Origin: Cyanobium sp. PCC 7001
GTDB lineage: Bacteria; Cyanobacteriota; Cyanobacteriia; PCC-6307; Cyanobiaceae
Direction of reading: 5' to 3'
Length of the DNA stretch: 64,000 nt
Assembly: GCF_000155635.1 (NCBI RefSeq)
Contig: NZ_DS990556.1
Location: forward strand, 447,921 to 511,920
The notes below the pieces were generated by a model. That model saw only the letters and a list, made by a program, of their open reading frames with translations, did no database searches and was not told where the DNA came from. Below are positions 1 to 64,000 of this stretch, one piece after another. How positions within the stretch are numbered: position 1 is the stretch's first letter; each line of letters opens with the position of its first letter. The position numbers and the translations under genes were made by a program.

Positions 1-223
1 AGTAGCGGCGCAGCTGCACCGGGCTGAGCCCGGCGGCCTCGGAGGCGCCCGAACCGCTCCACACGCCGAGCATGATCAGGGGCAGCACCCCCGAGAGCAC
101 CCACAGGGCGATCTCGGCGCGGTACTCGAGCATGTAGGCGTACTGGGTTTCCAGCAGCACCCGGGCGATCCTGCCCGCCCTGCTGACGGCCCTGGCGACG
201 GTCCTCGTGACGGTGGGGCTCAT
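1..223 (-). CDS. ABC-2 type transporter permease, N-terminal part (cut by window edge)
   Basis: The gene begins with ATG at 223 and runs off the left edge, so only about 74 residues are visible. These hold a basic N-terminus, a stretch like the cytoplasmic lead-in of ABC-2 permeases (TQYAYMLEYRAEIALW) and one hydrophobic segment. Its ATG overlaps the stop of the ATPase gene upstream in an ATGA arrangement, so the two are translationally coupled. Family knowledge: a COG4586-type ATPase is normally followed by permeases of the COG4587 / DUF990 kind, making an exporter of unknown substrate. The permease call rests mostly on this context. Confidence 0.7.
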   Translation of the reverse strand, partial: MSPTVTRTVARAVSRAGRIARVLLETQYAYMLEYRAEIALWVLSGVLPLIMLGVWSGSGASEAAGLSPVQLRRY

Positions 224-1233
224 GGCGTGCCCTGGGCCTGGCGATCCTCTCGGCGGAAGAGGTCGCCGATCAGCTGCTCGATGGGTGGATCACTCACCTC
301 CAGATCGCTGATGGCGAAGGCACTCAGCAGGGACGCCACCCGTTCGGTGAGCTGCTCGCGCCGGATGCGCAGCCGCACGTGGTGGCCCTGGTGCGCATCC
401 ACCAGGCCATAGGCCGCGAAGCTGCCGGCCGGCTGCAGCTCCTCCAGCTCCAGCCGCACCTCCCGGTGGGGGGCCAGGTCCTGGGTGAGGCGGGCCAGCG
501 GACCATCGTGGAAGAGCTGGCCCTCATGGATCAGCAGCACCCGTTCGCACAGGGCCGTGATGTCGCCCATGTAGTGGCTGGTGAGCAGCACCGTGGCGCC
601 GGTGCGGCGGTTGTAGTCGTCCAGGAAGTCGCGCACGCGGGCCTGGGCATTCACATCCAGCCCCAGGGTGGGCTCATCGAGGAAGAGCACGGCAGGTCGG
701 TGGAGCAGGGCGGCCAGCAGTTCGGCCTTCATCCGCTGGCCGAGGGAGAGCTTGCGCACGGGGCGGCGCAGCTCCGGGCCCAGTTCCAGCATCTCGGCCA
801 GCTCGCCGATGCGGCGCTCGGCCGTGGCGCTGTCGATGCCGTACACCGCCGCATTGACCCGGAAGGAGTCGAGGGCGGGCAGATCCCAGATCAGCTGCTG
901 GCGGTTGCCCATCACCAGGGTGATCTGCTGCAGGAACCGTTCGCGCCGCTCGAAGGGAACGCAGTCCGCCACACGCACCGAGCCGCCGCTGGGGTGGATC
1001 AGGCCGGTGAGCATCTTGAGGGTGGTGGTCTTGCCCGCACCGTTGGGGCCGAGGAAGCCCACCATCTCCCCTGGTTCGATCGCGAAGCTCACGCCCTGCA
1101 CGGCGCACACCTCCCGGTAGCGGCGCTGCAGCAGGTGCTGGAAGGTGCCCACCAGCCCGGGGCGCTTCTCGGCCACCCGGTAGCGCTTGCTGAGCTGGCG
1201 CACGTCGATGATCGGCCTGGCGCTGATCGGCAT
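220..1233 (-). CDS. ABC transporter ATP-binding protein (COG4586 type)
   Basis: A 337-residue ATPase that would power the membrane partner encoded directly downstream. Walker A (GPNGAGKTT) lies near residue 62, the signature LSLGQRMKAE near 160, and Walker B (FLDEPTLGLD) near 185. The insert VMGNRQQLIWDLPALDSF between Walker A and the signature, and the extra C-terminal region of about 80 residues, fit the COG4586 subgroup rather than a short import ATPase. ATG at 1233 starts the protein just before the conserved strand IIDVRQLSKRY. The gene is divergent from the permease at 1303, leaving a 69-bp gap for both promoters. The substrate cannot be told from the sequence. Confidence 0.9.
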   Translation of the reverse strand: MPISARPIIDVRQLSKRYRVAEKRPGLVGTFQHLLQRRYREVCAVQGVSFAIEPGEMVGFLGPNGAGKTTTLKMLTGLIHPSGGSVRVADCVPFERRERFLQQITLVMGNRQQLIWDLPALDSFRVNAAVYGIDSATAERRIGELAEMLELGPELRRPVRKLSLGQRMKAELLAALLHRPAVLFLDEPTLGLDVNAQARVRDFLDDYNRRTGATVLLTSHYMGDITALCERVLLIHEGQLFHDGPLARLTQDLAPHREVRLELEELQPAGSFAAYGLVDAHQGHHVRLRIRREQLTERVASLLSAFAISDLEVSDPPIEQLIGDLFRREDRQAQGTP

Positions 1234-1302
1234 CGGGTTGCGGCCCACTCCCGGCGCCGGCTCTTCTGGCGGCATTCTGGGGGGGCGCCCCAGCCGGTTG
1301 TC

Positions 1303-2919
1303 ATGGCCCCGATCAAGCCGCGCTGGTGGGTGAGGGGCGACTGGGACGGGCTGCTGGGCCTCGCCCTCGACAACCTGATCCAGATCCTGCTGATCCTGGC
1401 GCTGTGCCGTGGCTTGCTCGGGTACCCGGATGGACTGGTGTTCGGCACGATCCTGCCGGCCACGGGCCTCAGCCTGGTGGTGGGCAACCTGGCCTATGCC
1501 CGCCAGGCGCACCGCCTCGACCGGCTGGAGGGCCGGGGAGTGCGCACCGCGCTGCCCTACGGCATCAACACGGTGAGCCTGTTCGCTTACATGTTCCTGG
1601 TGATGCTGCCCGTGAAACTCTCCGGCCTCGCGGCCGGCCTGTCCGAGGCCCAGGCGGTGACCCTCTCCTGGCAGGCGGGGCTGATGGCCTGCCTGGGCTC
1701 GGGCCTGATCGAGACGGGCGGCTCCTTCGTGGCCCAGGTGCTGCGCCGCTGGCTGCCCCGCGCCGCCCTGCTCTCCACCCTGGCGGGCATTGCCCTGGGC
1801 TACATCGCCCTGGGCTTTCTGCTGCGCACCTATGCCCAGCCCCTGGTGGGCCTGGCCGTGCTGGCGGTGATCCTGGTGGTGTACTTCGGCCGGCTGCGGC
1901 TGCCCCTGCCCGGCGGTCTGGTGGCGGTGCTGCTGGGCATGGCACTGGCCTGGAGCAGCGGGCTGCTGCGGATCGAGCCGGCCGCCTGGAGCCTGGCCAC
2001 CGCCCAGCTGGGTCTGCACCTGCCGGTGCTTCAGCTGCAGGCCCTGTGGGAGGCCCGCGGTGAGCTGCTGCCCTGGCTGGGGGTGATCGTGCCCATGGGG
2101 TTGTTCAACGTGATCGGCTCCCTGCAGAACCTGGAGAGCGCCGAGGCGGCAGGCGATCGCTATCCGGTGCGGGAATCGCTGCTGATCAATGGGGTGGGCA
2201 CCATGGCGGCGGCCCTGTTCGGCTCCTGCTTCCCCACCACCATCTACATCGGCCATCCCGGCTGGAAGGCGATGGGAGCGCGCATCGGCTACTCCTGGGT
2301 GAACGGCCTGCTGATGGGCGCCGCCTGCCTGCTGGGAGCGTTCGGGGTGATCGGCCAGCTGGTGCCGATCGAGGCCGGCATGGCGATCGTGCTCTATCTG
2401 GGCGTTGTGATGGCGGCGCAGGCCTTCGAGGCCACACCGCGCCGCCATGCGCCGGCGGTGGTGCTCGGGCTTCTGCCTGGGCTGGCGGGCTGGGGGGCGC
2501 TGATGCTCAAGGCCGGGTTGCGGGCCGGCGGCGCCGGCACGGCGGCCGCACCCTTCGGCCCGGCCCTGCTGGAGCCCCTGCAGCGGGCCGATGTGTGGGC
2601 CAGTGGCGCCTTCGCCCTGGAGCAGGGCCTGATCATCACGGCGATGCTGCTCTCGGCCCTGCTGGTGTACGTGATCGAGCAGCGCTTTCTGGCCGCCGCC
2701 CTCTGTGCCGGCGTGGCGGCACTGGCGTCCTGGTTCGGAGTGATCCACGCCTGGCGCTTCGACCAGGCTGACACGGTGTTGCAGTTGGGCTGGGGCGTGG
2801 GCAGGTCCTGGGCGGCGGGCTATGGGGCCATGGCCCTGATCCTGCTGGCCAGCGCCGTCTGGCAGCGGCGCCAGGGCCTGGCCAACCGCCCCACCAGCGC
2901 AATTCCCGGCGGAGACTGA
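1303..2919 (+). CDS. NCS2-family (xanthine/uracil-type) permease
   Basis: A 538-residue integral membrane protein with roughly a dozen hydrophobic segments. TALPYGINTVSLFAYMF near residue 85 and the GLFNVIGSLQNLESAEAAGDRY region near 270 fit the substrate-binding segments of the NCS2 / Xan_ur_permease and AzgA-like transporters, which move purines or pyrimidines with a proton or sodium. ATG at 1303 is the first start that gives a sensible N-terminus. The stop lies 2 bp before the start of the carbon-nitrogen hydrolase, so the two are almost certainly co-transcribed; this suggests uptake of a nitrogenous base or related compound that is then hydrolysed. Substrate unproven. Confidence 0.85.
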   Translation: MAPIKPRWWVRGDWDGLLGLALDNLIQILLILALCRGLLGYPDGLVFGTILPATGLSLVVGNLAYARQAHRLDRLEGRGVRTALPYGINTVSLFAYMFLVMLPVKLSGLAAGLSEAQAVTLSWQAGLMACLGSGLIETGGSFVAQVLRRWLPRAALLSTLAGIALGYIALGFLLRTYAQPLVGLAVLAVILVVYFGRLRLPLPGGLVAVLLGMALAWSSGLLRIEPAAWSLATAQLGLHLPVLQLQALWEARGELLPWLGVIVPMGLFNVIGSLQNLESAEAAGDRYPVRESLLINGVGTMAAALFGSCFPTTIYIGHPGWKAMGARIGYSWVNGLLMGAACLLGAFGVIGQLVPIEAGMAIVLYLGVVMAAQAFEATPRRHAPAVVLGLLPGLAGWGALMLKAGLRAGGAGTAAAPFGPALLEPLQRADVWASGAFALEQGLIITAMLLSALLVYVIEQRFLAAALCAGVAALASWFGVIHAWRFDQADTVLQLGWGVGRSWAAGYGAMALILLASAVWQRRQGLANRPTSAIPGGD

Positions 2920-2921
2920 CC

Positions 2922-3929
2922 ATGACTGACCCCCCCTCGATGCCCGAGCGCTACCGCCTGCAGACCTATGTCCTCCCCCAGCCCCCTGAGCCGGGGGAGG
3001 GGCTGCGGCTGGCGCTCTGGCAGGGCACCGGCACCGCGGCCACGCCCGAGGCGCTGGAGGAGAACCTGCAGCGGCTGGAGCAGGTGGCGGCGCTGGCTGC
3101 CGCCCAGCAGGTGCAGCTGCTGGCCTTTCCGGAGCTGTACCTGAGCGGCTACATCGTCACGCCTGCGCTGGCCAGGGCCCTGGCAGAGCCGCTGGATGGT
3201 CCCAGCCTTGGCCGCGTGGCCGCCGCCGCCCGCCGCCATGGCCTGGCGATCGCCTGTCCCTATCCGGAACGGGCGGAGGTGGGGGGTGAGGAGCGCTTCT
3301 ACGACGCCATCGCCCTGTTCGACCGGGATGGAGCGCTGCTGCGCAACTACCGCAAGACCCACCTGTGGGGTCCGGACGAGAAGCGCTGCTGGAGCCCCGG
3401 CTACCTGCTGGACGAGGAGGGGTCCGCCTTCACGGTGCAACCGGTGAACGGCGTTCCCGTGGGACTGCTCAACTGCTACGAGGCCGAGTTCCCGGAACTA
3501 AGCCGCCGCCTGGCTCTGGAGGGGGCGCGCCTGATCCTGATCCCCACAGCCGCCGATGCCTGGGCCATGCTCAGCACCGGAGAGCACACCGACCGTCCCT
3601 ATCCCGACGTGTCGCGTTCGCTCATCCCGGCGAATGCCATCCAGAACGATTGCTTCGTGGCCTATGCCAACCGTTGCGGCGAGGAGACCGTGAACGGCCG
3701 GGTGATGGCGGCCTATCTGGGCAACAGCGTCGTGGCCGGTCCGCACGGTGACCTGCTGGTGGCGGCCCGGCCCGAGCCCACCCTGCTGGTGGCCGACTGC
3801 GTGCCGGGCGATTACCCACCCCTGCACCCAGCCGCCACCCGCTACCTCGACGACCGCCGGCCGGAGCTCTACGAGCCCAGGCCCGCCACCAGCGCCGCCA
3901 CCACCGCCGCCACGATCAGTCCGAGATAG
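2922..3929 (+). CDS. carbon-nitrogen hydrolase (nitrilase superfamily amidase)
   Basis: A 335-residue member of the nitrilase superfamily, cytoplasmic, cleaving a carbon-nitrogen bond and releasing ammonia or an amine. The catalytic triad is visible: Glu71 in AFPELYLSGY, Lys145 in NYRKTHLWG and Cys185 in LLNCYEAEFPE. The acid GCE variant typical of N-carbamoyl-putrescine amidase is replaced by NCYE, closer to R-amidases and aliphatic amidase-like branches. It starts 2 bp after the permease gene. Its last 61 bp overlap, tail to tail, the DUF819 gene on the other strand; the overlapping C-terminal tail (TSAATTAATISPR) is low-complexity and probably dispensable. Confidence 0.88.
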   Translation: MTDPPSMPERYRLQTYVLPQPPEPGEGLRLALWQGTGTAATPEALEENLQRLEQVAALAAAQQVQLLAFPELYLSGYIVTPALARALAEPLDGPSLGRVAAAARRHGLAIACPYPERAEVGGEERFYDAIALFDRDGALLRNYRKTHLWGPDEKRCWSPGYLLDEEGSAFTVQPVNGVPVGLLNCYEAEFPELSRRLALEGARLILIPTAADAWAMLSTGEHTDRPYPDVSRSLIPANAIQNDCFVAYANRCGEETVNGRVMAAYLGNSVVAGPHGDLLVAARPEPTLLVADCVPGDYPPLHPAATRYLDDRRPELYEPRPATSAATTAATISPR

Positions 3930-4993
3930 GTGCCCACCAGATAGCCGAGCAGCCCGATGGCCACCCCCGGCAGGGCCAGATCGGGGCGGCGCACGGCACC
4001 GGCCAGGGCCAGGGCCGTGCTGGGGCCCCCCACCGCCGCCTGGCAGCCCACCAGACTCTCGGCCCGCCCCCATCGCCAGATCCGGCCGAGCAGCAGAACG
4101 CAGACGGCCTGCGTCGCCACCACCAGGGCGGCTAGCAGCAGCACCCAGCGCCCCTCCCCCAGCAGTCCCTGCACCGGCGAGTTGAGCCCGATCACCGTGA
4201 AGAAGGGCTGGATCAGCAGCAGGCCGAGGGGGTAGCTGAGACGGGCCCGTGCCACCGCAGGGATCTGGGCCGCGAGCAGGGCGGTGGTGGTGAGCACCAG
4301 GATTCCGGGCAGGCCGCTCCACCAGCGCTGCAGCACCCCGGTGGCGGCCTGGCTCAGCACCACGATCACCACGCCCCACAGCAGAGCCACGGCGCCCGCC
4401 CGGCTGAGCAGGGCCTGCTCCGGATGGGTCAACGGGTCGTCCACAGGACTGGCTGCCCGTTCGGCCTGACCGACGTCGGTGCGCCGTCCCAGCGCCAGGG
4501 AGATCAGAAACCAGAGGCTGAACACCACGTGGTCGGCGGCGGTGGCCACCAGGAGCAGGCTGTCCGGCGGCCGCAGGGTGCGTGCCACCGACACGAAGTT
4601 GAGGCTGCCGCCGCTGAAGGTTGCCGTGAACAGGCCGCTCAGGGCCGGCAGGTCGTTGCCAAGCGCTCTCCACAGCAGCAGTGCCCCCAGGGAGGTGCCC
4701 ACCACGGCGGCCACCACCGAAGCCGCGAACGGCGGCAGCAGCCGCTGGGCGCCGGGCCACACCCGGCGCAGATCCACCGCCAGCAGCAGCAGCGCGATCG
4801 CCAGCGAGGTGAGCGGACCGTTCACCAGCGCCTCGGCGGCCGGCTCCGGCCGCCAGCCCAGCAAGTTGGTGGCCACCAGACCCAGGAACAGCACCAGCAG
4901 GGTCACCCCCAGCTGGCGACCGATGGCGGTGGCGCTGGCCAGCCACCAGCCAGCGGCCGTGAGCCCGGCGATGGCCAGCAGCGACTGCAGCAT
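3869..4993 (-). CDS. DUF819 family membrane protein
   Basis: A 374-residue polytopic membrane protein with about ten hydrophobic segments. It carries two halves of similar design, one with TATFSGGSLNFVSVART and one with CQAAVGGPSTALALA, which match the duplicated transport-like motifs of DUF819 (YjcL-like) proteins. Transport of an anion or organic acid has been suggested for the family but no function is established. The start at 4993 lies 15 bp after the stop of the glutamine-synthetase-like gene, so the two form a minus-strand pair. It converges with the amidase gene. Confidence 0.82.
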   Translation of the reverse strand: MLQSLLAIAGLTAAGWWLASATAIGRQLGVTLLVLFLGLVATNLLGWRPEPAAEALVNGPLTSLAIALLLLAVDLRRVWPGAQRLLPPFAASVVAAVVGTSLGALLLWRALGNDLPALSGLFTATFSGGSLNFVSVARTLRPPDSLLLVATAADHVVFSLWFLISLALGRRTDVGQAERAASPVDDPLTHPEQALLSRAGAVALLWGVVIVVLSQAATGVLQRWWSGLPGILVLTTTALLAAQIPAVARARLSYPLGLLLIQPFFTVIGLNSPVQGLLGEGRWVLLLAALVVATQAVCVLLLGRIWRWGRAESLVGCQAAVGGPSTALALAGAVRRPDLALPGVAIGLLGYLVGTYLGLIVAAVVAALVAGLGS

Positions 4994-5008
4994 GGGGATC
5001 CGGCCGGC

Positions 5009-6409
5009 CTAGAGCCCCCCCACGATGGGCCACCAGCGGCTGGCCGCCAGCAGGGCTTCATCGCCCAGTCCCTCGGCCCGGCGAATCTCCGCCTGCTGGG
5101 AATCGATCAGGGAGGCATGCAGCGGATCTCCCAGGGCCCGGCGCAGCAGGGTGCTTGCGGCGAAGGCCTGGCTGGCCTCCGCGAGGGTGGCTGGCAGCCG
5201 CGGAGGGGCGGCTTCGCCCGAGCGGGCCGGATCCCCTACCACCGGCTCGGGCAGCGCTGGCCACGCCGTGCTCTCCTGCACGTCGGCGGGCGCTTCAGCC
5301 AGCACGGCCATCACCGCGCCGAGCAGCAGGTAGGGGTTGGCGCTCAGATCTGCCACCTTCAGCTCCAGGTGGGCGGAGGCACCGTCGGCCTCGGCGGGGA
5401 TCAGCCGCAACGCCGCCTCGCGGTTCTCGATCCCCCAGGCCTGGAACGGCGCCGACCAGGTCCCCGGCGCCAGCCGCCGGTACGACACGGCGCTGTTGCA
5501 GGCCAAGGGCAGCAGGGCGGGCAGGTGCCGGAGCAGCACGGCCAGCAGGGCGGTGCCCTCCCGCCCAAGTCCCCCGGGGCCCTCGCCCCCCTCCAGCAGC
5601 GGCTGGCCGTGGCGGCGCACGCTCAGATGCAGATGGCCGCCGTTCCCCACCTGCTCCGCGAAGGGTTTGGGGCTGAAGCTGCAGCGCCAGCCGAAGCGGC
5701 GGCTCACCCGCTGAATCAGAAGCCTGGCCAGCACCAGCCTGTCGGCAGCCTGCAGCGGCGATCCCGGTGCCAGCGAGAGTTCGAACTGCCCCTGGCCATA
5801 TTCCGGGTGCAGCTGCTCCCAGGCCAGTCCCGCCGCATCCAGGGCCTCGGTGAGCGCCGTGGCGTAGTCGAGAGCCTCCATCAGCCGGTCGGCGCCGTAG
5901 GGGCCGCCCGCCACGGCGGGCTGCAGTCCGTCATGGCCGCCGAGCACCATCCACTCCAGCTCGAATCCGGCCTGCAGGCTCACCCCATCGGCGGCCAGAC
6001 GGCTCTCCAGGCGCTGGCAGAAGCATCGCTGGTCCGCCTCGTAGGAGCGGCCGTCGCGGTAGCGGCGCATGCCTGCGGCCCAGGCCCAGCCGCTGGCAGG
6101 CTCCAGCGGCGACACACTCGCCGGGTCCGCCACCAGCCGAAGGTCACCGTCGGGGCGGGCCAGCCGGTGCTCCGGATCGATGGCGCCGTCGCTGCGGAAG
6201 GCATCGGAGACCGGCGAGAAGCCCACGCCCCGGCGGGTCACGGCGGTCAGGGCCGTGGCCGGCACCACCTTCACCAGGGTGGCGCCGGCATGGTTGACCC
6301 AGGTCACGGCCAGGCGCGTGAGGCCGCGGCCGGAGAGCTGCTCCGCCAGCGCCGCCAGCTGGGCAGCCGTCGGGTCATCGTTGGCAACCATGGCGGCGGT
6401 GGCAGGCAC
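5009..6409 (-). CDS. glutamine synthetase-like ligase (gamma-glutamyl-amine ligase type)
   Basis: A 466-residue protein with the full glutamine synthetase catalytic fold. The metal and substrate motifs are visible: GFELEW near residue 144, GQGQFELSLAPGSP near 205, GNGGHLHLSV near 255, NSAVSYRRLAPGTW near 305 and ENREAALRLIPA near 327. The N-terminal domain is short and diverged, as in PuuA/GlnT-type enzymes that ligate glutamate to an amine rather than to ammonia. A true GlnA is therefore less likely, though not excluded. ATG at 6409 is used here; a second ATG at 6391 is possible. It is divergent from the isochorismatase-like gene. Confidence 0.85.
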   Translation of the reverse strand: MPATAAMVANDDPTAAQLAALAEQLSGRGLTRLAVTWVNHAGATLVKVVPATALTAVTRRGVGFSPVSDAFRSDGAIDPEHRLARPDGDLRLVADPASVSPLEPASGWAWAAGMRRYRDGRSYEADQRCFCQRLESRLAADGVSLQAGFELEWMVLGGHDGLQPAVAGGPYGADRLMEALDYATALTEALDAAGLAWEQLHPEYGQGQFELSLAPGSPLQAADRLVLARLLIQRVSRRFGWRCSFSPKPFAEQVGNGGHLHLSVRRHGQPLLEGGEGPGGLGREGTALLAVLLRHLPALLPLACNSAVSYRRLAPGTWSAPFQAWGIENREAALRLIPAEADGASAHLELKVADLSANPYLLLGAVMAVLAEAPADVQESTAWPALPEPVVGDPARSGEAAPPRLPATLAEASQAFAASTLLRRALGDPLHASLIDSQQAEIRRAEGLGDEALLAASRWWPIVGGL

Positions 6410-6444
6410 GCTTCAGCATGGCGTCAGCCGGATGGGCTGTCCCC

Positions 6445-7041
6445 ATGCCACCGAACACCGCCCTGCTGCTGGTGGATCTGCAGGAGGGCACCTGTGGCAG
6501 GGCCCAGCCCCGCACCAGGCCGGGATTCGACGCCCTGTTCACGCGCCAGACCCTGCCGGCAGCACAGCGCGCCCTCGCCCTGGCCCGCGAGCACGGCCTC
6601 GAGGTGATCCACACGGTGATGGCCAACCTCACCGCCGATGGCCGCGACCGCAGTGCCGACTACAAGCGCTGCGGCATGGGGTTTCCCCCCGGGTCCCTGG
6701 CCAGCCGCGTGATCCCTCCGCTGGCGCCGGTGGGGGATGAACTGGTGCTCCCCAAGAGTTCCTCCTCGCCCTTCAGCTCCACCACCCTCGACTACGTGCT
6801 GCGCAACATCGGGATCGACACGCTGGTGGTGATCGGGCTGCTCACGGACCAGTGCATCGATCACACCGTCAAGGACGGTGCTGACCGTGGCTATCGGATG
6901 GTGTGTCTCACGGATGCCTGCATGGCGGAGAGCCTGGAACAGCACCATCAGGCGCTGCAGTGCTTTCGAGGGTATGGCGCCCAGCTCACGGTGGCGGCCC
7001 TGGCGGGACTGCTCAGAGTGCCAAGGCCCGAGCGGGGTTGA
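6445..7041 (+). CDS. isochorismatase-like cysteine hydrolase
   Basis: A 198-residue member of the isochorismatase-like hydrolases, which include nicotinamidase, biuret hydrolase and N-carbamoylsarcosine amidase. The catalytic triad is present: Asp11 in LLLVDLQ, Lys104 in [10 protein letters not shown] and Cys137 in LTDQCIDHT. The cysteine branch favours amide or carbamoyl hydrolysis over isochorismate cleavage. I chose ATG at 6445 because it begins directly before the first strand; an in-frame ATG at 6418 would leave only 8 bp to the divergent gene. It fits the nitrogen-scavenging theme of the block. The 3' end overlaps the convergent repeat-protein gene by 29 bp. Confidence 0.87.
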
Positions 7042-10000
7042 GCGGATCAGCGGCGATCAGGCTGGGATCGAGGGGATTGGAGTTGCTGCTGTCGGGAGGC
7101 GGCAGCAGGGTTTCCGGCGGCGGCGGCGTGAAGACGATGGGCTCGTTCTCCATGGCGGCTGGGCCGGGAGACTCCGCAGCGATGGTGGCGGGCTCGGGGG
7201 ACTGGTTGGCCTGGGAGGCGTTGCTGAGCGGCTCACCGGTGATCGGATCACTGCTGCCACCGCCGGCGGGACTGGCGGTGCTCAAGCCCTCGCCTGTGGA
7301 GAGAGCCAGGGGGCTGCTTTCGAGGGTGGTGGGTGCAGCATTGGCGCCGAGCGTTTCCCCGGTGATCGGATCGAGGTTGCCGGAGGCAGTGGTGGCTAGT
7401 GGGCTGGTGCTCAGCCACACATCGGCGATCAGGCCGGTGCTGCCCTCGCTGCCGGTGAAGCTGCCCGCCTCCCGGATCAGGTTGCCCTGATCGAGGCGCG
7501 GATCCACGCTGTAGCTCAGGCCGATGCGGCTGATGCCCTCTGTGGCCAGGCCGGTGAGTTCATCGCTCTGGCTCACCCCGTCGCTGTTGCGATCGCGCCA
7601 GGTGCGCAGGCTGCTGAACACGGCATCGTTGGCATCGATGGCGCCATCGCCGTTGCCGCCCTGCGCGATGGCATCGAAGCTGGCCAGGGCCTCGAAGCCA
7701 TGGGCGGCGGTGCCGCCGCCGGGCAGGGGAGTGCTGTTGCCGAACAACTCAGCACCCGAGCTGATCAGGCCGTCGCCATCGCGGTCGAGCGCCAGGAAGG
7801 CCTCGCCGGCACCGATCCAGCCGCTGGCTTCCGGGGTTCCATCGGCATTGAGATCGAAGACCAGGGAGCCGGCTGGATCTAGGGCGGTGGTGGTGATACC
7901 TCCGCCATCGAGATCGAGCACCAGGGGGGAGGTCAGCTGGTTCACGCTCACGTCGGCGGCCACAATCAGCTGGGCCAGGCCGCTGCTGCTGTTGAACACC
8001 GTGTAGGAGCTGCTGCCAGCTCCAGTGAGACCCACTGGTCCGTTGATGGTGCCGGCGGAGGACCAGGTGCCATCCATGAGGTTGAGGGCATCGCCGGCAT
8101 TGCCCGTGACGATGATCTGATGCCGCTGCTCAGTGGCCGGGAGGCTGTACGTCTCACTGGAGAAGCCGAGGCCGGCGGCCATGGTGCTATTGAGCGTGTT
8201 GAAGCCGGCCAGATCCTGGATGGCGGCAACGGAAAGGATGAGCGTGTTGTCACCGCTCCCGGTGAGGTCGATGCGCTCGATCGATTCGAGCCGTGAGGTC
8301 GAAAACGGGGTGGAGGCGCCCTGGTTGGCGATGGCGGCGAGATCCAGCGTTAGGCCGGAGACAGCGAGGCTGATGCTGTCGAAGCCTGTGCCGCCATCGA
8401 TACGGCCCAGCTGTTCGGTGTTGCCGCCAGTGCCGAAGGGCGACTGCAGCGCCGTGATCATCGAACTGGTGACGGTGAAGGTGTCATCACCGGCGCCACC
8501 GAGCAGAACATCGGCGCCATCACCTGTAAGGGTGTCATCATCGGCTCCACCCGCGAGGGTTTCAGCCGCGGCAGTGCCGGGAAGGGTGTCAACGCCGCTG
8601 CCCCCGAGCTGATCGACGGCCGTTTGATAGAAGGCGCCGGAGGTGGAGCCGAAGATCACATAGGAGCGCCCGGAAGCGCTGCCATTTCCGGTGGCGCTGT
8701 AGGCACCCACGAGGAGATCTGCCAGTCCATCCCCATTGACATCTCCCGCCGAGGAGACACTGAATCCACTTTGGTCGTATGCCGTCTCACCATCGATCGC
8801 GAAGCCTCCGATTCCTTCCGCCACTTGGGCGAGGCTGACAGGAGCGGTGCTGGAGGTGCCAAACACCACGTAGGTACGGCCTGTGACAGTCGCGCCATCG
8901 GGCTTGGCATTGTTGGCGCCGATAATGAGGTCGGCTAGGCCATCGCCGTTGACATCACCCGCCGCGCTGACGCTGCGGCCACTGGTGTCGTAGGCGGACT
9001 CACCCGTGATGACGAAACCACCAGTTCCCCCAGCAATCGTGGAGAGTTCAACGAAGGAGGTGTTGTCAGACTTTCCAAACACCACATAGGAGCGCCCGGA
9101 ATTGTTGCCATTGGCATCGTTGCCATAGGAGCCCACTAGGAGATCGGCAAGCCCGTCCCCATTCACGTCGCCGGCTCCGGCGACACTCCAGCCGCTGGCA
9201 TCACTGGAGAAATCAGCTGACTGCTCGCCAAGAATGACAAATCCACCGATTCCAGCCGCAATGTCTGCGAGTTCGACAGGGTTGGTATTGACCGACTTTC
9301 CATAGACCACGTAGGAGCGTCCATTGGAGTAGGGCCCTGCGAAGGGTGCACCGATCAAAAGATCAGCCAGGCCGTCCCCGTTCACATCCCCTGCAGAACT
9401 GACGCTGTAGCCGCTGTTGTTGAAGGACGCCTCGCCGTTGATCACAAAGCCACCGTTGCCGGCGGTGATCTGCGCGAGTTGAACCGGCGAATAGAGGAGT
9501 AGGTCCTGTTGCGCCGGTCCCGATGCATTTCCGGCGGCATCGGTCGCCACAGCCACAACCGTGTTGACTGAGCCCAGCTCCAGCGAACCGTTGACGGGAA
9601 GCGCGGTGGTGGTGTCGATGCTCCAGGTGCCGCCGCTGGCGGTGGTGGTGTAGGTGGCCCCCCCGATGACGAGGGAGATCCGGGCGCCGTCCTCAGCCGT
9701 GCCGCTGATGACGGGGGTGCTGTCGTTGGTGAGTGGCGCGGAGGTGATGGCCACCGACGGAGGGGTGGTGTCGATGGTCAGATCGAGCAGAACGGGGGCC
9801 GAGATGTTGCCCGCCGCGTCGGTGGCGGTGACGGAGATCGCGTTGCTGCCATTGGCATCAAGGGCGAGTGCACCGCTGACGGGAAGCGCGGTGGTGGTGT
9901 CGATGCTCCAGGTGCCGCCGCTGGCGGTGGTGGTGTAGGTGGCCCCCCCGATGACGAGGGAGATCCGGGCGCCGTCCTCAGCCGTGCCGCTGATGACGGG

Positions 10001-10909
10001 GGTGCTGTCGTTGGTGAGTGGCGTGGAGGTGATGGCCACCGACGGAGGGGTGGTGTCGATGGTCAGATCGAGCAGAACGGGGGCCGAGATGTTGCCCGCC
10101 GCGTCGGTGGCGGTGACGGAGATCGCGTTGCTGCCATTGGCATCAAGGGCGAGTGCACCGCTGACGGGAAGCGCGGTGGTGGTGTCGATGCTCCAGGTGC
10201 CGCCGCTGGCGGTGGTGGTGTAGGTGGCCCCCCCGATGACGAGGGAGATCCGGGCGCCGTCCTCAGCCGTGCCGCTGATGACGGGGGTGCTGTCGTTGGT
10301 GAGTGGCGCGGAGGTGATGGCCACCGACGGAGGGGTGGTGTCGATGGTCAGATCGAGCAGAACGGGGGCCGAGATGTTGCCCGCCGCGTCGGTGGCGGTG
10401 ACGGAGATCGCGTTGCTGCCATTGGCATCAAGGGCGAGTGCACCGCTGACGGGAAGCGCGGTGGTGGTGTCGATGCTCCAGGTGCCGCCGCTGGCGGTGG
10501 TGGTGTAGGTGGCCCCCCCGATGACGAGGGAGATCCGGGCGCCGTCCTCAGCCGTGCCGCTGATGACGGGGGTGCTGTCGTTGGTGAGTGGCGCGGAGGT
10601 GATGGCCACCGACGGAGGGGTTATGTCGGTATCCGGGCTGGGAAAAAAGCGCGCCAGATAGGCCAAGAGCGCGCGAAAAAGCAGCAGACGAAAGGTCGCG
10701 GAACTGCCAGGGGTTGCCGAGAACAACGATCGGAAGGTCACCGGAATCCTGGGGCTCGGCTTTTGTCGGAGGGTACTGAGTCCGCTCCAGAAAACCCCAC
10801 TCTCATACCGCTTGCTGCATCGTCCACCCTGTGCTTCAGTCTTCCGCCTTTCTTTCCTGGGACTCTTGTCGAGATCGGCTTCTTGCGCGAAATCGGCCGG
10901 CGCTCTCAC
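7013..10909 (-). CDS. large Ca-binding repeat protein (Ig-like repeats, FG-GAP repeats, RTX-like and calcium-loop region)
   Basis: A protein of up to 1298 residues. From the N-terminus: about 98 residues without recognisable fold; three and a half Ig-like repeats of 95 residues (about 98-470), each with the TDAAGN signature; four FG-GAP / integrin-alpha-like repeats with [11 protein letters not shown] (about 480-745); a short RTX-like part ([25 protein letters not shown] is its core); calcium loops such as [10 protein letters not shown] and [12 protein letters not shown] near 1030-1120; and a proline- and serine-rich tail with two DPITGE motifs. Such proteins are usually exported by type I secretion and act in adhesion or as surface layers; no secretion genes lie nearby. 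Start is uncertain: 10909 is GTG and another GTG lies near 10740. Confidence 0.75.
9590..10620 (-). repeat. tandem 285-bp repeats encoding Ig-like domains
   Basis: The same 285-bp unit recurs with exact spacing: the landmark ccaccgacgg starts at 9751, 10036, 10321 and 10606. The three full intervals appear identical apart from single changes, for example gcgtgg instead of gcgcgg at 10021, which changes Ala to Thr. The copy nearest 9590 diverges in its second half. Such identity at the DNA level points to recent duplication or gene conversion. The match breaks off sharply at 10620. Confidence 0.95.
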
Positions 10910-11282
10910 CTGCCTCGCATTGAACCCAAGCCTTTCCGTTGACTGTCAGGGCACTTCACAAGGGGCTCTGTGTGGAGAGGGAGCTGGTGACAAGTCAAAC
11001 TCCATCAGACGAGGAGATCCGGGTGTGGTGTGTGGGCCTGAAGGGATCGCTCAGCGCTGATGAACTTCCAAGCCACTGTCCAATTCCTCGGGCTTTTTCG
11101 CAGACAGCCTGGGCGGGTAGAGCCAAGCTGCCCCTGCGCTTCTCTGCAGGCAGGTGGATGCCGAAGATCTGATGGTCTGAGTCGGGCGGGAGTACTGGAA
11201 GCCTCAGCGCGGAGGGGGCAAACCGAAAAGCTTCCTAGCCTGTACAGGTTGATGCCACTCCGGTTCCGTCCGCTTCCCATCG
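10910..11282. other. 373-bp gap without a convincing gene
   Basis: Lies between the repeat-protein gene (minus) and the DUF4079 gene (plus), so it should carry both promoters. Base composition is more even than in the genes around it. Reading frames here are short or give low-quality, cysteine- and serine-rich peptides. I see no clear tRNA, hairpin terminator or conserved operator. Confidence 0.6.
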
Positions 11283-11981
11283 ATGACCCCCACCGACTGG
11301 CTCTGGGTGCTCCATCCCGCCCTTGCCGTGCTGCTGGTGTACCCCCTGCTCGGGATGGTGCTCCGCCTTGCGAGCCAGACGCGCCAGCGGCGTGTCGAGA
11401 AGGTGAAGCTGCCCCCCACGGTGGGCGCGGAGCATGCCGATCTGGGCCGCTGGCTGGCGGCGGCCGTCGTGGCGATCGAGCTGATCGCCATCGCCGTCGT
11501 GATCGCCACCAAGACCCCGTCCGAGCTGACCCCGGGCCGCTCGGGCCTGCTGCTGCTGGTGCTGGCCGGCACCGTGGCCGCGCTGGTGGCTCTGTGGCGT
11601 TCCAGGGAAGCGATCTACCGCGCCTCCTTCGCGCTTCTGTGCTGGGCGGGCGTGATCGGGCTGGGCATGCAGCCGGAGGTGTGGCGGCTCAGCGATAACC
11701 CCCTCGATCCCGCCTTCTGGCAGTCCCACTTCTGGGGTGGCATCGGCCTCACCGGGCTGATGCTCTTCTCGGTGGCGGCCCGCCCCGAAATCCTGCGTCA
11801 CCTCCGCTGGCGGCGCCTGCACATCAGCGCCAACGCGCTTGCCGCGTTGATCTTCCTGGCCCAGGGCATCAGCGGGCCCCGGGATCTGCTCGAGATCCCG
11901 CTGAGCTGGCAGAAGCCGGCTGTCTACGCCTGTGACTTCGCCAACAAGGTCTGTCCGCCTCCCGCCCCGGCTCAGCCGTGA
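11283..11981 (+). CDS. DUF4079 family membrane protein
   Basis: A 232-residue membrane protein with five or six hydrophobic segments. The opening DWLWVLHPALAVLLVYPLLGMVLRLA, the loop FWQSHFWGGIGLTGLMLFSVAARPEI and LHISANALAALIFLAQGISGPRDLLEIPLSWQ are the familiar pattern of cyanobacterial and plastid-related DUF4079 proteins. Conserved histidines near the N-terminus (LHP), in SHFWGG and in LHISAN suggest haem or metal contact, but no function is proven. ATG at 11283 gives the expected N-terminus. The glycosyltransferase gene follows 43 bp later. Confidence 0.85.
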   Translation: MTPTDWLWVLHPALAVLLVYPLLGMVLRLASQTRQRRVEKVKLPPTVGAEHADLGRWLAAAVVAIELIAIAVVIATKTPSELTPGRSGLLLLVLAGTVAALVALWRSREAIYRASFALLCWAGVIGLGMQPEVWRLSDNPLDPAFWQSHFWGGIGLTGLMLFSVAARPEILRHLRWRRLHISANALAALIFLAQGISGPRDLLEIPLSWQKPAVYACDFANKVCPPPAPAQP

Positions 11982-12024
11982 TCGCCCAGGGATCGGTGTT
12001 CGTCGCCCCTGACCGTCCAGGCTG

Positions 12025-14109
12025 ATGCGACTTCCCTGGGCTGTAGGGCTGCTGCTGCTGCTGGCGGCCCGCTACGTGCACTGGCGGGTGACGAGCACCC
12101 TGGTGCTCGATGATCTCCTGGTGGGCAGCCTGAGCGTGCTCGTGCTGCTGGCCGAGCTCTGGCTCCTGGTCCACAGCTTTCTGCAGCTGCTGTTCAGCCT
12201 CGCCCCCGACCCCGGCATCCGCGCCCGGGTCGAGCGGGCTGCGCTGGTGCTCGAGCAGCGGCTGCAGGCCAGTGATGCCGCCCGGACGGGGTTGCGCGCG
12301 GCACCAGGCGTGTCCTCCCTGCCCGCCTTCTCCCTGCCCAGTGTGGATGTGCTGATCCCCACCTACGGCGAGCCCCTGGAGGTGGTGGAACGCTGCCTTC
12401 GCGGTTGTCTGGCCCTCGACTATCCCCATGTCACGGTGTGGCTGCTGGATGACGCGGCCCGGCCGGAGCTGGCGGCACTGTGCCGGGCTCTGGGCTGCCG
12501 CTACAGCGCCAGGGAGGAGCGGCACCATGCCAAGGCGGGCAATCTCAACCACGTGCTTCCCCAGCTCCGCGGCGATCTGATCGCGGTGTTCGATGCCGAT
12601 GTGGTGCCCCTCGGCAGCTTCCTGCGCCGCAGCGTGGGCCTGTTCGCCGAGGAGCAGGTGGGGCTGGTGCAGACCCCCCAGACCTACATGAACGCCGATC
12701 CGGTGATCCGCAACCTGCGGCTGGAGCGCTGGCTGATGCCGGATGAGGAGAGCTTCTACCGCTGGATCGAACCGGTGCGGCAGGGGGTGGGGGCGGTGGT
12801 CTGCGCCGGCACATCGTTCCTGGTGCGCCGTTCCGCCCTGCAAGCGCTGGGGGGCTTCGACACCGCCACCTCCTCCGAAGACCTCTCCACCGGCATCCGG
12901 CTCACAGCCGCCGGCTGGGAGTGCCTGTTCGTGCCCGAGAAGCTCAGTGCCGGACTCGCCCCCTTCACTGCCGCGGCGATGGCACGGCAGCGCTGCCGCT
13001 GGGCCAGTGGCACCCTGCAGACCCTCCGCAGCGGCGCCAACCCGCTCACCATCTCCGGATTAACGCCCCTGCAGCGCATCGCCTTTCTGGAGGGCATCCT
13101 GCACTGGTTCAACGCGCTGCCGCAGCTGCTGCTGGCGTTGACGCCCCTTGCCATCGGACTGTTCGGCGTGCTGCCGCTGCAGGTGAGCGCCGACGGCCTG
13201 CTGCGCTACGCCCTGCCCTTCTTCGCTGCCCAGCTGCTGCTGGCCCGCTGGTTCAGCGGCCAGGCCCGCACCGGCTTGATGCCCGAGCTGTATCGCTGGA
13301 CCTTCCTGCTGCCGCTGGTGGCCACCATCGCCCGCTGGCTGTGCCGGCGCCCGGCCCACTTCCAGGTGACCCCCAAGGGCCTGGCCCGCGGCAGGGTGGT
13401 GGGGGCCGACCCGCGGCTGTGGGTGCCGTTGCTGGGCCTGCTGGTGGTGCAGCTGGTGGCCCTGGTCAACCTGCTGGGCTCCAGCCCGGATCCCAGCATG
13501 CCGGATCTCGATCCGATCAGTCCGGCCAGCCTCGCGTTGGGCCTGGCGTGGAGTGGACTGAACAGCCTGCTGCTCGCCCTGGCCCTGCGCAGCTGCTGGG
13601 ACCGGCCGCGCGGCAGTGAGCTCCCCTGGTTTTCGCTGCAGGCCTCCGCCCACCTGAACGGACTGCCCTGCCAGCTTGGCGCCATCAGCGAGGGGGGCGT
13701 GGAGCTCAGCGGAGCCCTGCTCAGCCCCGGAGCCACGGCCGTGCTGCGCTGGGGCGCCGCCGGGCCCGATGCCGAACCCGGCGGCTGGCCGGTGCGGGTG
13801 GAAGCTCGGCGCGGCTCCAGCCTCGGCTGTGTGTGGGGCGAGCTCACCGACCTTCAGCGCGAGCGGCTGCAGCAGCTGCTCTACCGCCAGCCGGGGCTCT
13901 GGCCGCAGCGCCGGGCACCGCTGGAACCCGTGGCCTTGATCGTGGTGCTGGCCCGGCTGTTCCAGCCCGTTCCTCCCGATGGCTGGTTCCGGCGCAGCCT
14001 GCTGCCGATCCGGCTGGGACACCGCCCGCTTCGTTCGGGCTCGGTGTCTCCCCAACCGCTCTGGAGGCTGCTGCCGTTCCGGTCTGCGCCTCAGGGCGTC
14101 TCCCCGTAG
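12025..14109 (+). CDS. family 2 glycosyltransferase, cellulose-synthase-like
   Basis: A 694-residue membrane glycosyltransferase. Two hydrophobic segments precede the catalytic domain, which starts at DVLIPTYGEPLEVVERC. The processive-synthase residues are present: DD142-143, the DAD motif at 190-192 (FDADVVPLG), SED at 284-286 and QRCRW at 322-326 (QxxRW). Several membrane segments follow (about 350-555), then a soluble C-terminal region of beta-strand character that sits where BcsA has PilZ, but I see no RxxxR motif. It would build a beta-linked exopolysaccharide at the inner membrane. No BcsB, BcsZ or other partner genes are adjacent, so the product is unknown. Confidence 0.85.
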   Translation: MRLPWAVGLLLLLAARYVHWRVTSTLVLDDLLVGSLSVLVLLAELWLLVHSFLQLLFSLAPDPGIRARVERAALVLEQRLQASDAARTGLRAAPGVSSLPAFSLPSVDVLIPTYGEPLEVVERCLRGCLALDYPHVTVWLLDDAARPELAALCRALGCRYSAREERHHAKAGNLNHVLPQLRGDLIAVFDADVVPLGSFLRRSVGLFAEEQVGLVQTPQTYMNADPVIRNLRLERWLMPDEESFYRWIEPVRQGVGAVVCAGTSFLVRRSALQALGGFDTATSSEDLSTGIRLTAAGWECLFVPEKLSAGLAPFTAAAMARQRCRWASGTLQTLRSGANPLTISGLTPLQRIAFLEGILHWFNALPQLLLALTPLAIGLFGVLPLQVSADGLLRYALPFFAAQLLLARWFSGQARTGLMPELYRWTFLLPLVATIARWLCRRPAHFQVTPKGLARGRVVGADPRLWVPLLGLLVVQLVALVNLLGSSPDPSMPDLDPISPASLALGLAWSGLNSLLLALALRSCWDRPRGSELPWFSLQASAHLNGLPCQLGAISEGGVELSGALLSPGATAVLRWGAAGPDAEPGGWPVRVEARRGSSLGCVWGELTDLQRERLQQLLYRQPGLWPQRRAPLEPVALIVVLARLFQPVPPDGWFRRSLLPIRLGHRPLRSGSVSPQPLWRLLPFRSAPQGVSP

Positions 14110-14160
14110 CTGCCCGACCCGAAGCCGCCTTACCCGTAGCCGCCCTGCCCATAGGTGGCC
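14101..14160. repeat. degenerate 15-bp tandem repeat at a convergent gene junction
   Basis: Four 15-bp units can be laid out from 14101: tccccgtagctgccc, gacccgaagccgcct, tacccgtagccgccc and tgcccataggtggcc. They cover the stop codons of the glycosyltransferase (plus) and of the fused malic enzyme (minus) and encode the glycine-rich end of the latter. Confidence 0.6.
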
Positions 14161-16652
14161 TCCCAGGTGACCTGATCCAGGCAGCGCCGGGCCTCCTCGG
14201 GGGTGGTGGCCAACCGGGCCAGCCCTGCGGCCACCGCTGTCGTGGCCACCGCCTCCGCCACTGCCCGCGACACCGCCCGCACCTGCCGCAGGGATGGCAT
14301 CAGGGGTGCTTCGGGGTCCTGGGCGGCAGGGATGGCTGCGGCCAGGGCCTCCAGGGCGGCATCCACCATCGCTTCACTCACCCGCTCGGCACCCACGGCC
14401 ACGGCGGCGAAGCCGAGGCCGGGATAGAGGAAGCAGTTGTTGCACTGCCCGATCACCCGCTCCCGGCCGTGCCACACCACCGGTGCGAACGGGCTGCCGG
14501 TGGCCACCAGGGCGCGGCCGCCGCTCCAGGCCAGCAGATCGGCCGGGGTGGCCTCCGCCAGGGCGGTGGGGTTGGAGAGGGGAAGGATCAGGGGCCGCTC
14601 GCAGCCGGCGGCCATCGCCTCCACCACGGCCTGGCTGAAGGCCCCGGCCACCGTGGAGGTGCCGATCAGCACGGTGGGCCGCACCTGGCGCACCACCTCC
14701 AGCAGGCCGATCCGCCCGTCAGCGTCGCGCTGGTAGTGCGCTCCTTCCTGGGCAGCTCTGGCCAGGCCCCCCGCCGGGCCGCCGAGTCCGGGCTGGCCTT
14801 CCACGATCAGGCCATGGCGGTCGAGGGCCCACAGCCGCTCCCTGGCCTGGTCGGCGCTCAGACCGGCGGCCTGGAGCAGCCGCAGCAGCCGTTCGGCGAT
14901 GCCGCAACCGGCGGTGCCCGCCCCGAAGATCACGATCCGCTGGTCCGTCAGGCCGGCGTTCAACCCGCGGCAGGCCGCCAGCACCACGGCGGCGGCCACG
15001 CCACTGGTGCCCTGGATGTCGTCGTTGAAGCTGGGGGCCCGGTCGCGGTAGCGGTCGAGCACGCGGCGGGCCTGGGACTTGCCGAAGTCCTCCCAGTGCA
15101 GGAACACGCCGGGGAACACCTGGGTGGCGGCCGCAACGACGGCATCGAGGAAGCGGTCGTAGGCCTCGCCCCGCAACCGCGGCTGGCGCCGACCCGGGTA
15201 GAGCGGATCAGCCAGCAGCTGCGGGTTGTCGGTGCCCACATCCAGCACCACGGCCAGCACGCGGCTGGGATGGAGGCCGCTGCAGAGCGTGTACACCGCC
15301 AGCTTGCCCTGGCAGATGTGGATGCCGCCGACGCCCTGGTCGCCCAGGCCCAGAATCCCCTCGGCGTCGGTGATGAGCAGCAGGTCCACGGGGCCATCGC
15401 TCGCCTGGCGCAGCAGCTCCGGCAGCCGGTCCTGCTGCTCCGGCGTCAGGAAGACACCCAGGTCGGACGGCTGATGGCTGTGGCTGTAGCCCTGGATCAC
15501 CCGGCCCACGGTGGGGGTGTAGACCACGGGCAGGGCGGCCTCGATGTGCTCCTGCAGGAAGGCATGGAAGAGGGTGCGGTTGCTCCGGCGCAGCCGATCG
15601 AGATACACGAACCGCTCCAGCTCTCCTTGCAGAGCCTCAAACCCCCGCCACGCCCGCTCCACCTGCTGCTCCAGGGTCTCCACGGCCGCGGGCAGCAGAG
15701 CGTCGAGCCGCAGCAGCTGGCGTTCCTCGCGGCTGAAGGCCGTGTCGCGGTTGTGTCGGGGGTCGGCGAGCAGGGTGGTGCCCTCGGGCCGCAGGAAGCG
15801 CTCCCCGTCGGGGCTGGACTCCACCCGCACGCGGTAGTGCAGCTGCGAGCCCACGCCCGTGCCCCGGTAGTGGCCGCTCACCGGGGCGGCCAGCCTGTGA
15901 TCGGCCGCCGCCACCAGGGTCACGTGGCCATCGGCCACCGCCAGCCCGAGGCTGGGGTCGTAGGCCCGCCATCCCCCGCCCGGCAGCCACACCTCCGCCC
16001 AGGCGTGCAGCTCGTGCTCGCTCACCTCGGGCGGGTGGTGCATCGAGTAGCCGCTCACGAACCGGGCGGCGAGGCCGAGACTGCGGCAGGCCGCCACGTA
16101 GAGCATGGCCGTGTCGCGGCAGGCGCCCCGGCGCTGGGCCAGGGTTTCCTCCGGCTGCAGCGGTTCGCCGTCGAAGCGGCCCACGTGGTCGAAGGTGTGG
16201 TGGATCCGATCCGCCAGCAGCATCAGCAGATCGGTGGTGCGGTGTCCCGCTTCGGCGGCCAGCTGGGCGGCCCAGGCCGCCACGCTCGCTTCGGCGCCTC
16301 CGAGGAAGGGGGCCAGGGCCTGGGCGGTGGCCGGGGCATAGCGCAGGGGCAGTTCCTGGGCCGAGGGGTCGGTGAGGATCCAGGCGAAGGGGTTGGAGCG
16401 CAGGGTTTCCACCACCGCCGTGGTGTGGATCCACAGCTCCTGCCGCAGTCCGGTGAACCAGATCTCGGTGGTGTCGCTGCCCCCGGGCTCCTCCACGGCC
16501 GTCCAGCCCGCGGCGGGTTCACGCACCGTGAGGCTGTGGCTCAGCAGCCGCTGGGCGCCGTTCTGGCGGGGCGTGAGCCGCAGGGTGTGCGGCTCCAGGA
16601 ACACCGGCTTTTCGTAGTGGTAGTGGAGGGTGTGATGGATCCGGAAGAACAT
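14130..16652 (-). CDS. transglutaminase-like domain fused to NAD(P)-dependent malic enzyme
   Basis: A single 840-residue frame without internal stop. Residues 1-275 are a transglutaminase-like protease/peptidase domain with the triad Cys178 (RRGACRDTAMLY), His216 (EHELHAWAEVW) and Asp232 (WRAYDPSLGL). From about residue 285 to the end is a complete malic enzyme: PxxNRDTAFSREER, LPVVYTPTVGR with Tyr377, HICQGKLAVY with Lys450, HWEDFGKSQA metal acids near 521, SFNDDIQGTSG near 544 and the nucleotide loop GAGTAG near 577. Malic enzyme converts malate to pyruvate with release of CO2. The two halves are normally separate proteins; the join YRVRVESSPDGERFLRPEG keeps frame. ATG at 16652 matches the usual transglutaminase start; GTG at 16670 overlaps the upstream gene. 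Confidence 0.85.
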   Translation of the reverse strand: MFFRIHHTLHYHYEKPVFLEPHTLRLTPRQNGAQRLLSHSLTVREPAAGWTAVEEPGGSDTTEIWFTGLRQELWIHTTAVVETLRSNPFAWILTDPSAQELPLRYAPATAQALAPFLGGAEASVAAWAAQLAAEAGHRTTDLLMLLADRIHHTFDHVGRFDGEPLQPEETLAQRRGACRDTAMLYVAACRSLGLAARFVSGYSMHHPPEVSEHELHAWAEVWLPGGGWRAYDPSLGLAVADGHVTLVAAADHRLAAPVSGHYRGTGVGSQLHYRVRVESSPDGERFLRPEGTTLLADPRHNRDTAFSREERQLLRLDALLPAAVETLEQQVERAWRGFEALQGELERFVYLDRLRRSNRTLFHAFLQEHIEAALPVVYTPTVGRVIQGYSHSHQPSDLGVFLTPEQQDRLPELLRQASDGPVDLLLITDAEGILGLGDQGVGGIHICQGKLAVYTLCSGLHPSRVLAVVLDVGTDNPQLLADPLYPGRRQPRLRGEAYDRFLDAVVAAATQVFPGVFLHWEDFGKSQARRVLDRYRDRAPSFNDDIQGTSGVAAAVVLAACRGLNAGLTDQRIVIFGAGTAGCGIAERLLRLLQAAGLSADQARERLWALDRHGLIVEGQPGLGGPAGGLARAAQEGAHYQRDADGRIGLLEVVRQVRPTVLIGTSTVAGAFSQAVVEAMAAGCERPLILPLSNPTALAEATPADLLAWSGGRALVATGSPFAPVVWHGRERVIGQCNNCFLYPGLGFAAVAVGAERVSEAMVDAALEALAAAIPAAQDPEAPLMPSLRQVRAVSRAVAEAVATTAVAAGLARLATTPEEARRCLDQVTWEATYGQGGYG

Positions 16653-16662
16653 CGGGTCTGGC

Positions 16663-17115
16663 TCAGGCACCCGGACCGGATCCGCCCGGCCTGTCGTGAC
16701 CGTCGTAGCCGCCGAGGGAACGGAACATCAAACCACCACCCGAGGCCATCAGCACCACCATGGTGAGCAGGCTCCAGAGGCTGGTCTCCCGGAAGCTGAA
16801 GAACAGGCTCTGCAGCACGCCGGCGGCCACGGCCGCAAGGGAGGCCCAGATCAGGAACCAGCCCGCCTTTTGCCAACGGCCGGCGAAGAGCAGCACCACC
16901 CCCACCGCCAGCGGCACCATCAGCAGCCCGAACCCGTCGCCGACGCCCCGCGCCAGGGTGCCCGAGAAGAAGGAGCCGTAACCGCCGCCGCGGCCGATGC
17001 CGAAGCGCAGGGCGGATCCCACCATCACCTGGTTGCTGAACAGGAAGATGCCCGCGCCGAAGAGGCTGCCGCCCACCAGGAACAGCAGGAAATCCTGAAC
17101 GGGATGGCGCTGCAT
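16663..17115 (-). CDS. small membrane protein of unknown function
   Basis: A 150-residue protein with four hydrophobic segments: FLLFLVGGSLFGAGIFLFSNQ, a central pair around GFGLLMVPLAVGVVLLFAG and FLIWASLAAVAAGVLQSLFF, and LLTMVVLMASGGGLMF. A glycine-rich loop GRGGGYGSFF separates the first two. I do not recognise a family. ATG at 17115. The gene ends 10 bp before the ATG of the transglutaminase-malic enzyme gene and is probably co-transcribed with it. Confidence 0.7.
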   Translation of the reverse strand: MQRHPVQDFLLFLVGGSLFGAGIFLFSNQVMVGSALRFGIGRGGGYGSFFSGTLARGVGDGFGLLMVPLAVGVVLLFAGRWQKAGWFLIWASLAAVAAGVLQSLFFSFRETSLWSLLTMVVLMASGGGLMFRSLGGYDGHDRPGGSGPGA

Positions 17116-17157
17116 GGCGGGAGCAGGCTGGGCTCGCCGTCAACCTATGGCACAGGG

Positions 17158-17751
17158 CTAGGCCCGAGGTCCGGGTTGAAGGGCGATGTGGCAGCGCAGC
17201 ACGGCGAGGGCATCATCCGGCAGGCCCAGAAAGGCATCCAGCACGGCATCGCCGCTGGCCGGAACCCGGGCCACCCCCACGAGCAGGGCCTGGCCATCCG
17301 CCCCGAGCGGTGCGCCCTGCCCCCGATGCCGTTCGCCCCTCACCTCCCCGGTGCTGAGCAGAGTGTTCACCTGCAGGGCAGGGGGGCGGTAGAGGCCGGC
17401 CAGGCTGCAGTGAAAGCGGGCCCTGAAGTGGAGGTCCACGGCTCCTGAGGCCGGATCGAGCTGGCCGTCCAGTTCCAGGGGTTCGATGCCGATGCGCACC
17501 CCGGGGGGGATCGGTACGCCCAGGATCCGCGTGGTGCGCCAGCTGAGATCGGGAATCCTCAGCAGGGCCGGATCGAAGTGGAGCGGCCACGGGCCTGCCG
17601 CCGGAACGGCAGCCGGTGGCGCCAGGGCGATCCCCCCCCCACCGCGGGCGTCGTAGCGGAAGCGGGGGTAGCGGCCGATCGCCAGGCCGCAGTCATCGAG
17701 GGTGGTGAGCCGCACACTGCTGCTGCTGGCTGGGGAGGATGCATCGGCCAT
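17158..17751 (-). CDS. conserved cyanobacterial protein of unknown function
   Basis: A 197-residue soluble-looking protein with mainly beta-strand pattern: LTTLDDCGLAIGRYPRFRYDARGGGG near the start, IGIEPLELDGQLDPASGAVDLHFRARF in the middle and DAFLGLPDDALAVLRCHIAL at the end. I recall similar proteins in cyanobacterial genomes but know no function. It starts 13 bp after the stop of the PPC-glutaredoxin gene, so the two are likely one transcription unit. ATG at 17751 is preceded by no other good start. Confidence 0.72.
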   Translation of the reverse strand: MADASSPASSSSVRLTTLDDCGLAIGRYPRFRYDARGGGGIALAPPAAVPAAGPWPLHFDPALLRIPDLSWRTTRILGVPIPPGVRIGIEPLELDGQLDPASGAVDLHFRARFHCSLAGLYRPPALQVNTLLSTGEVRGERHRGQGAPLGADGQALLVGVARVPASGDAVLDAFLGLPDDALAVLRCHIALQPGPRA

Positions 17752-17764
17752 GGCGGTGCGGGGC

Positions 17765-18397
17765 TCAGAAGCCCCGCAGGTGCTCCAGCTGGCCCTGGGC
17801 GTGCAACTCCGCCAGGGCGTCATAGCCGCCGATGAAGGCCCCATCGATGAACACCTGGGGCACGCTGCCGGGCTGACCGGGCTCGGTGACCCGGTGGGGA
17901 ATGCTGAGGGTGCGCAGCATCCGCAGGGCCCGGGCCGAGAAGGGGCAGCCCGGCAGCACCGCGATCTCCACCCGTGGCTCCTGGGGCTGCACGGGCTGCG
18001 GTGGCATCGGCGCAGCGGCCATGGCGGGGCGAGCGGTGGCGCCGGCCTCGGGACCCAGCTGGATCGGCTCGGGGTCGAACAGCCCCACCAGCAGGTCGGC
18101 ACCCTTGAGCACCAGGGTGCCCGGCTCGAGATGGCCGCCCCACACCTGGCAGGCATCGTCCGAGAAGCTCAGGTGCAGGTGCACCCCCCCGGCGGCGATG
18201 GTGCCCTGCAGCGTGATGATCTCCAGCTCCCCGGCCAGGAGGGTGGGGCCAGCCTTGCCGGGACATTGAAAGGCCGCCTGGGAGAGGTTGCCCACCACGC
18301 TGAGCACGAAGCCCGAGCCCCCTTCCTGGGCCGCCACCTGCTCGAGTGCCTGGCGCACATCGGTGCCGGGTTCGAGGTGGAGGGCCAGGAAACGCAT
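17765..18397 (-). CDS. PPC/DUF296 domain fused to a monothiol glutaredoxin domain
   Basis: A 210-residue two-domain protein. Residues 1-125 form a PPC (DUF296) domain, recognisable from FLALHLEPGTDVRQALEQV, GFVLSVVGNLSQA, LEIITLQGTIA, HLHLSFSDDACQVWGGHL and the closing VLKGADLLVGLF. After a proline-rich linker comes a glutaredoxin-like domain with the single-cysteine motif GCPFSARALRML, the cis-proline in VPQVFIDG and IGGYDALAELHAQGQL. PPC domains in bacteria have no settled role. Joining one to a thiol-redox module suggests redox sensing or thiol transfer, which is inference. ATG at 18397. Confidence 0.82.
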   Translation of the reverse strand: MRFLALHLEPGTDVRQALEQVAAQEGGSGFVLSVVGNLSQAAFQCPGKAGPTLLAGELEIITLQGTIAAGGVHLHLSFSDDACQVWGGHLEPGTLVLKGADLLVGLFDPEPIQLGPEAGATARPAMAAAPMPPQPVQPQEPRVEIAVLPGCPFSARALRMLRTLSIPHRVTEPGQPGSVPQVFIDGAFIGGYDALAELHAQGQLEHLRGF

Positions 18398-18457
18398 CGG
18401 CAGAGTGCAGGGAGTGGCTGTACAGCAGCGCAAACCTATCGCCCTCCCCTGCGAGCC

Positions 18458-18772
18458 TCAGAGCGTGCGTCCCGGCGGTGCGGCCTCCAACGAGCCCTGG
18501 GGCTGTCGCTGGGGGGCCGGAAGGGGAGGGAGCCGGCCGGGTGGACGGCGGGAGGATTCCAGCGCCGCAAGCCCCGCACCGATCGCCAGCAGGCCCAGCA
18601 CCAGCCACCAGCTGCGGCGCAGGCCCCGGACCCGTCCGCCGGGACTCGTCTGGCGGCGGACCTGCCGCTCCGCGTGGAGGCCCAGGGGACGACCGCAGCG
18701 GCCGCATACGTACCGCCCGGCCAGGCTGCGGTCGGCCTTCACCGACCAGCTACCGCAGCTGGGACACGCCAT
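18458..18772 (-). CDS. small zinc-ribbon membrane protein
   Basis: A 104-residue protein. The N-terminus holds a zinc ribbon (CPSCGSW ... CGRCGRPLG: four cysteines in two CxxC pairs), followed by a basic stretch, one hydrophobic segment (WWLVLGLLAIGAGLAALE) and a proline-rich tail. The layout suggests a membrane-anchored protein with its zinc ribbon in the cytoplasm. Function unknown. ATG at 18772; it lies between the oxygenase gene (24 bp upstream) and the PPC-glutaredoxin gene on the same strand. Confidence 0.65.
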   Translation of the reverse strand: MACPSCGSWSVKADRSLAGRYVCGRCGRPLGLHAERQVRRQTSPGGRVRGLRRSWWLVLGLLAIGAGLAALESSRRPPGRLPPLPAPQRQPQGSLEAAPPGRTL

Positions 18773-18796
18773 CGACAGGAAGTGGCATCAGGCCTC

Positions 18797-19792
18797 TCAG
18801 CATGCCGAACCGGTCAGGTTGATGCGGTGCAGCACGGCCTCGAGGGCATCCGCGGCCAGCTCGGCGGCAAAGCGCTGGGGATGGTGAGCGCTGCAGCAGC
18901 TGGGGAACGGTTGCAGCACCGTGGAGGGCCGCGGATGGCAGAACTGCACAACGCTGAGGCGCCCGCCGGTTTCACCGGGCTCAGCCACCACGCGGTGCCA
19001 GCCGCTGGGGATCAGCCCGTTGCTGAGCCGCTCCAGCATCAGGCCACTGTTGAGGATCACATGTCCATCGGGGGGAGTGGCCTGCACCCAGCGCTCCCCC
19101 ACCAGCACCTCGAGTCCGGGGGCCGTGGCCCTGGGCAGGGCCGTGATCAGATTGATGTCGGCGTGGGCCGCCGCCCACACATGGCCCTCCGCCGGTGCCT
19201 GGTGGATCGGCGGGTAGTGCACCGCGCGGGTGAGCGTGGGCGCCTCCTCCACCATGGCGTCGAAGAGGGCCTCATGAACGCCGAGCCCCACGGCGATCAC
19301 CCGCAGAAACCGTCGCTGCAGATCGGCGATGGCCCGGTGGAAGGCGCCGAGCACGGCGCTGATCCCCGGCACGGCCTCCTCCGGCAGCAGCTGCTGCGGG
19401 TAGAGCACGGGAAAGCGGCGGCGCAGCGGGTGGCCCGCGGGGAGGGGCTCGGCCCAGTTGAGCATCTCCTTCCAGTCGGCCAGGCTGGCGCCGGCGGCGG
19501 TTTCCACCAGATGGCCCGTGTAGCCCGTCTGGCCGCAGGCCCCGTCCGCCACGAAGGCCTGTTTGCGCGTCTCCGGCAGGCGGAAGAACTGCTCCAGCAG
19601 GCCATAGGCGTCATCCAGAAGCGCGGAAGACAGGTCGTGGCTGGTGGTGACGAAACCGGTGGCCAGGCTGCGCTTCACCCCATCCACCACGGCGGCGCGG
19701 GCGGCGCTGTCGCCCCGCTCGAACCGCAGCAGATCCACATCGAGCACTGCGGCGTCGTCGTCGGGACCGGTGAACCCCTGGGCCAGGGTCAT
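18797..19792 (-). CDS. isopenicillin-N-synthase-like 2-oxoglutarate/Fe(II) oxygenase
   Basis: A 331-residue member of the IPNS-like oxygenases. The iron ligands are His210 and Asp212 (AAHADINLIT) and His266 (SGWHRVV); the co-substrate-binding pair is Arg278 and Ser280 (GRLSVVQF). The N-terminal half has the usual DIOX_N-like pattern. It would hydroxylate or oxidise an unknown small molecule using oxygen and 2-oxoglutarate. ATG at 19792 overlaps the stop of the DUF427 gene (ATGA), so both are made together. Confidence 0.85.
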   Translation of the reverse strand: MTLAQGFTGPDDDAAVLDVDLLRFERGDSAARAAVVDGVKRSLATGFVTTSHDLSSALLDDAYGLLEQFFRLPETRKQAFVADGACGQTGYTGHLVETAAGASLADWKEMLNWAEPLPAGHPLRRRFPVLYPQQLLPEEAVPGISAVLGAFHRAIADLQRRFLRVIAVGLGVHEALFDAMVEEAPTLTRAVHYPPIHQAPAEGHVWAAAHADINLITALPRATAPGLEVLVGERWVQATPPDGHVILNSGLMLERLSNGLIPSGWHRVVAEPGETGGRLSVVQFCHPRPSTVLQPFPSCCSAHHPQRFAAELAADALEAVLHRINLTGSAC

Positions 19793-20067
19793 TGCACCGT
19801 CACACCCTTCCAGAACGCCACCCGGCCGCGGATCTGGCGGGCGGCGTCCTTGGGCTCGGGATAGAACCAGGCGGCGTTGGGATTCACCGCGCCGTCCACC
19901 ACCACGTCGTAGTAGTGGGCCTCGCCTTTCCAGCCGCAGACACTGCGGTGCTCGGAGGGCTGCACATGGGCCGGATCCAGCGCCTCCGCAGGGAAGTAGG
20001 CATTGCCCTCCACCATCACGATGTCGTCGCTGCTGGCGATCACCGCCCCCTTCCAGCTCGCTTGCAT
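19789..20067 (-). CDS. DUF427 family protein
   Basis: A 92-residue protein with the typical DUF427 features: a short N-terminal strand, IVMVEGNAYFPAEAL, the CGWKGEAHYYDVVVDG core and the closing WFYPEPKDAARQIRGRVAFWKGV. Function is unknown in bacteria. ATG at 20067 is the first gene of the minus-strand string that runs down to about 14130; the 141-bp gap to the divergent gene at 20209 should hold its promoter. Confidence 0.88.
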   Translation of the reverse strand: MQASWKGAVIASSDDIVMVEGNAYFPAEALDPAHVQPSEHRSVCGWKGEAHYYDVVVDGAVNPNAAWFYPEPKDAARQIRGRVAFWKGVTVQ

Positions 20068-20208
20068 GGGCCTGATTCCGTTCCGCTGATGCCATCCATC
20101 CTGGCGCCCCGGGATGGGGGGAGCGGGCCTGGGCCGGCCGGCGCTAGGTGCAGATGCTCTTGCCAAAGCCGCTCCGCTCCAGTTCAGTGGCTCCATCGGG
20201 AGAGCGTG

Positions 20209-20412
20209 ATGGAGATGCCCTCAGCCCCAGCCTCCTGGCGCCACCGTGGCTGCCATGTGGACCTGGCTGCCGACTCCACCCACCACACCCTGTTCCGCGT
20301 GACCCATGCCAGCGGCGTGTCCCTCGGGGAAGCCGCCAACCTGGCCGAGGCCCGCCAGCTGATCGACCGCGAACTGCCCCTGCTGCGCCAGCGGCTGGCC
20401 GCCACGGCCTGA
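20209..20412 (+). CDS. small conserved-looking protein, unknown
   Basis: A 67-residue protein, MEMPSAPASWRHRG at the start, a central HHTLFRVTHASGVSLGEAANLAEARQLIDREL and a basic end. The middle looks like a strand followed by an amphipathic helix. I do not recognise it. Stop at 20412 is 8 bp before the next gene, which supports a real two-gene unit. GTG at 20206 is an alternative start. Confidence 0.6.
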   Translation: MEMPSAPASWRHRGCHVDLAADSTHHTLFRVTHASGVSLGEAANLAEARQLIDRELPLLRQRLAATA

Positions 20413-20420
20413 CCTGGTCC

Positions 20421-20864
20421 ATGAACCCCACCCTCTCCGAACGGCTGCGAGCCCGCCGCATGGAGCCCTACTGGCGGGCCCATCCGCCCGTTCGCTGGGG
20501 CGTCGCCCTGGAACAGCCTCTGGCGCTGCAGGTGCTCGAGGCGGGCACCACCCCAACAGCAACAACAGCCTCCGCGACAGCTGCGCCCATGCCGGAAAGC
20601 GAGCCTCCCGCATTGGCGGACGACCTGGCCATTCCTTCGGCCCTCCCCGCGGCCATCAAGGATGCTCCGCCTCATCAGGAGCTGGTGCTGCTGCTGCTCA
20701 CCGCAGTGGTCTGGCTGATCGATGGCTGGCGGGCTCTGGGGCAGGCCTGGAAAGCAGGGGAACGCCTGGGCTCCCTGCCATCACGACAGAGGCCGAACTG
20801 GTCCGGACGTGCCCGAAACCGAGCCACCCGCCACCAGGACCTGCACGTGCCCGCGCTTCCGTAG
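20421..20864 (+). CDS. hypothetical protein with one membrane segment
   Basis: A 147-residue protein: a basic and proline-containing N-terminus (MNPTLSERLRARRMEPYWRA), an alanine- and threonine-rich linker, one hydrophobic segment (ELVLLLLTAVVWLIDGWRAL near residue 95) and a basic tail. ATG at 20421 follows the previous stop closely. No family recognised; only the context and the clean membrane segment support it. Confidence 0.5.
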   Translation: MNPTLSERLRARRMEPYWRAHPPVRWGVALEQPLALQVLEAGTTPTATTASATAAPMPESEPPALADDLAIPSALPAAIKDAPPHQELVLLLLTAVVWLIDGWRALGQAWKAGERLGSLPSRQRPNWSGRARNRATRHQDLHVPALP

Positions 20865-20892
20865 CGTCTGCCGCAGCCCCAGGTGCCAGCCC

Positions 20893-21936
20893 GTGTCTGC
20901 CGATCCCCACCCCGAGTCCGGCGGGCTCGCCCCTGGGCTGAATCAGGAGGACTGGCACCGCATCGGCGCCGCCCTCCGCTACATGGGCCGGGATCTGCAC
21001 CACCGTTCCTACGCGGTGACGGCGGAGCGCCGTGAGCTCCTGTGGCAGGAGATGGACGCCTGCCTCCATCTGGCCGAGAGGATCGAGGGGCAGACCGAAC
21101 CCGTGGTGCTGCGGGCCTCGCCGGGCTCTCGGGCCTGCTCCCTGGTGACGGGTGCCTCCAGTGGCATCGGTGCCGCCCTGGCCCGGGGCCTGGCCAGCCA
21201 GGCGAAGCACGCTGCGGCCCCGCTCGTGCTGGTGGCCCGGCGTCTCGATCGCCTCGAAGCCCATGCGGCCCAGCTGCGCCGGGACCAGGGCGTGGAGGTG
21301 CACTGCCTGGTGAGCGATCTGGCCGAGCCCGGGGCCGCCTGGAGGCTTCTGCGGCAGCTGCAGGAGCGCGAGCTCACCGTGCACACCCTGGTGAACAATG
21401 CCGGCTTCGGGCTCGGCGGACCCTTCGAGCGGCTGCCCTGGGAGCGCGCCGAGGCGATGCTGCAGCTGATGGTGACCGGCTGCGCCGCCCTCTGCCATGG
21501 CGTGCTGCCGGCGATGCAGACCGGCGGTGGCGGCCGCATCATCAACGTGGCCTCCCTCGCCGGACTGGTCCCGGGCCTGCCGGGCAGTGTGCTCTACAGC
21601 GCCTCCAAGGCCTTCCTGATCCGTTTCTCCCAGTCGCTGGCCCTGGAGAACCGGCAGAGCGGTGTGCGGGTGATCGCCCTCTGCCCCGGCTACGTGCACA
21701 CGGAGTTCCACGCCGTGCTCGGGGTGGAGGAGCGCATCCGCCGCAACCTTCCCGGGCTGCTGTGGATGGAGGCCGACGATCTGGCCCGGCGCACCCTGGC
21801 CGCCCTGGATGGTCGACGCACGCTGGTGGTGCCCGGCCTGGTGAACCGCCTGATCGCCGGCCTCACCCACTGGCTGCCGGAGCGACCGGCCGGCCGACTG
21901 ACCACCGCCTTCTCCCGCCGCTATCGCCGCCGCTGA
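20893..21936 (+). CDS. short-chain dehydrogenase/reductase
   Basis: A 347-residue NAD(P)-dependent oxidoreductase. The Rossmann motifs are intact: LVTGASSGIGAALA, LVNNAGFG, the catalytic serine in NVASLAG and the YSASKAF tyrosine-lysine pair, followed by CPGYVHTEF. Before this lies an N-terminal extension of about 85 residues (NQEDWHRIGAALRYMGRDLHHRSY and on), helical and unlike usual SDR starts. GTG at 20893 includes the extension; ATG at 20983 is possible. The substrate is unknown; the class resembles DltE/YqjQ-type enzymes. Confidence 0.8.
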   Translation: MSADPHPESGGLAPGLNQEDWHRIGAALRYMGRDLHHRSYAVTAERRELLWQEMDACLHLAERIEGQTEPVVLRASPGSRACSLVTGASSGIGAALARGLASQAKHAAAPLVLVARRLDRLEAHAAQLRRDQGVEVHCLVSDLAEPGAAWRLLRQLQERELTVHTLVNNAGFGLGGPFERLPWERAEAMLQLMVTGCAALCHGVLPAMQTGGGGRIINVASLAGLVPGLPGSVLYSASKAFLIRFSQSLALENRQSGVRVIALCPGYVHTEFHAVLGVEERIRRNLPGLLWMEADDLARRTLAALDGRRTLVVPGLVNRLIAGLTHWLPERPAGRLTTAFSRRYRRR

Positions 21937-21976
21937 CGGGCTGGGCCAACATGCCCGCAGCCACGCCCCACTGCCC

Positions 21977-22597
21977 GTGAAGCCCTTCTCCGCCGCCTTC
22001 TGCCTGGCCGCTGCCCTGGGCCTGCCGGCCGAGCCCCTGGGCAAGTCGGCCATGGCCGCCCCCATGCCCGCTCCCCAGGTGGGGGAACCGGGGGTGTCGC
22101 GGCTCAGTGGTGAGGCGGTGTACGGCTTCGGCTGCGTGGAGGATGCCGGCCGCTACTGGATCGGCCTCGGACTGATCCCCCGTCCCACCTACAACGTGGT
22201 GGTGAATCCGATGGCGGTGCCCCCGCTCCAGGGTTCGGGATTGGCCCCTGTCGCCGAACTCAGCGGGGCAGTGGGTGCCGGCACGGTGGCCCACCGCTGC
22301 ACCTCGATCGCCACCCGGCTCACCAATCTGGCCCTGGCCACGGGCACGGCTTCGCCGCTCGGGATTCTCACCCTCACCCAGTTTCTGCAGGCCGGCGTGG
22401 TGGCGGGTCAGCCGGTGATCGCCATCGGCCAGCTGGCCCTGCCCGACGTTCTCGCCACCCTCCCCCTCGGCAGCGACCCCCACAAGGCGCTGGCCAGGGT
22501 CACCGAGCGGATCCGGCGGGTGTCCACCGGTCCCGCCATTGCCGAAGTGCTTCTGCGCGAAGGCCTGGTGGAGTTTGTGGAGGTGCCGCTGGACTGA
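21977..22597 (+). CDS. secreted or lipid-free exported protein, unknown
   Basis: A 206-residue protein with a plausible signal peptide (MKPFSAAFCLAAALGL, cleavage perhaps after KSAMA). The mature part has two cysteines (GFGCVEDA and AHRCTSIATR) that could form a disulfide, and repeated strands. No family recognised. The start is GTG at 21977; the nearby ATG at 21951 is in another frame and stops at once. It converges with the CPBP protease gene, 11 bp apart. Confidence 0.6.
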   Translation: MKPFSAAFCLAAALGLPAEPLGKSAMAAPMPAPQVGEPGVSRLSGEAVYGFGCVEDAGRYWIGLGLIPRPTYNVVVNPMAVPPLQGSGLAPVAELSGAVGAGTVAHRCTSIATRLTNLALATGTASPLGILTLTQFLQAGVVAGQPVIAIGQLALPDVLATLPLGSDPHKALARVTERIRRVSTGPAIAEVLLREGLVEFVEVPLD

Positions 22598-22608
22598 CGG
22601 GACTGACC

Positions 22609-25002
22609 TCACGGCACTCCGGGTCCGAGCTCCCGTCGGCCGCCGAGGGGCTCCAGCCAGATCACCACCGCGATCCAGTGGAGTCCCGCCGCCGACCACA
22701 GCGAACCGGTGAGGCTGTACTCGAGCACGCAGGCCACCCCCAGCAGGGTGCACTGGCTGAGGAAGCGCGGATCCCGGAACAGCACCCGGCCGCGGGGATA
22801 CCAGAACCGCGCCGCGATCGGGTGATAGAGCACGAACAGTCCCACGCTCAGGGCACCCCAGGCCGCCATGGAGGCCTGTACCACGCCTTCGAGCGGGTGA
22901 GGCAGCAGCAGCACCCGGAAGATCAGCTCTTCCCCGATCGCCGGCATCACCAGCAGGGCGAGAGCGTGCCGCAGCACCACCCGCCACGGCCGCCATTGCC
23001 AGGGCCCCTGTAGAAAGCCGCTGCGGAATCCCAGCAGCAGGGCCAGAGCTCCATACACCACCAGCACCAGCAACGACTGGAGCAGCGGTGGCCCGAGCAC
23101 CGGCGGGAACAGGGCATCGCTCAGCCGCTGCAGCAGGGTCCCCACCACCGGCAGCTGCCCCAGCAGCGTGGTGGGGGCCAGCGGAGCCAGAAACGGATCC
23201 GTTCCGGGGATCTGATTGGTGCGCAGGATCCACAGCGGCAGCCCCGCTTTCAGGAACACCGTGGCCATGCCGTCATGGGCCCGCCGGGGCAGCATCGAGC
23301 GCCAGCTGAGCAGCACCGCCTCGAGCCGTTGGCTGCTGATGAACCGACCGCCCACGGGCATGGTCGGATCCCGGCCGGTGCCGGCGCTCAGGGTGACCAT
23401 GGCGTTGTGGCGCCAGTCGGATCGCACCATGCCGAAGGGGGTGAGCAGGGCATTGAGACCGTCCTCGAGCCGTTGCAGGCGGGTGTCGCCGCCGGCGGAC
23501 TCCGGCCGCAACCGCTTCTGCTGACGCAGGCCATCGAGGGCGATCCACAGCGCCTGGCTGGAGTCCTGCACGCAGGAGGTGGCCGGCGTCACCAGGGCCA
23601 CGCCGGTGCCATCCCCGCTGCGGTAGCGGGCGCTGAGGATCTCCGCCTGCAGGGCCAGGGCGTCCAGCAGGCGCCCTTCGAGCGGCACCAGCAGATCGGA
23701 GATGGGGCGCGTGCCCAGCCATCCCCGCTGCAGGTTGCCGCTGTAGGCACTCCAGTCCTGGCTGCCGGCCACGATCCCGTTGGGATTGTTGGCGTAGATC
23801 TGGTGGTAGCGGAGAGTCAGCTCCGGTTCGCCGCTGAGCGGATCCCGCACCACCTCGGCCTCGCCGAAGGCGAAGTGCCCGGTCACCGTCCAGCCCGGCG
23901 TGGGTTCCCCATCGCGGCCGCCGATGCCGCCGAACAGGTGCACGAGCAGGGCCCGCTGGCCCACCCGGCTGAGCGGCAGCGCTTCGCCGCCGCCATCGGG
24001 GATGAGGGCCGTGCTCTGCAGCGTGCCCCGGTGCAGGGCCGCGGCGGACCAGCTGTCGCGGTTGATGGCCCCCAGACCCGCGGCGGTGCCCCGCACCACC
24101 CGATCCGGATCGAGACGGGTGAGCGCGCGTGGCTGCAGGGCCTGCACCGTGAACACCCCATCCGGGCCCGGGGCGCCGAAGATGCGCCAGCCCTGCGGAT
24201 TGAGGGGGCTGGCGATCAGCCCCTCGGTGTCGATCATCACGCGCCCGAAGCGGTCGGGCGGCAGGCGCGGGATGCGGATCGTCTCCTCGGGGCCGAGGAA
24301 GCCCCGCTGGCTGGCGTCGTAGTGGCGGACCCGCCACAGATCGGGCTCATCGCTGCCCGCGGCCGTCCCCAGCACCGTCACCAGGCCCATCCAGCGGCCG
24401 GCGGTCTGCACCGGCGGCCGGGTGATCCGCAGGGTGTCTTCCTCCCTGCTCACACCTTCGAGCCGCACGACCATGTCGTTGCGGGGCCTGGCACCGGCCA
24501 GCGACTGCAGCGGGCCCACCGCCAGGCGTCCATCCAGCCGCTCCGGCACCACATTGGCGGCGGCGGCGGCCTCCCGGGCGGCGCTGCCCAGCCGCACCGG
24601 CGTGGACACGGTGTCCACCAGCTCCTGCAGGCGGGGGCGATCCGCCCAGGTGAGCCTCAGCCGGCGGCCGATCAGGGCCCCCTGCCCCTCAGGCGCCTGT
24701 TCCACATCGACCCACACCCAGTCCCCCGGCTGCCCGGCGGTGTCCGCCGCCGAGGGCAGGATCAGGCGACCGATCCAGCTGGCATGGGGACGGTAGAGCG
24801 CCGGATCGGGCCTTCGATCCAGGGGGTAGTAGGCCGGCTGGCTGAAGGGTGAGCGGCTCGCCAGTTCCTCACTGCTCTGCGGCAGCGGCCTGGTGGGCGT
24901 CCCCCTGGGCAGCGGCACCCGCTGGGCCAGCCCGTGGGGCAGACCCAGCAGCAGCACCAGCAGCAGGGCCAGCAGCAGGGCCAGGGACGCTGCGCGCCTC
25001 AT
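22609..25002 (-). CDS. large membrane protein with C-terminal CPBP (CAAX-like) protease domain
   Basis: A 797-residue protein: a signal/anchor helix at residues 3-25, then about 590 residues that look extracytoplasmic and beta-rich, then five or six membrane segments from about residue 620. The C-terminal membrane part carries the CPBP intramembrane metalloprotease motifs: IGEELIFRVLLL (EExxxR-like), a histidine in LYHPIAA and another in LHWIAVVIW. The large middle domain is not one I can name. Its ATG overlaps the sbcC stop (ATGA), so it is made with the SbcCD nuclease, a surprising partner. Confidence 0.75.
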   Translation of the reverse strand: MRRAASLALLLALLLVLLLGLPHGLAQRVPLPRGTPTRPLPQSSEELASRSPFSQPAYYPLDRRPDPALYRPHASWIGRLILPSAADTAGQPGDWVWVDVEQAPEGQGALIGRRLRLTWADRPRLQELVDTVSTPVRLGSAAREAAAAANVVPERLDGRLAVGPLQSLAGARPRNDMVVRLEGVSREEDTLRITRPPVQTAGRWMGLVTVLGTAAGSDEPDLWRVRHYDASQRGFLGPEETIRIPRLPPDRFGRVMIDTEGLIASPLNPQGWRIFGAPGPDGVFTVQALQPRALTRLDPDRVVRGTAAGLGAINRDSWSAAALHRGTLQSTALIPDGGGEALPLSRVGQRALLVHLFGGIGGRDGEPTPGWTVTGHFAFGEAEVVRDPLSGEPELTLRYHQIYANNPNGIVAGSQDWSAYSGNLQRGWLGTRPISDLLVPLEGRLLDALALQAEILSARYRSGDGTGVALVTPATSCVQDSSQALWIALDGLRQQKRLRPESAGGDTRLQRLEDGLNALLTPFGMVRSDWRHNAMVTLSAGTGRDPTMPVGGRFISSQRLEAVLLSWRSMLPRRAHDGMATVFLKAGLPLWILRTNQIPGTDPFLAPLAPTTLLGQLPVVGTLLQRLSDALFPPVLGPPLLQSLLVLVVYGALALLLGFRSGFLQGPWQWRPWRVVLRHALALLVMPAIGEELIFRVLLLPHPLEGVVQASMAAWGALSVGLFVLYHPIAARFWYPRGRVLFRDPRFLSQCTLLGVACVLEYSLTGSLWSAAGLHWIAVVIWLEPLGGRRELGPGVP

Positions 25003-28000
25003 GTGGCCTCCAGGGTGCCCACCACCACCCGGGATCCCCGCTCGCTGGCCACCACCTCCAGACCCGTGCGGATCCGCTCGCGCAACGCCGCCACATGGCT
25101 GATCAGGCCGATCATGCGCCCTCCCTCCCGCAGGCGGTCCAGCTCGTCCATGGCCAGGTGCAGGCTGTCGGGATCGAGGCTGCCGAAGCCTTCATCGATG
25201 AACAAGGCCTCCAGCACCACGCCGCCGCTGTGGGCCTGCACCGTATCCGCCACCCCCAGGGCCAGGGCAAGGGAGGCCTGGAAGGTTTCACCTCCCGAGA
25301 GGCTCGACACCTCCCGCTCCTCACCGGTGTAGGCATCCAGCACCCGCAGGCCCAGACCCGCCTTGCTGCCGCGGCGCTGCCCCGAGGCGTCCGAGAGGCG
25401 CAGCTCGTAGCGACCGGCCGTCATCTGGCTGAGGCGGTGGTTGGCATAGCCGCAGATCTCCTCGAGGTAGGCCGAGAGCACCCAGCGCTGCAGGGAGATG
25501 TGGGGATCGCTCTGGCCCAGGCAGCGGGCGGCCACGCCCTGCACCAGATCAGCCTGCCGCTGCTGCTCGGCCAGCTCCGCAGCACCCGTGCCGTGGCGTT
25601 GGATCAGCCCGGTGATCGCCGTGACGGCGGTTTCAGCCCGGGTGAAGCGGGCCAGAGCGTCGCGACGGGCCGCATCCGCCGAAGCGAGCCCCGTCTCGGC
25701 GGCCTGGAGATCCGGCCGCAGCTCGGGCAGCTCCTGCCCGGCCAGCTCGGCCAGCACGCCCTGCGCCAGGGCCCGATCCGCCGCGTGCTGCTGCAGGGTG
25801 CGGCTCCAGGCGAGCCGCTCGGCTTCGGGGGCCAGGGCCTGCACCAGCGCCTGGGGATCGTTGAATCCCGCCCTGGCCAGATCGCCGGCCAGACGGCGCT
25901 GGGCCTCCGTCTCAAGGCTGAGGGCGAGGGCGCGCTGCTGGGCGGCTTCGATCAGGGTCTCGAGTGCCTGCATCAGGCCCTGGATCTGCAGGAGCAGGGT
26001 GGCGGGGTCATGGTCTCCCCCCAGGCCCGCGGTGATGCGCTGGTTCAGGTCGGCCAGTCCCTTCTGCTTCTCCGCCAACACCTGGCGGCAACCGATTGTC
26101 TCCTCTTCCCTCTGCCTGAGCCTTTGCTGGAACTGCTGGACGCGGTGCTCCGCCTGCTGCCGTTCGGCTTCCAGTCCGTCCAGGGCACCGGCCAGCCTGC
26201 GGGCCCCCTCCAGCTCGGCGACGGCCCTGGCGGCCTCAGCCTGCGCCGCCTGCAAAGAGGGCAGCGGGCCCTCTGGAAGCTGATCAGCCAGCGCCTCGAG
26301 CTGTGCCTGCAGCCCTGCCTGCGTGGCGCGGGCGGCCACCAGGGCACGGCCGGTCTCCTCCAGCTGGTGTTCGGCCGCCGCCAGGGCCGCGTCGGCCACG
26401 GCATCGGCAGCCACCGGCGCCGGCTGGGGGTGCTGCCGCGACCCGCACACCGGGCAGGGCTCGCCCTCCTGCAGATCCGCGGCCAGCCGGGCCGCCATGC
26501 CCTGTAGCTGGCGTTCGCGCAGATCCAGCTGGTGGGTCCGGGCCTGGTGCTGGGCAGCCTCGGCCGCCAGCACCGCGGCGGTGGCCTGCTGCAGCTGCCG
26601 GACCGCCTCCTCCTGCTGCTGGAGGGCCGTGCTGATCCGGGCGGCCTGGCGGGCGGCCAGCTCCAGGCCTGTGAGCCCATCACGGGCGCTGCGGGCCTGA
26701 AGCAGGGGCTGCTGCAGGCCATCCAGACGGGATTGTTCCTGGGCCAGCAGCTCCTGACCGCGGGCGATGCGGCCGTTGGCCTCCTGCAGCTCCTGCCGGG
26801 CTCGCTCCTCCTCCCGCCGCGCCCCCCGTCGCCGCTCGGCGAGCGCCAGTACCTGCTCCAGTTCTCCCTGCCGCACGGCCAGAGCGTTCAGCGCTGTGGT
26901 GAGTCGCGCCGGCTCGGGAAGCTCCAGCAGGCCAAGCGCCATCACGGCATCGGGGGCCTGGTCGGCGGCATCCCGCTGGCGCCGTAGCCGTTCCAGCCGT
27001 TGGCGGCACCGGGTCTCCGCCTCCTCCCGTCGCTGGCGGGCGTCGGCTTCGGACAGCATGCTGGCGCGCACCGTCTCGGCCCGTTCCGCCAGCGCCAGCC
27101 GTGCCTGCAGCGCGACCATGGGCTCCTGCTGTTGCGCCAGCTCCTGCAGTCGCGCCTGGGCGCGCTGGCGGCGGTCCCAGAGCTCGGCCCGGCTCCGGAG
27201 CTCGGCCAGGCCCGCCTGGGCCTGCAGAAACCGGGCCTCGGCCCGATCCAGGTGCAGCGCTGCCTGCTGCTGCAGGGCCTCCATCGCTCCCTGCACCGTG
27301 GGGAGATGCTCGGGAAGGAGTTCTGACGGGAGATCCGGTGACGCTTCCTCCGGCGCCTCCCCTGGCGGCTTCTCGGAGGATTGCCCTTCCCGCTGCCAGG
27401 GTTCCCAGGCTGCGGCGATCTGCTCCAGCAGGTGGCGCTGCTGCCGCTGCCGTTCCCGCAGCTCCTCCTCGGCCGCCTTGGCCTGTCCCGCCAGCCAGCC
27501 CATGGCCCGCTCGTAGAGGGACGTGTCGAACAGGGTCTTGAGCAGGGCCTCGCGGTCTTCGTCACGGGCGCGCAGCACCTCGGCGAAGCGTCCCTGGGGC
27601 AGGAGGATCACCTGGCGGAACTGGGCGGCATCGAGACCCACCAGCCGCGCCACCTCCCGCCCCACCTCCTGCACGCCGGCGGCCACCGGTTGCGGCTCCC
27701 CGCCCAGCAACCGCCACAGCCCCGCCTTGGCGCCCTTGCTGGTGGTGCCCTGGCCGCGACTCTTGGGCACCTCGCAGGCGGCCTGGCGCTCCACCCGCCA
27801 GCGGCCGCCCGCCGCCGAAAACTCCAGGCTCACCTGCGGCAGTGCCTGGGGCGGGGCGTGATCGGAGCGCAGCCCCTTGAGGCTGCGCTCGCCACTCACC
27901 TCGCCGTAGAGCGCGAAGCAGAGGGCATCGAGCAGGTAGGTCTTGCCGGACCCCGTGCTGCCGTGGATCAGGAACAGGCCGTCCCGGCACAGGGTGTCGA

Positions 28001-28064
28001 AGCAGATCGTCACCGGTTCCGCGTAGGGACCGAAGGCTTCCATCTCCAGCAGGTGGGGGCGCAT
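24999..28064 (-). CDS. sbcC: exonuclease SbcC, ATPase subunit
   Basis: A 1021-residue SMC-like ATPase that pairs with SbcD to open and cut hairpins and protein-blocked DNA ends. Walker A GSTGSGKT lies at 35-42, long coiled coils flank the zinc hook CPVCGSRQHPQP near residue 535, the ABC signature LSGGETFQ near 925 and Walker B LFIDEGFGSLD near 955. Length matches the family. ATG at 28064 follows the sbcD stop by 13 bp. The downstream membrane protease overlaps its stop codon. Confidence 0.95.
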   Translation of the reverse strand: MRPHLLEMEAFGPYAEPVTICFDTLCRDGLFLIHGSTGSGKTYLLDALCFALYGEVSGERSLKGLRSDHAPPQALPQVSLEFSAAGGRWRVERQAACEVPKSRGQGTTSKGAKAGLWRLLGGEPQPVAAGVQEVGREVARLVGLDAAQFRQVILLPQGRFAEVLRARDEDREALLKTLFDTSLYERAMGWLAGQAKAAEEELRERQRQQRHLLEQIAAAWEPWQREGQSSEKPPGEAPEEASPDLPSELLPEHLPTVQGAMEALQQQAALHLDRAEARFLQAQAGLAELRSRAELWDRRQRAQARLQELAQQQEPMVALQARLALAERAETVRASMLSEADARQRREEAETRCRQRLERLRRQRDAADQAPDAVMALGLLELPEPARLTTALNALAVRQGELEQVLALAERRRGARREEERARQELQEANGRIARGQELLAQEQSRLDGLQQPLLQARSARDGLTGLELAARQAARISTALQQQEEAVRQLQQATAAVLAAEAAQHQARTHQLDLRERQLQGMAARLAADLQEGEPCPVCGSRQHPQPAPVAADAVADAALAAAEHQLEETGRALVAARATQAGLQAQLEALADQLPEGPLPSLQAAQAEAARAVAELEGARRLAGALDGLEAERQQAEHRVQQFQQRLRQREEETIGCRQVLAEKQKGLADLNQRITAGLGGDHDPATLLLQIQGLMQALETLIEAAQQRALALSLETEAQRRLAGDLARAGFNDPQALVQALAPEAERLAWSRTLQQHAADRALAQGVLAELAGQELPELRPDLQAAETGLASADAARRDALARFTRAETAVTAITGLIQRHGTGAAELAEQQRQADLVQGVAARCLGQSDPHISLQRWVLSAYLEEICGYANHRLSQMTAGRYELRLSDASGQRRGSKAGLGLRVLDAYTGEEREVSSLSGGETFQASLALALGVADTVQAHSGGVVLEALFIDEGFGSLDPDSLHLAMDELDRLREGGRMIGLISHVAALRERIRTGLEVVASERGSRVVVGTLEAT

Positions 28065-28077
28065 GGGTCGCTCTCCT

Positions 28078-29286
28078 TCAGTCCGCCCGGCGGCCTGCGG
28101 CGGCCAGGGCCTGCTGCAGCAGTCGCGCCTCCTCCGGCCGGGGAGGCCGGCCCTGCTGATCGGCGAAGAAGGCGAGCATCCGCTGCTCGGGCCCCTGGGC
28201 GTTGCGGATCCGGCGGCTGCGTTCGCTCGGCCCGGCGGCGTCCCCTTCTGCCCGGCGGTGCCGCAGTTCCACCACATGGGGAAAGCGCTGCCGCAGGCGG
28301 GCCATCGCCTGGGGCGGCAGCAGCGGGTCGGTGAGCTCGGCCCGCACCCAGGCCCCCCTGGAATCCTCGAGCCCGGGATCCGCCAGCAGCGCCTCCAGCT
28401 CACCGCTGAGGCTGCGCAGGGCACGGCCGACCCCCAGGGGCACCACCTCCACCCGGGGCGTTCCATCCTCGGCCAGCTCCACCAGCCGCACGGATTTCAC
28501 GTGATGCTGCTCCGAGAAGGAATAGGCCAGGGGGGTGCCGCTGTAGGCGAGCCGAGGGCCGTCCAGCTGCTGGGAGCCGTGCAGATGGCCCAGGGCCACG
28601 TAGTCGAAGCCCGCGAAGGTGCTCACGGGCACGGCCTCGGCGTTGCCCACCGACAGCTCCCGTTCCGATTCCGAGCTGCTGCCGCCGGCCACGAAGGCAT
28701 GGGCCACCAGCACCGAGCGGGTGCCCGCCCGCCTGGCCAGATCGGCCCGGATCCGCTCCACGGCCAGGGCGGTGACCTCCGGATGGCGCAGGCGCTGACC
28801 CTCGGGCTCCGGCTCCGGCTCCAGCAGCCTCTGCAGTTCGGGGCCGTCCAGGATGGGTTCCAGGTAGGGGAGGGGGTACACCGCCACGGCCTGACCCCCT
28901 TGCCGGGGTGTCACCAGCACCGGTTCATCGGCCCGCTGCCAGCGGCCCCGGATCGTCACGTCCAGGGCCGACAGCAGCTCGTCGTACACCGACACGCGCA
29001 CGTGGGAGTCGTGGTTGCCGGCGATTGCCACCACGGCCGCTCCGCCCTGCCGCAGCCGGGCCACGGTGTCGGTGAACAGCCGCACCGCCTCGGCGGGCGG
29101 GATGGCCCGGTCGTAGAGGTCACCGGCGATCACCACCAGGTCCACGGCCGCCTCGCGGCTGAGCTCCACCAGCCGATCCATGGCCTCGGCCTGGTGGCTG
29201 AGCAGGTCATGGCCGTGGAAGCTGCGGCCCAGGTGCCAGTCGGAGGTGTGCAGCAGTCGCACCAGGGGGCCATCGCTGCCCGTCAT
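28078..29286 (-). CDS. sbcD: exonuclease SbcD, nuclease subunit
   Basis: A 402-residue Mre11-type phosphoesterase. The metal-binding motifs appear in order: HTSDWHLGRSFHG, VIAGDLYDRAIPP, AIAGNHDSH, VLVAHAF and ALGHLHG. ATG at 29286 begins directly before the first motif. The C-terminal part is longer than the nuclease core and probably contacts SbcC. It is divergent from the PfkB kinase gene, with 41 bp between start codons. Confidence 0.95.
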   Translation of the reverse strand: MTGSDGPLVRLLHTSDWHLGRSFHGHDLLSHQAEAMDRLVELSREAAVDLVVIAGDLYDRAIPPAEAVRLFTDTVARLRQGGAAVVAIAGNHDSHVRVSVYDELLSALDVTIRGRWQRADEPVLVTPRQGGQAVAVYPLPYLEPILDGPELQRLLEPEPEPEGQRLRHPEVTALAVERIRADLARRAGTRSVLVAHAFVAGGSSSESERELSVGNAEAVPVSTFAGFDYVALGHLHGSQQLDGPRLAYSGTPLAYSFSEQHHVKSVRLVELAEDGTPRVEVVPLGVGRALRSLSGELEALLADPGLEDSRGAWVRAELTDPLLPPQAMARLRQRFPHVVELRHRRAEGDAAGPSERSRRIRNAQGPEQRMLAFFADQQGRPPRPEEARLLQQALAAAGRRAD

Positions 29287-29327
29287 TGTGGGGGGCCTGC
29301 CGCTGTTCCGGTCCGCTCGCAGCGTCC

Positions 29328-30230
29328 ATGGCGTCCAGCCTCTCCCCCCTCCCCCTGGCGGCTCTGCCGCCCCTGCCACCCCTGCAGCTGGCGGTGGTGG
29401 GCCACGTGGAGGTGGTGACCTTCCTGGAGGTCGACCATCTGCCCACGGCCGGGGAGATCCTCTCCTGCCCTGCCGCGCTCGATCTTCCTGCCGGCGGCGG
29501 CGCCGTGGTGGCGGTGCAGCTGGCCCGTCTCACCGGCCGCCGGGTGCCGTTCTTCACCGCCCTGGGCAGAGACGCCATCGGTGAGCGTGCCGCTGAGCAG
29601 CTGGAGAGGCTCGGCCTGGAGCTGCACGTGGCCTGGCGCGAGCAGCCCACCCGCCGCGGCATCACCTACAGCGACCGCAGCGGCGAGCGCACCATCACGG
29701 TGATCGGTGAGCGTCTCAATCCGGCGGCCTCAGATTCCCTGCCCTGGCACCGTCTCGGCAGCTGCGACGGCATGTTCGTGACCGCCGCCGATGCACCGGC
29801 CCTGCAGCGCTGCCGCTCGGCGCGGGTGCTGGCGGCCACGCCGCGGCTGCGGCTGCCGGTGCTGCGGCAGGCCGGGGTGCGGCTCGATGCCCTGATCGGC
29901 AGTGCACTCGATCCGGCCGAGCAGCTGCCAGCGGAGGCCCTGCAGCCTCCCCCGCGCCTGCGCATCGCCACCGCCGGCGGCGAGGGTGGTGAGGCCTGGC
30001 CCCTGGGTCGCTTCGAGGCCCCGCCCCGGCAGCACCCCGTGCGCGATGCCTATGGGGCCGGCGATTCCTTCGCGGCCGGGGTCACGGCGGGCCTGGCCGC
30101 CGGCTGGACCGACGCGATGGCCATCAGCCTCGGCTGCCACTGCGGCAATGCCTGTCTGGATGGGTTGGGTCCCTACGCCACCCAGTTGCGCCGCACGGCT
30201 GCCGGGGACCTCTCACGGCAGGGCGACTAG
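29328..30230 (+). CDS. PfkB-family carbohydrate kinase
   Basis: A 300-residue ribokinase-like sugar kinase. The N-terminal substrate part shows VVGHVEVVTFLEVDHLPTAGEIL and the GGGAVVAVQLARLTG motif; the C-terminal signature DAYGAGDSFAAGVTAGLA holds the catalytic aspartate. The region between is shorter than in many relatives. The substrate cannot be read from sequence; GHVEV..F in place of GE suggests a distinct branch. ATG at 29328. It ends inside the convergent EamA gene (18-bp overlap). Confidence 0.85.
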   Translation: MASSLSPLPLAALPPLPPLQLAVVGHVEVVTFLEVDHLPTAGEILSCPAALDLPAGGGAVVAVQLARLTGRRVPFFTALGRDAIGERAAEQLERLGLELHVAWREQPTRRGITYSDRSGERTITVIGERLNPAASDSLPWHRLGSCDGMFVTAADAPALQRCRSARVLAATPRLRLPVLRQAGVRLDALIGSALDPAEQLPAEALQPPPRLRIATAGGEGGEAWPLGRFEAPPRQHPVRDAYGAGDSFAAGVTAGLAAGWTDAMAISLGCHCGNACLDGLGPYATQLRRTAAGDLSRQGD

Positions 30231-30665
30231 CACGCCTCCCAGGGCGATCAGGGCCACCCCGAGCCAGCTGCGCCAGCTCAGTTGCTCGCCCAGCACGATC
30301 ACGCCCAGCAGGGCCACCAGCACCACGCTCAGCTTGTCGATCGGCGCCACCCGGGCCACCGGCCCCAGCTGCAGGGCACGGAAGTAGCAGAGCCAGGAGG
30401 CGGTCGTGGCCAGCCCCGACAGGGCCAGGGCCAGCAGGCTGGCCCGCGGCAGGCTCCCCAGCTCCAGGCCGTGGAGCTGACCGCTGGCCGCCAGCACCAC
30501 CGCCAGGCACAGCACCACCACCACGGTGCGCAGGAAGGTGGCCACATCGGGCTGCAGCCCCTGCAGCCCCAGCTTGGCGAACAGGGAGGTGAGGGCAGCG
30601 CTCACGGCCGCAAGGCTGGCCCAGAACTGCCAGCTCTGCAGCAGCCCGGAGGCCCCCGGGCTCAT
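30213..30665 (-). CDS. single-domain EamA-family membrane protein
   Basis: A 150-residue protein of five membrane segments, matching one EamA repeat (half of a usual drug/metabolite transporter). [23 protein letters not shown] at the start, [42 protein letters not shown] and the closing [14 protein letters not shown] are characteristic. Such half-size proteins are thought to dimerise. ATG at 30665 overlaps the leuS stop (ATGA). Confidence 0.88.
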
Positions 30666-33304
30666 GGCACCAGGTTCACGAGCTTGCCCGGCACCACGAT
30701 CACCCGGCTGGGAGGCTTGCCCTCGAGCCACTTGGCGGCGATGTCGCTGGCCAGGGCGATGGCCTCGAGCGCGGCCTTGTCGGCATCGGCCGGCACCTCC
30801 AGGGAGCCCCGCACCTTGCCCTTCACCTGGATCACCAGCGGGATGGTGTCGCGCACCAGCGCTTCCGGATCCAGGCTCGGCCAGCTCTCACGATGCACGC
30901 TCCCGGGGGAGGTTCCGTCGCCGGCCGCCTGGCCATGGAGCCTGGCCCAGAGCTCTTCGGCCAGGTGGGGGGCAAAGGGAGCGAGCAGCAGCACCAGGGT
31001 GCGCAGCGCTTCGCGGGCCACCGGATCGCGGCTTGCCTCCAGGTGGTCAGCCATGGCGTTGCTGAGCTTCATCAGTTCCGACACCGCGGTGTTGAACTGG
31101 AAGTCGCCGTCCAGGTCTTCGCTCACGGCGGCGATGGCGGTGTGCACCGCACGGCGCAGCTCCCGCTCGGCCGGGATCAGATCGGCAGTGGGGAGATTCG
31201 CAGAATCCGTGCCGTCCTGCTCCGCAGGGCCCAGCATGAGACCACGGGCCAGGGCCCCATCCACCAGCCGCCAGAGGCGCTGGAGGAAGCGGAACTGCCC
31301 TTCCACATCGGCGTCGTCCCACTCCAGATCCTTTTCCGGTGGGGCCTTGAACAGAATGAACATCCGGGCCGTGTCGGCGCCATAGCGATCGATCACCACG
31401 GCGGGATCGACGCCGTTGTGCTTCGATTTGGACATCTTCTCGTAGAAGGTGTCGAGCACCTCGCCGCTGATCGGATCGCGGGGATCCGTGGGATCGGCCA
31501 CATCCGCCGGCGCCACATACTTGCCGCTCGCGGGATTCCTGTAGGTGATGCCCTGCACCATCCCCTGGGTGAGCAGGCGGGTGAAGGGTTCGCCGAAACC
31601 CAGCAGGCCCCGGTCGCGCAGCACCTTGGTGAAGAAGCGGGCGTAGAGCAGGTGGAGGATGGCGTGCTCGATGCCGCCCACGTACTGATCCACCGGCAGC
31701 CAGCGGTCCACCGCCTCGCGGCTGAACGGCAGCGTGGTGTTGTGGGGGTCGCTGTAGCGCAGGAAGTACCAGCTGGAGCACATGAAGGTGTCCATGGTGT
31801 CGGTCTCCCTGCGGGCCGGCTGGCCGCAGCAGGGACACGGCACCTGCCACCAGCTCTCCAGCTGGGCCAGGGGTGAGCCGCCCTTGCCGCTGAAGGGCAC
31901 GTTGCGCGGCAGTTCCACCGGCAGCTGATCGGCCGGCACCGGCACAACGCCACAGCTCTGACAGTGGATCACCGGGATGGGGCAACCCCAGTAGCGCTGG
32001 CGGGAGATGAGCCAGTCGCGCAGGCGGAACTGCACCTTGGCTTCGCCCCAGCCCTGCTCCTCGGCGGTCCGGGTGATGGCCTGTTTGGCCTCGGCGCTGG
32101 TGAGTCCGTCGAACGGGCCGGAGTGAATGAGAATGCCGGGATCGGTCCAGGCTCCGCCCTCATAGGCGTGCTCGTCGCTGCCGGCCGGAATGATCACCTG
32201 CCGCACCGGCAGTTCGTACTGGCGGGCGAAGACGAAGTCCCGCTGGTCGTGGGCCGGAACCCCCATCACGGCCCCGGTGCCGTAGTCGGCCAGCACGTAG
32301 TCAGCGATCCACAGGGGAATCAGCTCGCCGTTGGCGGGGTTGCGCACCCGTGCTCCGATCGGCACGCCCCGTTTGGGTTTGTCGTCTGCGGTGCGCTCCT
32401 GTTCACTCTGACGGCTCACGAGAGCGGAGAACGCCTCCACCTGCAGCTTGTGCTCGGAGCTGGTGAGCGTCGCCACCAGGGGGTGGTCCGGAGCCAGCAC
32501 CAGGTAGCTGGCTCCGAACAGGGTGTCGGGCCGGGTGGTGAACACGGTGATCCGCTCGCCGGTCTCCTGGCCCCGGTCGTTCACCACGGAGAAGCTGAGT
32601 TCGGCGCCGCTGCTGCGCCCGATCCAGTTGGCCTGCATGGTGCGCACCCGCTCCGGCCAGCCCTCCAGCTGCGGCAGGTCGTCCAGCAGCTGGTCGGCGT
32701 AGGCGGTGATCTTCAGGAACCACTGGCGCAGCTGGCGCTTCTCCACCAGGGCGCCGGAGCGCCAGGAGCGGCCTTCACTGTCCACCTGTTCGTTGGCCAG
32801 CACGGTCTGGTCCACCGGATCCCAGTTCACGGTGGCGTCCTTCTGATACGCCAGGCCGGCCTCGAGGAACTGCAGGAACAGCCACTGGGTCCAGCGGTAA
32901 TAGTCGGCGTGGCAGGTGGCCACCTCCCGGTCCCAGTCGATCGAGAGGCCGAGACGCTGCAGCTGCTGCCGCATGGCGGCGATGTTGCGATCGGTCCAGT
33001 CGCCCGGGTCCACGCCCCTCTCGATCGCTGCGTTCTCTGCCGGCAGCCCGAAGGCGTCCCACCCCATCGGATGGAGCACCGGGCGGCCACGCATTCTCTG
33101 GACACGGGCGATCACATCGGTGATCACGTAGTTGCGCACATGGCCCATGTGCAGGTTCCCCGAGGGATAGGGGAACATCGAGAGGGCCACGAAGGGCTCC
33201 CCTGGGCCCGAGGCATCGGGCGTGCGGTGCAGCTGCTCCCGATCCCAGTGCTCCTGCCAGCGCTCCTCGATCGCCTGCGGTTGGTAGCGGCTGCTCTCGC
33301 TCAC
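30662..33304 (-). CDS. leuS: leucyl-tRNA synthetase
   Basis: An 880-residue class I synthetase that charges tRNA-Leu. The HIGH-type motif is in [14 protein letters not shown] near residue 49, the editing domain lies in the middle ([20 protein letters not shown]), and [12 protein letters not shown] near residue 625 is the KMSKS loop. The length fits bacterial LeuRS. The start codon is GTG at 33304. The EamA gene overlaps its stop. Confidence 0.96.
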
Positions 33305-33346
33305 GTCAGGCCTGGAACCCAGCAGCCGATGGTGCCACAGGCCACC

Positions 33347-33598
33347 TCAGCCCAGGGTGCGGATCATGGCCACGTGCTCCCGGTTGATCAGGGTGAGCGG
33401 CCGACCGTCGGCCAGATCCTCGCTCTGGTGCAGTCCGTAGCAGTACACGTCCTGCCAGCGGATCACCCCCTCGACTTCCGTGCCTCCCGCGATGAGGAGG
33501 GCCACCGGCTGCTTGCGCCTGATCAGCTCCTGCACGTGGCGCACGCTCGGTTGGGCGGTGTCGAGAGCGGCGGGCCTTCGCTCGAGAAAGCTCTGCAT
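33347..33598 (-). CDS. hfq: Hfq-like RNA-associated protein (cyanobacterial type)
   Basis: An 83-residue Sm-like protein. The Sm core is recognisable in VRHVQELIRRKQPVALLIAGGTEVEGVIRWQDVYCYGL and in PLTLINREHVAMIRTLG, while the Sm2 YKHA motif of enteric Hfq is absent, as in other cyanobacteria. There Hfq does not bind RNA like the enteric form and is tied to type IV pilus function. Divergent pairing with dapF, only 32 bp apart, is the usual cyanobacterial arrangement and supports the call. Confidence 0.88.
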   Translation of the reverse strand: MQSFLERRPAALDTAQPSVRHVQELIRRKQPVALLIAGGTEVEGVIRWQDVYCYGLHQSEDLADGRPLTLINREHVAMIRTLG

Positions 33599-33630
33599 AG
33601 GATCGGGAGCAGGCTGAACGTCGCCCCATC

Positions 33631-34815
33631 GTGCTCCAGTACTGCAAGTATCAGGGTCTGGGAAATGATTTCCTGATGGTCGACGGTCGCGGCGCCACCG
33701 ACGCCGCCACCGACGTCGCCACTGAGGCCGCCACCGAGACCCCCACCGACGACACCTGCCTCGGCCTCACCCCTGAGCGGATCCGCCGCCTCTGCGACCG
33801 CCGTTTCGGCATCGGCGCCGATGGCCTGATCGTGGCTGCACCGCCCCGGGAGGGTGGCGAGCTGCGCATGCGCATCTTCAATGCCGACGGCAGTGAGCCG
33901 GAGATGTGCGGCAATGGCATCCGTTGCCTGGCCCGTTTCCTGGCCGACAGCGATGGCGACCTGCCCGGCCGCCGCTGGCAGGTCGAGACCCTGGCCGGAC
34001 GCATCGTGCCCGAGCTCCAGCCCGATGGCAGCGTGCGGGTGGACATGGGTCAGCCGTTTCTGGCTCCGGAGACGGTGCCCACCACCCTGGAGATCGGCGA
34101 CGCGGGCATCCCCCAGGGCAGCCTCGAGGCCGCCGGCGAAAGCTTCCAGGTGGGAGCCGCAGGCATGGGCAACCCCCACGTGGTGATTCCCGTGCCGGAT
34201 CTGGAGGCGGTGGACCTGGAGCGCTTCGGTGCCGCGCTGGAGGTCCATCCCGCCTTCCCCGCCCGCACCAATGTGCATTTCGTGCAGGTGCTCACCCCCG
34301 CCCATCTGGTGATGCGGGTGTGGGAGCGGGGTGCGGGGCCGACCCTGGCCTGCGGCACCGGAGCCTGCGCCACCCTGGTGGTGTGCCACGCGCTGGGGCT
34401 GGCGGAACGCTCAGCCCGGCTCGATCTGCCCGGTGGACCGCTGCAGATCAGCTGGGACCCTGCCGATGACCATGTGTGGATGACGGGTCCGGCCGAGGCC
34501 GTGTTCGATGCCGTGATCGCACCCTCCCTGTGGGATCCGGAGGGCGTGGACGACCTGGATGGGCAGCCGCCGAGCCCCGAGGCCACGTCCCCGGAGCCTG
34601 AGCCAGCCGTCGTGGAGACGGTGAGCGTGGACTGCGCCACGGTGTGCGTTCAGGGCTGCATCCGGCCCGACGACTGCCCCTCAGCAGCGGCACGGGCCCG
34701 GGTGGAGGCGCTGCTCAGCTCCAGCTCCCTCGACGACCTGGTGAATCTGGCCGCCAACTCCCTGGAGAACCGCATCCGCGCCCGCGCCGAGCGCCCCTCC
34801 AGTTCCGGCGGCTGA
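33631..34815 (+). CDS. dapF: diaminopimelate epimerase with a C-terminal extension
   Basis: A 394-residue protein, about 110 longer than usual DapF, which interconverts LL- and meso-diaminopimelate for lysine and peptidoglycan. The two catalytic cysteines are Cys93 (EPEMCGNGIRC) and Cys241 (LACGTGACATL). Two oddities stand out. An Ala/Thr/Asp-rich insert (TDAATDVATEAATETPTDD) sits at residues 23-41. After the normal end near residue 297 come about 97 more residues, with a proline-rich linker and a part holding four cysteines (VDCATVCVQGCIRPDDC), then a helical tail. Start is GTG at 33631. The cysteine desulfurase gene follows by 8 bp. Confidence 0.92.
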   Translation: MLQYCKYQGLGNDFLMVDGRGATDAATDVATEAATETPTDDTCLGLTPERIRRLCDRRFGIGADGLIVAAPPREGGELRMRIFNADGSEPEMCGNGIRCLARFLADSDGDLPGRRWQVETLAGRIVPELQPDGSVRVDMGQPFLAPETVPTTLEIGDAGIPQGSLEAAGESFQVGAAGMGNPHVVIPVPDLEAVDLERFGAALEVHPAFPARTNVHFVQVLTPAHLVMRVWERGAGPTLACGTGACATLVVCHALGLAERSARLDLPGGPLQISWDPADDHVWMTGPAEAVFDAVIAPSLWDPEGVDDLDGQPPSPEATSPEPEPAVVETVSVDCATVCVQGCIRPDDCPSAAARARVEALLSSSSLDDLVNLAANSLENRIRARAERPSSSGG

Positions 34816-34823
34816 GCCGCACC

Positions 34824-36032
34824 GTGGCGCCGCCGCTTCCGCCCCTCTACCTCGATGCCTGTGCCACGGCGCCTCCGGCCGAGGAGGTGCTGAACGCGAT
34901 GGCCTCCGTGCATCGCCGGGCCTGGGCCAACCCCTCCAGTTTGCATGGGTTCGGCCTCCAGGCTGCCGAGGCCCTGGAGCGGGCACGGCTGCAGGCGGCC
35001 GGCTGCCTCGGCTGTGATCCCGATTGCCTGGTGTTCACCTCGGGGGGCACCGAGGCCATCCATACGGCGCTGCTGGGCATGGCCGCCGCCCACCCGACCG
35101 GTCGGCTGGTGATCACGGCCGTGGAACACCCGGCCACCGTGGCGGCGGCGGCGGCATTGAGACAGCGGGGCTGGCAGGTGGCCGTGGTCCCCGTGGACCG
35201 GGCCGGGCTCGTGGATCTGGACAGGTTCGAGGCCCTTCTCGCGCCGCCCACCCGGCTGGCCTCGGTGATCTGGGGGCAGAGCGAGGTGGGTACGGTCCAG
35301 CCCGTGCAGTCCATCGGCGAGCTCTGCCGGAGAGCCGGGGTGCGCCTGCACGTGGATGCGGTGCAGGTGGTGGGCCACCAGCCGCTGGCGTTCAACCGCC
35401 TGCCGGTGGATCTGCTCAGCTGTGCGGCCCACAAGCTGCAGGGGCCCCGCGGTGTCGGCGCACTGCTGGTGCGCCCTGGGGTGCCGTTCGAACCGCTGTT
35501 GCCCGGTGGAGGCCAGGAGAGCGGCCGGCGGGGCGGCACCGAGCCGGTGGCCCTGGCCGCGGGTTTCGCCGCTGGCCTGCAGCTGGCCACCGAGCGGCTG
35601 CAGCGTCAGGGAGGGGAGGATCCGTTGAGGCCTCTTCGGGATGCCCTGCTGCACCAGCTGCTGCAGCACCCCGGGCTGAGGCTCAGTGGTGTGGATCCCT
35701 TCGGGGATCCTGCCCAGCGCCTGCCCCACCACATCAGCCTGTTGGTGAACGACCGGCGTGGCCGTCCTGTCTCCGGCCGCCGCCTGGTGCAGGCTCTCTG
35801 GCGCCACGGAGTGGCCGCCAGCAGTGGTTCGGCCTGCAGCAGCGGCGCCGGTGCCTCCGCCGTTGCCGGGATGCCCAGCCCGGTGCTCAGCGCCATGGGC
35901 TACCCGCCCGCGGAAGCGGCCAGCGGGGTGCGGCTCAGCCTCGGCCCCTGGCTGGAGCCCGCTGACCTCGATGCCGTTCCCCAGCGGCTCACCAGGGCCC
36001 TTGAGGCCCTTGAGGGACCGCCAGCTGGGTAG
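34824..36032 (+). CDS. cysteine desulfurase (NifS/IscS-like aminotransferase)
   Basis: A 402-residue PLP enzyme that takes sulfur from cysteine for Fe-S clusters or thio-modification. The N-terminal YLDACATAPPAEEV replaces the usual DxNATTP. His102 (AVEHPATV), the HVDAVQ motif and Lys204 (SCAAHKLQGPRGVG) bind PLP, and the active Cys338 lies in SSGSACSSGAG. Start is GTG at 34824. Immediate coupling to dapF is unusual. Which of several desulfurase types it is cannot be settled here. Confidence 0.85.
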   Translation: MAPPLPPLYLDACATAPPAEEVLNAMASVHRRAWANPSSLHGFGLQAAEALERARLQAAGCLGCDPDCLVFTSGGTEAIHTALLGMAAAHPTGRLVITAVEHPATVAAAAALRQRGWQVAVVPVDRAGLVDLDRFEALLAPPTRLASVIWGQSEVGTVQPVQSIGELCRRAGVRLHVDAVQVVGHQPLAFNRLPVDLLSCAAHKLQGPRGVGALLVRPGVPFEPLLPGGGQESGRRGGTEPVALAAGFAAGLQLATERLQRQGGEDPLRPLRDALLHQLLQHPGLRLSGVDPFGDPAQRLPHHISLLVNDRRGRPVSGRRLVQALWRHGVAASSGSACSSGAGASAVAGMPSPVLSAMGYPPAEAASGVRLSLGPWLEPADLDAVPQRLTRALEALEGPPAG

Positions 36033-36057
36033 GGTCAGCCCACCCCCAGGGAACGCC

Positions 36058-36750
36058 ATGCTCCCCGCCGATCTCCGCTCCGCCGAGGCCGAAGCTCTCA
36101 CGGCGATCGAGGCGGCCCTGGCCACCGGTGACACAGGCCTCTGGACCGTGGAGTTCCGCTTCGAGGGGCTTCGGTTGCTGCCCCTGGCCCTGCGTCTTCT
36201 GGAGGCGCTGAACACCGCCCATCCCGGCGTCCGGATGCTGCTGCCCGACGCCGGGGCCACGGCACTGGCCAAGCGCGATGCTCCGGATTTCGCCTCCCAG
36301 CTGGCCAGCCTGCGCGACCAGATGCGGCTGCAGCAGGCCGATGGTGCCAGCGGTGGCCTGCTGCTGCTGGTGGGGCCCACCCCGGCCGACTACGAGGAGG
36401 TGGAGCAGGTCTGTGCTCTGCACCGCGGCCTGGTGCTGATGCTCAACGGCAGTCTCGAGGATGCCGCCGTGGGTATCGGCAGCGTGGCCCGGGAGCGTCG
36501 TCGCGGCTTCCTGGCCGACTGGCAGAGCGCCTACGCCCTGATTCCACTGGCGGAAGGGGCGCTCCGGCGTGCCTTCCCCGCGGGCTGGCAGCTCTACCGC
36601 CGGGATCCCGACGGCCACCGGTTCGTCGCGGATTTCGAGCAGAAGCCGGATGCAGAGCAGCGGGCCGCGGCCCTGGCCGGTGAGGGTGGGCCTGGCCTGG
36701 CCGGCAACCTGCAGGCGATCGAATCCCTCATCGAGGGGCTGCGTCACTGA
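36058..36750 (+). CDS. DUF1995 family protein
   Basis: A 230-residue cytoplasmic protein of the DUF1995 family, common to cyanobacteria and plastids. Visible features are MLPADLRSAEAEALTAIEAAL at the start, LWTVEFRFEGLRLLPLALRLL, the strand GGLLLLVGPTPADYEEVEQV and GWQLYRRDPDGHRFVADFEQKP near the end. Function unknown. ATG at 36058 lies 25 bp after the desulfurase stop. Confidence 0.85.
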   Translation: MLPADLRSAEAEALTAIEAALATGDTGLWTVEFRFEGLRLLPLALRLLEALNTAHPGVRMLLPDAGATALAKRDAPDFASQLASLRDQMRLQQADGASGGLLLLVGPTPADYEEVEQVCALHRGLVLMLNGSLEDAAVGIGSVARERRRGFLADWQSAYALIPLAEGALRRAFPAGWQLYRRDPDGHRFVADFEQKPDAEQRAAALAGEGGPGLAGNLQAIESLIEGLRH

Positions 36751-36822
36751 CCCGTTCTGTTCGGAGGCGCCTGGTGGGGCCGTGACAACGTCCTTAAAGT
36801 GCGGCCGACGTTGTTCCGGCCG

Positions 36823-37353
36823 ATGACCAGCCAGCCGCCTGTCTCCAAGACCCGCCGCTGGAGCCTGGTGGATGCCGGGGCCCTGGCCGCCGTGCTGCTG
36901 GCCGCGGCGGGCGTGATCTGGAGCCCGAAACTCTCCAGCGCCGTGGCCCAGGCCACGGGCGGCGTGGTGCCGGTCACCGTGCTGGTGGATGTGCGCGGCG
37001 TTCCCGTGGCCGATCCCACCGGCCTGGTCGAGGCGGCCCGGGCCGAGGGCAAGGTGGCGATCGTGATCCGCAACCAGCCCCACGGCAGCGTGGCCATCGA
37101 ACGGATCCAGCAGCTGCAGCGCCGCCTGGTGGCCGTTCAGCCCGATGGCTCGGTGGTCACCGCCCCCGATCCCAGCGGCCGTGATTTCAGCAATCTCGAT
37201 GCCCGCTTCGTGCTCAAGGCCCAGGGACGGCGCGCCAGTGGCGGTGTGGTGTTCGGCAACCAGACCGTGAAAGTGGGGGCCCCGATCGAGATCGAAGGCG
37301 AGGGCTACCGCGTCAACGGCACCGTCACCGGCATCAACCTTCAGGAAGGCTGA
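36823..37353 (+). CDS. DUF4330 family membrane-anchored protein
   Basis: A 176-residue protein with one N-terminal membrane helix (LVDAGALAAVLLAAAGVIW) and a periplasmic domain, ending in VKVGAPIEIEGEGYRVNGTVTGI. This fits the DUF4330 family, widespread in cyanobacteria and of unknown role. I use ATG at 36823; GTG at 36799 would add eight residues. It is 2 bp upstream of the carboxypeptidase gene and likely co-transcribed. Confidence 0.83.
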   Translation: MTSQPPVSKTRRWSLVDAGALAAVLLAAAGVIWSPKLSSAVAQATGGVVPVTVLVDVRGVPVADPTGLVEAARAEGKVAIVIRNQPHGSVAIERIQQLQRRLVAVQPDGSVVTAPDPSGRDFSNLDARFVLKAQGRRASGGVVFGNQTVKVGAPIEIEGEGYRVNGTVTGINLQEG

Positions 37354-37355
37354 CC

Positions 37356-38678
37356 ATGCGCACCACCCCCCTGTCTCTCCGTTCCGCAGCACGCCGGTTG
37401 GGGGTGGTCGCCCTGCTTCCCCTCGCCCTTCCGTTCACGGCTGGCGCTGCCCTGGCCCAACAACGGCCGGCGATCACCACTCTGGAGCTGGAGCCGGCAC
37501 CGCTCGCCAGCCTGCCTCCTGTCCCGCCCGCGGTCGGGCTGCCGCAGCTCCAGGGTCAGGTGAGCTGCCCGGCTCTGCAGCAGCGCGTTCAGAGCGTGCT
37601 GGGCCGCGAAGCCGGGGTGTGGAGCGTCACCGTCGCCGACGCCCGGGGTCGGCTGCTGGCCGATGTGAACGGCACCCGGCCGCGGGTGCCGGCCTCGAAC
37701 CAGAAGCTGGTGAGCACGGCCTTCGCTCTCGATCGTCTCGGGCCTGATTACCGTCTGGCCACCCGCCTCTGGCGCCTGCCGGACGGCAGCTTCCGCCTCA
37801 CCGGGGAAGGCGATCCCGATCTGGCCCTGCCCCAGCTGCAGCGGCTCACCAAGCTCGCCCTCGGCTCCGGTGGCTCCAGCGGCCAGACCCCGTCCCTGGT
37901 GCGGCTGCAGATCGCCGAGGAGCCCAAGCAGGCCTGGTGGCCCCGGGGCTGGCACCCGGACGACCGCTACTACGCCTACGGGGCTCCCATCACCCGGTTG
38001 GCGGTGACCAGCAACGCCATCAACGATGCGGTGATGAATCCACCGTCGCGGCTGCAGGCGCTGCTGCAGAAGTCGGTGAGCCAGCAGGGCGGTGCCGTGC
38101 AGGTGAGCCTCGTGCCCGCCACCGCTCCCCTCCCACCGGACGCCGTGCTGCTGCACCAGGAGCCCTCGGCGCCGATGCACAGCCTGCTCAGCCTCGCCAA
38201 CACCGAAAGCCACAACTTCACCGCCGAGGTGCTGATGCGCCAGGCGGCTGGTACCTGGAACCTGGCGCAGGCCCAGCAGCTCACCAGCCAGTGGCTGGGT
38301 CAGCAGGGCTTGCCGATGCAGGGCGTGCGGGTGGCCGACGGCAGCGGCCTTGACCGGGCCAACCGTCTCACCAGCCGCCTGCTGGCGGCCCTGTTGCTGC
38401 GGATGGATCAGCACCCCTACGGCCGCAACTACCTGGCCTCCATGGCAGTGGCCGGCCAGCGCGGCACCCTCCGCAACCTGTACAAGGGAACTCCCCTCCA
38501 GGGCCAGTTCTATGGCAAGACCGGCACGCTCACTGGTGTGCGCTCGATCAGCGGCGTGCTGCTCACCTCCGATGGTCCGCGCTACGTGAGCGCGCTCAGC
38601 AACGGCGCCTACCAGCCCAACACCACCATTGGCCAGGTGTTGCGCCAGGCCCAGCAGACCCAGCTCTGTCCGGGCTGA
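37356..38678 (+). CDS. dacB: PBP4-type D-alanyl-D-alanine carboxypeptidase/endopeptidase
   Basis: A 440-residue S13-family enzyme that trims or cuts peptidoglycan peptides in the periplasm. A signal peptide covers about residues 1-34 (GAALA end). The SxxK nucleophile is Ser114-Lys117 (ASNQKL), the SxN-region is DGSGLDRANR, and KTG is in YGKTGTL. The inserted domains between SxxK and SxN are shorter than in E. coli PBP4, as in other cyanobacteria. Confidence 0.92.
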   Translation: MRTTPLSLRSAARRLGVVALLPLALPFTAGAALAQQRPAITTLELEPAPLASLPPVPPAVGLPQLQGQVSCPALQQRVQSVLGREAGVWSVTVADARGRLLADVNGTRPRVPASNQKLVSTAFALDRLGPDYRLATRLWRLPDGSFRLTGEGDPDLALPQLQRLTKLALGSGGSSGQTPSLVRLQIAEEPKQAWWPRGWHPDDRYYAYGAPITRLAVTSNAINDAVMNPPSRLQALLQKSVSQQGGAVQVSLVPATAPLPPDAVLLHQEPSAPMHSLLSLANTESHNFTAEVLMRQAAGTWNLAQAQQLTSQWLGQQGLPMQGVRVADGSGLDRANRLTSRLLAALLLRMDQHPYGRNYLASMAVAGQRGTLRNLYKGTPLQGQFYGKTGTLTGVRSISGVLLTSDGPRYVSALSNGAYQPNTTIGQVLRQAQQTQLCPG

Positions 38679-39150
38679 GGGCTCCAGAGGGCTCCTGTCT
38701 TCAGCTGGCGAATTGGGAAGGTCACGATCATTGGGCAGGGAAGGATCGGGTTGCGGGTGTTGGCGTCGATTGATTGGGGCCCAGGGATTTTTTGATGATG
38801 TCGGTCAGGCCAATGCCCTGACAAATGCCCTGAATTGACCAGTCGTAGCCATCAAGCCATTCTGTCAATTCATCACGACCTGGGTCTGGAGCGAGTGGGC
38901 CTGCTGATCTGCCAATCACGACGCCATCCCATGGCCTGAGTCATCGCCGCACCTGATTCATTTCCGCAGTGGATTCTTCCTGGGCGCTTGACTCCGCGGC
39001 GTCCTCCGGTGAAGCAGCGCAAGCTCAGGCCCCTGAACGTGAGTTCCGTTTGGCCTGTACTGAGCAGTCCGTTACTGAACAGTTCTCCTCCTGGGGCTTG
39101 GCCCCACCTCGCCCCTCCGGCAGGGTCCATATCCTTGAGACGCGGAGGGC
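38679..39150. other. 472-bp gap, apparently noncoding, lower G+C
   Basis: Lies between dacB and the end of the PhyH-like gene. Composition is clearly less G+C-rich than in the neighbours, with runs such as attttttgatgatg near 38789. A 63-residue frame on the minus strand (38919 to 38728, GTG start) contains DELTEWLDGYDWSIQGICQGIGL-like sequence that looks protein-like, but has no good start or known relatives. It might be a gene remnant. No tRNA or terminator seen. Confidence 0.5.
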
Positions 39151-40047
39151 CTATTCCGTGTCTTGGATCTTGCTTCCCGAACGGATGGGTTCGAACACAT
39201 TGACCAGTACCGCTCTGGTGGCTGAAGGAGCCTGGGGATAGCCACGATGGGCTCCATGCTGCGCGGAGATGACCATATCGCCAGCCCTGCAGAAGACGGG
39301 TAGTCCAGCCTGATCGCCCATCAAGCGATATTCGTGTTTGTTGAGATCGTGCTTGGCGTTAAACGCCTGGTTCCGCTGTCGGAGGGCTTTCTTGCGATGG
39401 GAGGACTTGACGTAACAGTAGGGCCCGATGGCAAGACAATCAACATCGCAGGCATACACGAATGTCTTGACTTTGACTCGCTCACCATCGCAGTGGTAAA
39501 AGCGAGTGTCCTGAACGCCATGGTTGACGTACAAGTTGCGGCAGGTCACCTCAAGACTTTTCCCAAAAGCCCGTTCGGCGATGTCCTTGACAAGGCTCTC
39601 ATGCAGGCTCGAAAGAATCACATCGCGTTGTTCCGCGATCATTTCTTCTGGATGAAAGATGTCCATCATTCCGTCATCCTGACCATGCCTGAAGTTGATC
39701 ACAGGCTGCTTGCTCTCCACCAGAGCCTTGTATCCCTTGACGAAGCGCTCCTCCCCTCGGTTGAGGATTGCGTTGGCCATGCTGGCCCCGGCCGGTGCGG
39801 CCATGGCCTCGTCCCAGGTTGTCTTCGCCATGGTGGCAAGTGCTGCAACGGCCTGCTCCGATGCCGCGCCCCTCACCACGATGATCCCGGTTCGGGCCAA
39901 GCTGAGAACAGCCAGATGAAAGCGGGCCCGGCGTCGCTGCAATGCCTCGAGGCTGAAGGTGATGGCCCGGGTTTCCAGGGTTCGACGGAGCCCCGAATGC
40001 AGCCTCGGCGGCTCGTACATCGGGGGAACCTCGGCGACCAGGGACAT
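39151..40047 (-). CDS. phytanoyl-CoA dioxygenase-like (PhyH) 2-oxoglutarate oxygenase
   Basis: A 298-residue protein with PhyH-type iron ligands: His185 and Asp187 (FYHCDGERVKVKTFVYA), and His264 or His267 with Arg278 (SAQHGAHRGYPQAPSATR). GPYCYVKSSHR is the usual strand-loop before the last histidine. It would hydroxylate an unknown, perhaps secondary-metabolite, substrate. The coding DNA has lower G+C and other codon choices than its neighbours and is flanked by noncoding DNA on both sides, which suggests later acquisition. ATG at 40047 chosen over GTG at 40059. Confidence 0.8.
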   Translation of the reverse strand: MSLVAEVPPMYEPPRLHSGLRRTLETRAITFSLEALQRRRARFHLAVLSLARTGIIVVRGAASEQAVAALATMAKTTWDEAMAAPAGASMANAILNRGEERFVKGYKALVESKQPVINFRHGQDDGMMDIFHPEEMIAEQRDVILSSLHESLVKDIAERAFGKSLEVTCRNLYVNHGVQDTRFYHCDGERVKVKTFVYACDVDCLAIGPYCYVKSSHRKKALRQRNQAFNAKHDLNKHEYRLMGDQAGLPVFCRAGDMVISAQHGAHRGYPQAPSATRAVLVNVFEPIRSGSKIQDTE

Positions 40048-40585
40048 TGCACGCTGCACCTCGTTGGGTCAGCCTAGCCTTGGCGCAGCACAGGTCGCCC
40101 TTGCGTGAGGGCCTCATCCATGGGTGTCCCAACTGAACATCAGAGATGGAAACGCCTGCATCCCACGGCGGCTCAATAACCTCAGATCAATCATGGAAAG
40201 GCAGGCCAAAGCACTGCTTGGATCTGTGATGACAGGCCTTCTCGCATGGTTGCAGATCTCGAGACATCGGCCATGGCTGAACCCCAGTCAGCGCAGATAG
40301 GGTCGCGACCATCGGTTTGACGTCGCGACTGTCACTTCACACCTGTCACTTCACACCTGAAGTGGCTCGCACGGCATGGAGATGGGTTCGCGAGTCAGCC
40401 CCAGGCTTCGAGCGAGACGTGCTGCCTTGGCACCATTGCTGCGCTGTTGATTCGAGCTCTCATCCCCATCTGGCAGCAACAACCTTCTCAGGGATGCGAG
40501 GTAGGGGAGAGAACGGCTTCCAGCGGTGTCCTGCTCCTGACTGTGTCAGCTCCCCTGATGTGACGATGCCTGAATCCTGTTCGAT
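40048..40585. other. 538-bp gap, apparently noncoding
   Basis: Separates the start of the PhyH-like gene from the end of the coiled-coil gene. It has the same reduced G+C as the region to its left and only poor reading frames. It contains a 14-bp perfect tandem duplication (40331-40358). The promoter of the PhyH-like gene should lie near 40060-40150. Confidence 0.55.
40331..40358. repeat. 14-bp tandem duplication
   Basis: The sequence gtcacttcacacct occurs twice in direct succession, at 40331-40344 and 40345-40358, in noncoding DNA. Confidence 0.95.
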
Positions 40586-42559
<1,974 letters not shown>

Positions 42560-42569
42560 GCGTGCTGCC

Positions 42570-44573
42570 TTGACGGCCCTTCCCCTGCTGCAGCAACCCG
42601 AGCGGCTGCGTGAACGGCTCCGCGAGCTGCCCACTGAGCCCGGCTGCTACCTGATGCGCGATGCCGCCGACCGCATCCTCTACATCGGCAAGGCGAAGGT
42701 GCTGCGCAACCGGGTGCGCAGCTACTTCCAGAGCGGCCGGGGCCACGGCCACAGCCCCCGCATCGCGCTGATGGTGCGCCAGGTGTGCGACCTGGAGTTC
42801 ATCGTCACCGACAGCGAGGCGGAGGCGCTGGCGCTCGAATCGAACCTGATCAAGCACCACCAGCCGCACTTCAATGTGCTGCTCAAGGACGACAAGAAAT
42901 ATCCCTATCTCTGCATCACCTGGAGCGAGGCCTACCCCCGCATCTTCATCACCCGCCAGCGCCGCTTCCGCTCGCCGCTCGATCGCTTCTACGGGCCCTA
43001 CGTGGACGTGGGCCTGCTGCGCCGCACCCTGGCGGTGGTGAAGCGGGTGTTCCCGCTGCGCCAGCGGCCGCAGCCGCTGTACCGCGACCGCACCTGCCTC
43101 AACTACGACATCGGTCGCTGCCCCGGGGTGTGCCAGCAGAAGATCAGCTCGGAGGACTACCACCGCACCCTGCGCCAGGTGGCGATGGTGTTCCAGGGGC
43201 GCAACGAGGAGCTGCTGGAGCTGCTGCGAGCCCAGATGGATCGCTACGCCGAACGTCTCGATTTCGAGAGCGCGGCCCGGGTGCGCGACCAGCTCCAGGG
43301 CATCGGCACCCTCACCGCCGACCAGAAGATGAGCACCGGCGACAGCTCCGTGAGCCGCGACGTCATCGCCCTGGCTTCCGATGAGCGGCTGGCGTCGGTG
43401 CAGCTGTTTCAGATGCGGGCAGGCAAGCTGGTCGGCCGGTTGGGCTACATGGCGGAGGTGCCGGCTACGGCGCCGGACCAGCAGGATCTGGGGCCGATCC
43501 TGCAGCGCGTTGTGGAGGAGCACTACAGCCAGGTGGAGCCGGTGGAGATCCCCCCCGAGCTCCTGTTGCAGCACCCCCTGCCCCAGCAGGATCTGATCGA
43601 GGCCTGGCTGAGCGAGCGGCGCGGCCGCAAGGTGAGGCTGGCGGTGCCCCAGCGGCAGCAGAAGGCCGAGATGATCGAGCTGGTGGTGCGCAACGCCAGC
43701 TACGAGCTGCAGCGGGCCCAGCGGGCCAGTGAACAGAATCTGCTCGCCACCGAGGATCTGGCCCAGCTGCTGGAGCTGCCGGTGCCGCCCCGGCGGATCG
43801 AGGGCTACGACATCAGCCACATTCAGGGCAGCGATGCCGTGGCCTCCCAGGTGGTGTTCGTCGACGGGCTGCCCGCCAAGCAGCACTACCGCAAGTACAG
43901 GATTCAGAGCAGCTCCATCCGGGCCGGCCATTCCGACGACTTCATGGCCATGGCTGAGATCATGCGGCGCCGCTTCCGCCGCTGGGCCCAGGCCAAGGCC
44001 GCTGGGGCCGACCTGCGGGAGCTGCGTCGCGCCGCCGGTTCAGCGCTGCACACCGAAGGGCTCAACGACTGGCCCGACGTGGTGATGATCGACGGCGGCA
44101 AGGGCCAGCTCTCGGCCGTGATGGAGGCCCTGCGGGAGCTCGACCTGCATGAGGAGCTGGTGGTGTGTTCCCTGGCCAAACAGCGGGAGGAGGTGTTCGT
44201 ACCGGGGGCCCGCCAGCCGCTGGAGAGCGAGGCGGAGCAACTGGGGGTTCAGCTGCTCAGGCGCCTGCGGGACGAGGCCCACCGCTTTGCGGTGAGCTTC
44301 CACCGCCAGCAACGGGGCGAGCGGATGAAGCGGTCCCGCCTCTCCGACATCCCCGGGCTCGGTCCCAAGCGGGTGAAGGATCTGCTGGCCCACTTCCGGT
44401 CGATCGATGCGATCCAGCTGGCCAGCCCCGCCCAGATTGCGGAGGCCCCCGGCGTGGGTCCTGCCCTGGCGCGCCAGGTGTGGGACTATTTCCACCCCGC
44501 CCAGGAGCTTGAGCCTGCGGACGGCAGCAGCTCCGACCGGGAGAATGAACGCCCCCTGGAGCTGGCCGGTTGA
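42570..44573 (+). CDS. uvrC: excinuclease ABC subunit C
   Basis: A 667-residue nuclease subunit of nucleotide excision repair, making both cuts around a lesion. It holds the GIY-YIG domain ([19 protein letters not shown]), the cysteine pair around [14 protein letters not shown], a UVR motif ([13 protein letters not shown]), the RNase H-like C-terminal nuclease ([23 protein letters not shown]) and two helix-hairpin-helix motifs near the end. Length is normal. The start appears to be TTG at 42570, since no ATG or GTG gives the full N-terminus. Confidence 0.95.
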
Positions 44574-44932
44574 TCGCGACGACACGGCCGCTCGGCACCT
44601 GGCTCCGGAGGGCGGCCCCGCTGGCCATCCTGCTGCTGGTGCTCCTGCTCCAGGCAGTGCTGCCGAGCCCCCCTGCGGCGGCCGCCCCCGGCCTCTGCGT
44701 CGGACCGGTCTGTGCCGAGGAGATCACCCGCAGCGCCAAACACCACTGGCAGCTGCGGCTGCGGCTCAACGACCAGCAGGGGCGCCATGAGCGGCTGGTG
44801 GTGGACTGCCGCGATGGGCGGCTCAGCCCGGCGGACGGCACCGTGGAGCGTGGCTATGCCGCCGCCCTGGCCCGCCGCGCCTGTCGCCTGGCGGGTGAAG
44901 CCCCGCCAGCCGCGATCGCAAGGCCGTCCTGA
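44570..44932 (+). CDS. small exported protein, unknown
   Basis: A 120-residue protein with a signal peptide or anchor ([22 protein letters not shown]) and a short mature part with four cysteines ([27 protein letters not shown]), possibly two disulfides. The start, TTG at 44570, overlaps the uvrC stop (TTGA), consistent with coupling. Family not recognised. Confidence 0.6.
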
Positions 44933-44962
44933 CCATTCCGTCCTGACCAACCCGTCCTGACC
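44926..44962. repeat. three-copy 14-bp tandem repeat
   Basis: The core gtcctgacc recurs at 44926, 44940 and 44954, exactly 14 bp apart, over the stop codon of the small exported protein and just before the photolyase start. Confidence 0.9.
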
Positions 44963-44970
44963 CTGACCCC

Positions 44971-46554
44971 ATGACCACGGGAATCTGGATTCTGGGCGAC
45001 CAGCTCAGCCACCGGCAGAGTGCCCTGGATGCCCATGCCGCCAGCAAGGCGAAGGTGCGTGTGCTGCTGGTGGAGAGCGCGTCGGTGCTGGCCCAGCGCC
45101 GCTACCACCGTCAGAAGCTGGTGCTGGTGTGGAGCGCCATGCGCCACTTCGCCGCCGAGCTGCGTGAGGCGGGCTGGCAGGTGGATCACGTCATGGCGGA
45201 CAGCTTCAAGCAGGCCCTCGAGACCTGGATCGCCGCGCACGGCATCACGGAACTGCACCTGATGGAGCCGGCCGACCGGCCCTTCCGCGCTGCCGTGGTG
45301 GCCCTGCATGGGCGCCTGGAGCGGCGGACTCAGGGTAGGGAGGCGGCACCCCGTGCCCCACGGCTGGTGTGGCATGCCTCCAATGCCTTCCTCTGGAGCC
45401 CGGAGGCGTTCGCCGCCTGGGCGGGCCGCTACAGGCAGCTGCGCATGGAGCTCTTCTACCGGGAGGGCCGCCGCCGCTTCGGCGTGCTGCTGGATGGCGA
45501 TGGGGAACCCCTGGGCGGGCAGTGGAACTTCGATCGGGCCAACCGCAAGGCCCCCCCCAAGGGCCTGCGGGGGCCCGAACCGCTGTGCTTCAGCCCCGAT
45601 GGCATCACCGAGGCGGTGATCGCCCGGGTGGAGGCCCTGCCCGACCTGCCTGGCACCGCCCGCCCCTTCAACTGGGCCGTGACCCGTGGCCAGGCGCTGG
45701 AGGTGCTGGAGCACTTCATCAGCACCCGGCTGGATGGGTTCGGTCCCTATCAGGACGCCATGGTGGGCGGTCAGCCCACCCTCTGGCATGGCCTGCTCTC
45801 GCCCTATCTGAATCTCGGTCTGCTGCACCCTCTGGAGGTGATCCAGCGGCTGGAGCAGGCCGGCCGGGAGCGCGGCACCCCCCTGGCCAGCCTGGAGGGG
45901 GTGATCCGCCAGATCCTCGGCTGGAGGGAATACACCCATGGCCTCTACCACTGGTTCGGCTCCGACTACCCGGCCCGGAACCATTTCCAGCACCACCGCC
46001 CGCTGCCGCCCTGGTTCGAAAGCCTCGGCGGCAGCGGTCTGAACTGCCTGGAGAGCGTGTTCGCCGAGCTCGCCACCAGCGGCTACGCCCACCACATCCA
46101 GCGGCTGATGGTGCTCGCCAACTATGGCCTGATCGCCGGTCTCGATCCCCAGGCCCTCACTGCCTGGTTCCACCGGATGTTCATCGACGGCCACGACTGG
46201 GTGATGCAGACCAACGTGCTCGGCATGGGGCTGTTCGCCGACGGCGGCCTGCTGGCCAGCAAGCCCTATGCCGCCAGCGGCAATTACATCAATCGGATGA
46301 GCACCTACTGCAAGGGCTGCCGCTACGAGGTCAAGCAGCGCACGGGCCCCACTGCCTGCCCTTTCAATGCCCTGTACTGGGAGTTTCTCGATCGCCACCG
46401 CGATTCCCTGGGCCGCAATCTCCGCATGGCGTTGGTGATGAAGCAGCTTGAGAAGCTGCCGGAAACGGAGCTCGAGGCCATCCGCACCACCGCATCGGAG
46501 CATCGTGCGGCTGTTGCAGGGCAGGAACACGGTGGTGAAACCGGCGGCTCCTAG
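44971..46554 (+). CDS. cryptochrome/photolyase family protein, FeS-containing PhrB type
   Basis: A 527-residue flavoprotein of the bacterial FeS-BCP branch, which repairs (6-4) photoproducts with light. It opens with GIWILGDQLSHRQSAL, typical of this class, and has LREAGWQVDHV, a catalytic domain with ILGWREYTHGLYHW, and cysteines for a 4Fe-4S cluster (ENCYS-like spacing here in STYCKGCRYEVK and TACPFNALYW). It sits next to uvrC, giving two DNA-repair genes in a row. Confidence 0.9.
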   Translation: MTTGIWILGDQLSHRQSALDAHAASKAKVRVLLVESASVLAQRRYHRQKLVLVWSAMRHFAAELREAGWQVDHVMADSFKQALETWIAAHGITELHLMEPADRPFRAAVVALHGRLERRTQGREAAPRAPRLVWHASNAFLWSPEAFAAWAGRYRQLRMELFYREGRRRFGVLLDGDGEPLGGQWNFDRANRKAPPKGLRGPEPLCFSPDGITEAVIARVEALPDLPGTARPFNWAVTRGQALEVLEHFISTRLDGFGPYQDAMVGGQPTLWHGLLSPYLNLGLLHPLEVIQRLEQAGRERGTPLASLEGVIRQILGWREYTHGLYHWFGSDYPARNHFQHHRPLPPWFESLGGSGLNCLESVFAELATSGYAHHIQRLMVLANYGLIAGLDPQALTAWFHRMFIDGHDWVMQTNVLGMGLFADGGLLASKPYAASGNYINRMSTYCKGCRYEVKQRTGPTACPFNALYWEFLDRHRDSLGRNLRMALVMKQLEKLPETELEAIRTTASEHRAAVAGQEHGGETGGS

Positions 46555-46564
46555 GCCCCCACTC

Positions 46565-47302
46565 CTAGTTTCCAGTCCCTTGCTCCTGGCGGCGCAGCTC
46601 CGGAAAGGTGTCCCGGAACGTGGCCAGTTTGGGCAGATCGTGCACCACCACGTAGGGGTGGGCCGGATTGCGGCGCACGAAATCCTGGTGGTAGGCCTCG
46701 GCGGGGAAGAAGCGGTCACTGGCCTCCACCGTGGTGGCGATCGGTCTGGGGAACACGCCGGCCGCGTCCAGCTGGCGGATGTAGGCGCGCGCCACACGCT
46801 GCAGCTCCGGATCGGTGGTGAAGATCGCCGAGCGGTACTGCTCGCCCACATCGGGCCCCTGGCGGTTCACCTCGGTGGGGTCGTGGGCCACGGCGAAGAA
46901 CACCTTGAGCAGTTCGCCGTAGCTCACCTGGCCGGGGTCGTAGGTGATGCGGATGCCCTCGGCATGGCCGGTTCCACCGCGGCTCACCTGGCTGTAGGTG
47001 GCGGTGCCGGCCGAGCCGCCGGCGTAGCCCGTTTCCACCTGCCGCACGCCCCGGATCTCCTCGAAGATCGCCTCCATGCCCCAGAAGCAGCCGCCGGCCA
47101 GCACCGCCACCTGGATGGGACCGGCCCGGCGGCCAGGATCCAGGGCTGGATCGGGCAGCACCCTGGCCTGGGCCGCCCCGATCGGCAGGGGAACCGGCCG
47201 GCCGATCAGCAGCGGCAGGGTCAGCAGCCCCCCCAGCACAGCCGCCAGGGGGAACAGCCATCGCCGGCGCCGCGGGGCGGCGACCTCGGGTGGGCGCGCC
47301 AT
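46565..47302 (-). CDS. msrA: membrane-anchored peptide-methionine (S)-S-oxide reductase
   Basis: A 245-residue MsrA that repairs oxidised methionine. After a basic start and one membrane helix (RWLFPLAAVLGGLLTLPLLIG) comes the catalytic domain with AGGCFWGMEAIFEE, GYAGGSAGTATYSQVSRGGTGHAE and GEQYRSAIFTT. The catalytic cysteine is the only cysteine in the protein, so resolution must come from an outside thiol. The active domain is probably periplasmic or thylakoid-lumenal (inference). ATG at 47302 preferred over GTG at 47314. Confidence 0.92.
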   Translation of the reverse strand: MARPPEVAAPRRRRWLFPLAAVLGGLLTLPLLIGRPVPLPIGAAQARVLPDPALDPGRRAGPIQVAVLAGGCFWGMEAIFEEIRGVRQVETGYAGGSAGTATYSQVSRGGTGHAEGIRITYDPGQVSYGELLKVFFAVAHDPTEVNRQGPDVGEQYRSAIFTTDPELQRVARAYIRQLDAAGVFPRPIATTVEASDRFFPAEAYHQDFVRRNPAHPYVVVHDLPKLATFRDTFPELRRQEQGTGN

Positions 47303-47328
47303 GGGGATCAACACAGAACCTGAAGGTT

Positions 47329-49119
47329 CTACCGCTGAGCCGCCGTTGCGGATGGGCGGCTGCCGCCTGCGATCCCCTCAGGCGGCTCCTGTGGGGCGGG
47401 TGCAGGGCTGGAGAGTTCGGTCGGCGGGATCACCTCCTGTTCACCGCTCGCCCGCTCGAGGGCCTCACGACGGCTGCCCACCAGCTGCACCGCCCGGTTG
47501 CGGCCCAGCCCCAGCCGGCGCAAGCGCTCCACCTGCTGGGGATCGGTGGCGGCGATCAGGATCCGGCGCTCCTGCTGCACGGCGTCACGGCACAGCGCCT
47601 CGATCGCCAGCGACGCCGTGACCCCCAGATGGGTCACGGTGCTTAGATCCAGCACCAGAGTGCCGTAGGCGGAGCTGTTGTTCAGCAGCTGGGTGAGATA
47701 GCGGCTCGAGCCGAAACTCAGCGGGCCCGTGAAACTCAGCAGCAGCAGATCCGAGCCGGCCCGTTCCACCAGCTCCTGCTCGCGGGCATCGAGATAGCTG
47801 GCGCCTTCCCCGCCGCCGCGCACCTGCTGGCTGCTCCGCGCCAGTGCTTCCGCCTGCCCCTTGATGGTGAGCACGTTCGCCAGAAACACGCCGATCACCA
47901 CCGCCGTCACCAGATCCCAGAACACCGTGAGCAGGAGCACCAGCCACATCAGGCCGGTGGTCCGCCAGGAGAGGGCGGGGGCCCGGGCGAGAAAGGCCCA
48001 GTCGATGATCTCGATGCCCACGTGCAGCAGGATCCCGGCGAGCACGGCCAGGGGAATCGGCCGGGCCAGGCCGCCGGCCCCCACGGTCAGCACCAGCAGC
48101 ACCAGGCTGTGCACCATGCCGGAGAGCGGGGTGCGCCCCCCGGCCTGCACGTTGGTCACCGTGCGCATCGTCGCCCCGGCTCCCGGCAGCCCACCCAGAA
48201 GCGCCGCGGCCATGTTGCCGATCCCCTGGCCGATCAGCTCGCGGTCGGAATCGTGCTGGCTGCGGGTGATGTTGTCCGCCACCAGGGAGGTGAGCAGGGA
48301 ATCGATCGAGCCGAGCACCCCCAGGGTTAGGGCAAAGCCGCCGAGCAGACGCAGGTCGTTGAGGTCCAGCTGGGGCCACCGCAGCTGCGGCAGACCCTGG
48401 GGGATGGTGCCGAGCCGGGGCAGGGCCTCGGCGGGAAGAAGCTGGCTCAGCAGCGTCAGCAGCACCAGTGCCGCCAGGGGGCCGGGCAACCAGGCATTCC
48501 ATCGCCGCGGATAGAGACGCACCAGGGCGAAGGTGGCCAGCCCGAACAGCAGCGCCCAGCCGCTCATGCCGCCCAGGGCGCCGGGCAGCGCCCCCAGGAT
48601 GGCGGGCACGGAGCCGCGCAGACTCAACCCCAGCAGGGCCGGCAGCTGCAGCACCACGATGATGACCCCGATGCCGGACATGAACCCGGAAATGACGGAG
48701 TAGGGCATGAGGGTGATGTACTGGCCCAGCCGCAGCAGCCCGAACACCACCTGGAACCCGCCGGCCAGCAACGCCACGGTGAAGGCCATCGCCAGGCCCG
48801 ACTCACTGCCGTAACGGGCGCCGAGCAGGCTGATGATGCCGGCCATGATCACGGTCATCGGTCCCGTGGGTCCCGACACCTGGGAGGGGGTACCTCCCAG
48901 GGGCGCCGCGATCAGCCCCAGCACGATCGCCCCCCACAGTCCGGCGATCGCCCCGGCTCCCGACGCCACCCCGAAGGCCAGGGCCAGGGGCAGGGCCACC
49001 ACGGCCGTGGTGATGCCGCCGGTGAGGTCGCCGCGCCAGTTCTCGAGCCGTGAGCTGGCCCAGGTGCGGCTGCGGCGCAGGGCCCGCAGTGGCGGCGCCT
49101 GCCGGAAGGGGGAACGCAT
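47329..49119 (-). CDS. bicA: SulP-family transporter, BicA-type bicarbonate transporter
   Basis: A 596-residue SulP protein: about 12-14 membrane segments (residues 30-430) and a C-terminal STAS domain (about 450-560, with LLLSFTGPLSFGSSRYLTQLL). The N-terminal NWRGDLTGGITTAVVALPLA and QVSGPTGPMTVIM match BicA, a sodium-dependent bicarbonate importer of the carbon-concentrating mechanism. A sulfate transporter of the same family cannot be fully excluded. ATG at 49119; its promoter should lie in the 102-bp gap upstream. It follows the msrA gene only by strand order and may be transcribed into it. Confidence 0.87.
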   Translation of the reverse strand: MRSPFRQAPPLRALRRSRTWASSRLENWRGDLTGGITTAVVALPLALAFGVASGAGAIAGLWGAIVLGLIAAPLGGTPSQVSGPTGPMTVIMAGIISLLGARYGSESGLAMAFTVALLAGGFQVVFGLLRLGQYITLMPYSVISGFMSGIGVIIVVLQLPALLGLSLRGSVPAILGALPGALGGMSGWALLFGLATFALVRLYPRRWNAWLPGPLAALVLLTLLSQLLPAEALPRLGTIPQGLPQLRWPQLDLNDLRLLGGFALTLGVLGSIDSLLTSLVADNITRSQHDSDRELIGQGIGNMAAALLGGLPGAGATMRTVTNVQAGGRTPLSGMVHSLVLLVLTVGAGGLARPIPLAVLAGILLHVGIEIIDWAFLARAPALSWRTTGLMWLVLLLTVFWDLVTAVVIGVFLANVLTIKGQAEALARSSQQVRGGGEGASYLDAREQELVERAGSDLLLLSFTGPLSFGSSRYLTQLLNNSSAYGTLVLDLSTVTHLGVTASLAIEALCRDAVQQERRILIAATDPQQVERLRRLGLGRNRAVQLVGSRREALERASGEQEVIPPTELSSPAPAPQEPPEGIAGGSRPSATAAQR

Positions 49120-49206
49120 GCCGCTCGCGATCGCTGCACTTGTCCTGGGTTAGTGCTGATCGGCGCGATCGGCCACGGGTGTGAGCGGGCCAGCACGGCT
49201 CCACCC

Positions 49207-49219
49207 CCCGCGAGGCGGG
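49207..49219 (-). terminator. weak hairpin after the GNAT gene
   Basis: A 5-bp stem cccgc / gcggg with a 3-base loop lies directly after the GNAT stop codon on the minus strand. It is not followed by a clear T-run, so only a weak terminator can be claimed. Confidence 0.25.
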
Positions 49220-49221
49220 CC

Positions 49222-50124
49222 TCAGCCCAGCTCCAGGCAGGCCAGGCCGAACACGTCCGCCAGTCCCACCGCCGGTGGCCGGCCGCGGTACATCCGCACC
49301 ATCGTGGCGGTGTGGCGGAACCCCAGGCGTTCCATCAGCCGGTCCCCCTCGGGGTTGGCACCCGGCACATCGATCAGCACCACGCCCGGATGGCGGGCCA
49401 GCATCCCCAGCAGCAGCGCCTCCGCCAGCCCGGGGTCATCGGCCAGAAGGGGTCCGATCCTCCAGCCACTCCCCTGGCGCAGCAGGCAGGGCCGGATCCG
49501 CCCGAAGCCATGGCACTGACCGTCGCGGTCCATCAGGGCCAGCACCGTGCCGGCCGGATGGCCCAGCCAGTCCGCCAGGAAGTGGGGACGCGGGCTGGGT
49601 TCGCGCTGGGCGTCGTAGGCCTGCACTGCCCGCTGCGGCAGTTGATCCCCCCGCACGAGCTCCAGGCCCGCCCGGCCCGCTCCGGCGGGCTCCTCTCCGC
49701 TGGCGACCAGCTGCCAGCGGTGGGTCGGGGAGGCTGGCTCGAAGCCCCAGCGGCGGTAGTCCTCCACCCGCTCGAGGGCGGCCTCCAGCCCCACGCAGGG
49801 CAGATCGCCGAGGTGCTCCATGGCCCTGCGCCACAAGGACAGGCCATGGCCTCGCCCCCGGTGGTCCGGGTCCACCAGGAACATCCCCATGAAGCCGTAC
49901 TCGGCGTTGTAGCGCACGCCGGCGATGCAGCCGATCAGCCGCTGGTTGAGCTCCTTCACCCATACGCCCTGGCGGTCGGTGTGGCGGTAGATCGCCACAT
50001 CGCCTTCTCCCGGGCAGAAGCCCTCCGCCCGTGCCCATGCCACCACCTGGGGGATGTCCTTGCGGCCGAGGGGCCGGATCAGCCCCTGGCCCGCCGCCGC
50101 CGCTGGGTTGGCCCTGCTCACCAT
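49222..50124 (-). CDS. double GNAT-domain acetyltransferase
   Basis: A 300-residue protein. The N-terminal GNAT domain holds the acetyl-CoA loop DPDHRGRGHGLSLW within FMGMFLVDPDHRGRGHG; the C-terminal half resembles the YitH / Acetyltransf_18 domain, ending in GANPEGDRLMERLGFRHTATMVRMYRG. Function and substrate are unknown. ATG at 50124; divergent from the kinase gene at 50214. Confidence 0.85.
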   Translation of the reverse strand: MVSRANPAAAAGQGLIRPLGRKDIPQVVAWARAEGFCPGEGDVAIYRHTDRQGVWVKELNQRLIGCIAGVRYNAEYGFMGMFLVDPDHRGRGHGLSLWRRAMEHLGDLPCVGLEAALERVEDYRRWGFEPASPTHRWQLVASGEEPAGAGRAGLELVRGDQLPQRAVQAYDAQREPSPRPHFLADWLGHPAGTVLALMDRDGQCHGFGRIRPCLLRQGSGWRIGPLLADDPGLAEALLLGMLARHPGVVLIDVPGANPEGDRLMERLGFRHTATMVRMYRGRPPAVGLADVFGLACLELG

Positions 50125-50213
50125 CGCGCCTGCACCAGGCCCCAGCCTGGCCCTGCTTTCCCGGCTGCGCCGCCCCAGGTCAACATTGGGGCCCCACCTG
50201 GCCCACTCCTTCC

Positions 50214-51854
50214 ATGCTCAGTGGATCCTCCCGCGCCCTCGAGATCGTGCGGGTGGTGTCCCAGCACCAGTGGGACTATCTGCTGGGCCTGCTCAGCGCC
50301 CAGCTCGGCCAGGCCGGCGAGGCCCAGCCCAGCCTGCCGGCGCCGGAGGTGCTCTGCCGGGTGCTCACCGAGCTCGGCCCGGTGTTCGTGAAGGTGGGCC
50401 AGCTGCTCAGCACCCGGCCCGATCTGCTCCCCCAGCCCTACATCAGTGCACTGGCCCGGCTGCAGAGCGGCGTGGCCCCGGCCCCCTGGTCGGCGGTGGA
50501 GTCGGTGCTGCTGGCCCAGCTGGGCTGCCCGCTGGAGCAGGCGTTCGCCGGATTCGACACCACACCGGTGGCGGCCGGCAGCATCGGCCAGGTCTACCGG
50601 GCCTCCCTCCTCGACGGCACCGCCGTGGCCGTGAAGGTGCTGCGGCCCGGCATCGAGCGGCAGGTGGAGGAGGACGGCCAGCTGCTGCGCCAGATCGCCG
50701 CCCTCGCGGCCCAGACCCCCCTCGGGGCCAGCTACGACCTGTCCGGTCTGGCCGATCAGCTGATCGGTGCGCTGGAAGGTGAGATCGATTTCCGCAGCGA
50801 GGCCAGCCATACCGAACGGCTGGCGGAGGTGCTGCGCCGCTCCAGCTTCGTGGGGGACGGAGGTCTGCGGGTTCCCGCCGTCTACAACGAGCTCTCCGGG
50901 CCGGCGGTGCTGGTGCTGGAGTGGCTGGACGGCGACCCGATCCTCAGCCCCGCCGGCCGCGGTGCCCTCGAGGCCTGCCCGGAAGGACTCGAGGGGGCCA
51001 CCAACAACCTGCTCGGCGCCTTCGTGGAGCAGTTCTTCGTGGAGGGGTTCTTCGATGCGGATCCCCATCCCGGCAACCTGATGGTGGCCGCCGACGGCAC
51101 GATCACCCTGCTCGATCTGGGCATGGTGGGCAGTTTCGACCCCCGGACCCGCACCCTGGTGCTGGATCTGGTGCTGGCGCTGATCAACGAGGACCCCGCC
51201 AGGGCCACCGACCTGCTGGTGCAGCTGGCGCCGCCGCTGCGGGCCACGGCCGACCGGCGGCGTCTGCGGCGGCAGCTCGATCAGCTGATCCGCGCCAATT
51301 TCGCCAAGCCGCTCAACCAGCTCAACTTCGCCCGCTTCCTGGCCGACCTGCTCCAGATCGCCAACCGCGCCGGACTGCAGGTACCCGGCAACATGGGCCT
51401 GTTCGTGAAGGCCATCACCAACCTCGAGGGGGTGGGCCGGGAACTCAATCCCGGGTTCAGCTTCACCGAGGCGATGAAACCGTTGGTAAGCCGGCTGATG
51501 GCCAGGGCCCTGCTGCTGCCTCAGCAGCGCGTGATGCAGCTCGGTCTCGACCTGCGCACCCTGCTGCTGGAGTCGCCCCGCCAGCTGAGTGGTCTGCTGC
51601 AGCGCTTCAGCGGCGACGAGCTGGTGTTCGCCTTCCAGCTCCAGGGCCTGGAGAAGTTGCTGGGCAACCTGGATGTGCTCTCGCGCCGTATCGCCCTGGC
51701 GATCCTGGTGGCCTCCCTGCTGCTGAGCGCCACGGTCATGGCCACCCAGTCGGAGCTGCAGCTGCTGCGCCAGGTGAGCCAGGGCCTCTTCGTGGCCGCC
51801 AATGTGCTCGGGGTGTGGCTGGTGGTGTCGCTGATGCGCTCCGGGCGCCGCTGA
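50214..51854 (+). CDS. ABC1/UbiB-family atypical kinase
   Basis: A 546-residue member of the AarF/ABC1/UbiB family, which supports quinone or lipid metabolism. Motifs: VKVGQLLSTRPDLLP (KxGQ), AAGSIGQVYRA (Ala-rich loop), AVKVLRPG with the ATP-binding lysine, EIDFRSEA, DADPHPGNLMV and LLDLGMVG. Two C-terminal membrane segments (ILVASLLLSATVMA and FVAANVLGVWLVVSLM) anchor it. Cyanobacteria keep several paralogues; which one this is I cannot say. ATG at 50214. Confidence 0.9.
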   Translation: MLSGSSRALEIVRVVSQHQWDYLLGLLSAQLGQAGEAQPSLPAPEVLCRVLTELGPVFVKVGQLLSTRPDLLPQPYISALARLQSGVAPAPWSAVESVLLAQLGCPLEQAFAGFDTTPVAAGSIGQVYRASLLDGTAVAVKVLRPGIERQVEEDGQLLRQIAALAAQTPLGASYDLSGLADQLIGALEGEIDFRSEASHTERLAEVLRRSSFVGDGGLRVPAVYNELSGPAVLVLEWLDGDPILSPAGRGALEACPEGLEGATNNLLGAFVEQFFVEGFFDADPHPGNLMVAADGTITLLDLGMVGSFDPRTRTLVLDLVLALINEDPARATDLLVQLAPPLRATADRRRLRRQLDQLIRANFAKPLNQLNFARFLADLLQIANRAGLQVPGNMGLFVKAITNLEGVGRELNPGFSFTEAMKPLVSRLMARALLLPQQRVMQLGLDLRTLLLESPRQLSGLLQRFSGDELVFAFQLQGLEKLLGNLDVLSRRIALAILVASLLLSATVMATQSELQLLRQVSQGLFVAANVLGVWLVVSLMRSGRR

Positions 51855-51916
51855 GCCCTGGTCTCGTGACGTGGGCGCGACCCCTAGGGTCACCCCTGGA
51901 AGTCGCCGAAGCCCTG

Positions 51917-52996
51917 ATGCCGAGCGTTCGCTGTCTGGCCCGCTGCACGGTCCCTGTGGCCCTGGCGGCGCTGCTCCTGCCCATGGCAGCAGCCGCCAGG
52001 CTGCGGGTGGGCATCAGCGGCAGCGAGCCCTTCCTGGTCGAGCAGCCGGGTGGCATCGGCGGCATCAGCGCCGACGTGTGGCGTGAGGTGGCCAGCGAGC
52101 AGGAGCTTGCCTTCGAGCTGATCCCTCAGGACAACACCCAGGCCAACCTGGACGCCGTGGCCCGCGGCGACCTTGATCTGGCGATCGGCCCGATCAGCAT
52201 CACGCCCGAACGGCTCGCCCAGGCGGACATCGAGTTCACCCAGCCCTACTTCGTCGGCCGGATCGGGGTGCTCCTGCCCCTGCGCGACGCTGGCCTCTGG
52301 AGCCGCATCCGCCCCTTCTTCGGCATGGCGGCCCTCTCCTCGGTGGGGGTGCTGCTGCTGGCCCTGTTCGTGGTGGGCAACCTGATCTGGCTGGCGGAGC
52401 GGCGGCGCAACCCGGAGCAGTTTCCACGCGCCTACCTGCACGGTGTGGGCAACGGCATGTGGTTCGCCATCGTGACCCTCACCACCGTGGGCTACGGGGA
52501 CCGCTCGCCGGTTACCCGCAGCGGCCGTGTGATCACGGGGGTGTGGATGATCATCACCTTGCTGGCCGTCTCGTCGATCACGGCCGGCCTGGCTTCGGCC
52601 TTCACCGTGTCCCTGGCCCAGGTGCCGGCCGGCGGCATCCGCGACGTGGAGGATCTGCGCCAGCGCCCGGTGGCGGTGGTGAGGGGAACCACCAGCGAGA
52701 AGTGGGGCCGCCGCAGCGGCGCCCGCCTCAGTGCCCAGCCCAGTCTGGAGGCGGCGGTGAACCAGCTGGCGGTGGGGGAGGTGGATGCGGTGATCTACGA
52801 CGCACCGGCCCTGCGCTACCACCTGCGCACCAATCCGGATCTGCCGATGCGGGTGGCCCGCTTCAGCCTGGCGCAGGAGACCTACGGCTTCGTGTTCCCC
52901 ACCGGCAGCCCCCTGGAGCGGCCCCTGGACGTGAGCCTCCTGCGCCTGAGCCGCTCGGGCCGGATCAAGGCGATTCAGCACTCCTGGCTGGACTGA
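51917..52996 (+). CDS. GluR0-like prokaryotic ionotropic receptor (potassium-selective filter)
   Basis: A 359-residue protein built as signal peptide (about 1-27), first ligand-binding lobe (27-125), a membrane helix (138-160), a pore loop with the potassium filter TVGYGD at 190-195, a second helix (202-222) and the second ligand-binding lobe (235-359). This is the split binding domain with inserted two-helix channel known from the cyanobacterial GluR0. The lobe motifs GDLDLAIGPISITPERLAQ and VGEVDAVIYDAPAL fit amino-acid-type binding. The ligand and gating are unknown for this copy. Confidence 0.92.
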   Translation: MPSVRCLARCTVPVALAALLLPMAAAARLRVGISGSEPFLVEQPGGIGGISADVWREVASEQELAFELIPQDNTQANLDAVARGDLDLAIGPISITPERLAQADIEFTQPYFVGRIGVLLPLRDAGLWSRIRPFFGMAALSSVGVLLLALFVVGNLIWLAERRRNPEQFPRAYLHGVGNGMWFAIVTLTTVGYGDRSPVTRSGRVITGVWMIITLLAVSSITAGLASAFTVSLAQVPAGGIRDVEDLRQRPVAVVRGTTSEKWGRRSGARLSAQPSLEAAVNQLAVGEVDAVIYDAPALRYHLRTNPDLPMRVARFSLAQETYGFVFPTGSPLERPLDVSLLRLSRSGRIKAIQHSWLD

Positions 52997-53147
52997 CCCT
53001 CCGGCGCCAACCGGGCGAGAGCTCGGGTGAGTATTCCTCGCTATTTCGCGCTATCGGTCGCTCTCGCTACCGCCAGGGTGGAAGCCACGGACGTTGGGTG
53101 GAACCATCCACGGCCCCCTGTGGCCTTCCCCCTACGGACCTGCGCCC

Positions 53148-53597
53148 ATGACCACCACCCTCTCCTCGCCAGCAAGGCTGGGCACCGATGAGCCCCTCGA
53201 TCCGGCCAGCGCCTTCGTGGCGGTGGCCCTCTCCGCCGTGTCCTGGGACGGCGTGCTGACCATGGCGGGGTCACGGGCCCTGCGCCATTCGCTCGACTAC
53301 CGCCATCCCTACCGCGATTACGCCCCCGACCAGACCGTGGCCCTGCTGGACGGGCTGATGGCGATCCTGCGGCGCCAGGGGCCCCAGCACCTGATGGTGA
53401 TGGCCGCCGAGGCGCTCAACCCCAACCAGCGGGCCACGGCCTATGCGGTGGCGGCCGAGATCATGCGCTCGGACGGTCCACTCGAGGATGACGAGCGCAA
53501 CATCCTCAGCAACCTGGCCGCCACGCTTGAACTCGGGGATGCGGTGACCATCCCGGTGCATTCCGTGATGGATCTGCTGCACGCGGACCTGGGCTGA
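53148..53597 (+). CDS. TerB-like tellurite-resistance-family protein
   Basis: A 149-residue all-alpha protein resembling TerB/DjlA-type metal-binding domains: DPASAFVAVALSAVSWDGVLTMAGSRAL and AAEIMRSDGPLEDDERNILSNLAATLEL, with aspartate and glutamate in the order of the TerB metal site. Its role in cyanobacteria is unknown. ATG at 53148. Confidence 0.72.
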   Translation: MTTTLSSPARLGTDEPLDPASAFVAVALSAVSWDGVLTMAGSRALRHSLDYRHPYRDYAPDQTVALLDGLMAILRRQGPQHLMVMAAEALNPNQRATAYAVAAEIMRSDGPLEDDERNILSNLAATLELGDAVTIPVHSVMDLLHADLG

Positions 53598-53610
53598 CGC
53601 ACATCGCCGC

Positions 53611-53637
53611 GCCAGCCCTCGTTCACCCGGGGCTGGC
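53611..53637 (+). terminator. hairpin after the TerB-like gene
   Basis: An 8-bp perfect stem, gccagccc at 53611-53618 and gggctggc at 53630-53637, with an 11-base loop, 13 bp after the stop codon. It has no T-run, so termination is only probable. Confidence 0.4.
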
Positions 53638-53760
53638 CGGCGCGTGCGGGAACCGTGACCGTGGACCCCTGCTTGGGCGATCCAGTACCAGGGACTACGC
53701 CTGAACTGGGCGGATGGTTGTGAAACTTCAAGCACTAGGTTTCCAACGCACCCCAGACCC

Positions 53761-54186
53761 ATGCGCCTCTCCCGCCAGGTGGAGATCCTGCCGATCGCCG
53801 GCAGTCACTCCGGCCACGCCTACTTCTCCGATCCCCAGCCCTGTGACGAAACCCTGATCGCCGAGATCAGCCCCCAGACCTGCGGCGAACTCTTCTGCCA
53901 CCGCCGCCAGACCGATCAGTTGAGGGTGCTGCGCGGCAGCATCGACCTCGTGGTGGTGCAGGACGGTCGCCTGCGCTCGATCCCGCTGCGGGAGGACGAG
54001 GCTGCCTGGGTGCGGATCCCGCCGGGGGTGCCCCACGGCGCCATCAACCGTGGCCGCACTCCGGCACTGCTGGTGAATGCCGTGGTTCGCCACGGCCCCA
54101 GTGATGGGCGCGATTACCGGCCCCGGCGGTTGCCGGCCGCCCTGCAGCAGCAGTGGCACGCGCTCACCGGCCTTGCTGCCGCATGA
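53761..54186 (+). CDS. cupin-fold protein
   Basis: A 141-residue beta-barrel protein with QLRVLRGSIDLVVVQDG and WVRIPPGVPHGAINRG, the two cupin motifs, the second with the PxGxxH metal or fold motif. It resembles WxcM or dTDP-sugar epimerase-like cupins of sugar metabolism, but no sugar genes lie nearby. ATG at 53761. Confidence 0.78.
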   Translation: MRLSRQVEILPIAGSHSGHAYFSDPQPCDETLIAEISPQTCGELFCHRRQTDQLRVLRGSIDLVVVQDGRLRSIPLREDEAAWVRIPPGVPHGAINRGRTPALLVNAVVRHGPSDGRDYRPRRLPAALQQQWHALTGLAAA

Positions 54187-54222
54187 GTGCCGCAACGCCG
54201 GTGCCAGATCTGCACCAACCCC

Positions 54223-54252
54223 CTGGGGCTGGGCGTTCTGGGGCTGGGCGTT
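54223..54252. repeat. 15-bp tandem duplication
   Basis: ctggggctgggcgtt occurs twice in direct succession (54223-54237 and 54238-54252), in the gap between the cupin and the metallo-beta-lactamase-fold gene. Confidence 0.95.
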
Positions 54253-54274
54253 TCGGTGCCGGCCAGTGGTGAGA

Positions 54275-55276
54275 ATGGGCGAGCCTGCCCAGCGCTCCAT
54301 GCTGCACCGATTCTCCGGTGGCCCCACCGGCCGTCTGCACGTCCAACGGCCGCATCTCGAGCTTCCGACCGTGGTTCCCCGTCTGGTGCTGGCGTTGGCG
54401 GTGGCCGTGGCGGTGAGCCTGTTCGGCCAGCTGCCGGGCAGGACAGCGCCGCCCCCGGAAGCCCCCACCCCGCTCCTGGCCTCACCCGTGCAGGGGGGAG
54501 TGTCGGTGATCGGCGGCGAGGGGGGCAACATCGGGGTGCTCACCGGTCCGGATGGCACCCTGCTGGTGGACAGCAAGTTCGCCCGCCTGGCCACACCCGT
54601 GCGTGGAGCGGTGAAGGCCCTGGGGGGCGGCGATCCGGCCTGGCTGATCAACACCCACTTCCACTTCGACCACACGGACGGCAACGCCGGCTTTGCCCGA
54701 ACCGGAGCCCGGATCGTGGCCCACACCACTGTGCGGCGCCGGCTGGCGGAGGGCTCCACCATCCCGGCCTTCTCCATGGTGACGCCGCCGGCACCGCCCG
54801 AGGCGCTGCCCGTGATCAGCTTCGACACCACGCTCCAACTGCTGCTGGACGGCCAGACGATCGAGCTGCGCCACCTTCCTGCCGCCCACACCGACGGCGA
54901 CGTGGTGGTGCAGTTCCGCCAGGCCAACGTGATCCACGCCGGTGACGTTTGGTTCAACGGCATGTACCCCTTCATCGACACCCTCAACGGCGGCACCCTG
55001 GCCGGTGCGATCGCCGGAGTGGATCAGGTGCTGGAGCTGGCGGACGATGACACCCGCATCATCCCGGGCCATGGTCCTGTGGGCAGCAAGGCCGATCTGC
55101 AGGCCTACCGCACCATGCTGGCCACGGCGCAGCAACGGCTCACGGCGCTGAAGCAGCAGGGTCTCGCTGTGGAGGCCGTGGTGGCGGCCGCTCCCCTGGC
55201 CGATCTGGAGGAGCGCTGGGGCCAGGGCCTGTTTGCGGCCGATCGCTGGATTCAGGTGATCTGGGAGGGGATCTAG
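54275..55276 (+). CDS. metallo-beta-lactamase-fold hydrolase, exported
   Basis: A 333-residue protein with an N-terminal membrane or signal segment (RLVLALAVAVAVSLFGQL) and the MBL fold: NTHFHFDHTDGNAGF (the HxHxDH metal motif), a histidine in LPAAHTDGD, NVIHAGDVWFNG and IPGHGPVGSK. The class is closest to SoxH / cyclase-like or QuiA-type exported hydrolases; the substrate is unknown. ATG at 54275; ATG at 54299 also possible. Confidence 0.85.
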   Translation: MGEPAQRSMLHRFSGGPTGRLHVQRPHLELPTVVPRLVLALAVAVAVSLFGQLPGRTAPPPEAPTPLLASPVQGGVSVIGGEGGNIGVLTGPDGTLLVDSKFARLATPVRGAVKALGGGDPAWLINTHFHFDHTDGNAGFARTGARIVAHTTVRRRLAEGSTIPAFSMVTPPAPPEALPVISFDTTLQLLLDGQTIELRHLPAAHTDGDVVVQFRQANVIHAGDVWFNGMYPFIDTLNGGTLAGAIAGVDQVLELADDDTRIIPGHGPVGSKADLQAYRTMLATAQQRLTALKQQGLAVEAVVAAAPLADLEERWGQGLFAADRWIQVIWEGI

Positions 55277-55405
55277 GCCGGCTCAGGGCGTCTTTCGATC
55301 CTGCCGCTGGGTGTACCTACCTAATCCTCCCGGTTCGGTGGCGGGTGCGACTGTTCTTCCTGGGTTCCCTCCCCAAGAGTGGATGTCCAGCTGAGGATCC
55401 TGGCC

Positions 55406-55768
55406 ATGCTCAACTGCGGCTACCGGAACGAGCGCTCCCACCTGGTGATCCTCTGCTGCAGCGTGGAGGAGGGGGTGGTGCTGGAACGAGTGATCTTTCC
55501 GTTCGAACTGCTCACCTTCCTGGCCCCGCCCGGCGCCGAGGTGCTGATCTACGGTCCTTCCGGCGATGAGCCGATCCTGCTCGAAACCGTGGCAGCCTCG
55601 AGCCTGAGGCTCGGGCTGGACACGGAGGATGACCATCCCCTGCTGCCCGCCAGCATGGCGGCCATGCTGCAGGACTTCCGCCATCGCTACAGCCGGGAGC
55701 CCACGGCGGAGAACCGCCATCGCCTCACCCAGCTGGAGCGGCGCCTGCGCCATGGCCTCTCGGCGTAG
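55406..55768 (+). CDS. DUF1830 family protein
   Basis: A 120-residue protein. LNCGYRNERSHLVILCCSVEEGVVLERVIFPFELLTFLAPPGAEVLIYG matches the short cyanobacterial DUF1830 domain, which begins with a Cys-x-Tyr-x-Asn stretch and has the ERVxFP motif. Function unknown. The region after residue 75 is extra. ATG at 55406 preferred over GTG at 55379. Confidence 0.8.
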   Translation: MLNCGYRNERSHLVILCCSVEEGVVLERVIFPFELLTFLAPPGAEVLIYGPSGDEPILLETVAASSLRLGLDTEDDHPLLPASMAAMLQDFRHRYSREPTAENRHRLTQLERRLRHGLSA

Positions 55769-55773
55769 CCGGT

Positions 55774-56730
55774 TCAGCGCTTGCCTCGTGTGATCCTGTT
55801 TTCCTGCTCCTGATCGAGCAGCGACAGCGCCGTGTTGGGGTAGCTGAGGCCGTGGTGGGCGAAAGCCCGCTTCGCCCGCATCAGCAGATCGGTGCGGTAG
55901 GTGAATTCGTCGCGGGCATCCATCGGATAGGAGCGCAGCTTGAACTGCGTTCCCCAGGGGTGTTCCTCCATCACCACCAGCACAGGCAGCCGCAGCTGGG
56001 TGTACTGGCTGCTGTAGGCCGCCTGGTAGAGGATGGACACCACCAGGTCCACGTCCACCCGGTGGTCGAAGTACACATCCGTGGACACCTGGGCTTCGAG
56101 CTTGCCGCTGTTCGCATTGGAGATCGGGTCGGTCCACACCAGGTTGTGGGGAACCGTGATCGTGTTGTCGTCCGGGGTCACCAGCTGCAGGCTGCGCAGG
56201 CCGTAGCCCACCACCTCGCCGTAGTGCTGGCCGATGCGCACCCGGTCGCCCACCCGGTAGGAGGCCTCGAACAGCGACACCACCCCGGCGATGATCGAGC
56301 TCACGTAGTCCTTGAAGGCGAAGCCCAGGGCCACCGCCAGGGTGCCGGTGAGGGCCAGCAGATTGTTCTGGGTGAGGTTGAGGAACTGGTCGAGCAGGTA
56401 GGACACCGTGGCGATCAGCACCAGCCCCTTCAGGAAGGGCACCGACTGCTTGATCAGCAGCCGGTAGCGGCGGGCCACCTGCTCCGACAGCCAAACGGTG
56501 AGCCGCTCGATCAGGAAGATGGCGCCGTAGGCCACCAGCACCGCGAAGGCCGCGCTGATCGCCTTCGACAGGGTGACCTCGGCCAGGATGCGCTTCCCCG
56601 CGGTTTCAGCCCGGGCCGCCGGGTGCAGCAGCAAGGGGGCCAGCGCGGCCAGCCCGGTCAGCCCGGCCAGCACACCCGCTGACGGCACCGCCCCGGGGCG
56701 CAGCCTGCGCAGAGGAATGGGCGGTCGCAT
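55774..56730 (-). CDS. small-conductance mechanosensitive channel (MscS family)
   Basis: A 318-residue MscS-type channel that opens on hypo-osmotic membrane tension. After an N-terminal signal or helix come two further segments, then the pore-lining helix TGTLAVALGFAFKDYVSSIIAGV and the MscS beta domain (FEASYRVGDRVRIGQHYGEVVGYGLRSLQLVTPDDNTITVPHNLV). It lies 3 bp downstream of the unknown protein gene and converges with the DUF1830 gene. Confidence 0.92.
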   Translation of the reverse strand: MRPPIPLRRLRPGAVPSAGVLAGLTGLAALAPLLLHPAARAETAGKRILAEVTLSKAISAAFAVLVAYGAIFLIERLTVWLSEQVARRYRLLIKQSVPFLKGLVLIATVSYLLDQFLNLTQNNLLALTGTLAVALGFAFKDYVSSIIAGVVSLFEASYRVGDRVRIGQHYGEVVGYGLRSLQLVTPDDNTITVPHNLVWTDPISNANSGKLEAQVSTDVYFDHRVDVDLVVSILYQAAYSSQYTQLRLPVLVVMEEHPWGTQFKLRSYPMDARDEFTYRTDLLMRAKRAFAHHGLSYPNTALSLLDQEQENRITRGKR

Positions 56731-56733
56731 CGC

Positions 56734-58002
56734 TCAGATCTCCCCGGTGAAGAAATTGTTGTCCGCCAGCTGCCGCAGCAGGTTCGGGTAGTGGCAGGCC
56801 CGCACCCCCAGCTCCCCCGCCGTGTCCTGAAGCACCCCTTCGGCCAGGAGCCACTGGATGCGGGGCTGCAGCCGGTGACTGGGCATCCCCAGTCCATAGG
56901 CCAGGTGGCTGCGGCGCTGGGAACCGTGGATCAGCAGACTGTGCAGGAGATAGCGGTCTTCATCGGTGAGGGCCGGCAGGTCCGGCAGAAACGGCCGGGC
57001 GGCCACCAGCTCCTCCTCCTCCTCCTCCCCGGGCTCCTCCCCCTCCTTCTCCACCTCCTTCTCCCCCGACTCCTCCTTGGGCGGTTTGCGGCGCAGGCTG
57101 GCCAGCCAGAGCTCGGCGCCGATCCGGTGGCTGCCTTCCGCCGCATCCGCCAGCAGGTCCCAGTGATCGGTCCGCTCGGGATCGCTCGTCCCCCGATCGT
57201 CCCCCCCGTGATCGTTCCCGCGCCTGTGGCGGTCTGGGGTTCCTTCCGCGTCAGGGGGCTCAAGCCCCAGGTCTTCCGCCACCGGCGCCAGCCACTGCCG
57301 CAGGGCCTCTCCATCCAGAGCCGGCAGGGTGGTGGCGTTGGGGAAGTACGAGCTGAACTGGCTCACGTGGTCGAGGAACTTCCAGGCCCAGCGGTTGCAG
57401 CCCAGCAGCCAGAACCGGTCGCGCCGCTCCAGGATCACCTGGCGCAGCCGCTCGATGCCGCTCCAGCCATCGATGCAGCGCAGGAAGCACTGGTCGAGAT
57501 TGGGCAGGCTCAGCAGCAGCGGCTCTGTCGACGTCGCCGATCCCAAGGGCGCCGACTCGCCATCCCCGGCTGCCGAGGACGGGGCCGTCTCGAGCGCCGC
57601 CGTGAGCATGCGTGGCACTGCCGCCGGGTCGGCCGGTCGGCGGCGGCAGGGCAGCAGGGTGCGGCAGGGAATCTCCCCGTCCTTCCAGTCAGCCAGCACC
57701 GCCTCGATCACCGGGGCCATGGGCTCCACCGGGCGGCTGAGCACGATCAGCACGTTCGGTGCCTGGGAGTCGGCGCGCCAGGCCTGCACGGCCTCCCGCA
57801 GGGCCGCCCCCACATCGCTCACCAGGGGCGGGGGCACCTCCAGCTCCCCCACCCGCTGCCGCAGCGCTTCGAGCCGCCCCGGCGGCAGGGGCTCCAGTGG
57901 GTCTTCGCTCAACCGCGCCTGGCCGCGCCGCCCTGACCACACCTCCAGACACTGCTGCAGATCCCGCAGCAGCGGCAGCCTCTCCAGCGACGGCAGATCC
58001 AT
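56734..58002 (-). CDS. protein of unknown function with acidic linker, between patatin and MscS genes
   Basis: A 422-residue protein I cannot assign. Residues 80-110 (NVLIVLSRPVEPMAPVIEAVLADW) and 155-250 (LLLSLPNLDQCFLRCIDGWSGIERLRQVILERRDRFWLLGCNRWAWKFLDHVSQF) read like the strands and helices of a P-loop ATPase lid, but I see no Walker A. A glutamate-rich linker (about 320-345) is followed by a winged-helix-like end (LLHSLLIHGSQRRSHLAYGLGMPSHRLQPRIQWLLAEGVLQ). Its ATG overlaps the patatin stop, and its stop is 3 bp before the MscS start, so the three are one unit. Confidence 0.75.
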   Translation of the reverse strand: MDLPSLERLPLLRDLQQCLEVWSGRRGQARLSEDPLEPLPPGRLEALRQRVGELEVPPPLVSDVGAALREAVQAWRADSQAPNVLIVLSRPVEPMAPVIEAVLADWKDGEIPCRTLLPCRRRPADPAAVPRMLTAALETAPSSAAGDGESAPLGSATSTEPLLLSLPNLDQCFLRCIDGWSGIERLRQVILERRDRFWLLGCNRWAWKFLDHVSQFSSYFPNATTLPALDGEALRQWLAPVAEDLGLEPPDAEGTPDRHRRGNDHGGDDRGTSDPERTDHWDLLADAAEGSHRIGAELWLASLRRKPPKEESGEKEVEKEGEEPGEEEEEELVAARPFLPDLPALTDEDRYLLHSLLIHGSQRRSHLAYGLGMPSHRLQPRIQWLLAEGVLQDTAGELGVRACHYPNLLRQLADNNFFTGEI

Positions 58003-58958
58003 CAGAGCAGCTCCCGCAGCGCCGGCAGCTGGTCGCGCATCGCCCGGTGCCCCAACGCGATGATCCGGCTGGCCTCATGAAAGTCAAAGATGGCGAAGTC
58101 ATGCAGGGGCGGCTCCACCAGCAGATCCGGCACGTGCACCTCCAGCCGTCCGCGGGTCACCTGCTGCTCCATCACGTTGAGCGACGTGCCGATCACCTCG
58201 AAGATGTTCGGTCCGGGGTCCTCCGCATCAAACCACTGATCCATCTTGTCGTTGAGGGTGTCCTGGAGGCTCTCGAAGCGCTGCTGCAGGTTGCGCAGAA
58301 AGGTCTCGCGGCGTTGGTTGACCCCTTCACGTCTCTTCCTTTCCACCGTCTCCTGGTTACGGGACTCACCCACCGCGGACGGCCGGGCTGTTTCCGCCAG
58401 CCCGCCGGTCACGTGGTTGCGGTTCAGGTTCACCGCAATCACCAGCTCGGCCCCGAGGTCGCGGGCCACGTCCACCGGCACCGGATTGACGATGCCGCCA
58501 TCCCCGAGGAAGCGGTCTCCATCGCAGAACGGGGTGAAGATGCCCGGCACCGAGATGCTGGCCCGCACCGCATCCACCATGCAACCGGAGCGGAGCTGCA
58601 CCTCCTTGCCGCGGATCAGGTCGGTGGCCACGCAGCAGAACGGGATCGCGGCGTCCTCGATCCGCATGGCCTGCATGTGCTCCGACAGCAGCTCGTAGAC
58701 GCGGTTGCCGTCGAGCAGGCCGCTGGTGGGAAACACCATGTCGAAGTAGGTCAGCAGGTCGCGCCAGCGCAGATCCCGCACGAAATCCTCGAGGTCGTCC
58801 AGTTCCCCCGCGCAGTACATCGCCCCCACGAGGGCGCCGATGCTGGCGCCGGCAATGCCGCTGATGCCGATGCCCTCCTCCTGCAGGGCTCGGATCACGC
58901 CGATGTGGGCCCAGCCCCGGGCACCACCGCTGCCGAGGGCCAGTCCAACCTGTTTCAC
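58002..58958 (-). CDS. patatin-like phospholipase
   Basis: A 318-residue RssA-type patatin lipase that would release fatty acids from membrane lipids. LALGSGGARGWAHIGVIRAL is the oxyanion loop, GASIGALVGAMYC the GxSxG nucleophile, and GDGGIVNPVPV the catalytic DG-motif. About 120 residues after the core are helical and charged. Start is GTG at 58958. The first gene of the patatin / unknown / MscS unit. Confidence 0.92.
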   Translation of the reverse strand: MKQVGLALGSGGARGWAHIGVIRALQEEGIGISGIAGASIGALVGAMYCAGELDDLEDFVRDLRWRDLLTYFDMVFPTSGLLDGNRVYELLSEHMQAMRIEDAAIPFCCVATDLIRGKEVQLRSGCMVDAVRASISVPGIFTPFCDGDRFLGDGGIVNPVPVDVARDLGAELVIAVNLNRNHVTGGLAETARPSAVGESRNQETVERKRREGVNQRRETFLRNLQQRFESLQDTLNDKMDQWFDAEDPGPNIFEVIGTSLNVMEQQVTRGRLEVHVPDLLVEPPLHDFAIFDFHEASRIIALGHRAMRDQLPALRELL

Positions 58959-58998
58959 GCTGCAGTCTCCGTTCCCGCCACAGCCTGCTTCAGCCAGT

Positions 58999-59032
58999 GT
59001 CCCGCTGCCATGACGGTCCCGCTGCCATGACG
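58999..59032. repeat. 17-bp tandem duplication
   Basis: gtcccgctgccatgacg occurs twice in direct succession (58999-59015 and 59016-59032) upstream of the patatin gene, in the 108-bp gap to the next gene. Confidence 0.95.
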
Positions 59033-59066
59033 GCCCCGAGCTACGGACCACCGCGCTTCCAGGAGC

Positions 59067-59966
59067 CTAAGTCTGATCGCCGGGCGGCTCCGGCGGGATC
59101 CAGCGGGCGGCCCAGCGACCGAGCGGTCCCGACTCCAGCAGCTGCTGGTGCAGCGTCCTCAGCTCGTCGCTGCGCTGCTGCCGCCGCTGGGCCTCGGTGG
59201 GCACACAATCGGTGAAGGGCATGCGGGTCCGGGCCGCCACAAAGGCCCCCAGCCCCCGCAGGCTCGAGGGGTCGTCGCTGGCAGTGTCCAGAGTGAGGGG
59301 CTTGCCGTCGGTTCCCTTGGCCTGCAGCCGGTAGCTGCGATCGCCATCGGCGTCCACCGATTCCCGGAGCTCCAGGTCCCGGCCCTCCCCCACCACGTGC
59401 ACCCGGCCGGCGAAGCGCCGCTGCAGCACCAGACGGCGGGCCTCCAGCCGCCACTCCTTCCGTCCGGCCAGCAGCCACGCCAACCCCCAGGCACAGGCCA
59501 GGGTGAGCCCGCCCAGCACGGCCGCCTCCAACCGCTGCCGTTCGCTGCCCAGGCGTGTGATCTCCACCCGACGGTCATCCAGCACCGCCACCAGAGCGCC
59601 GGCCTGGGGTCCCTGGACTGTCGCCTCGAAGCGCCGGATCTGCTTCCAGCCGATGCGGCGGCAGCGCCTGAACGGCCCCTCCCAGCGGCACACCACCAGC
59701 TCCTGGTGCCCCTCCGAATGTCCACAGGCAGCGCAGCACCTCCCCCACCGCCAGGACCCCTCCGAGGGTCCACAGGCCCCCCACAGCACCCACAGGGCGA
59801 AGCTTTCGCCGGCCCCCCACCCCACCAGCCACGCCGACAGGAAGCCGGCCACCAGAAAGCGTCCCGGTCCCTCGGCCCTGAGGCGGCAGCGCGGTGTCCC
59901 TTCGGCAGCTGCAGGGGGGCTCAGAAGCTGCGGTGGGGACACTGGATGCCCAGGCCGGCCATGCAT
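59067..59966 (-). CDS. membrane protein of unknown function, possible double frameshift
   Basis: A 299-residue frame. The C-terminal half is clearly protein-like (RIGWKQIRRFEATVQG, LAVLDDRRVEI-type strands, one membrane helix LGGLTLACAWGLAWLLAG, then an RVHVVGEGRDLELR domain). Around 59730-59800 the frame yields an odd cysteine-rich stretch (CGPSEGSWRWGRCCAACG), whereas the neighbouring frame there gives a good membrane helix (LWTLGGVLAVGEVLRCLW). This suggests two compensating indels. ATG at 59966 is the best start. Family unknown. Confidence 0.55.
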   Translation of the reverse strand: MHGRPGHPVSPPQLLSPPAAAEGTPRCRLRAEGPGRFLVAGFLSAWLVGWGAGESFALWVLWGACGPSEGSWRWGRCCAACGHSEGHQELVVCRWEGPFRRCRRIGWKQIRRFEATVQGPQAGALVAVLDDRRVEITRLGSERQRLEAAVLGGLTLACAWGLAWLLAGRKEWRLEARRLVLQRRFAGRVHVVGEGRDLELRESVDADGDRSYRLQAKGTDGKPLTLDTASDDPSSLRGLGAFVAARTRMPFTDCVPTEAQRRQQRSDELRTLHQQLLESGPLGRWAARWIPPEPPGDQT

Positions 59967-60088
59967 CCGTTCTAGGGGCGGCCAGGCGCCGCCACCAGCG
60001 GCCAGGGTTCGGCTGGGTTCGGTTCCCCGGCTACAGAGCCCCAGGCCTTCGGGCCCAGAATGACCACCTCTGCCGTCTCGGCCGCGCC

Positions 60089-60352
60089 ATGGCAAGCTCC
60101 GATCCCCTCCACCGCGCCGGTCTGCCGCGTCAGGGCCCCCCCTCGGCTCTGGTGGCTCCCGTGCTCGGTCTGGCCGCAGTCGGGGCCCTGGTGGTGATCC
60201 CGCTGGTGCTGATGGCCGCCATCCCCCTGGTGCTGGCCTCCGTGCTGGTGGTGGGCGGTGCCCTGGCGGTGGGGCTTTCGCTCTGGGCCACCGTCGAAGC
60301 CCTGGCGGCCTTCGAGCGCTGGCTTGAGACCGACCGCCGATTCCAGCGCTAG
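60089..60352 (+). CDS. small membrane protein, unknown
   Basis: An 87-residue protein with two strongly hydrophobic segments (LVAPVLGLAAVGALVVIPLVLMAAIPLVLASVLVVGGAL) and a short charged end (AAFERWLETDRRFQR). Probably an integral membrane protein. ATG at 60089. No family recognised. Confidence 0.65.
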   Translation: MASSDPLHRAGLPRQGPPSALVAPVLGLAAVGALVVIPLVLMAAIPLVLASVLVVGGALAVGLSLWATVEALAAFERWLETDRRFQR

Positions 60353-60413
60353 CGCTGCCGAGGCCGCTGTCCGGCGCTAAGGCTGGAGAGTAGGACGTGA
60401 CCCGCCGACCGCC

Positions 60414-60860
60414 ATGGCCTGCCTTGCCTCACCCCTCCGTGCCCTGCTCTCCAGGGCCTATTGGCAGGGATCGCTCCGCCGTCACCCGCTGTTGCCCGGG
60501 CTTTTCATCGGTTCTCTGGGGCTGACCGTCCTCTCCTCCGTCGCTGGCCTCGCGCCGCTCCAGGCCGAGGAACGGGTCACCCCCGCAGCCGTGCGCGCCA
60601 TCAACGTCGCCCGCACCTACGCCGTGCGGGTGAATGGCGGCCTGGAGCGCTACCGCCCGGCCCAGTGCATGTTCGCCACGGCAGCCCGCAGCAATCCCTG
60701 CCTGGTGGAGGAGAACGCCGACGGCTTCGTGTTCCGTTTTCTCGGCGGTCCTCCCGGCTGGGAGGAACGGGACCAGTTGCCCACCGCGGAGACCGAACTG
60801 CGGATTTCTCCCGATGGGCGCCGTGTCGAGCAGGTGGTGTACAACGACACACCGCGCTGA
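60414..60860 (+). CDS. exported protein of unknown function
   Basis: A 148-residue protein with an N-terminal hydrophobic segment (LPGLFIGSLGLTVLSSVAGLAPLQA) and a small mature domain containing a cysteine pair (AQCMFATAARSNPCLVEE) and FVFRFLGGPPGWEER. ATG at 60414. Family unknown; similar short secreted proteins are common in picocyanobacteria from memory. Confidence 0.65.
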   Translation: MACLASPLRALLSRAYWQGSLRRHPLLPGLFIGSLGLTVLSSVAGLAPLQAEERVTPAAVRAINVARTYAVRVNGGLERYRPAQCMFATAARSNPCLVEENADGFVFRFLGGPPGWEERDQLPTAETELRISPDGRRVEQVVYNDTPR

Positions 60861-60875
60861 ACCCAAACCGGGTTC
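60859..60875 (+). terminator. hairpin after the exported-protein gene
   Basis: A 6-bp stem gaaccc / gggttc with a 5-base loop starts within the stop codon. A pyrimidine-rich stretch with four T follows about 20 bp later, so termination is uncertain. Confidence 0.3.
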
Positions 60876-60926
60876 GCCCCCTACCCTGTTGCCTGCTTTT
60901 CAGGTCCGGGATGGTCCGGTGAGGGG

Positions 60927-61232
60927 ATGACAGGCAAGGCAGTTGTGGGTGGGCGTCGCTTCCGTGCCGGATGGGGCTCCTGGCTCCCCGGCCCTGCCGC
61001 ACGGGGGATTGACGCCACGCGCGACGCCGACCGGGCCTTGAGCCCGTCGGAGCGGCTGCGCCGTTCCAGCCGCGAGGATGCCCTTCAGGCCGTGGATCTG
61101 GCGGTGGTGGCCCAGGCTTACCTGGCCCGCGAAGCGGTGTATCTGGGCCGAGGCGATTTCTGGAAGTGGGACCAGGACGGCATTCCTGGCTGGCTGGTGC
61201 CCCAGCTCGCTGACCTGGGATTCCTGCCCTGA
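60927..61232 (+). CDS. hypothetical protein
   Basis: A 101-residue soluble-looking protein: a basic start, a charged helix (SPSERLRRSSREDALQAVDLAVVAQAYL), and an end rich in aromatic residues (YLGRGDFWKWDQDGIPGWLVPQLADLGFLP). ATG at 60927. Not recognised; codon use fits the neighbourhood. Confidence 0.6.
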   Translation: MTGKAVVGGRRFRAGWGSWLPGPAARGIDATRDADRALSPSERLRRSSREDALQAVDLAVVAQAYLAREAVYLGRGDFWKWDQDGIPGWLVPQLADLGFLP

Positions 61233-61269
61233 TCGGTGTCCGGCCGGTGGGATGTTTCACCGGCTGCAT

Positions 61270-61392
61270 TCAGCCCAGCAACCAGCGCAGCGCCGCGGCC
61301 AGCTGTCCCACGATCCCTTCATCCGTGAGGGCCTCCCCCACCACCGCGGCCAGAAAACCGAGCCTCGCCACCCACCCGTTCAGACGCTCCAC
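61270..61392 (-). CDS. high-light-inducible-protein-like fragment, start unclear
   Basis: The reading frame ending at 61270 contains VERLNGWVARLGFLAAVVGEALTDEGIVGQL as its core, which follows the HLIP / CAB helix pattern E-x-x-N-G-x-x-A-x-x-G-F ... E-x-x-T-x-x-G-I-x-x-Q (HLIPs bind chlorophyll in thylakoids under light stress). The usual arginine after NG is replaced. Typical HLIP lead sequence (RPWN) lies upstream in frame, but there is no ATG, GTG or TTG before it, so I give the GTG at 61392. It may be a gene with an odd start or a decayed copy. Confidence 0.45.
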   Translation of the reverse strand: MERLNGWVARLGFLAAVVGEALTDEGIVGQLAAALRWLLG

Positions 61393-61512
61393 CGCCGCCA
61401 GCGCTTCGGTGTTCCAGGGCCTCTCGGTGGTGAGTCCCTCACCGAACCCTAGAAACCTGGACCCTGGAACGGGCCCGCCTGCGCTAGGGATGGAGGCGTA
61501 GCCGACCGATCC

Positions 61513-61824
61513 ATGGACCTCCTCAGCAAGCGCCAGATCGTGGCCAGTGGCAGCGGCTGGGTGGCGGCCCTGCTCAACGTGGTGCCAGGGCTCGGCACCG
61601 GATACATCTACCAGCGCCGCTGGAAGGCCTACTGGATCACCTCGGTGCTCGCTACGCTCTGGTTCGGTGTCGGCCTTGTTCAGGGCCAGGGCGTGGATCC
61701 CACGCTGATGCCCGATGTGGTGCAGCGCAACCAGCTGGTGGGCCTGGCGGGCTTCCTGCTTCTGGCGGTGGTGACCGCGGTGGAGGCGGCCCGGGCCAGC
61801 GCCCGGGCTCAGCAGGAGGCCTGA
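61513..61824 (+). CDS. small membrane protein, unknown
   Basis: A 103-residue protein with three hydrophobic segments. LSKRQIVASGSGWVAALLNVVPGLGTGYIYQRRWKAYW is reminiscent of short TM2-like or cyanobacterial conserved membrane proteins that begin with a GLGxxYxxR element. ATG at 61513. It overlaps the thiol oxidoreductase gene at its 3' end by 16 bp. Confidence 0.72.
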   Translation: MDLLSKRQIVASGSGWVAALLNVVPGLGTGYIYQRRWKAYWITSVLATLWFGVGLVQGQGVDPTLMPDVVQRNQLVGLAGFLLLAVVTAVEAARASARAQQEA

Positions 61825-62249
61825 TCGGGGTCGACGGGCAGCCCGCGCCAGGCCAGAGCGCTGCGACGCGCCAGCAGCAGCAACGGGTAGAGCCACCGAG
61901 CCCGCCTCCGCTCCGCCATCACCAGCTTGAGCAACTGCAGCAGGGCCGTGCTGGGCCGCATCCGGGAACTGATCCAGGCGATCGCCTCGGCCCCGTGCCA
62001 CACCTGGTCTCCCTTCAGAACCATGGCGCCATCCCGCAGGTGATGGCCCCGCGCTGCCAACGCATGGCGGAGCGCCGTGTCGGCCCGGCCATCGCGGATC
62101 TGCAGATCGGGGATGCCGCCTTTCAGCTCACTGAGCAGGGCGAAGTGTCGGCAGAACAGGCAGCCGCCGTCGAAGACCAGCACCGGGGCTGAATCAGCTG
62201 AATCAGTGGTTGTCCCTGGGATCCGTCCCGAGCCACTCCTCCGAACCAC
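61809..62249 (-). CDS. DCC1-like thiol-disulfide oxidoreductase (DUF393)
   Basis: A 146-residue thioredoxin-fold protein. The family motif DGxCxxC is FDGGCLFCRHFALL near residue 26, followed by GAMVLKGDQVWHGAEAIAWI and the basic end WLYPLLLLARR. Function unknown. The start appears to be GTG at 62249; no ATG is available in frame. Confidence 0.85.
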   Translation of the reverse strand: MVRRSGSGRIPGTTTDSADSAPVLVFDGGCLFCRHFALLSELKGGIPDLQIRDGRADTALRHALAARGHHLRDGAMVLKGDQVWHGAEAIAWISSRMRPSTALLQLLKLVMAERRRARWLYPLLLLARRSALAWRGLPVDPDQASC

Positions 62250-62328
62250 GGCGGCATGTCACTGCAGGCAACATCCTGCCCAGCAGAACTTGTAGCTGCG
62301 ATCGCACCGGCCGGCGCTGCGCCTGGCG

Positions 62329-62375
62329 CATCCGACGACACGGTGCCTGGCCCATCCGATGACGCGGTGCCTGGC
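62329..62375. repeat. imperfect 24-bp tandem duplication upstream of hemJ
   Basis: catccgacgacacggtgcctggc (62329-62351) is followed, 24 bp on, by catccgatgacgcggtgcctggc (62353-62375), with a few mismatches. It lies about 30 bp before the hemJ start and may affect its promoter. Confidence 0.85.
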
Positions 62376-62404
62376 TTCTAGCCTGTGGCCCCCGGCGCAG
62401 CGGC

Positions 62405-62992
62405 ATGGTGTTCGTCTTCAGCTGGCCTCCAGAGGCCTACCTGTGGTTCAAGACGCTCCACATCGTGGGCGTGGTGGTGTGGTTCGCGGGCCTCTTCTAT
62501 CTGGTGCGCCTGTTCATCTACCACCGCGAGGCCGAGGAACTGGACCCCCCCTTGAAGCTGGCCTTCCAGGAGCAGTACGCCCTGATGGAACGCCGCCTCG
62601 CCAACATCATCACCACGCCGGGCATGGTGGTGGCCGTGGTCTGCGCCGTGGGGCTTCTGAGCGTGAATCCCACCTGGCTGCAGCAGGGCTGGATGCACGC
62701 CAAGCTCGCCTTCGTGGCCGCCCTGCTGGCCTATCACGCCTTCTGCTACCGGCTGATGGGGCAGCTGCAGCAGGGCCGCTGCAACTGGAACGGCCGCCAG
62801 CTGCGGGCCCTCAACGAGCTCCCAACCCTGCTGCTGGTGATCGTGGTGATGCTGGTGGTGTTCAAGAACCAGTTCCCCACCGGCGCCGCCACCTGGTTCG
62901 TGGTGGCCCTGGTGGTGTTCATGGCCGCGTCGATCCAGTTCTACGCGCGCTGGCGCCGGCTGCGGGCCGAGCGGCTGGCCGCCGACGCCTGA
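62405..62992 (+). CDS. hemJ: protoporphyrinogen IX oxidase HemJ
   Basis: A 195-residue membrane protein of four or five helices that makes protoporphyrin IX for haem and chlorophyll. The motifs YLWFKTLHIVGVVVWFAGLFYLVRLFIYH, RLANIITTPGMVV, WMHAKLAFVAALLAYH and LNELPTLLLVIVVMLVVFK are those of HemJ. ATG at 62405. Confidence 0.93.
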   Translation: MVFVFSWPPEAYLWFKTLHIVGVVVWFAGLFYLVRLFIYHREAEELDPPLKLAFQEQYALMERRLANIITTPGMVVAVVCAVGLLSVNPTWLQQGWMHAKLAFVAALLAYHAFCYRLMGQLQQGRCNWNGRQLRALNELPTLLLVIVVMLVVFKNQFPTGAATWFVVALVVFMAASIQFYARWRRLRAERLAADA

Positions 62993-62997
62993 GCCCG

Positions 62998-63669
62998 ATG
63001 GCCGTTCCCGCCTCTCCCCGTGCTTCCCATCCCCTGTCCGCCGTGCTGGCGCAGGTGGAGCCGGCCAGTTGTCCCACCCGGTTCAACTTCCACTGCCACA
63101 CCATCTGCAGCGATGGCAGCCTCACCCCGGAGGGCCTGGCCCATCAGGCTCTGGCGATCGGTCTCGATCACCTGGCCGTGACCGATCACCATGCCCTGCA
63201 GGCCCATGCCCCGATCTCCGCGGTGTTCGAGGCCGCCTCGGCGCGGGGCCAGGCGGTTCCGACCCTCTGGCGGGGTGTGGAGATCAGCTGTCTGCTGGAG
63301 GGGTGTCTGGTGCATGTGCTGGCCCTCGGCTTCGGAGCGGAGCACCCTTCCCTGGAGCCCTACCTGCAGGGCCGGTCCGTGGTGGGGCCAGCCCTGCGTG
63401 CCGGGGCCGTGGTGCAGGCCATCCATGCCGCCGGGGGCCTGGCTCTGCTGGCCCATCCGGCCCGCTACCGCCGCCCCTTCCCGCACCTGCTGGCGGCGGC
63501 GGCCGACCTCGGTTTCGACGGGGCCGAGGCCTGGTACGACTACGACCTCCAGGCGGCCTGGTCACCCACGCCGCTGGTGTGCGAGGCGATCGCCAGGGAT
63601 CTAGGCCATCGTCGCCTTTTGATGAGTTGTGGTACGGATACCCATGGGGTGAACCTCTGCGGCCGCTAG
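62998..63669 (+). CDS. PHP-domain phosphoesterase
   Basis: A 223-residue PHP-fold metal-dependent phosphoesterase. Metal ligands are seen in FNFHCHTICSDGSLTPE, LAVTDHHALQAH, RGVEISC, LLAHPARY and SCGTDTHG. Such proteins hydrolyse nucleotides or short oligonucleotides. ATG at 62998, 5 bp after the hemJ stop, so co-transcribed. Confidence 0.88.
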   Translation: MAVPASPRASHPLSAVLAQVEPASCPTRFNFHCHTICSDGSLTPEGLAHQALAIGLDHLAVTDHHALQAHAPISAVFEAASARGQAVPTLWRGVEISCLLEGCLVHVLALGFGAEHPSLEPYLQGRSVVGPALRAGAVVQAIHAAGGLALLAHPARYRRPFPHLLAAAADLGFDGAEAWYDYDLQAAWSPTPLVCEAIARDLGHRRLLMSCGTDTHGVNLCGR

Positions 63670-63699
63670 GGTTTGCTGACGCTTTCCCCTTGGCCGACG

Positions 63700-64000
63700 A
63701 TGGGTCTGTTTGATCGCCTGTTCTCCTCCGGCTCCGGCGCGAACAGCGCCCCTGCCGCCAAGCCCCAGCCCCGCAAGAAGACGGAGGCCGTCTTCCTGGA
63801 TGCCGATGCCGCCAGCAGCCTGGGCGATGTGAACCTGATGAAGCGGGCGAACACCATCCGCCACACCTTCCCCGGCACGGCCGACAACCCCGGCAACAAG
63901 GAGATGGTGGCCGAGGTGTCCTCGATGGAGACCAAGCTGGAGAAGATGTCCGAAGGCCTGCCTGGCGCCGCTCGCCGCGAGGCCGAACTGAATCTCACCG
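63700..64000 (+). CDS. conserved protein of unknown function, C-terminus beyond the window
   Basis: About 100 residues are visible from ATG at 63700. After a short amphipathic start (MGLFDRLFSSGSG) and a basic linker comes AVFLDADAASSLGDVNLMKRANTIRHTFPGT and a helical part. I recall similar short proteins in picocyanobacteria but no function. The end is cut by the window. Confidence 0.7.
   Translation, partial: MGLFDRLFSSGSGANSAPAAKPQPRKKTEAVFLDADAASSLGDVNLMKRANTIRHTFPGTADNPGNKEMVAEVSSMETKLEKMSEGLPGAARREAELNLT

Follow-up and report, generated by a model that had tools for sequence, protein, structure and literature searches.

A transglutaminase-like protein and a malic enzyme joined in one conserved gene of Cyanobium sp. 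PCC 7001 and two close relatives

The window, i.e. the whole stretch of 64,000 nucleotides of Cyanobium sp. PCC 7001 DNA that was analysed, carries a single uninterrupted frame joining a transglutaminase-like (TG) domain to a malic enzyme (ME). The original prediction, made from the letters alone, had described this 840-residue frame with correct coordinates; its strand, absent from that description, is minus. The fused gene, its parts and its neighbours are as follows (positions are those of the window).

12025-14109 (+): gene of a family 2 / cellulose-synthase-like glycosyltransferase, which converges on the fusion in all three fused genomes
14130-16652 (-): fused TG-ME gene, 840 residues from an ATG; start aligned with standalone TG proteins
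14133-15797 (-): ME half, residues about 286-840 (NF010052 and alignment to 6ags)
14235-15017 (-): Malic_M, NAD binding (PF03949; Pfam E 2.7e-85)
15045-15584 (-): malic (PF00390; Pfam E 2e-56)
15780-15815 (-): junction, where the last TG strand runs directly into the ME start (alignment, three species)
15798-16652 (-): TG half, residues about 1-285 (Pfam and alignment)
15954-16268 (-): Transglut_core (PF01841; Pfam E 4.3e-20, 72.4 bits against a cut-off of 23)
15957-15959 (-): codon of catalytic Asp232, invariant in 24 of 24 aligned rows
16005-16007 (-): codon of catalytic His216, invariant in the same 24 rows
16119-16121 (-): codon of catalytic Cys178, likewise invariant in all 24
16407-16646 (-): Bact_transglu_N (PF08379; Pfam E 2.4e-16, 60.7 bits against a cut-off of 27)
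17185-17715 (-): c4, without a Pfam match; split genomes also have it downstream of c2
17765-18433 (-): c2, PCC domain and glutaredoxin (Pfam); a neighbour of the fusion
19792-20067 (-): DUF427 gene, found directly after ME in 4 of 6 unfused same-genus ME loci
30662-33304 (-): leuS, found directly before ME in 5 of 6 unfused same-genus ME loci; no ME adjoins it in the window

An alternative GTG start at 16670 would extend the frame to 14130-16670 and the protein to 846 residues, i.e. by six. We favour the ATG at 16652, since the standalone TG proteins of relatives align from the same residue and the fused frame of G006, one of the two other fused genomes, has no earlier start. The plus strand is likewise open across 14130-16652, as is common elsewhere in the window (70% G+C). 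Pfam places Bact_transglu_N, Transglut_core, malic and Malic_M in this order along the protein, each above its cut-off. Judged from the sequences compared, this is a real, conserved gene fusion in which two complete enzymes are joined.

As both PF08379 and PF01841 score above their curated cut-offs, the TG half is, by domain content, a bacterial transglutaminase-like protein. It matches its orthologues in the family over the whole length, mostly at 59-68% identity, and shares the invariant Cys, His and Asp of standalone cyanobacterial TG proteins (PF08379 and PF01841), which, unlike the fusion, are single proteins of roughly 300 residues. The triad C178, H216 and D232 lies exactly at the predicted positions. 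Alignment with standalone relatives indicates that the half is complete to its final strand (YRVRVESS) and that just the weakly conserved C-terminal tail is missing, its place being taken by ME. The most plausible guess for the TG half is a peptide-directed thiol amidohydrolase or acyltransferase.

One paper (PMC3597751) describes proteins of this TG family as occurring together with Alpha-E and ATP-grasp genes in what is predicted to be a peptide system. The fused TG belongs to the same family as the TG of the Alpha-E / circularly permuted ATP-grasp / transglutaminase peptide-modification system, and its orthologue in G078 (L178) stands in such a row: between 7822 and 14758 (-), all on one strand, lie CP_ATPgrasp, Alpha-E, a TG paralogue, DUF2126 (putative amidoligase), an unknown ORF and then the orthologue of the fused TG. 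Similarly, the best TG match in G053, a member of another family, comes after CP_ATPgrasp and Alpha-E. In contrast to these rows, the fused TG is not beside such genes. The single Alpha-E match in the window's genome (G000:C1:1917131-1918060) is located about 1.45 Mb from the fusion and is adjoined by a TG paralogue (G000:C1:1918099, 33%), not by the fused TG. All three fused genomes carry a TG paralogue (33-35% identity), and weaker TG matches occur in G000 (the window's own genome) and G002; the sole copy of this TG orthologue in them is the fusion. No neighbour of the TG orthologue kept across genera was found in most of the other loci examined, and a limited literature search revealed no role for the solo cyanobacterial TG protein.

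The ME half was assigned by NCBIfam to the oxaloacetate-decarboxylating malate dehydrogenase subfamily NF010052, with 680 bits against a cut-off of 326 and over profile positions 16-559 of 564, and so the prediction of a full-length malic enzyme holds. E. coli ME (6ags) aligned with residues 9-553 of the 559-residue ME query (E 2e-143). The claim that all recognisable catalytic residues are present was correct in part. The active-site positions Tyr, Lys, Glu/Asp/Asp and Asn are kept in the window protein, as they are in every one of the 89 aligned rows apart from one gap at one Asn position; we take the roles and numbering of these residues, including the metal-binding Glu/Asp/Asp, to be those of human ME2. 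On the other hand, the active-site Arg of E. coli ME, presumably equivalent to ME2 Arg165, is replaced by Gly in the fusion and in 85 of the 89 rows. The fusion thus resembles the large-type NAD malic enzymes (NF010052; E. coli 6ags) in its profile match and in its near-full alignment to 6ags, and differs from them in this Gly and in sitting behind a TG domain. Chain 6urf, deposited as an NAD-dependent malic enzyme, has Ala at the position; the Arg is therefore not universal in the family, and its absence does not exclude membership. Malic activity of the ME half is accordingly likely but not certain on sequence grounds.

The junction contains neither a linker nor an indel among the three fused species, and the ME half starts about where standalone MEs become alignable (GERFLRPEGTTLLADP versus PVRFTALRGPALLAQP). 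AlphaFold modelled the ME half with confidence from about residue 291 onwards; the TG half scores mostly below 50, which is due to an alignment without TG relatives.

Fused and split forms were sought among relatives in genus (13), family (300) and class (388) genome sets, which overlap. The original prediction had proposed such a search. The same in-frame junction was recovered in two further species: the fusion occurs in 3 of the 13 genus genomes, namely the window's own, G002 (89% identity) and G006 (83% identity), and in 3 of the 300 family genomes, which are the same three. In the class sample the window's own genome was the sole fused one among the matches listed (best first). TG and ME are both present at separate places in six genus genomes (G001, G004, G005, G007, G011 and G012, the ME of the last being interrupted by a contig end), G003 has TG without ME, and in G008, G009 and G010 neither was found beyond paralogues or a short weak match. 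Relatives have either the fused gene or the two genes apart, and neither outcome that the original prediction had named as refuting it was observed, be it two genes parted by a stop codon here in all related strains or a sequencing error where the halves meet. No second Malic_M match was detected in the three fused genomes, where the fusion is the only ME gene found.

When 71 TG and 117 ME ORF matches (1e-15) were compared, ORFs with both halves were restricted to the three fused genomes (6 ORFs, each genome's being counted twice). No adjacent but unfused TG-ME pair was seen among the relatives searched, and no TG match fell on an ME locus across 80 loci (flanks up to 5 kb, some ending at contig ends). 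The closest unfused pair in the family, among the matches listed, is about 30 kb apart on one contig (G265). At E 1e-60, the 300 family genomes comprise 50 with both proteins, 16 with ME only, 7 with TG only and 227 with neither; we gave this co-occurrence no weight, since genome size and descent could produce such counts. Among the long open frames (the others being L192-L194), the one examined as a candidate second fusion outside the genus, of 1040 residues at G180 (ME match 36%), was rejected as it contains a plain 581-residue ME ORF.

The gene order differs between fused and unfused genomes. In G001, G004, G005 and G011 the order is leuS-ME-DUF427-c12-c16-c2-c4 (DUF427 in G005 and c16 in G011 were found by direct search). 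The two remaining unfused loci are the exceptions with respect to DUF427: in G012 leuS adjoins ME and the contig stops within ME, which cuts the locus, and in G007 ME is at a place other than leuS/DUF427. All three fused genomes have DUF427-c2-c4-TG-ME on a single strand, and c12 and c16 have no match at their loci. In the window leuS and dapF lie at 30662-34815, without ME; leuS had no match in the 20-kb stretches of G002 and G006. Comparison of the two arrangements shows that ME moved from between leuS and DUF427, and that TG is now directly upstream of it. The same glycosyltransferase that converges on the fusion is separated from ME by one called ORF in G035, and is near TG in G007.

Several further observations concern these neighbours. 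The c2 gene (17765-18433 (-)) combines PF03479 and a weak PF00462 in one 222-residue ORF, an unusual pair with homologues in six other loci. Between c4 and the fusion, at 16663-17115 (-), there is a 150-residue ORF without a Pfam match; only about 250 bases separate the c4 match from the fusion ATG in G002, so this ORF is not kept in place. A DUF2126 gene is situated about 5 kb from ME in G007 (L147), about 7 kb from TG in G004, G011 and G012 (L150, L154 and L160), and about 14 kb from it in G005.

In phylogenetic trees the fused rows form one clade, both for TG (trees of 57 rows and of 29 rows, the latter with support 100/100) and for ME (89 rows, FastTree, support 100), and a single origin of the fusion is the best reading of these sequence trees. 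The fused ME clusters with three same-genus MEs and the ME of Cyanobium sp. ATX 6A2 (support 98, FastTree only); the ME of G007, of the same genus, is placed elsewhere. The fused TG falls outside the TG clade of the genus and is nearest to G035 and G103, which belong to another genus (64/94, 29-row tree), but the AU test does not reject a tree that keeps it within the genus (p 0.187). Acquisition from outside the genus is therefore one possible origin of the fused TG half.

NG86 dN/dS values among the three fused species are 0.11-0.19 for the TG half, 0.22-0.26 for the ME half and 0.26-0.32 for the 41 junction codons. The values of TG and ME show that both halves are under purifying selection. 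The three fused species are close relatives, and the fusion may have persisted through common descent as much as through any advantage.

Based on these observations, we suggest, with a probability of about two in three, that the gene is a bifunctional fusion which originated once in one branch of the genus and whose halves keep separate activities. The sequence itself shows that ME no longer occupies its place between leuS and DUF427, that TG is placed directly upstream of it with the same orientation, and that both frames have merged without a linker. One polypeptide would then be made from the fused gene. Its C-terminal half probably assembles as a malic-type enzyme, converting malate to pyruvate by oxidative decarboxylation with NAD(P). 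The N-terminal half, a putative Cys-His-Asp thiol amidohydrolase/acyltransferase from the family of the Alpha-E/ATP-grasp system, would ride on the ME assembly, and each half would retain its own substrate.

It may be asked whether the single frame instead yields two proteins, through an internal start close to the junction or cleavage at that point. Such an outcome is unlikely. Cyanobacterial genes often start without a Shine-Dalgarno motif, which counts in favour of it. We compared 80 codons around the boundary in the three fused species. All three share GTG codons close to the junction (258, 267, 275 and 277) and within ME (324 and 331), and the one at 331 is preceded by a ribosome-binding-like GGAG, in G000 only. 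Within the same 80 codons, however, the three species have no ATG in common (G006 has its own at 271 and 292, G002 at 316), and none of the starts at the ME boundary has a ribosome-binding motif. The original prediction had likewise described a junction with no stop and no clear new start apart from GTG. Moreover, conservation of the GTGs at 258-277 has another explanation, as they code for Val in the TG fold, starts at 324 or 331 would remove the beginning of ME, and the first start of standalone ME frames is ATG in 6 of 8 cases and GTG in two.

It is rather improbable, to judge from the comparisons made, that the TG half acts on or controls ME or its assembly, as the original prediction suggested, e.g. 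by trimming it, modifying it or sensing a peptide ligand. A loose precedent is provided by the hybrid-type malic enzymes (MaeB), described in PMC12704298 as ME with a C-terminal PTA domain that is an allosteric modulator and enzymatically inactive; there, as here, ME is permanently fused to an unrelated domain. The keeping of a linker-free fusion in three species also speaks for control. Nevertheless, our fusion carries its extra domain at the N-terminus; this domain is transglutaminase-like and has an intact catalytic triad, unlike the PTA domain as characterised in that paper, and it is attached to an ME of the large PRK13529 type. Pfam gave no PTA match in the fused protein (E 0.001). Furthermore, TG and ME are adjacent in no other relative seen, and 16 of the 66 family genomes with this ME have no TG orthologue at E 1e-60 (several of these genomes are incomplete), hence ME seemingly does not need TG.

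A more far-reaching version of the bifunctional reading is that the single ME of the cell has become permanently tied to a catalytically intact thiol amidohydrolase from the Alpha-E/ATP-grasp family, so that malate decarboxylation and peptide/amide processing would be co-made, co-localised and perhaps co-regulated. We put this forward as a doubtful proposal. If true, it would define a new class of hybrid malic enzymes and give a poorly understood peptide system its first metabolic link.

We think it quite unlikely that the C-terminal half is a malolactic enzyme, which would convert malate to lactate. What the fusion has in common with such enzymes is the Gly at the Arg position of E. coli ME, also carried by two Loigolactobacillus proteins (L105 and L110) that pass the malolactic model NF041582 with scores of 884 and 902. 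The fusion itself reaches only 533 bits on this model against a cut-off of 850 and passes the malic model NF010052, and the Gly is also present in 19 of 21 gammaproteobacterial and other rows, to which the Ala of 6urf may be added.

Finally, an assembly or sequencing artefact joining two genes can be practically dismissed, since the in-frame junction recurs in the assemblies of three species, two of which are single-contig, and neither chance nor a miscalled base would produce that; a sequencing error or a stop codon lost in one strain, which the original prediction had named as possible origins of the frame, is ruled out by the identical junction in G002 and G006.

The original prediction knew of no described protein of this kind, and our limited literature searches, incomplete in coverage, likewise found no earlier report of this domain architecture. 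Another paper (PMC7522525) lists 31 genes as specific to Synechococcus subcluster 5.2, one of them for an NAD-dependent malic enzyme that may or may not be the orthologue of the fused ME. Two complete enzymes of seemingly unrelated pathways have become one protein, which is kept in three species with neither orthologue found separate there. The fusion of two genes has long been read as a hint that their functions are linked, and the present case offers a lead on the role of the solo cyanobacterial TG protein. It may also be of use as a clean example of gene fusion, because sister genomes display both the unfused state and the altered gene order.

Elsewhere in the window, a 1298-residue ORF at 7013-10909 (-) contains a 285-base unit that is repeated in tandem, nearly unchanged, at least three times; the units are visible as nearly equal antisense ORFs at 9654-9938, 9939-10223 and 10224-10508.
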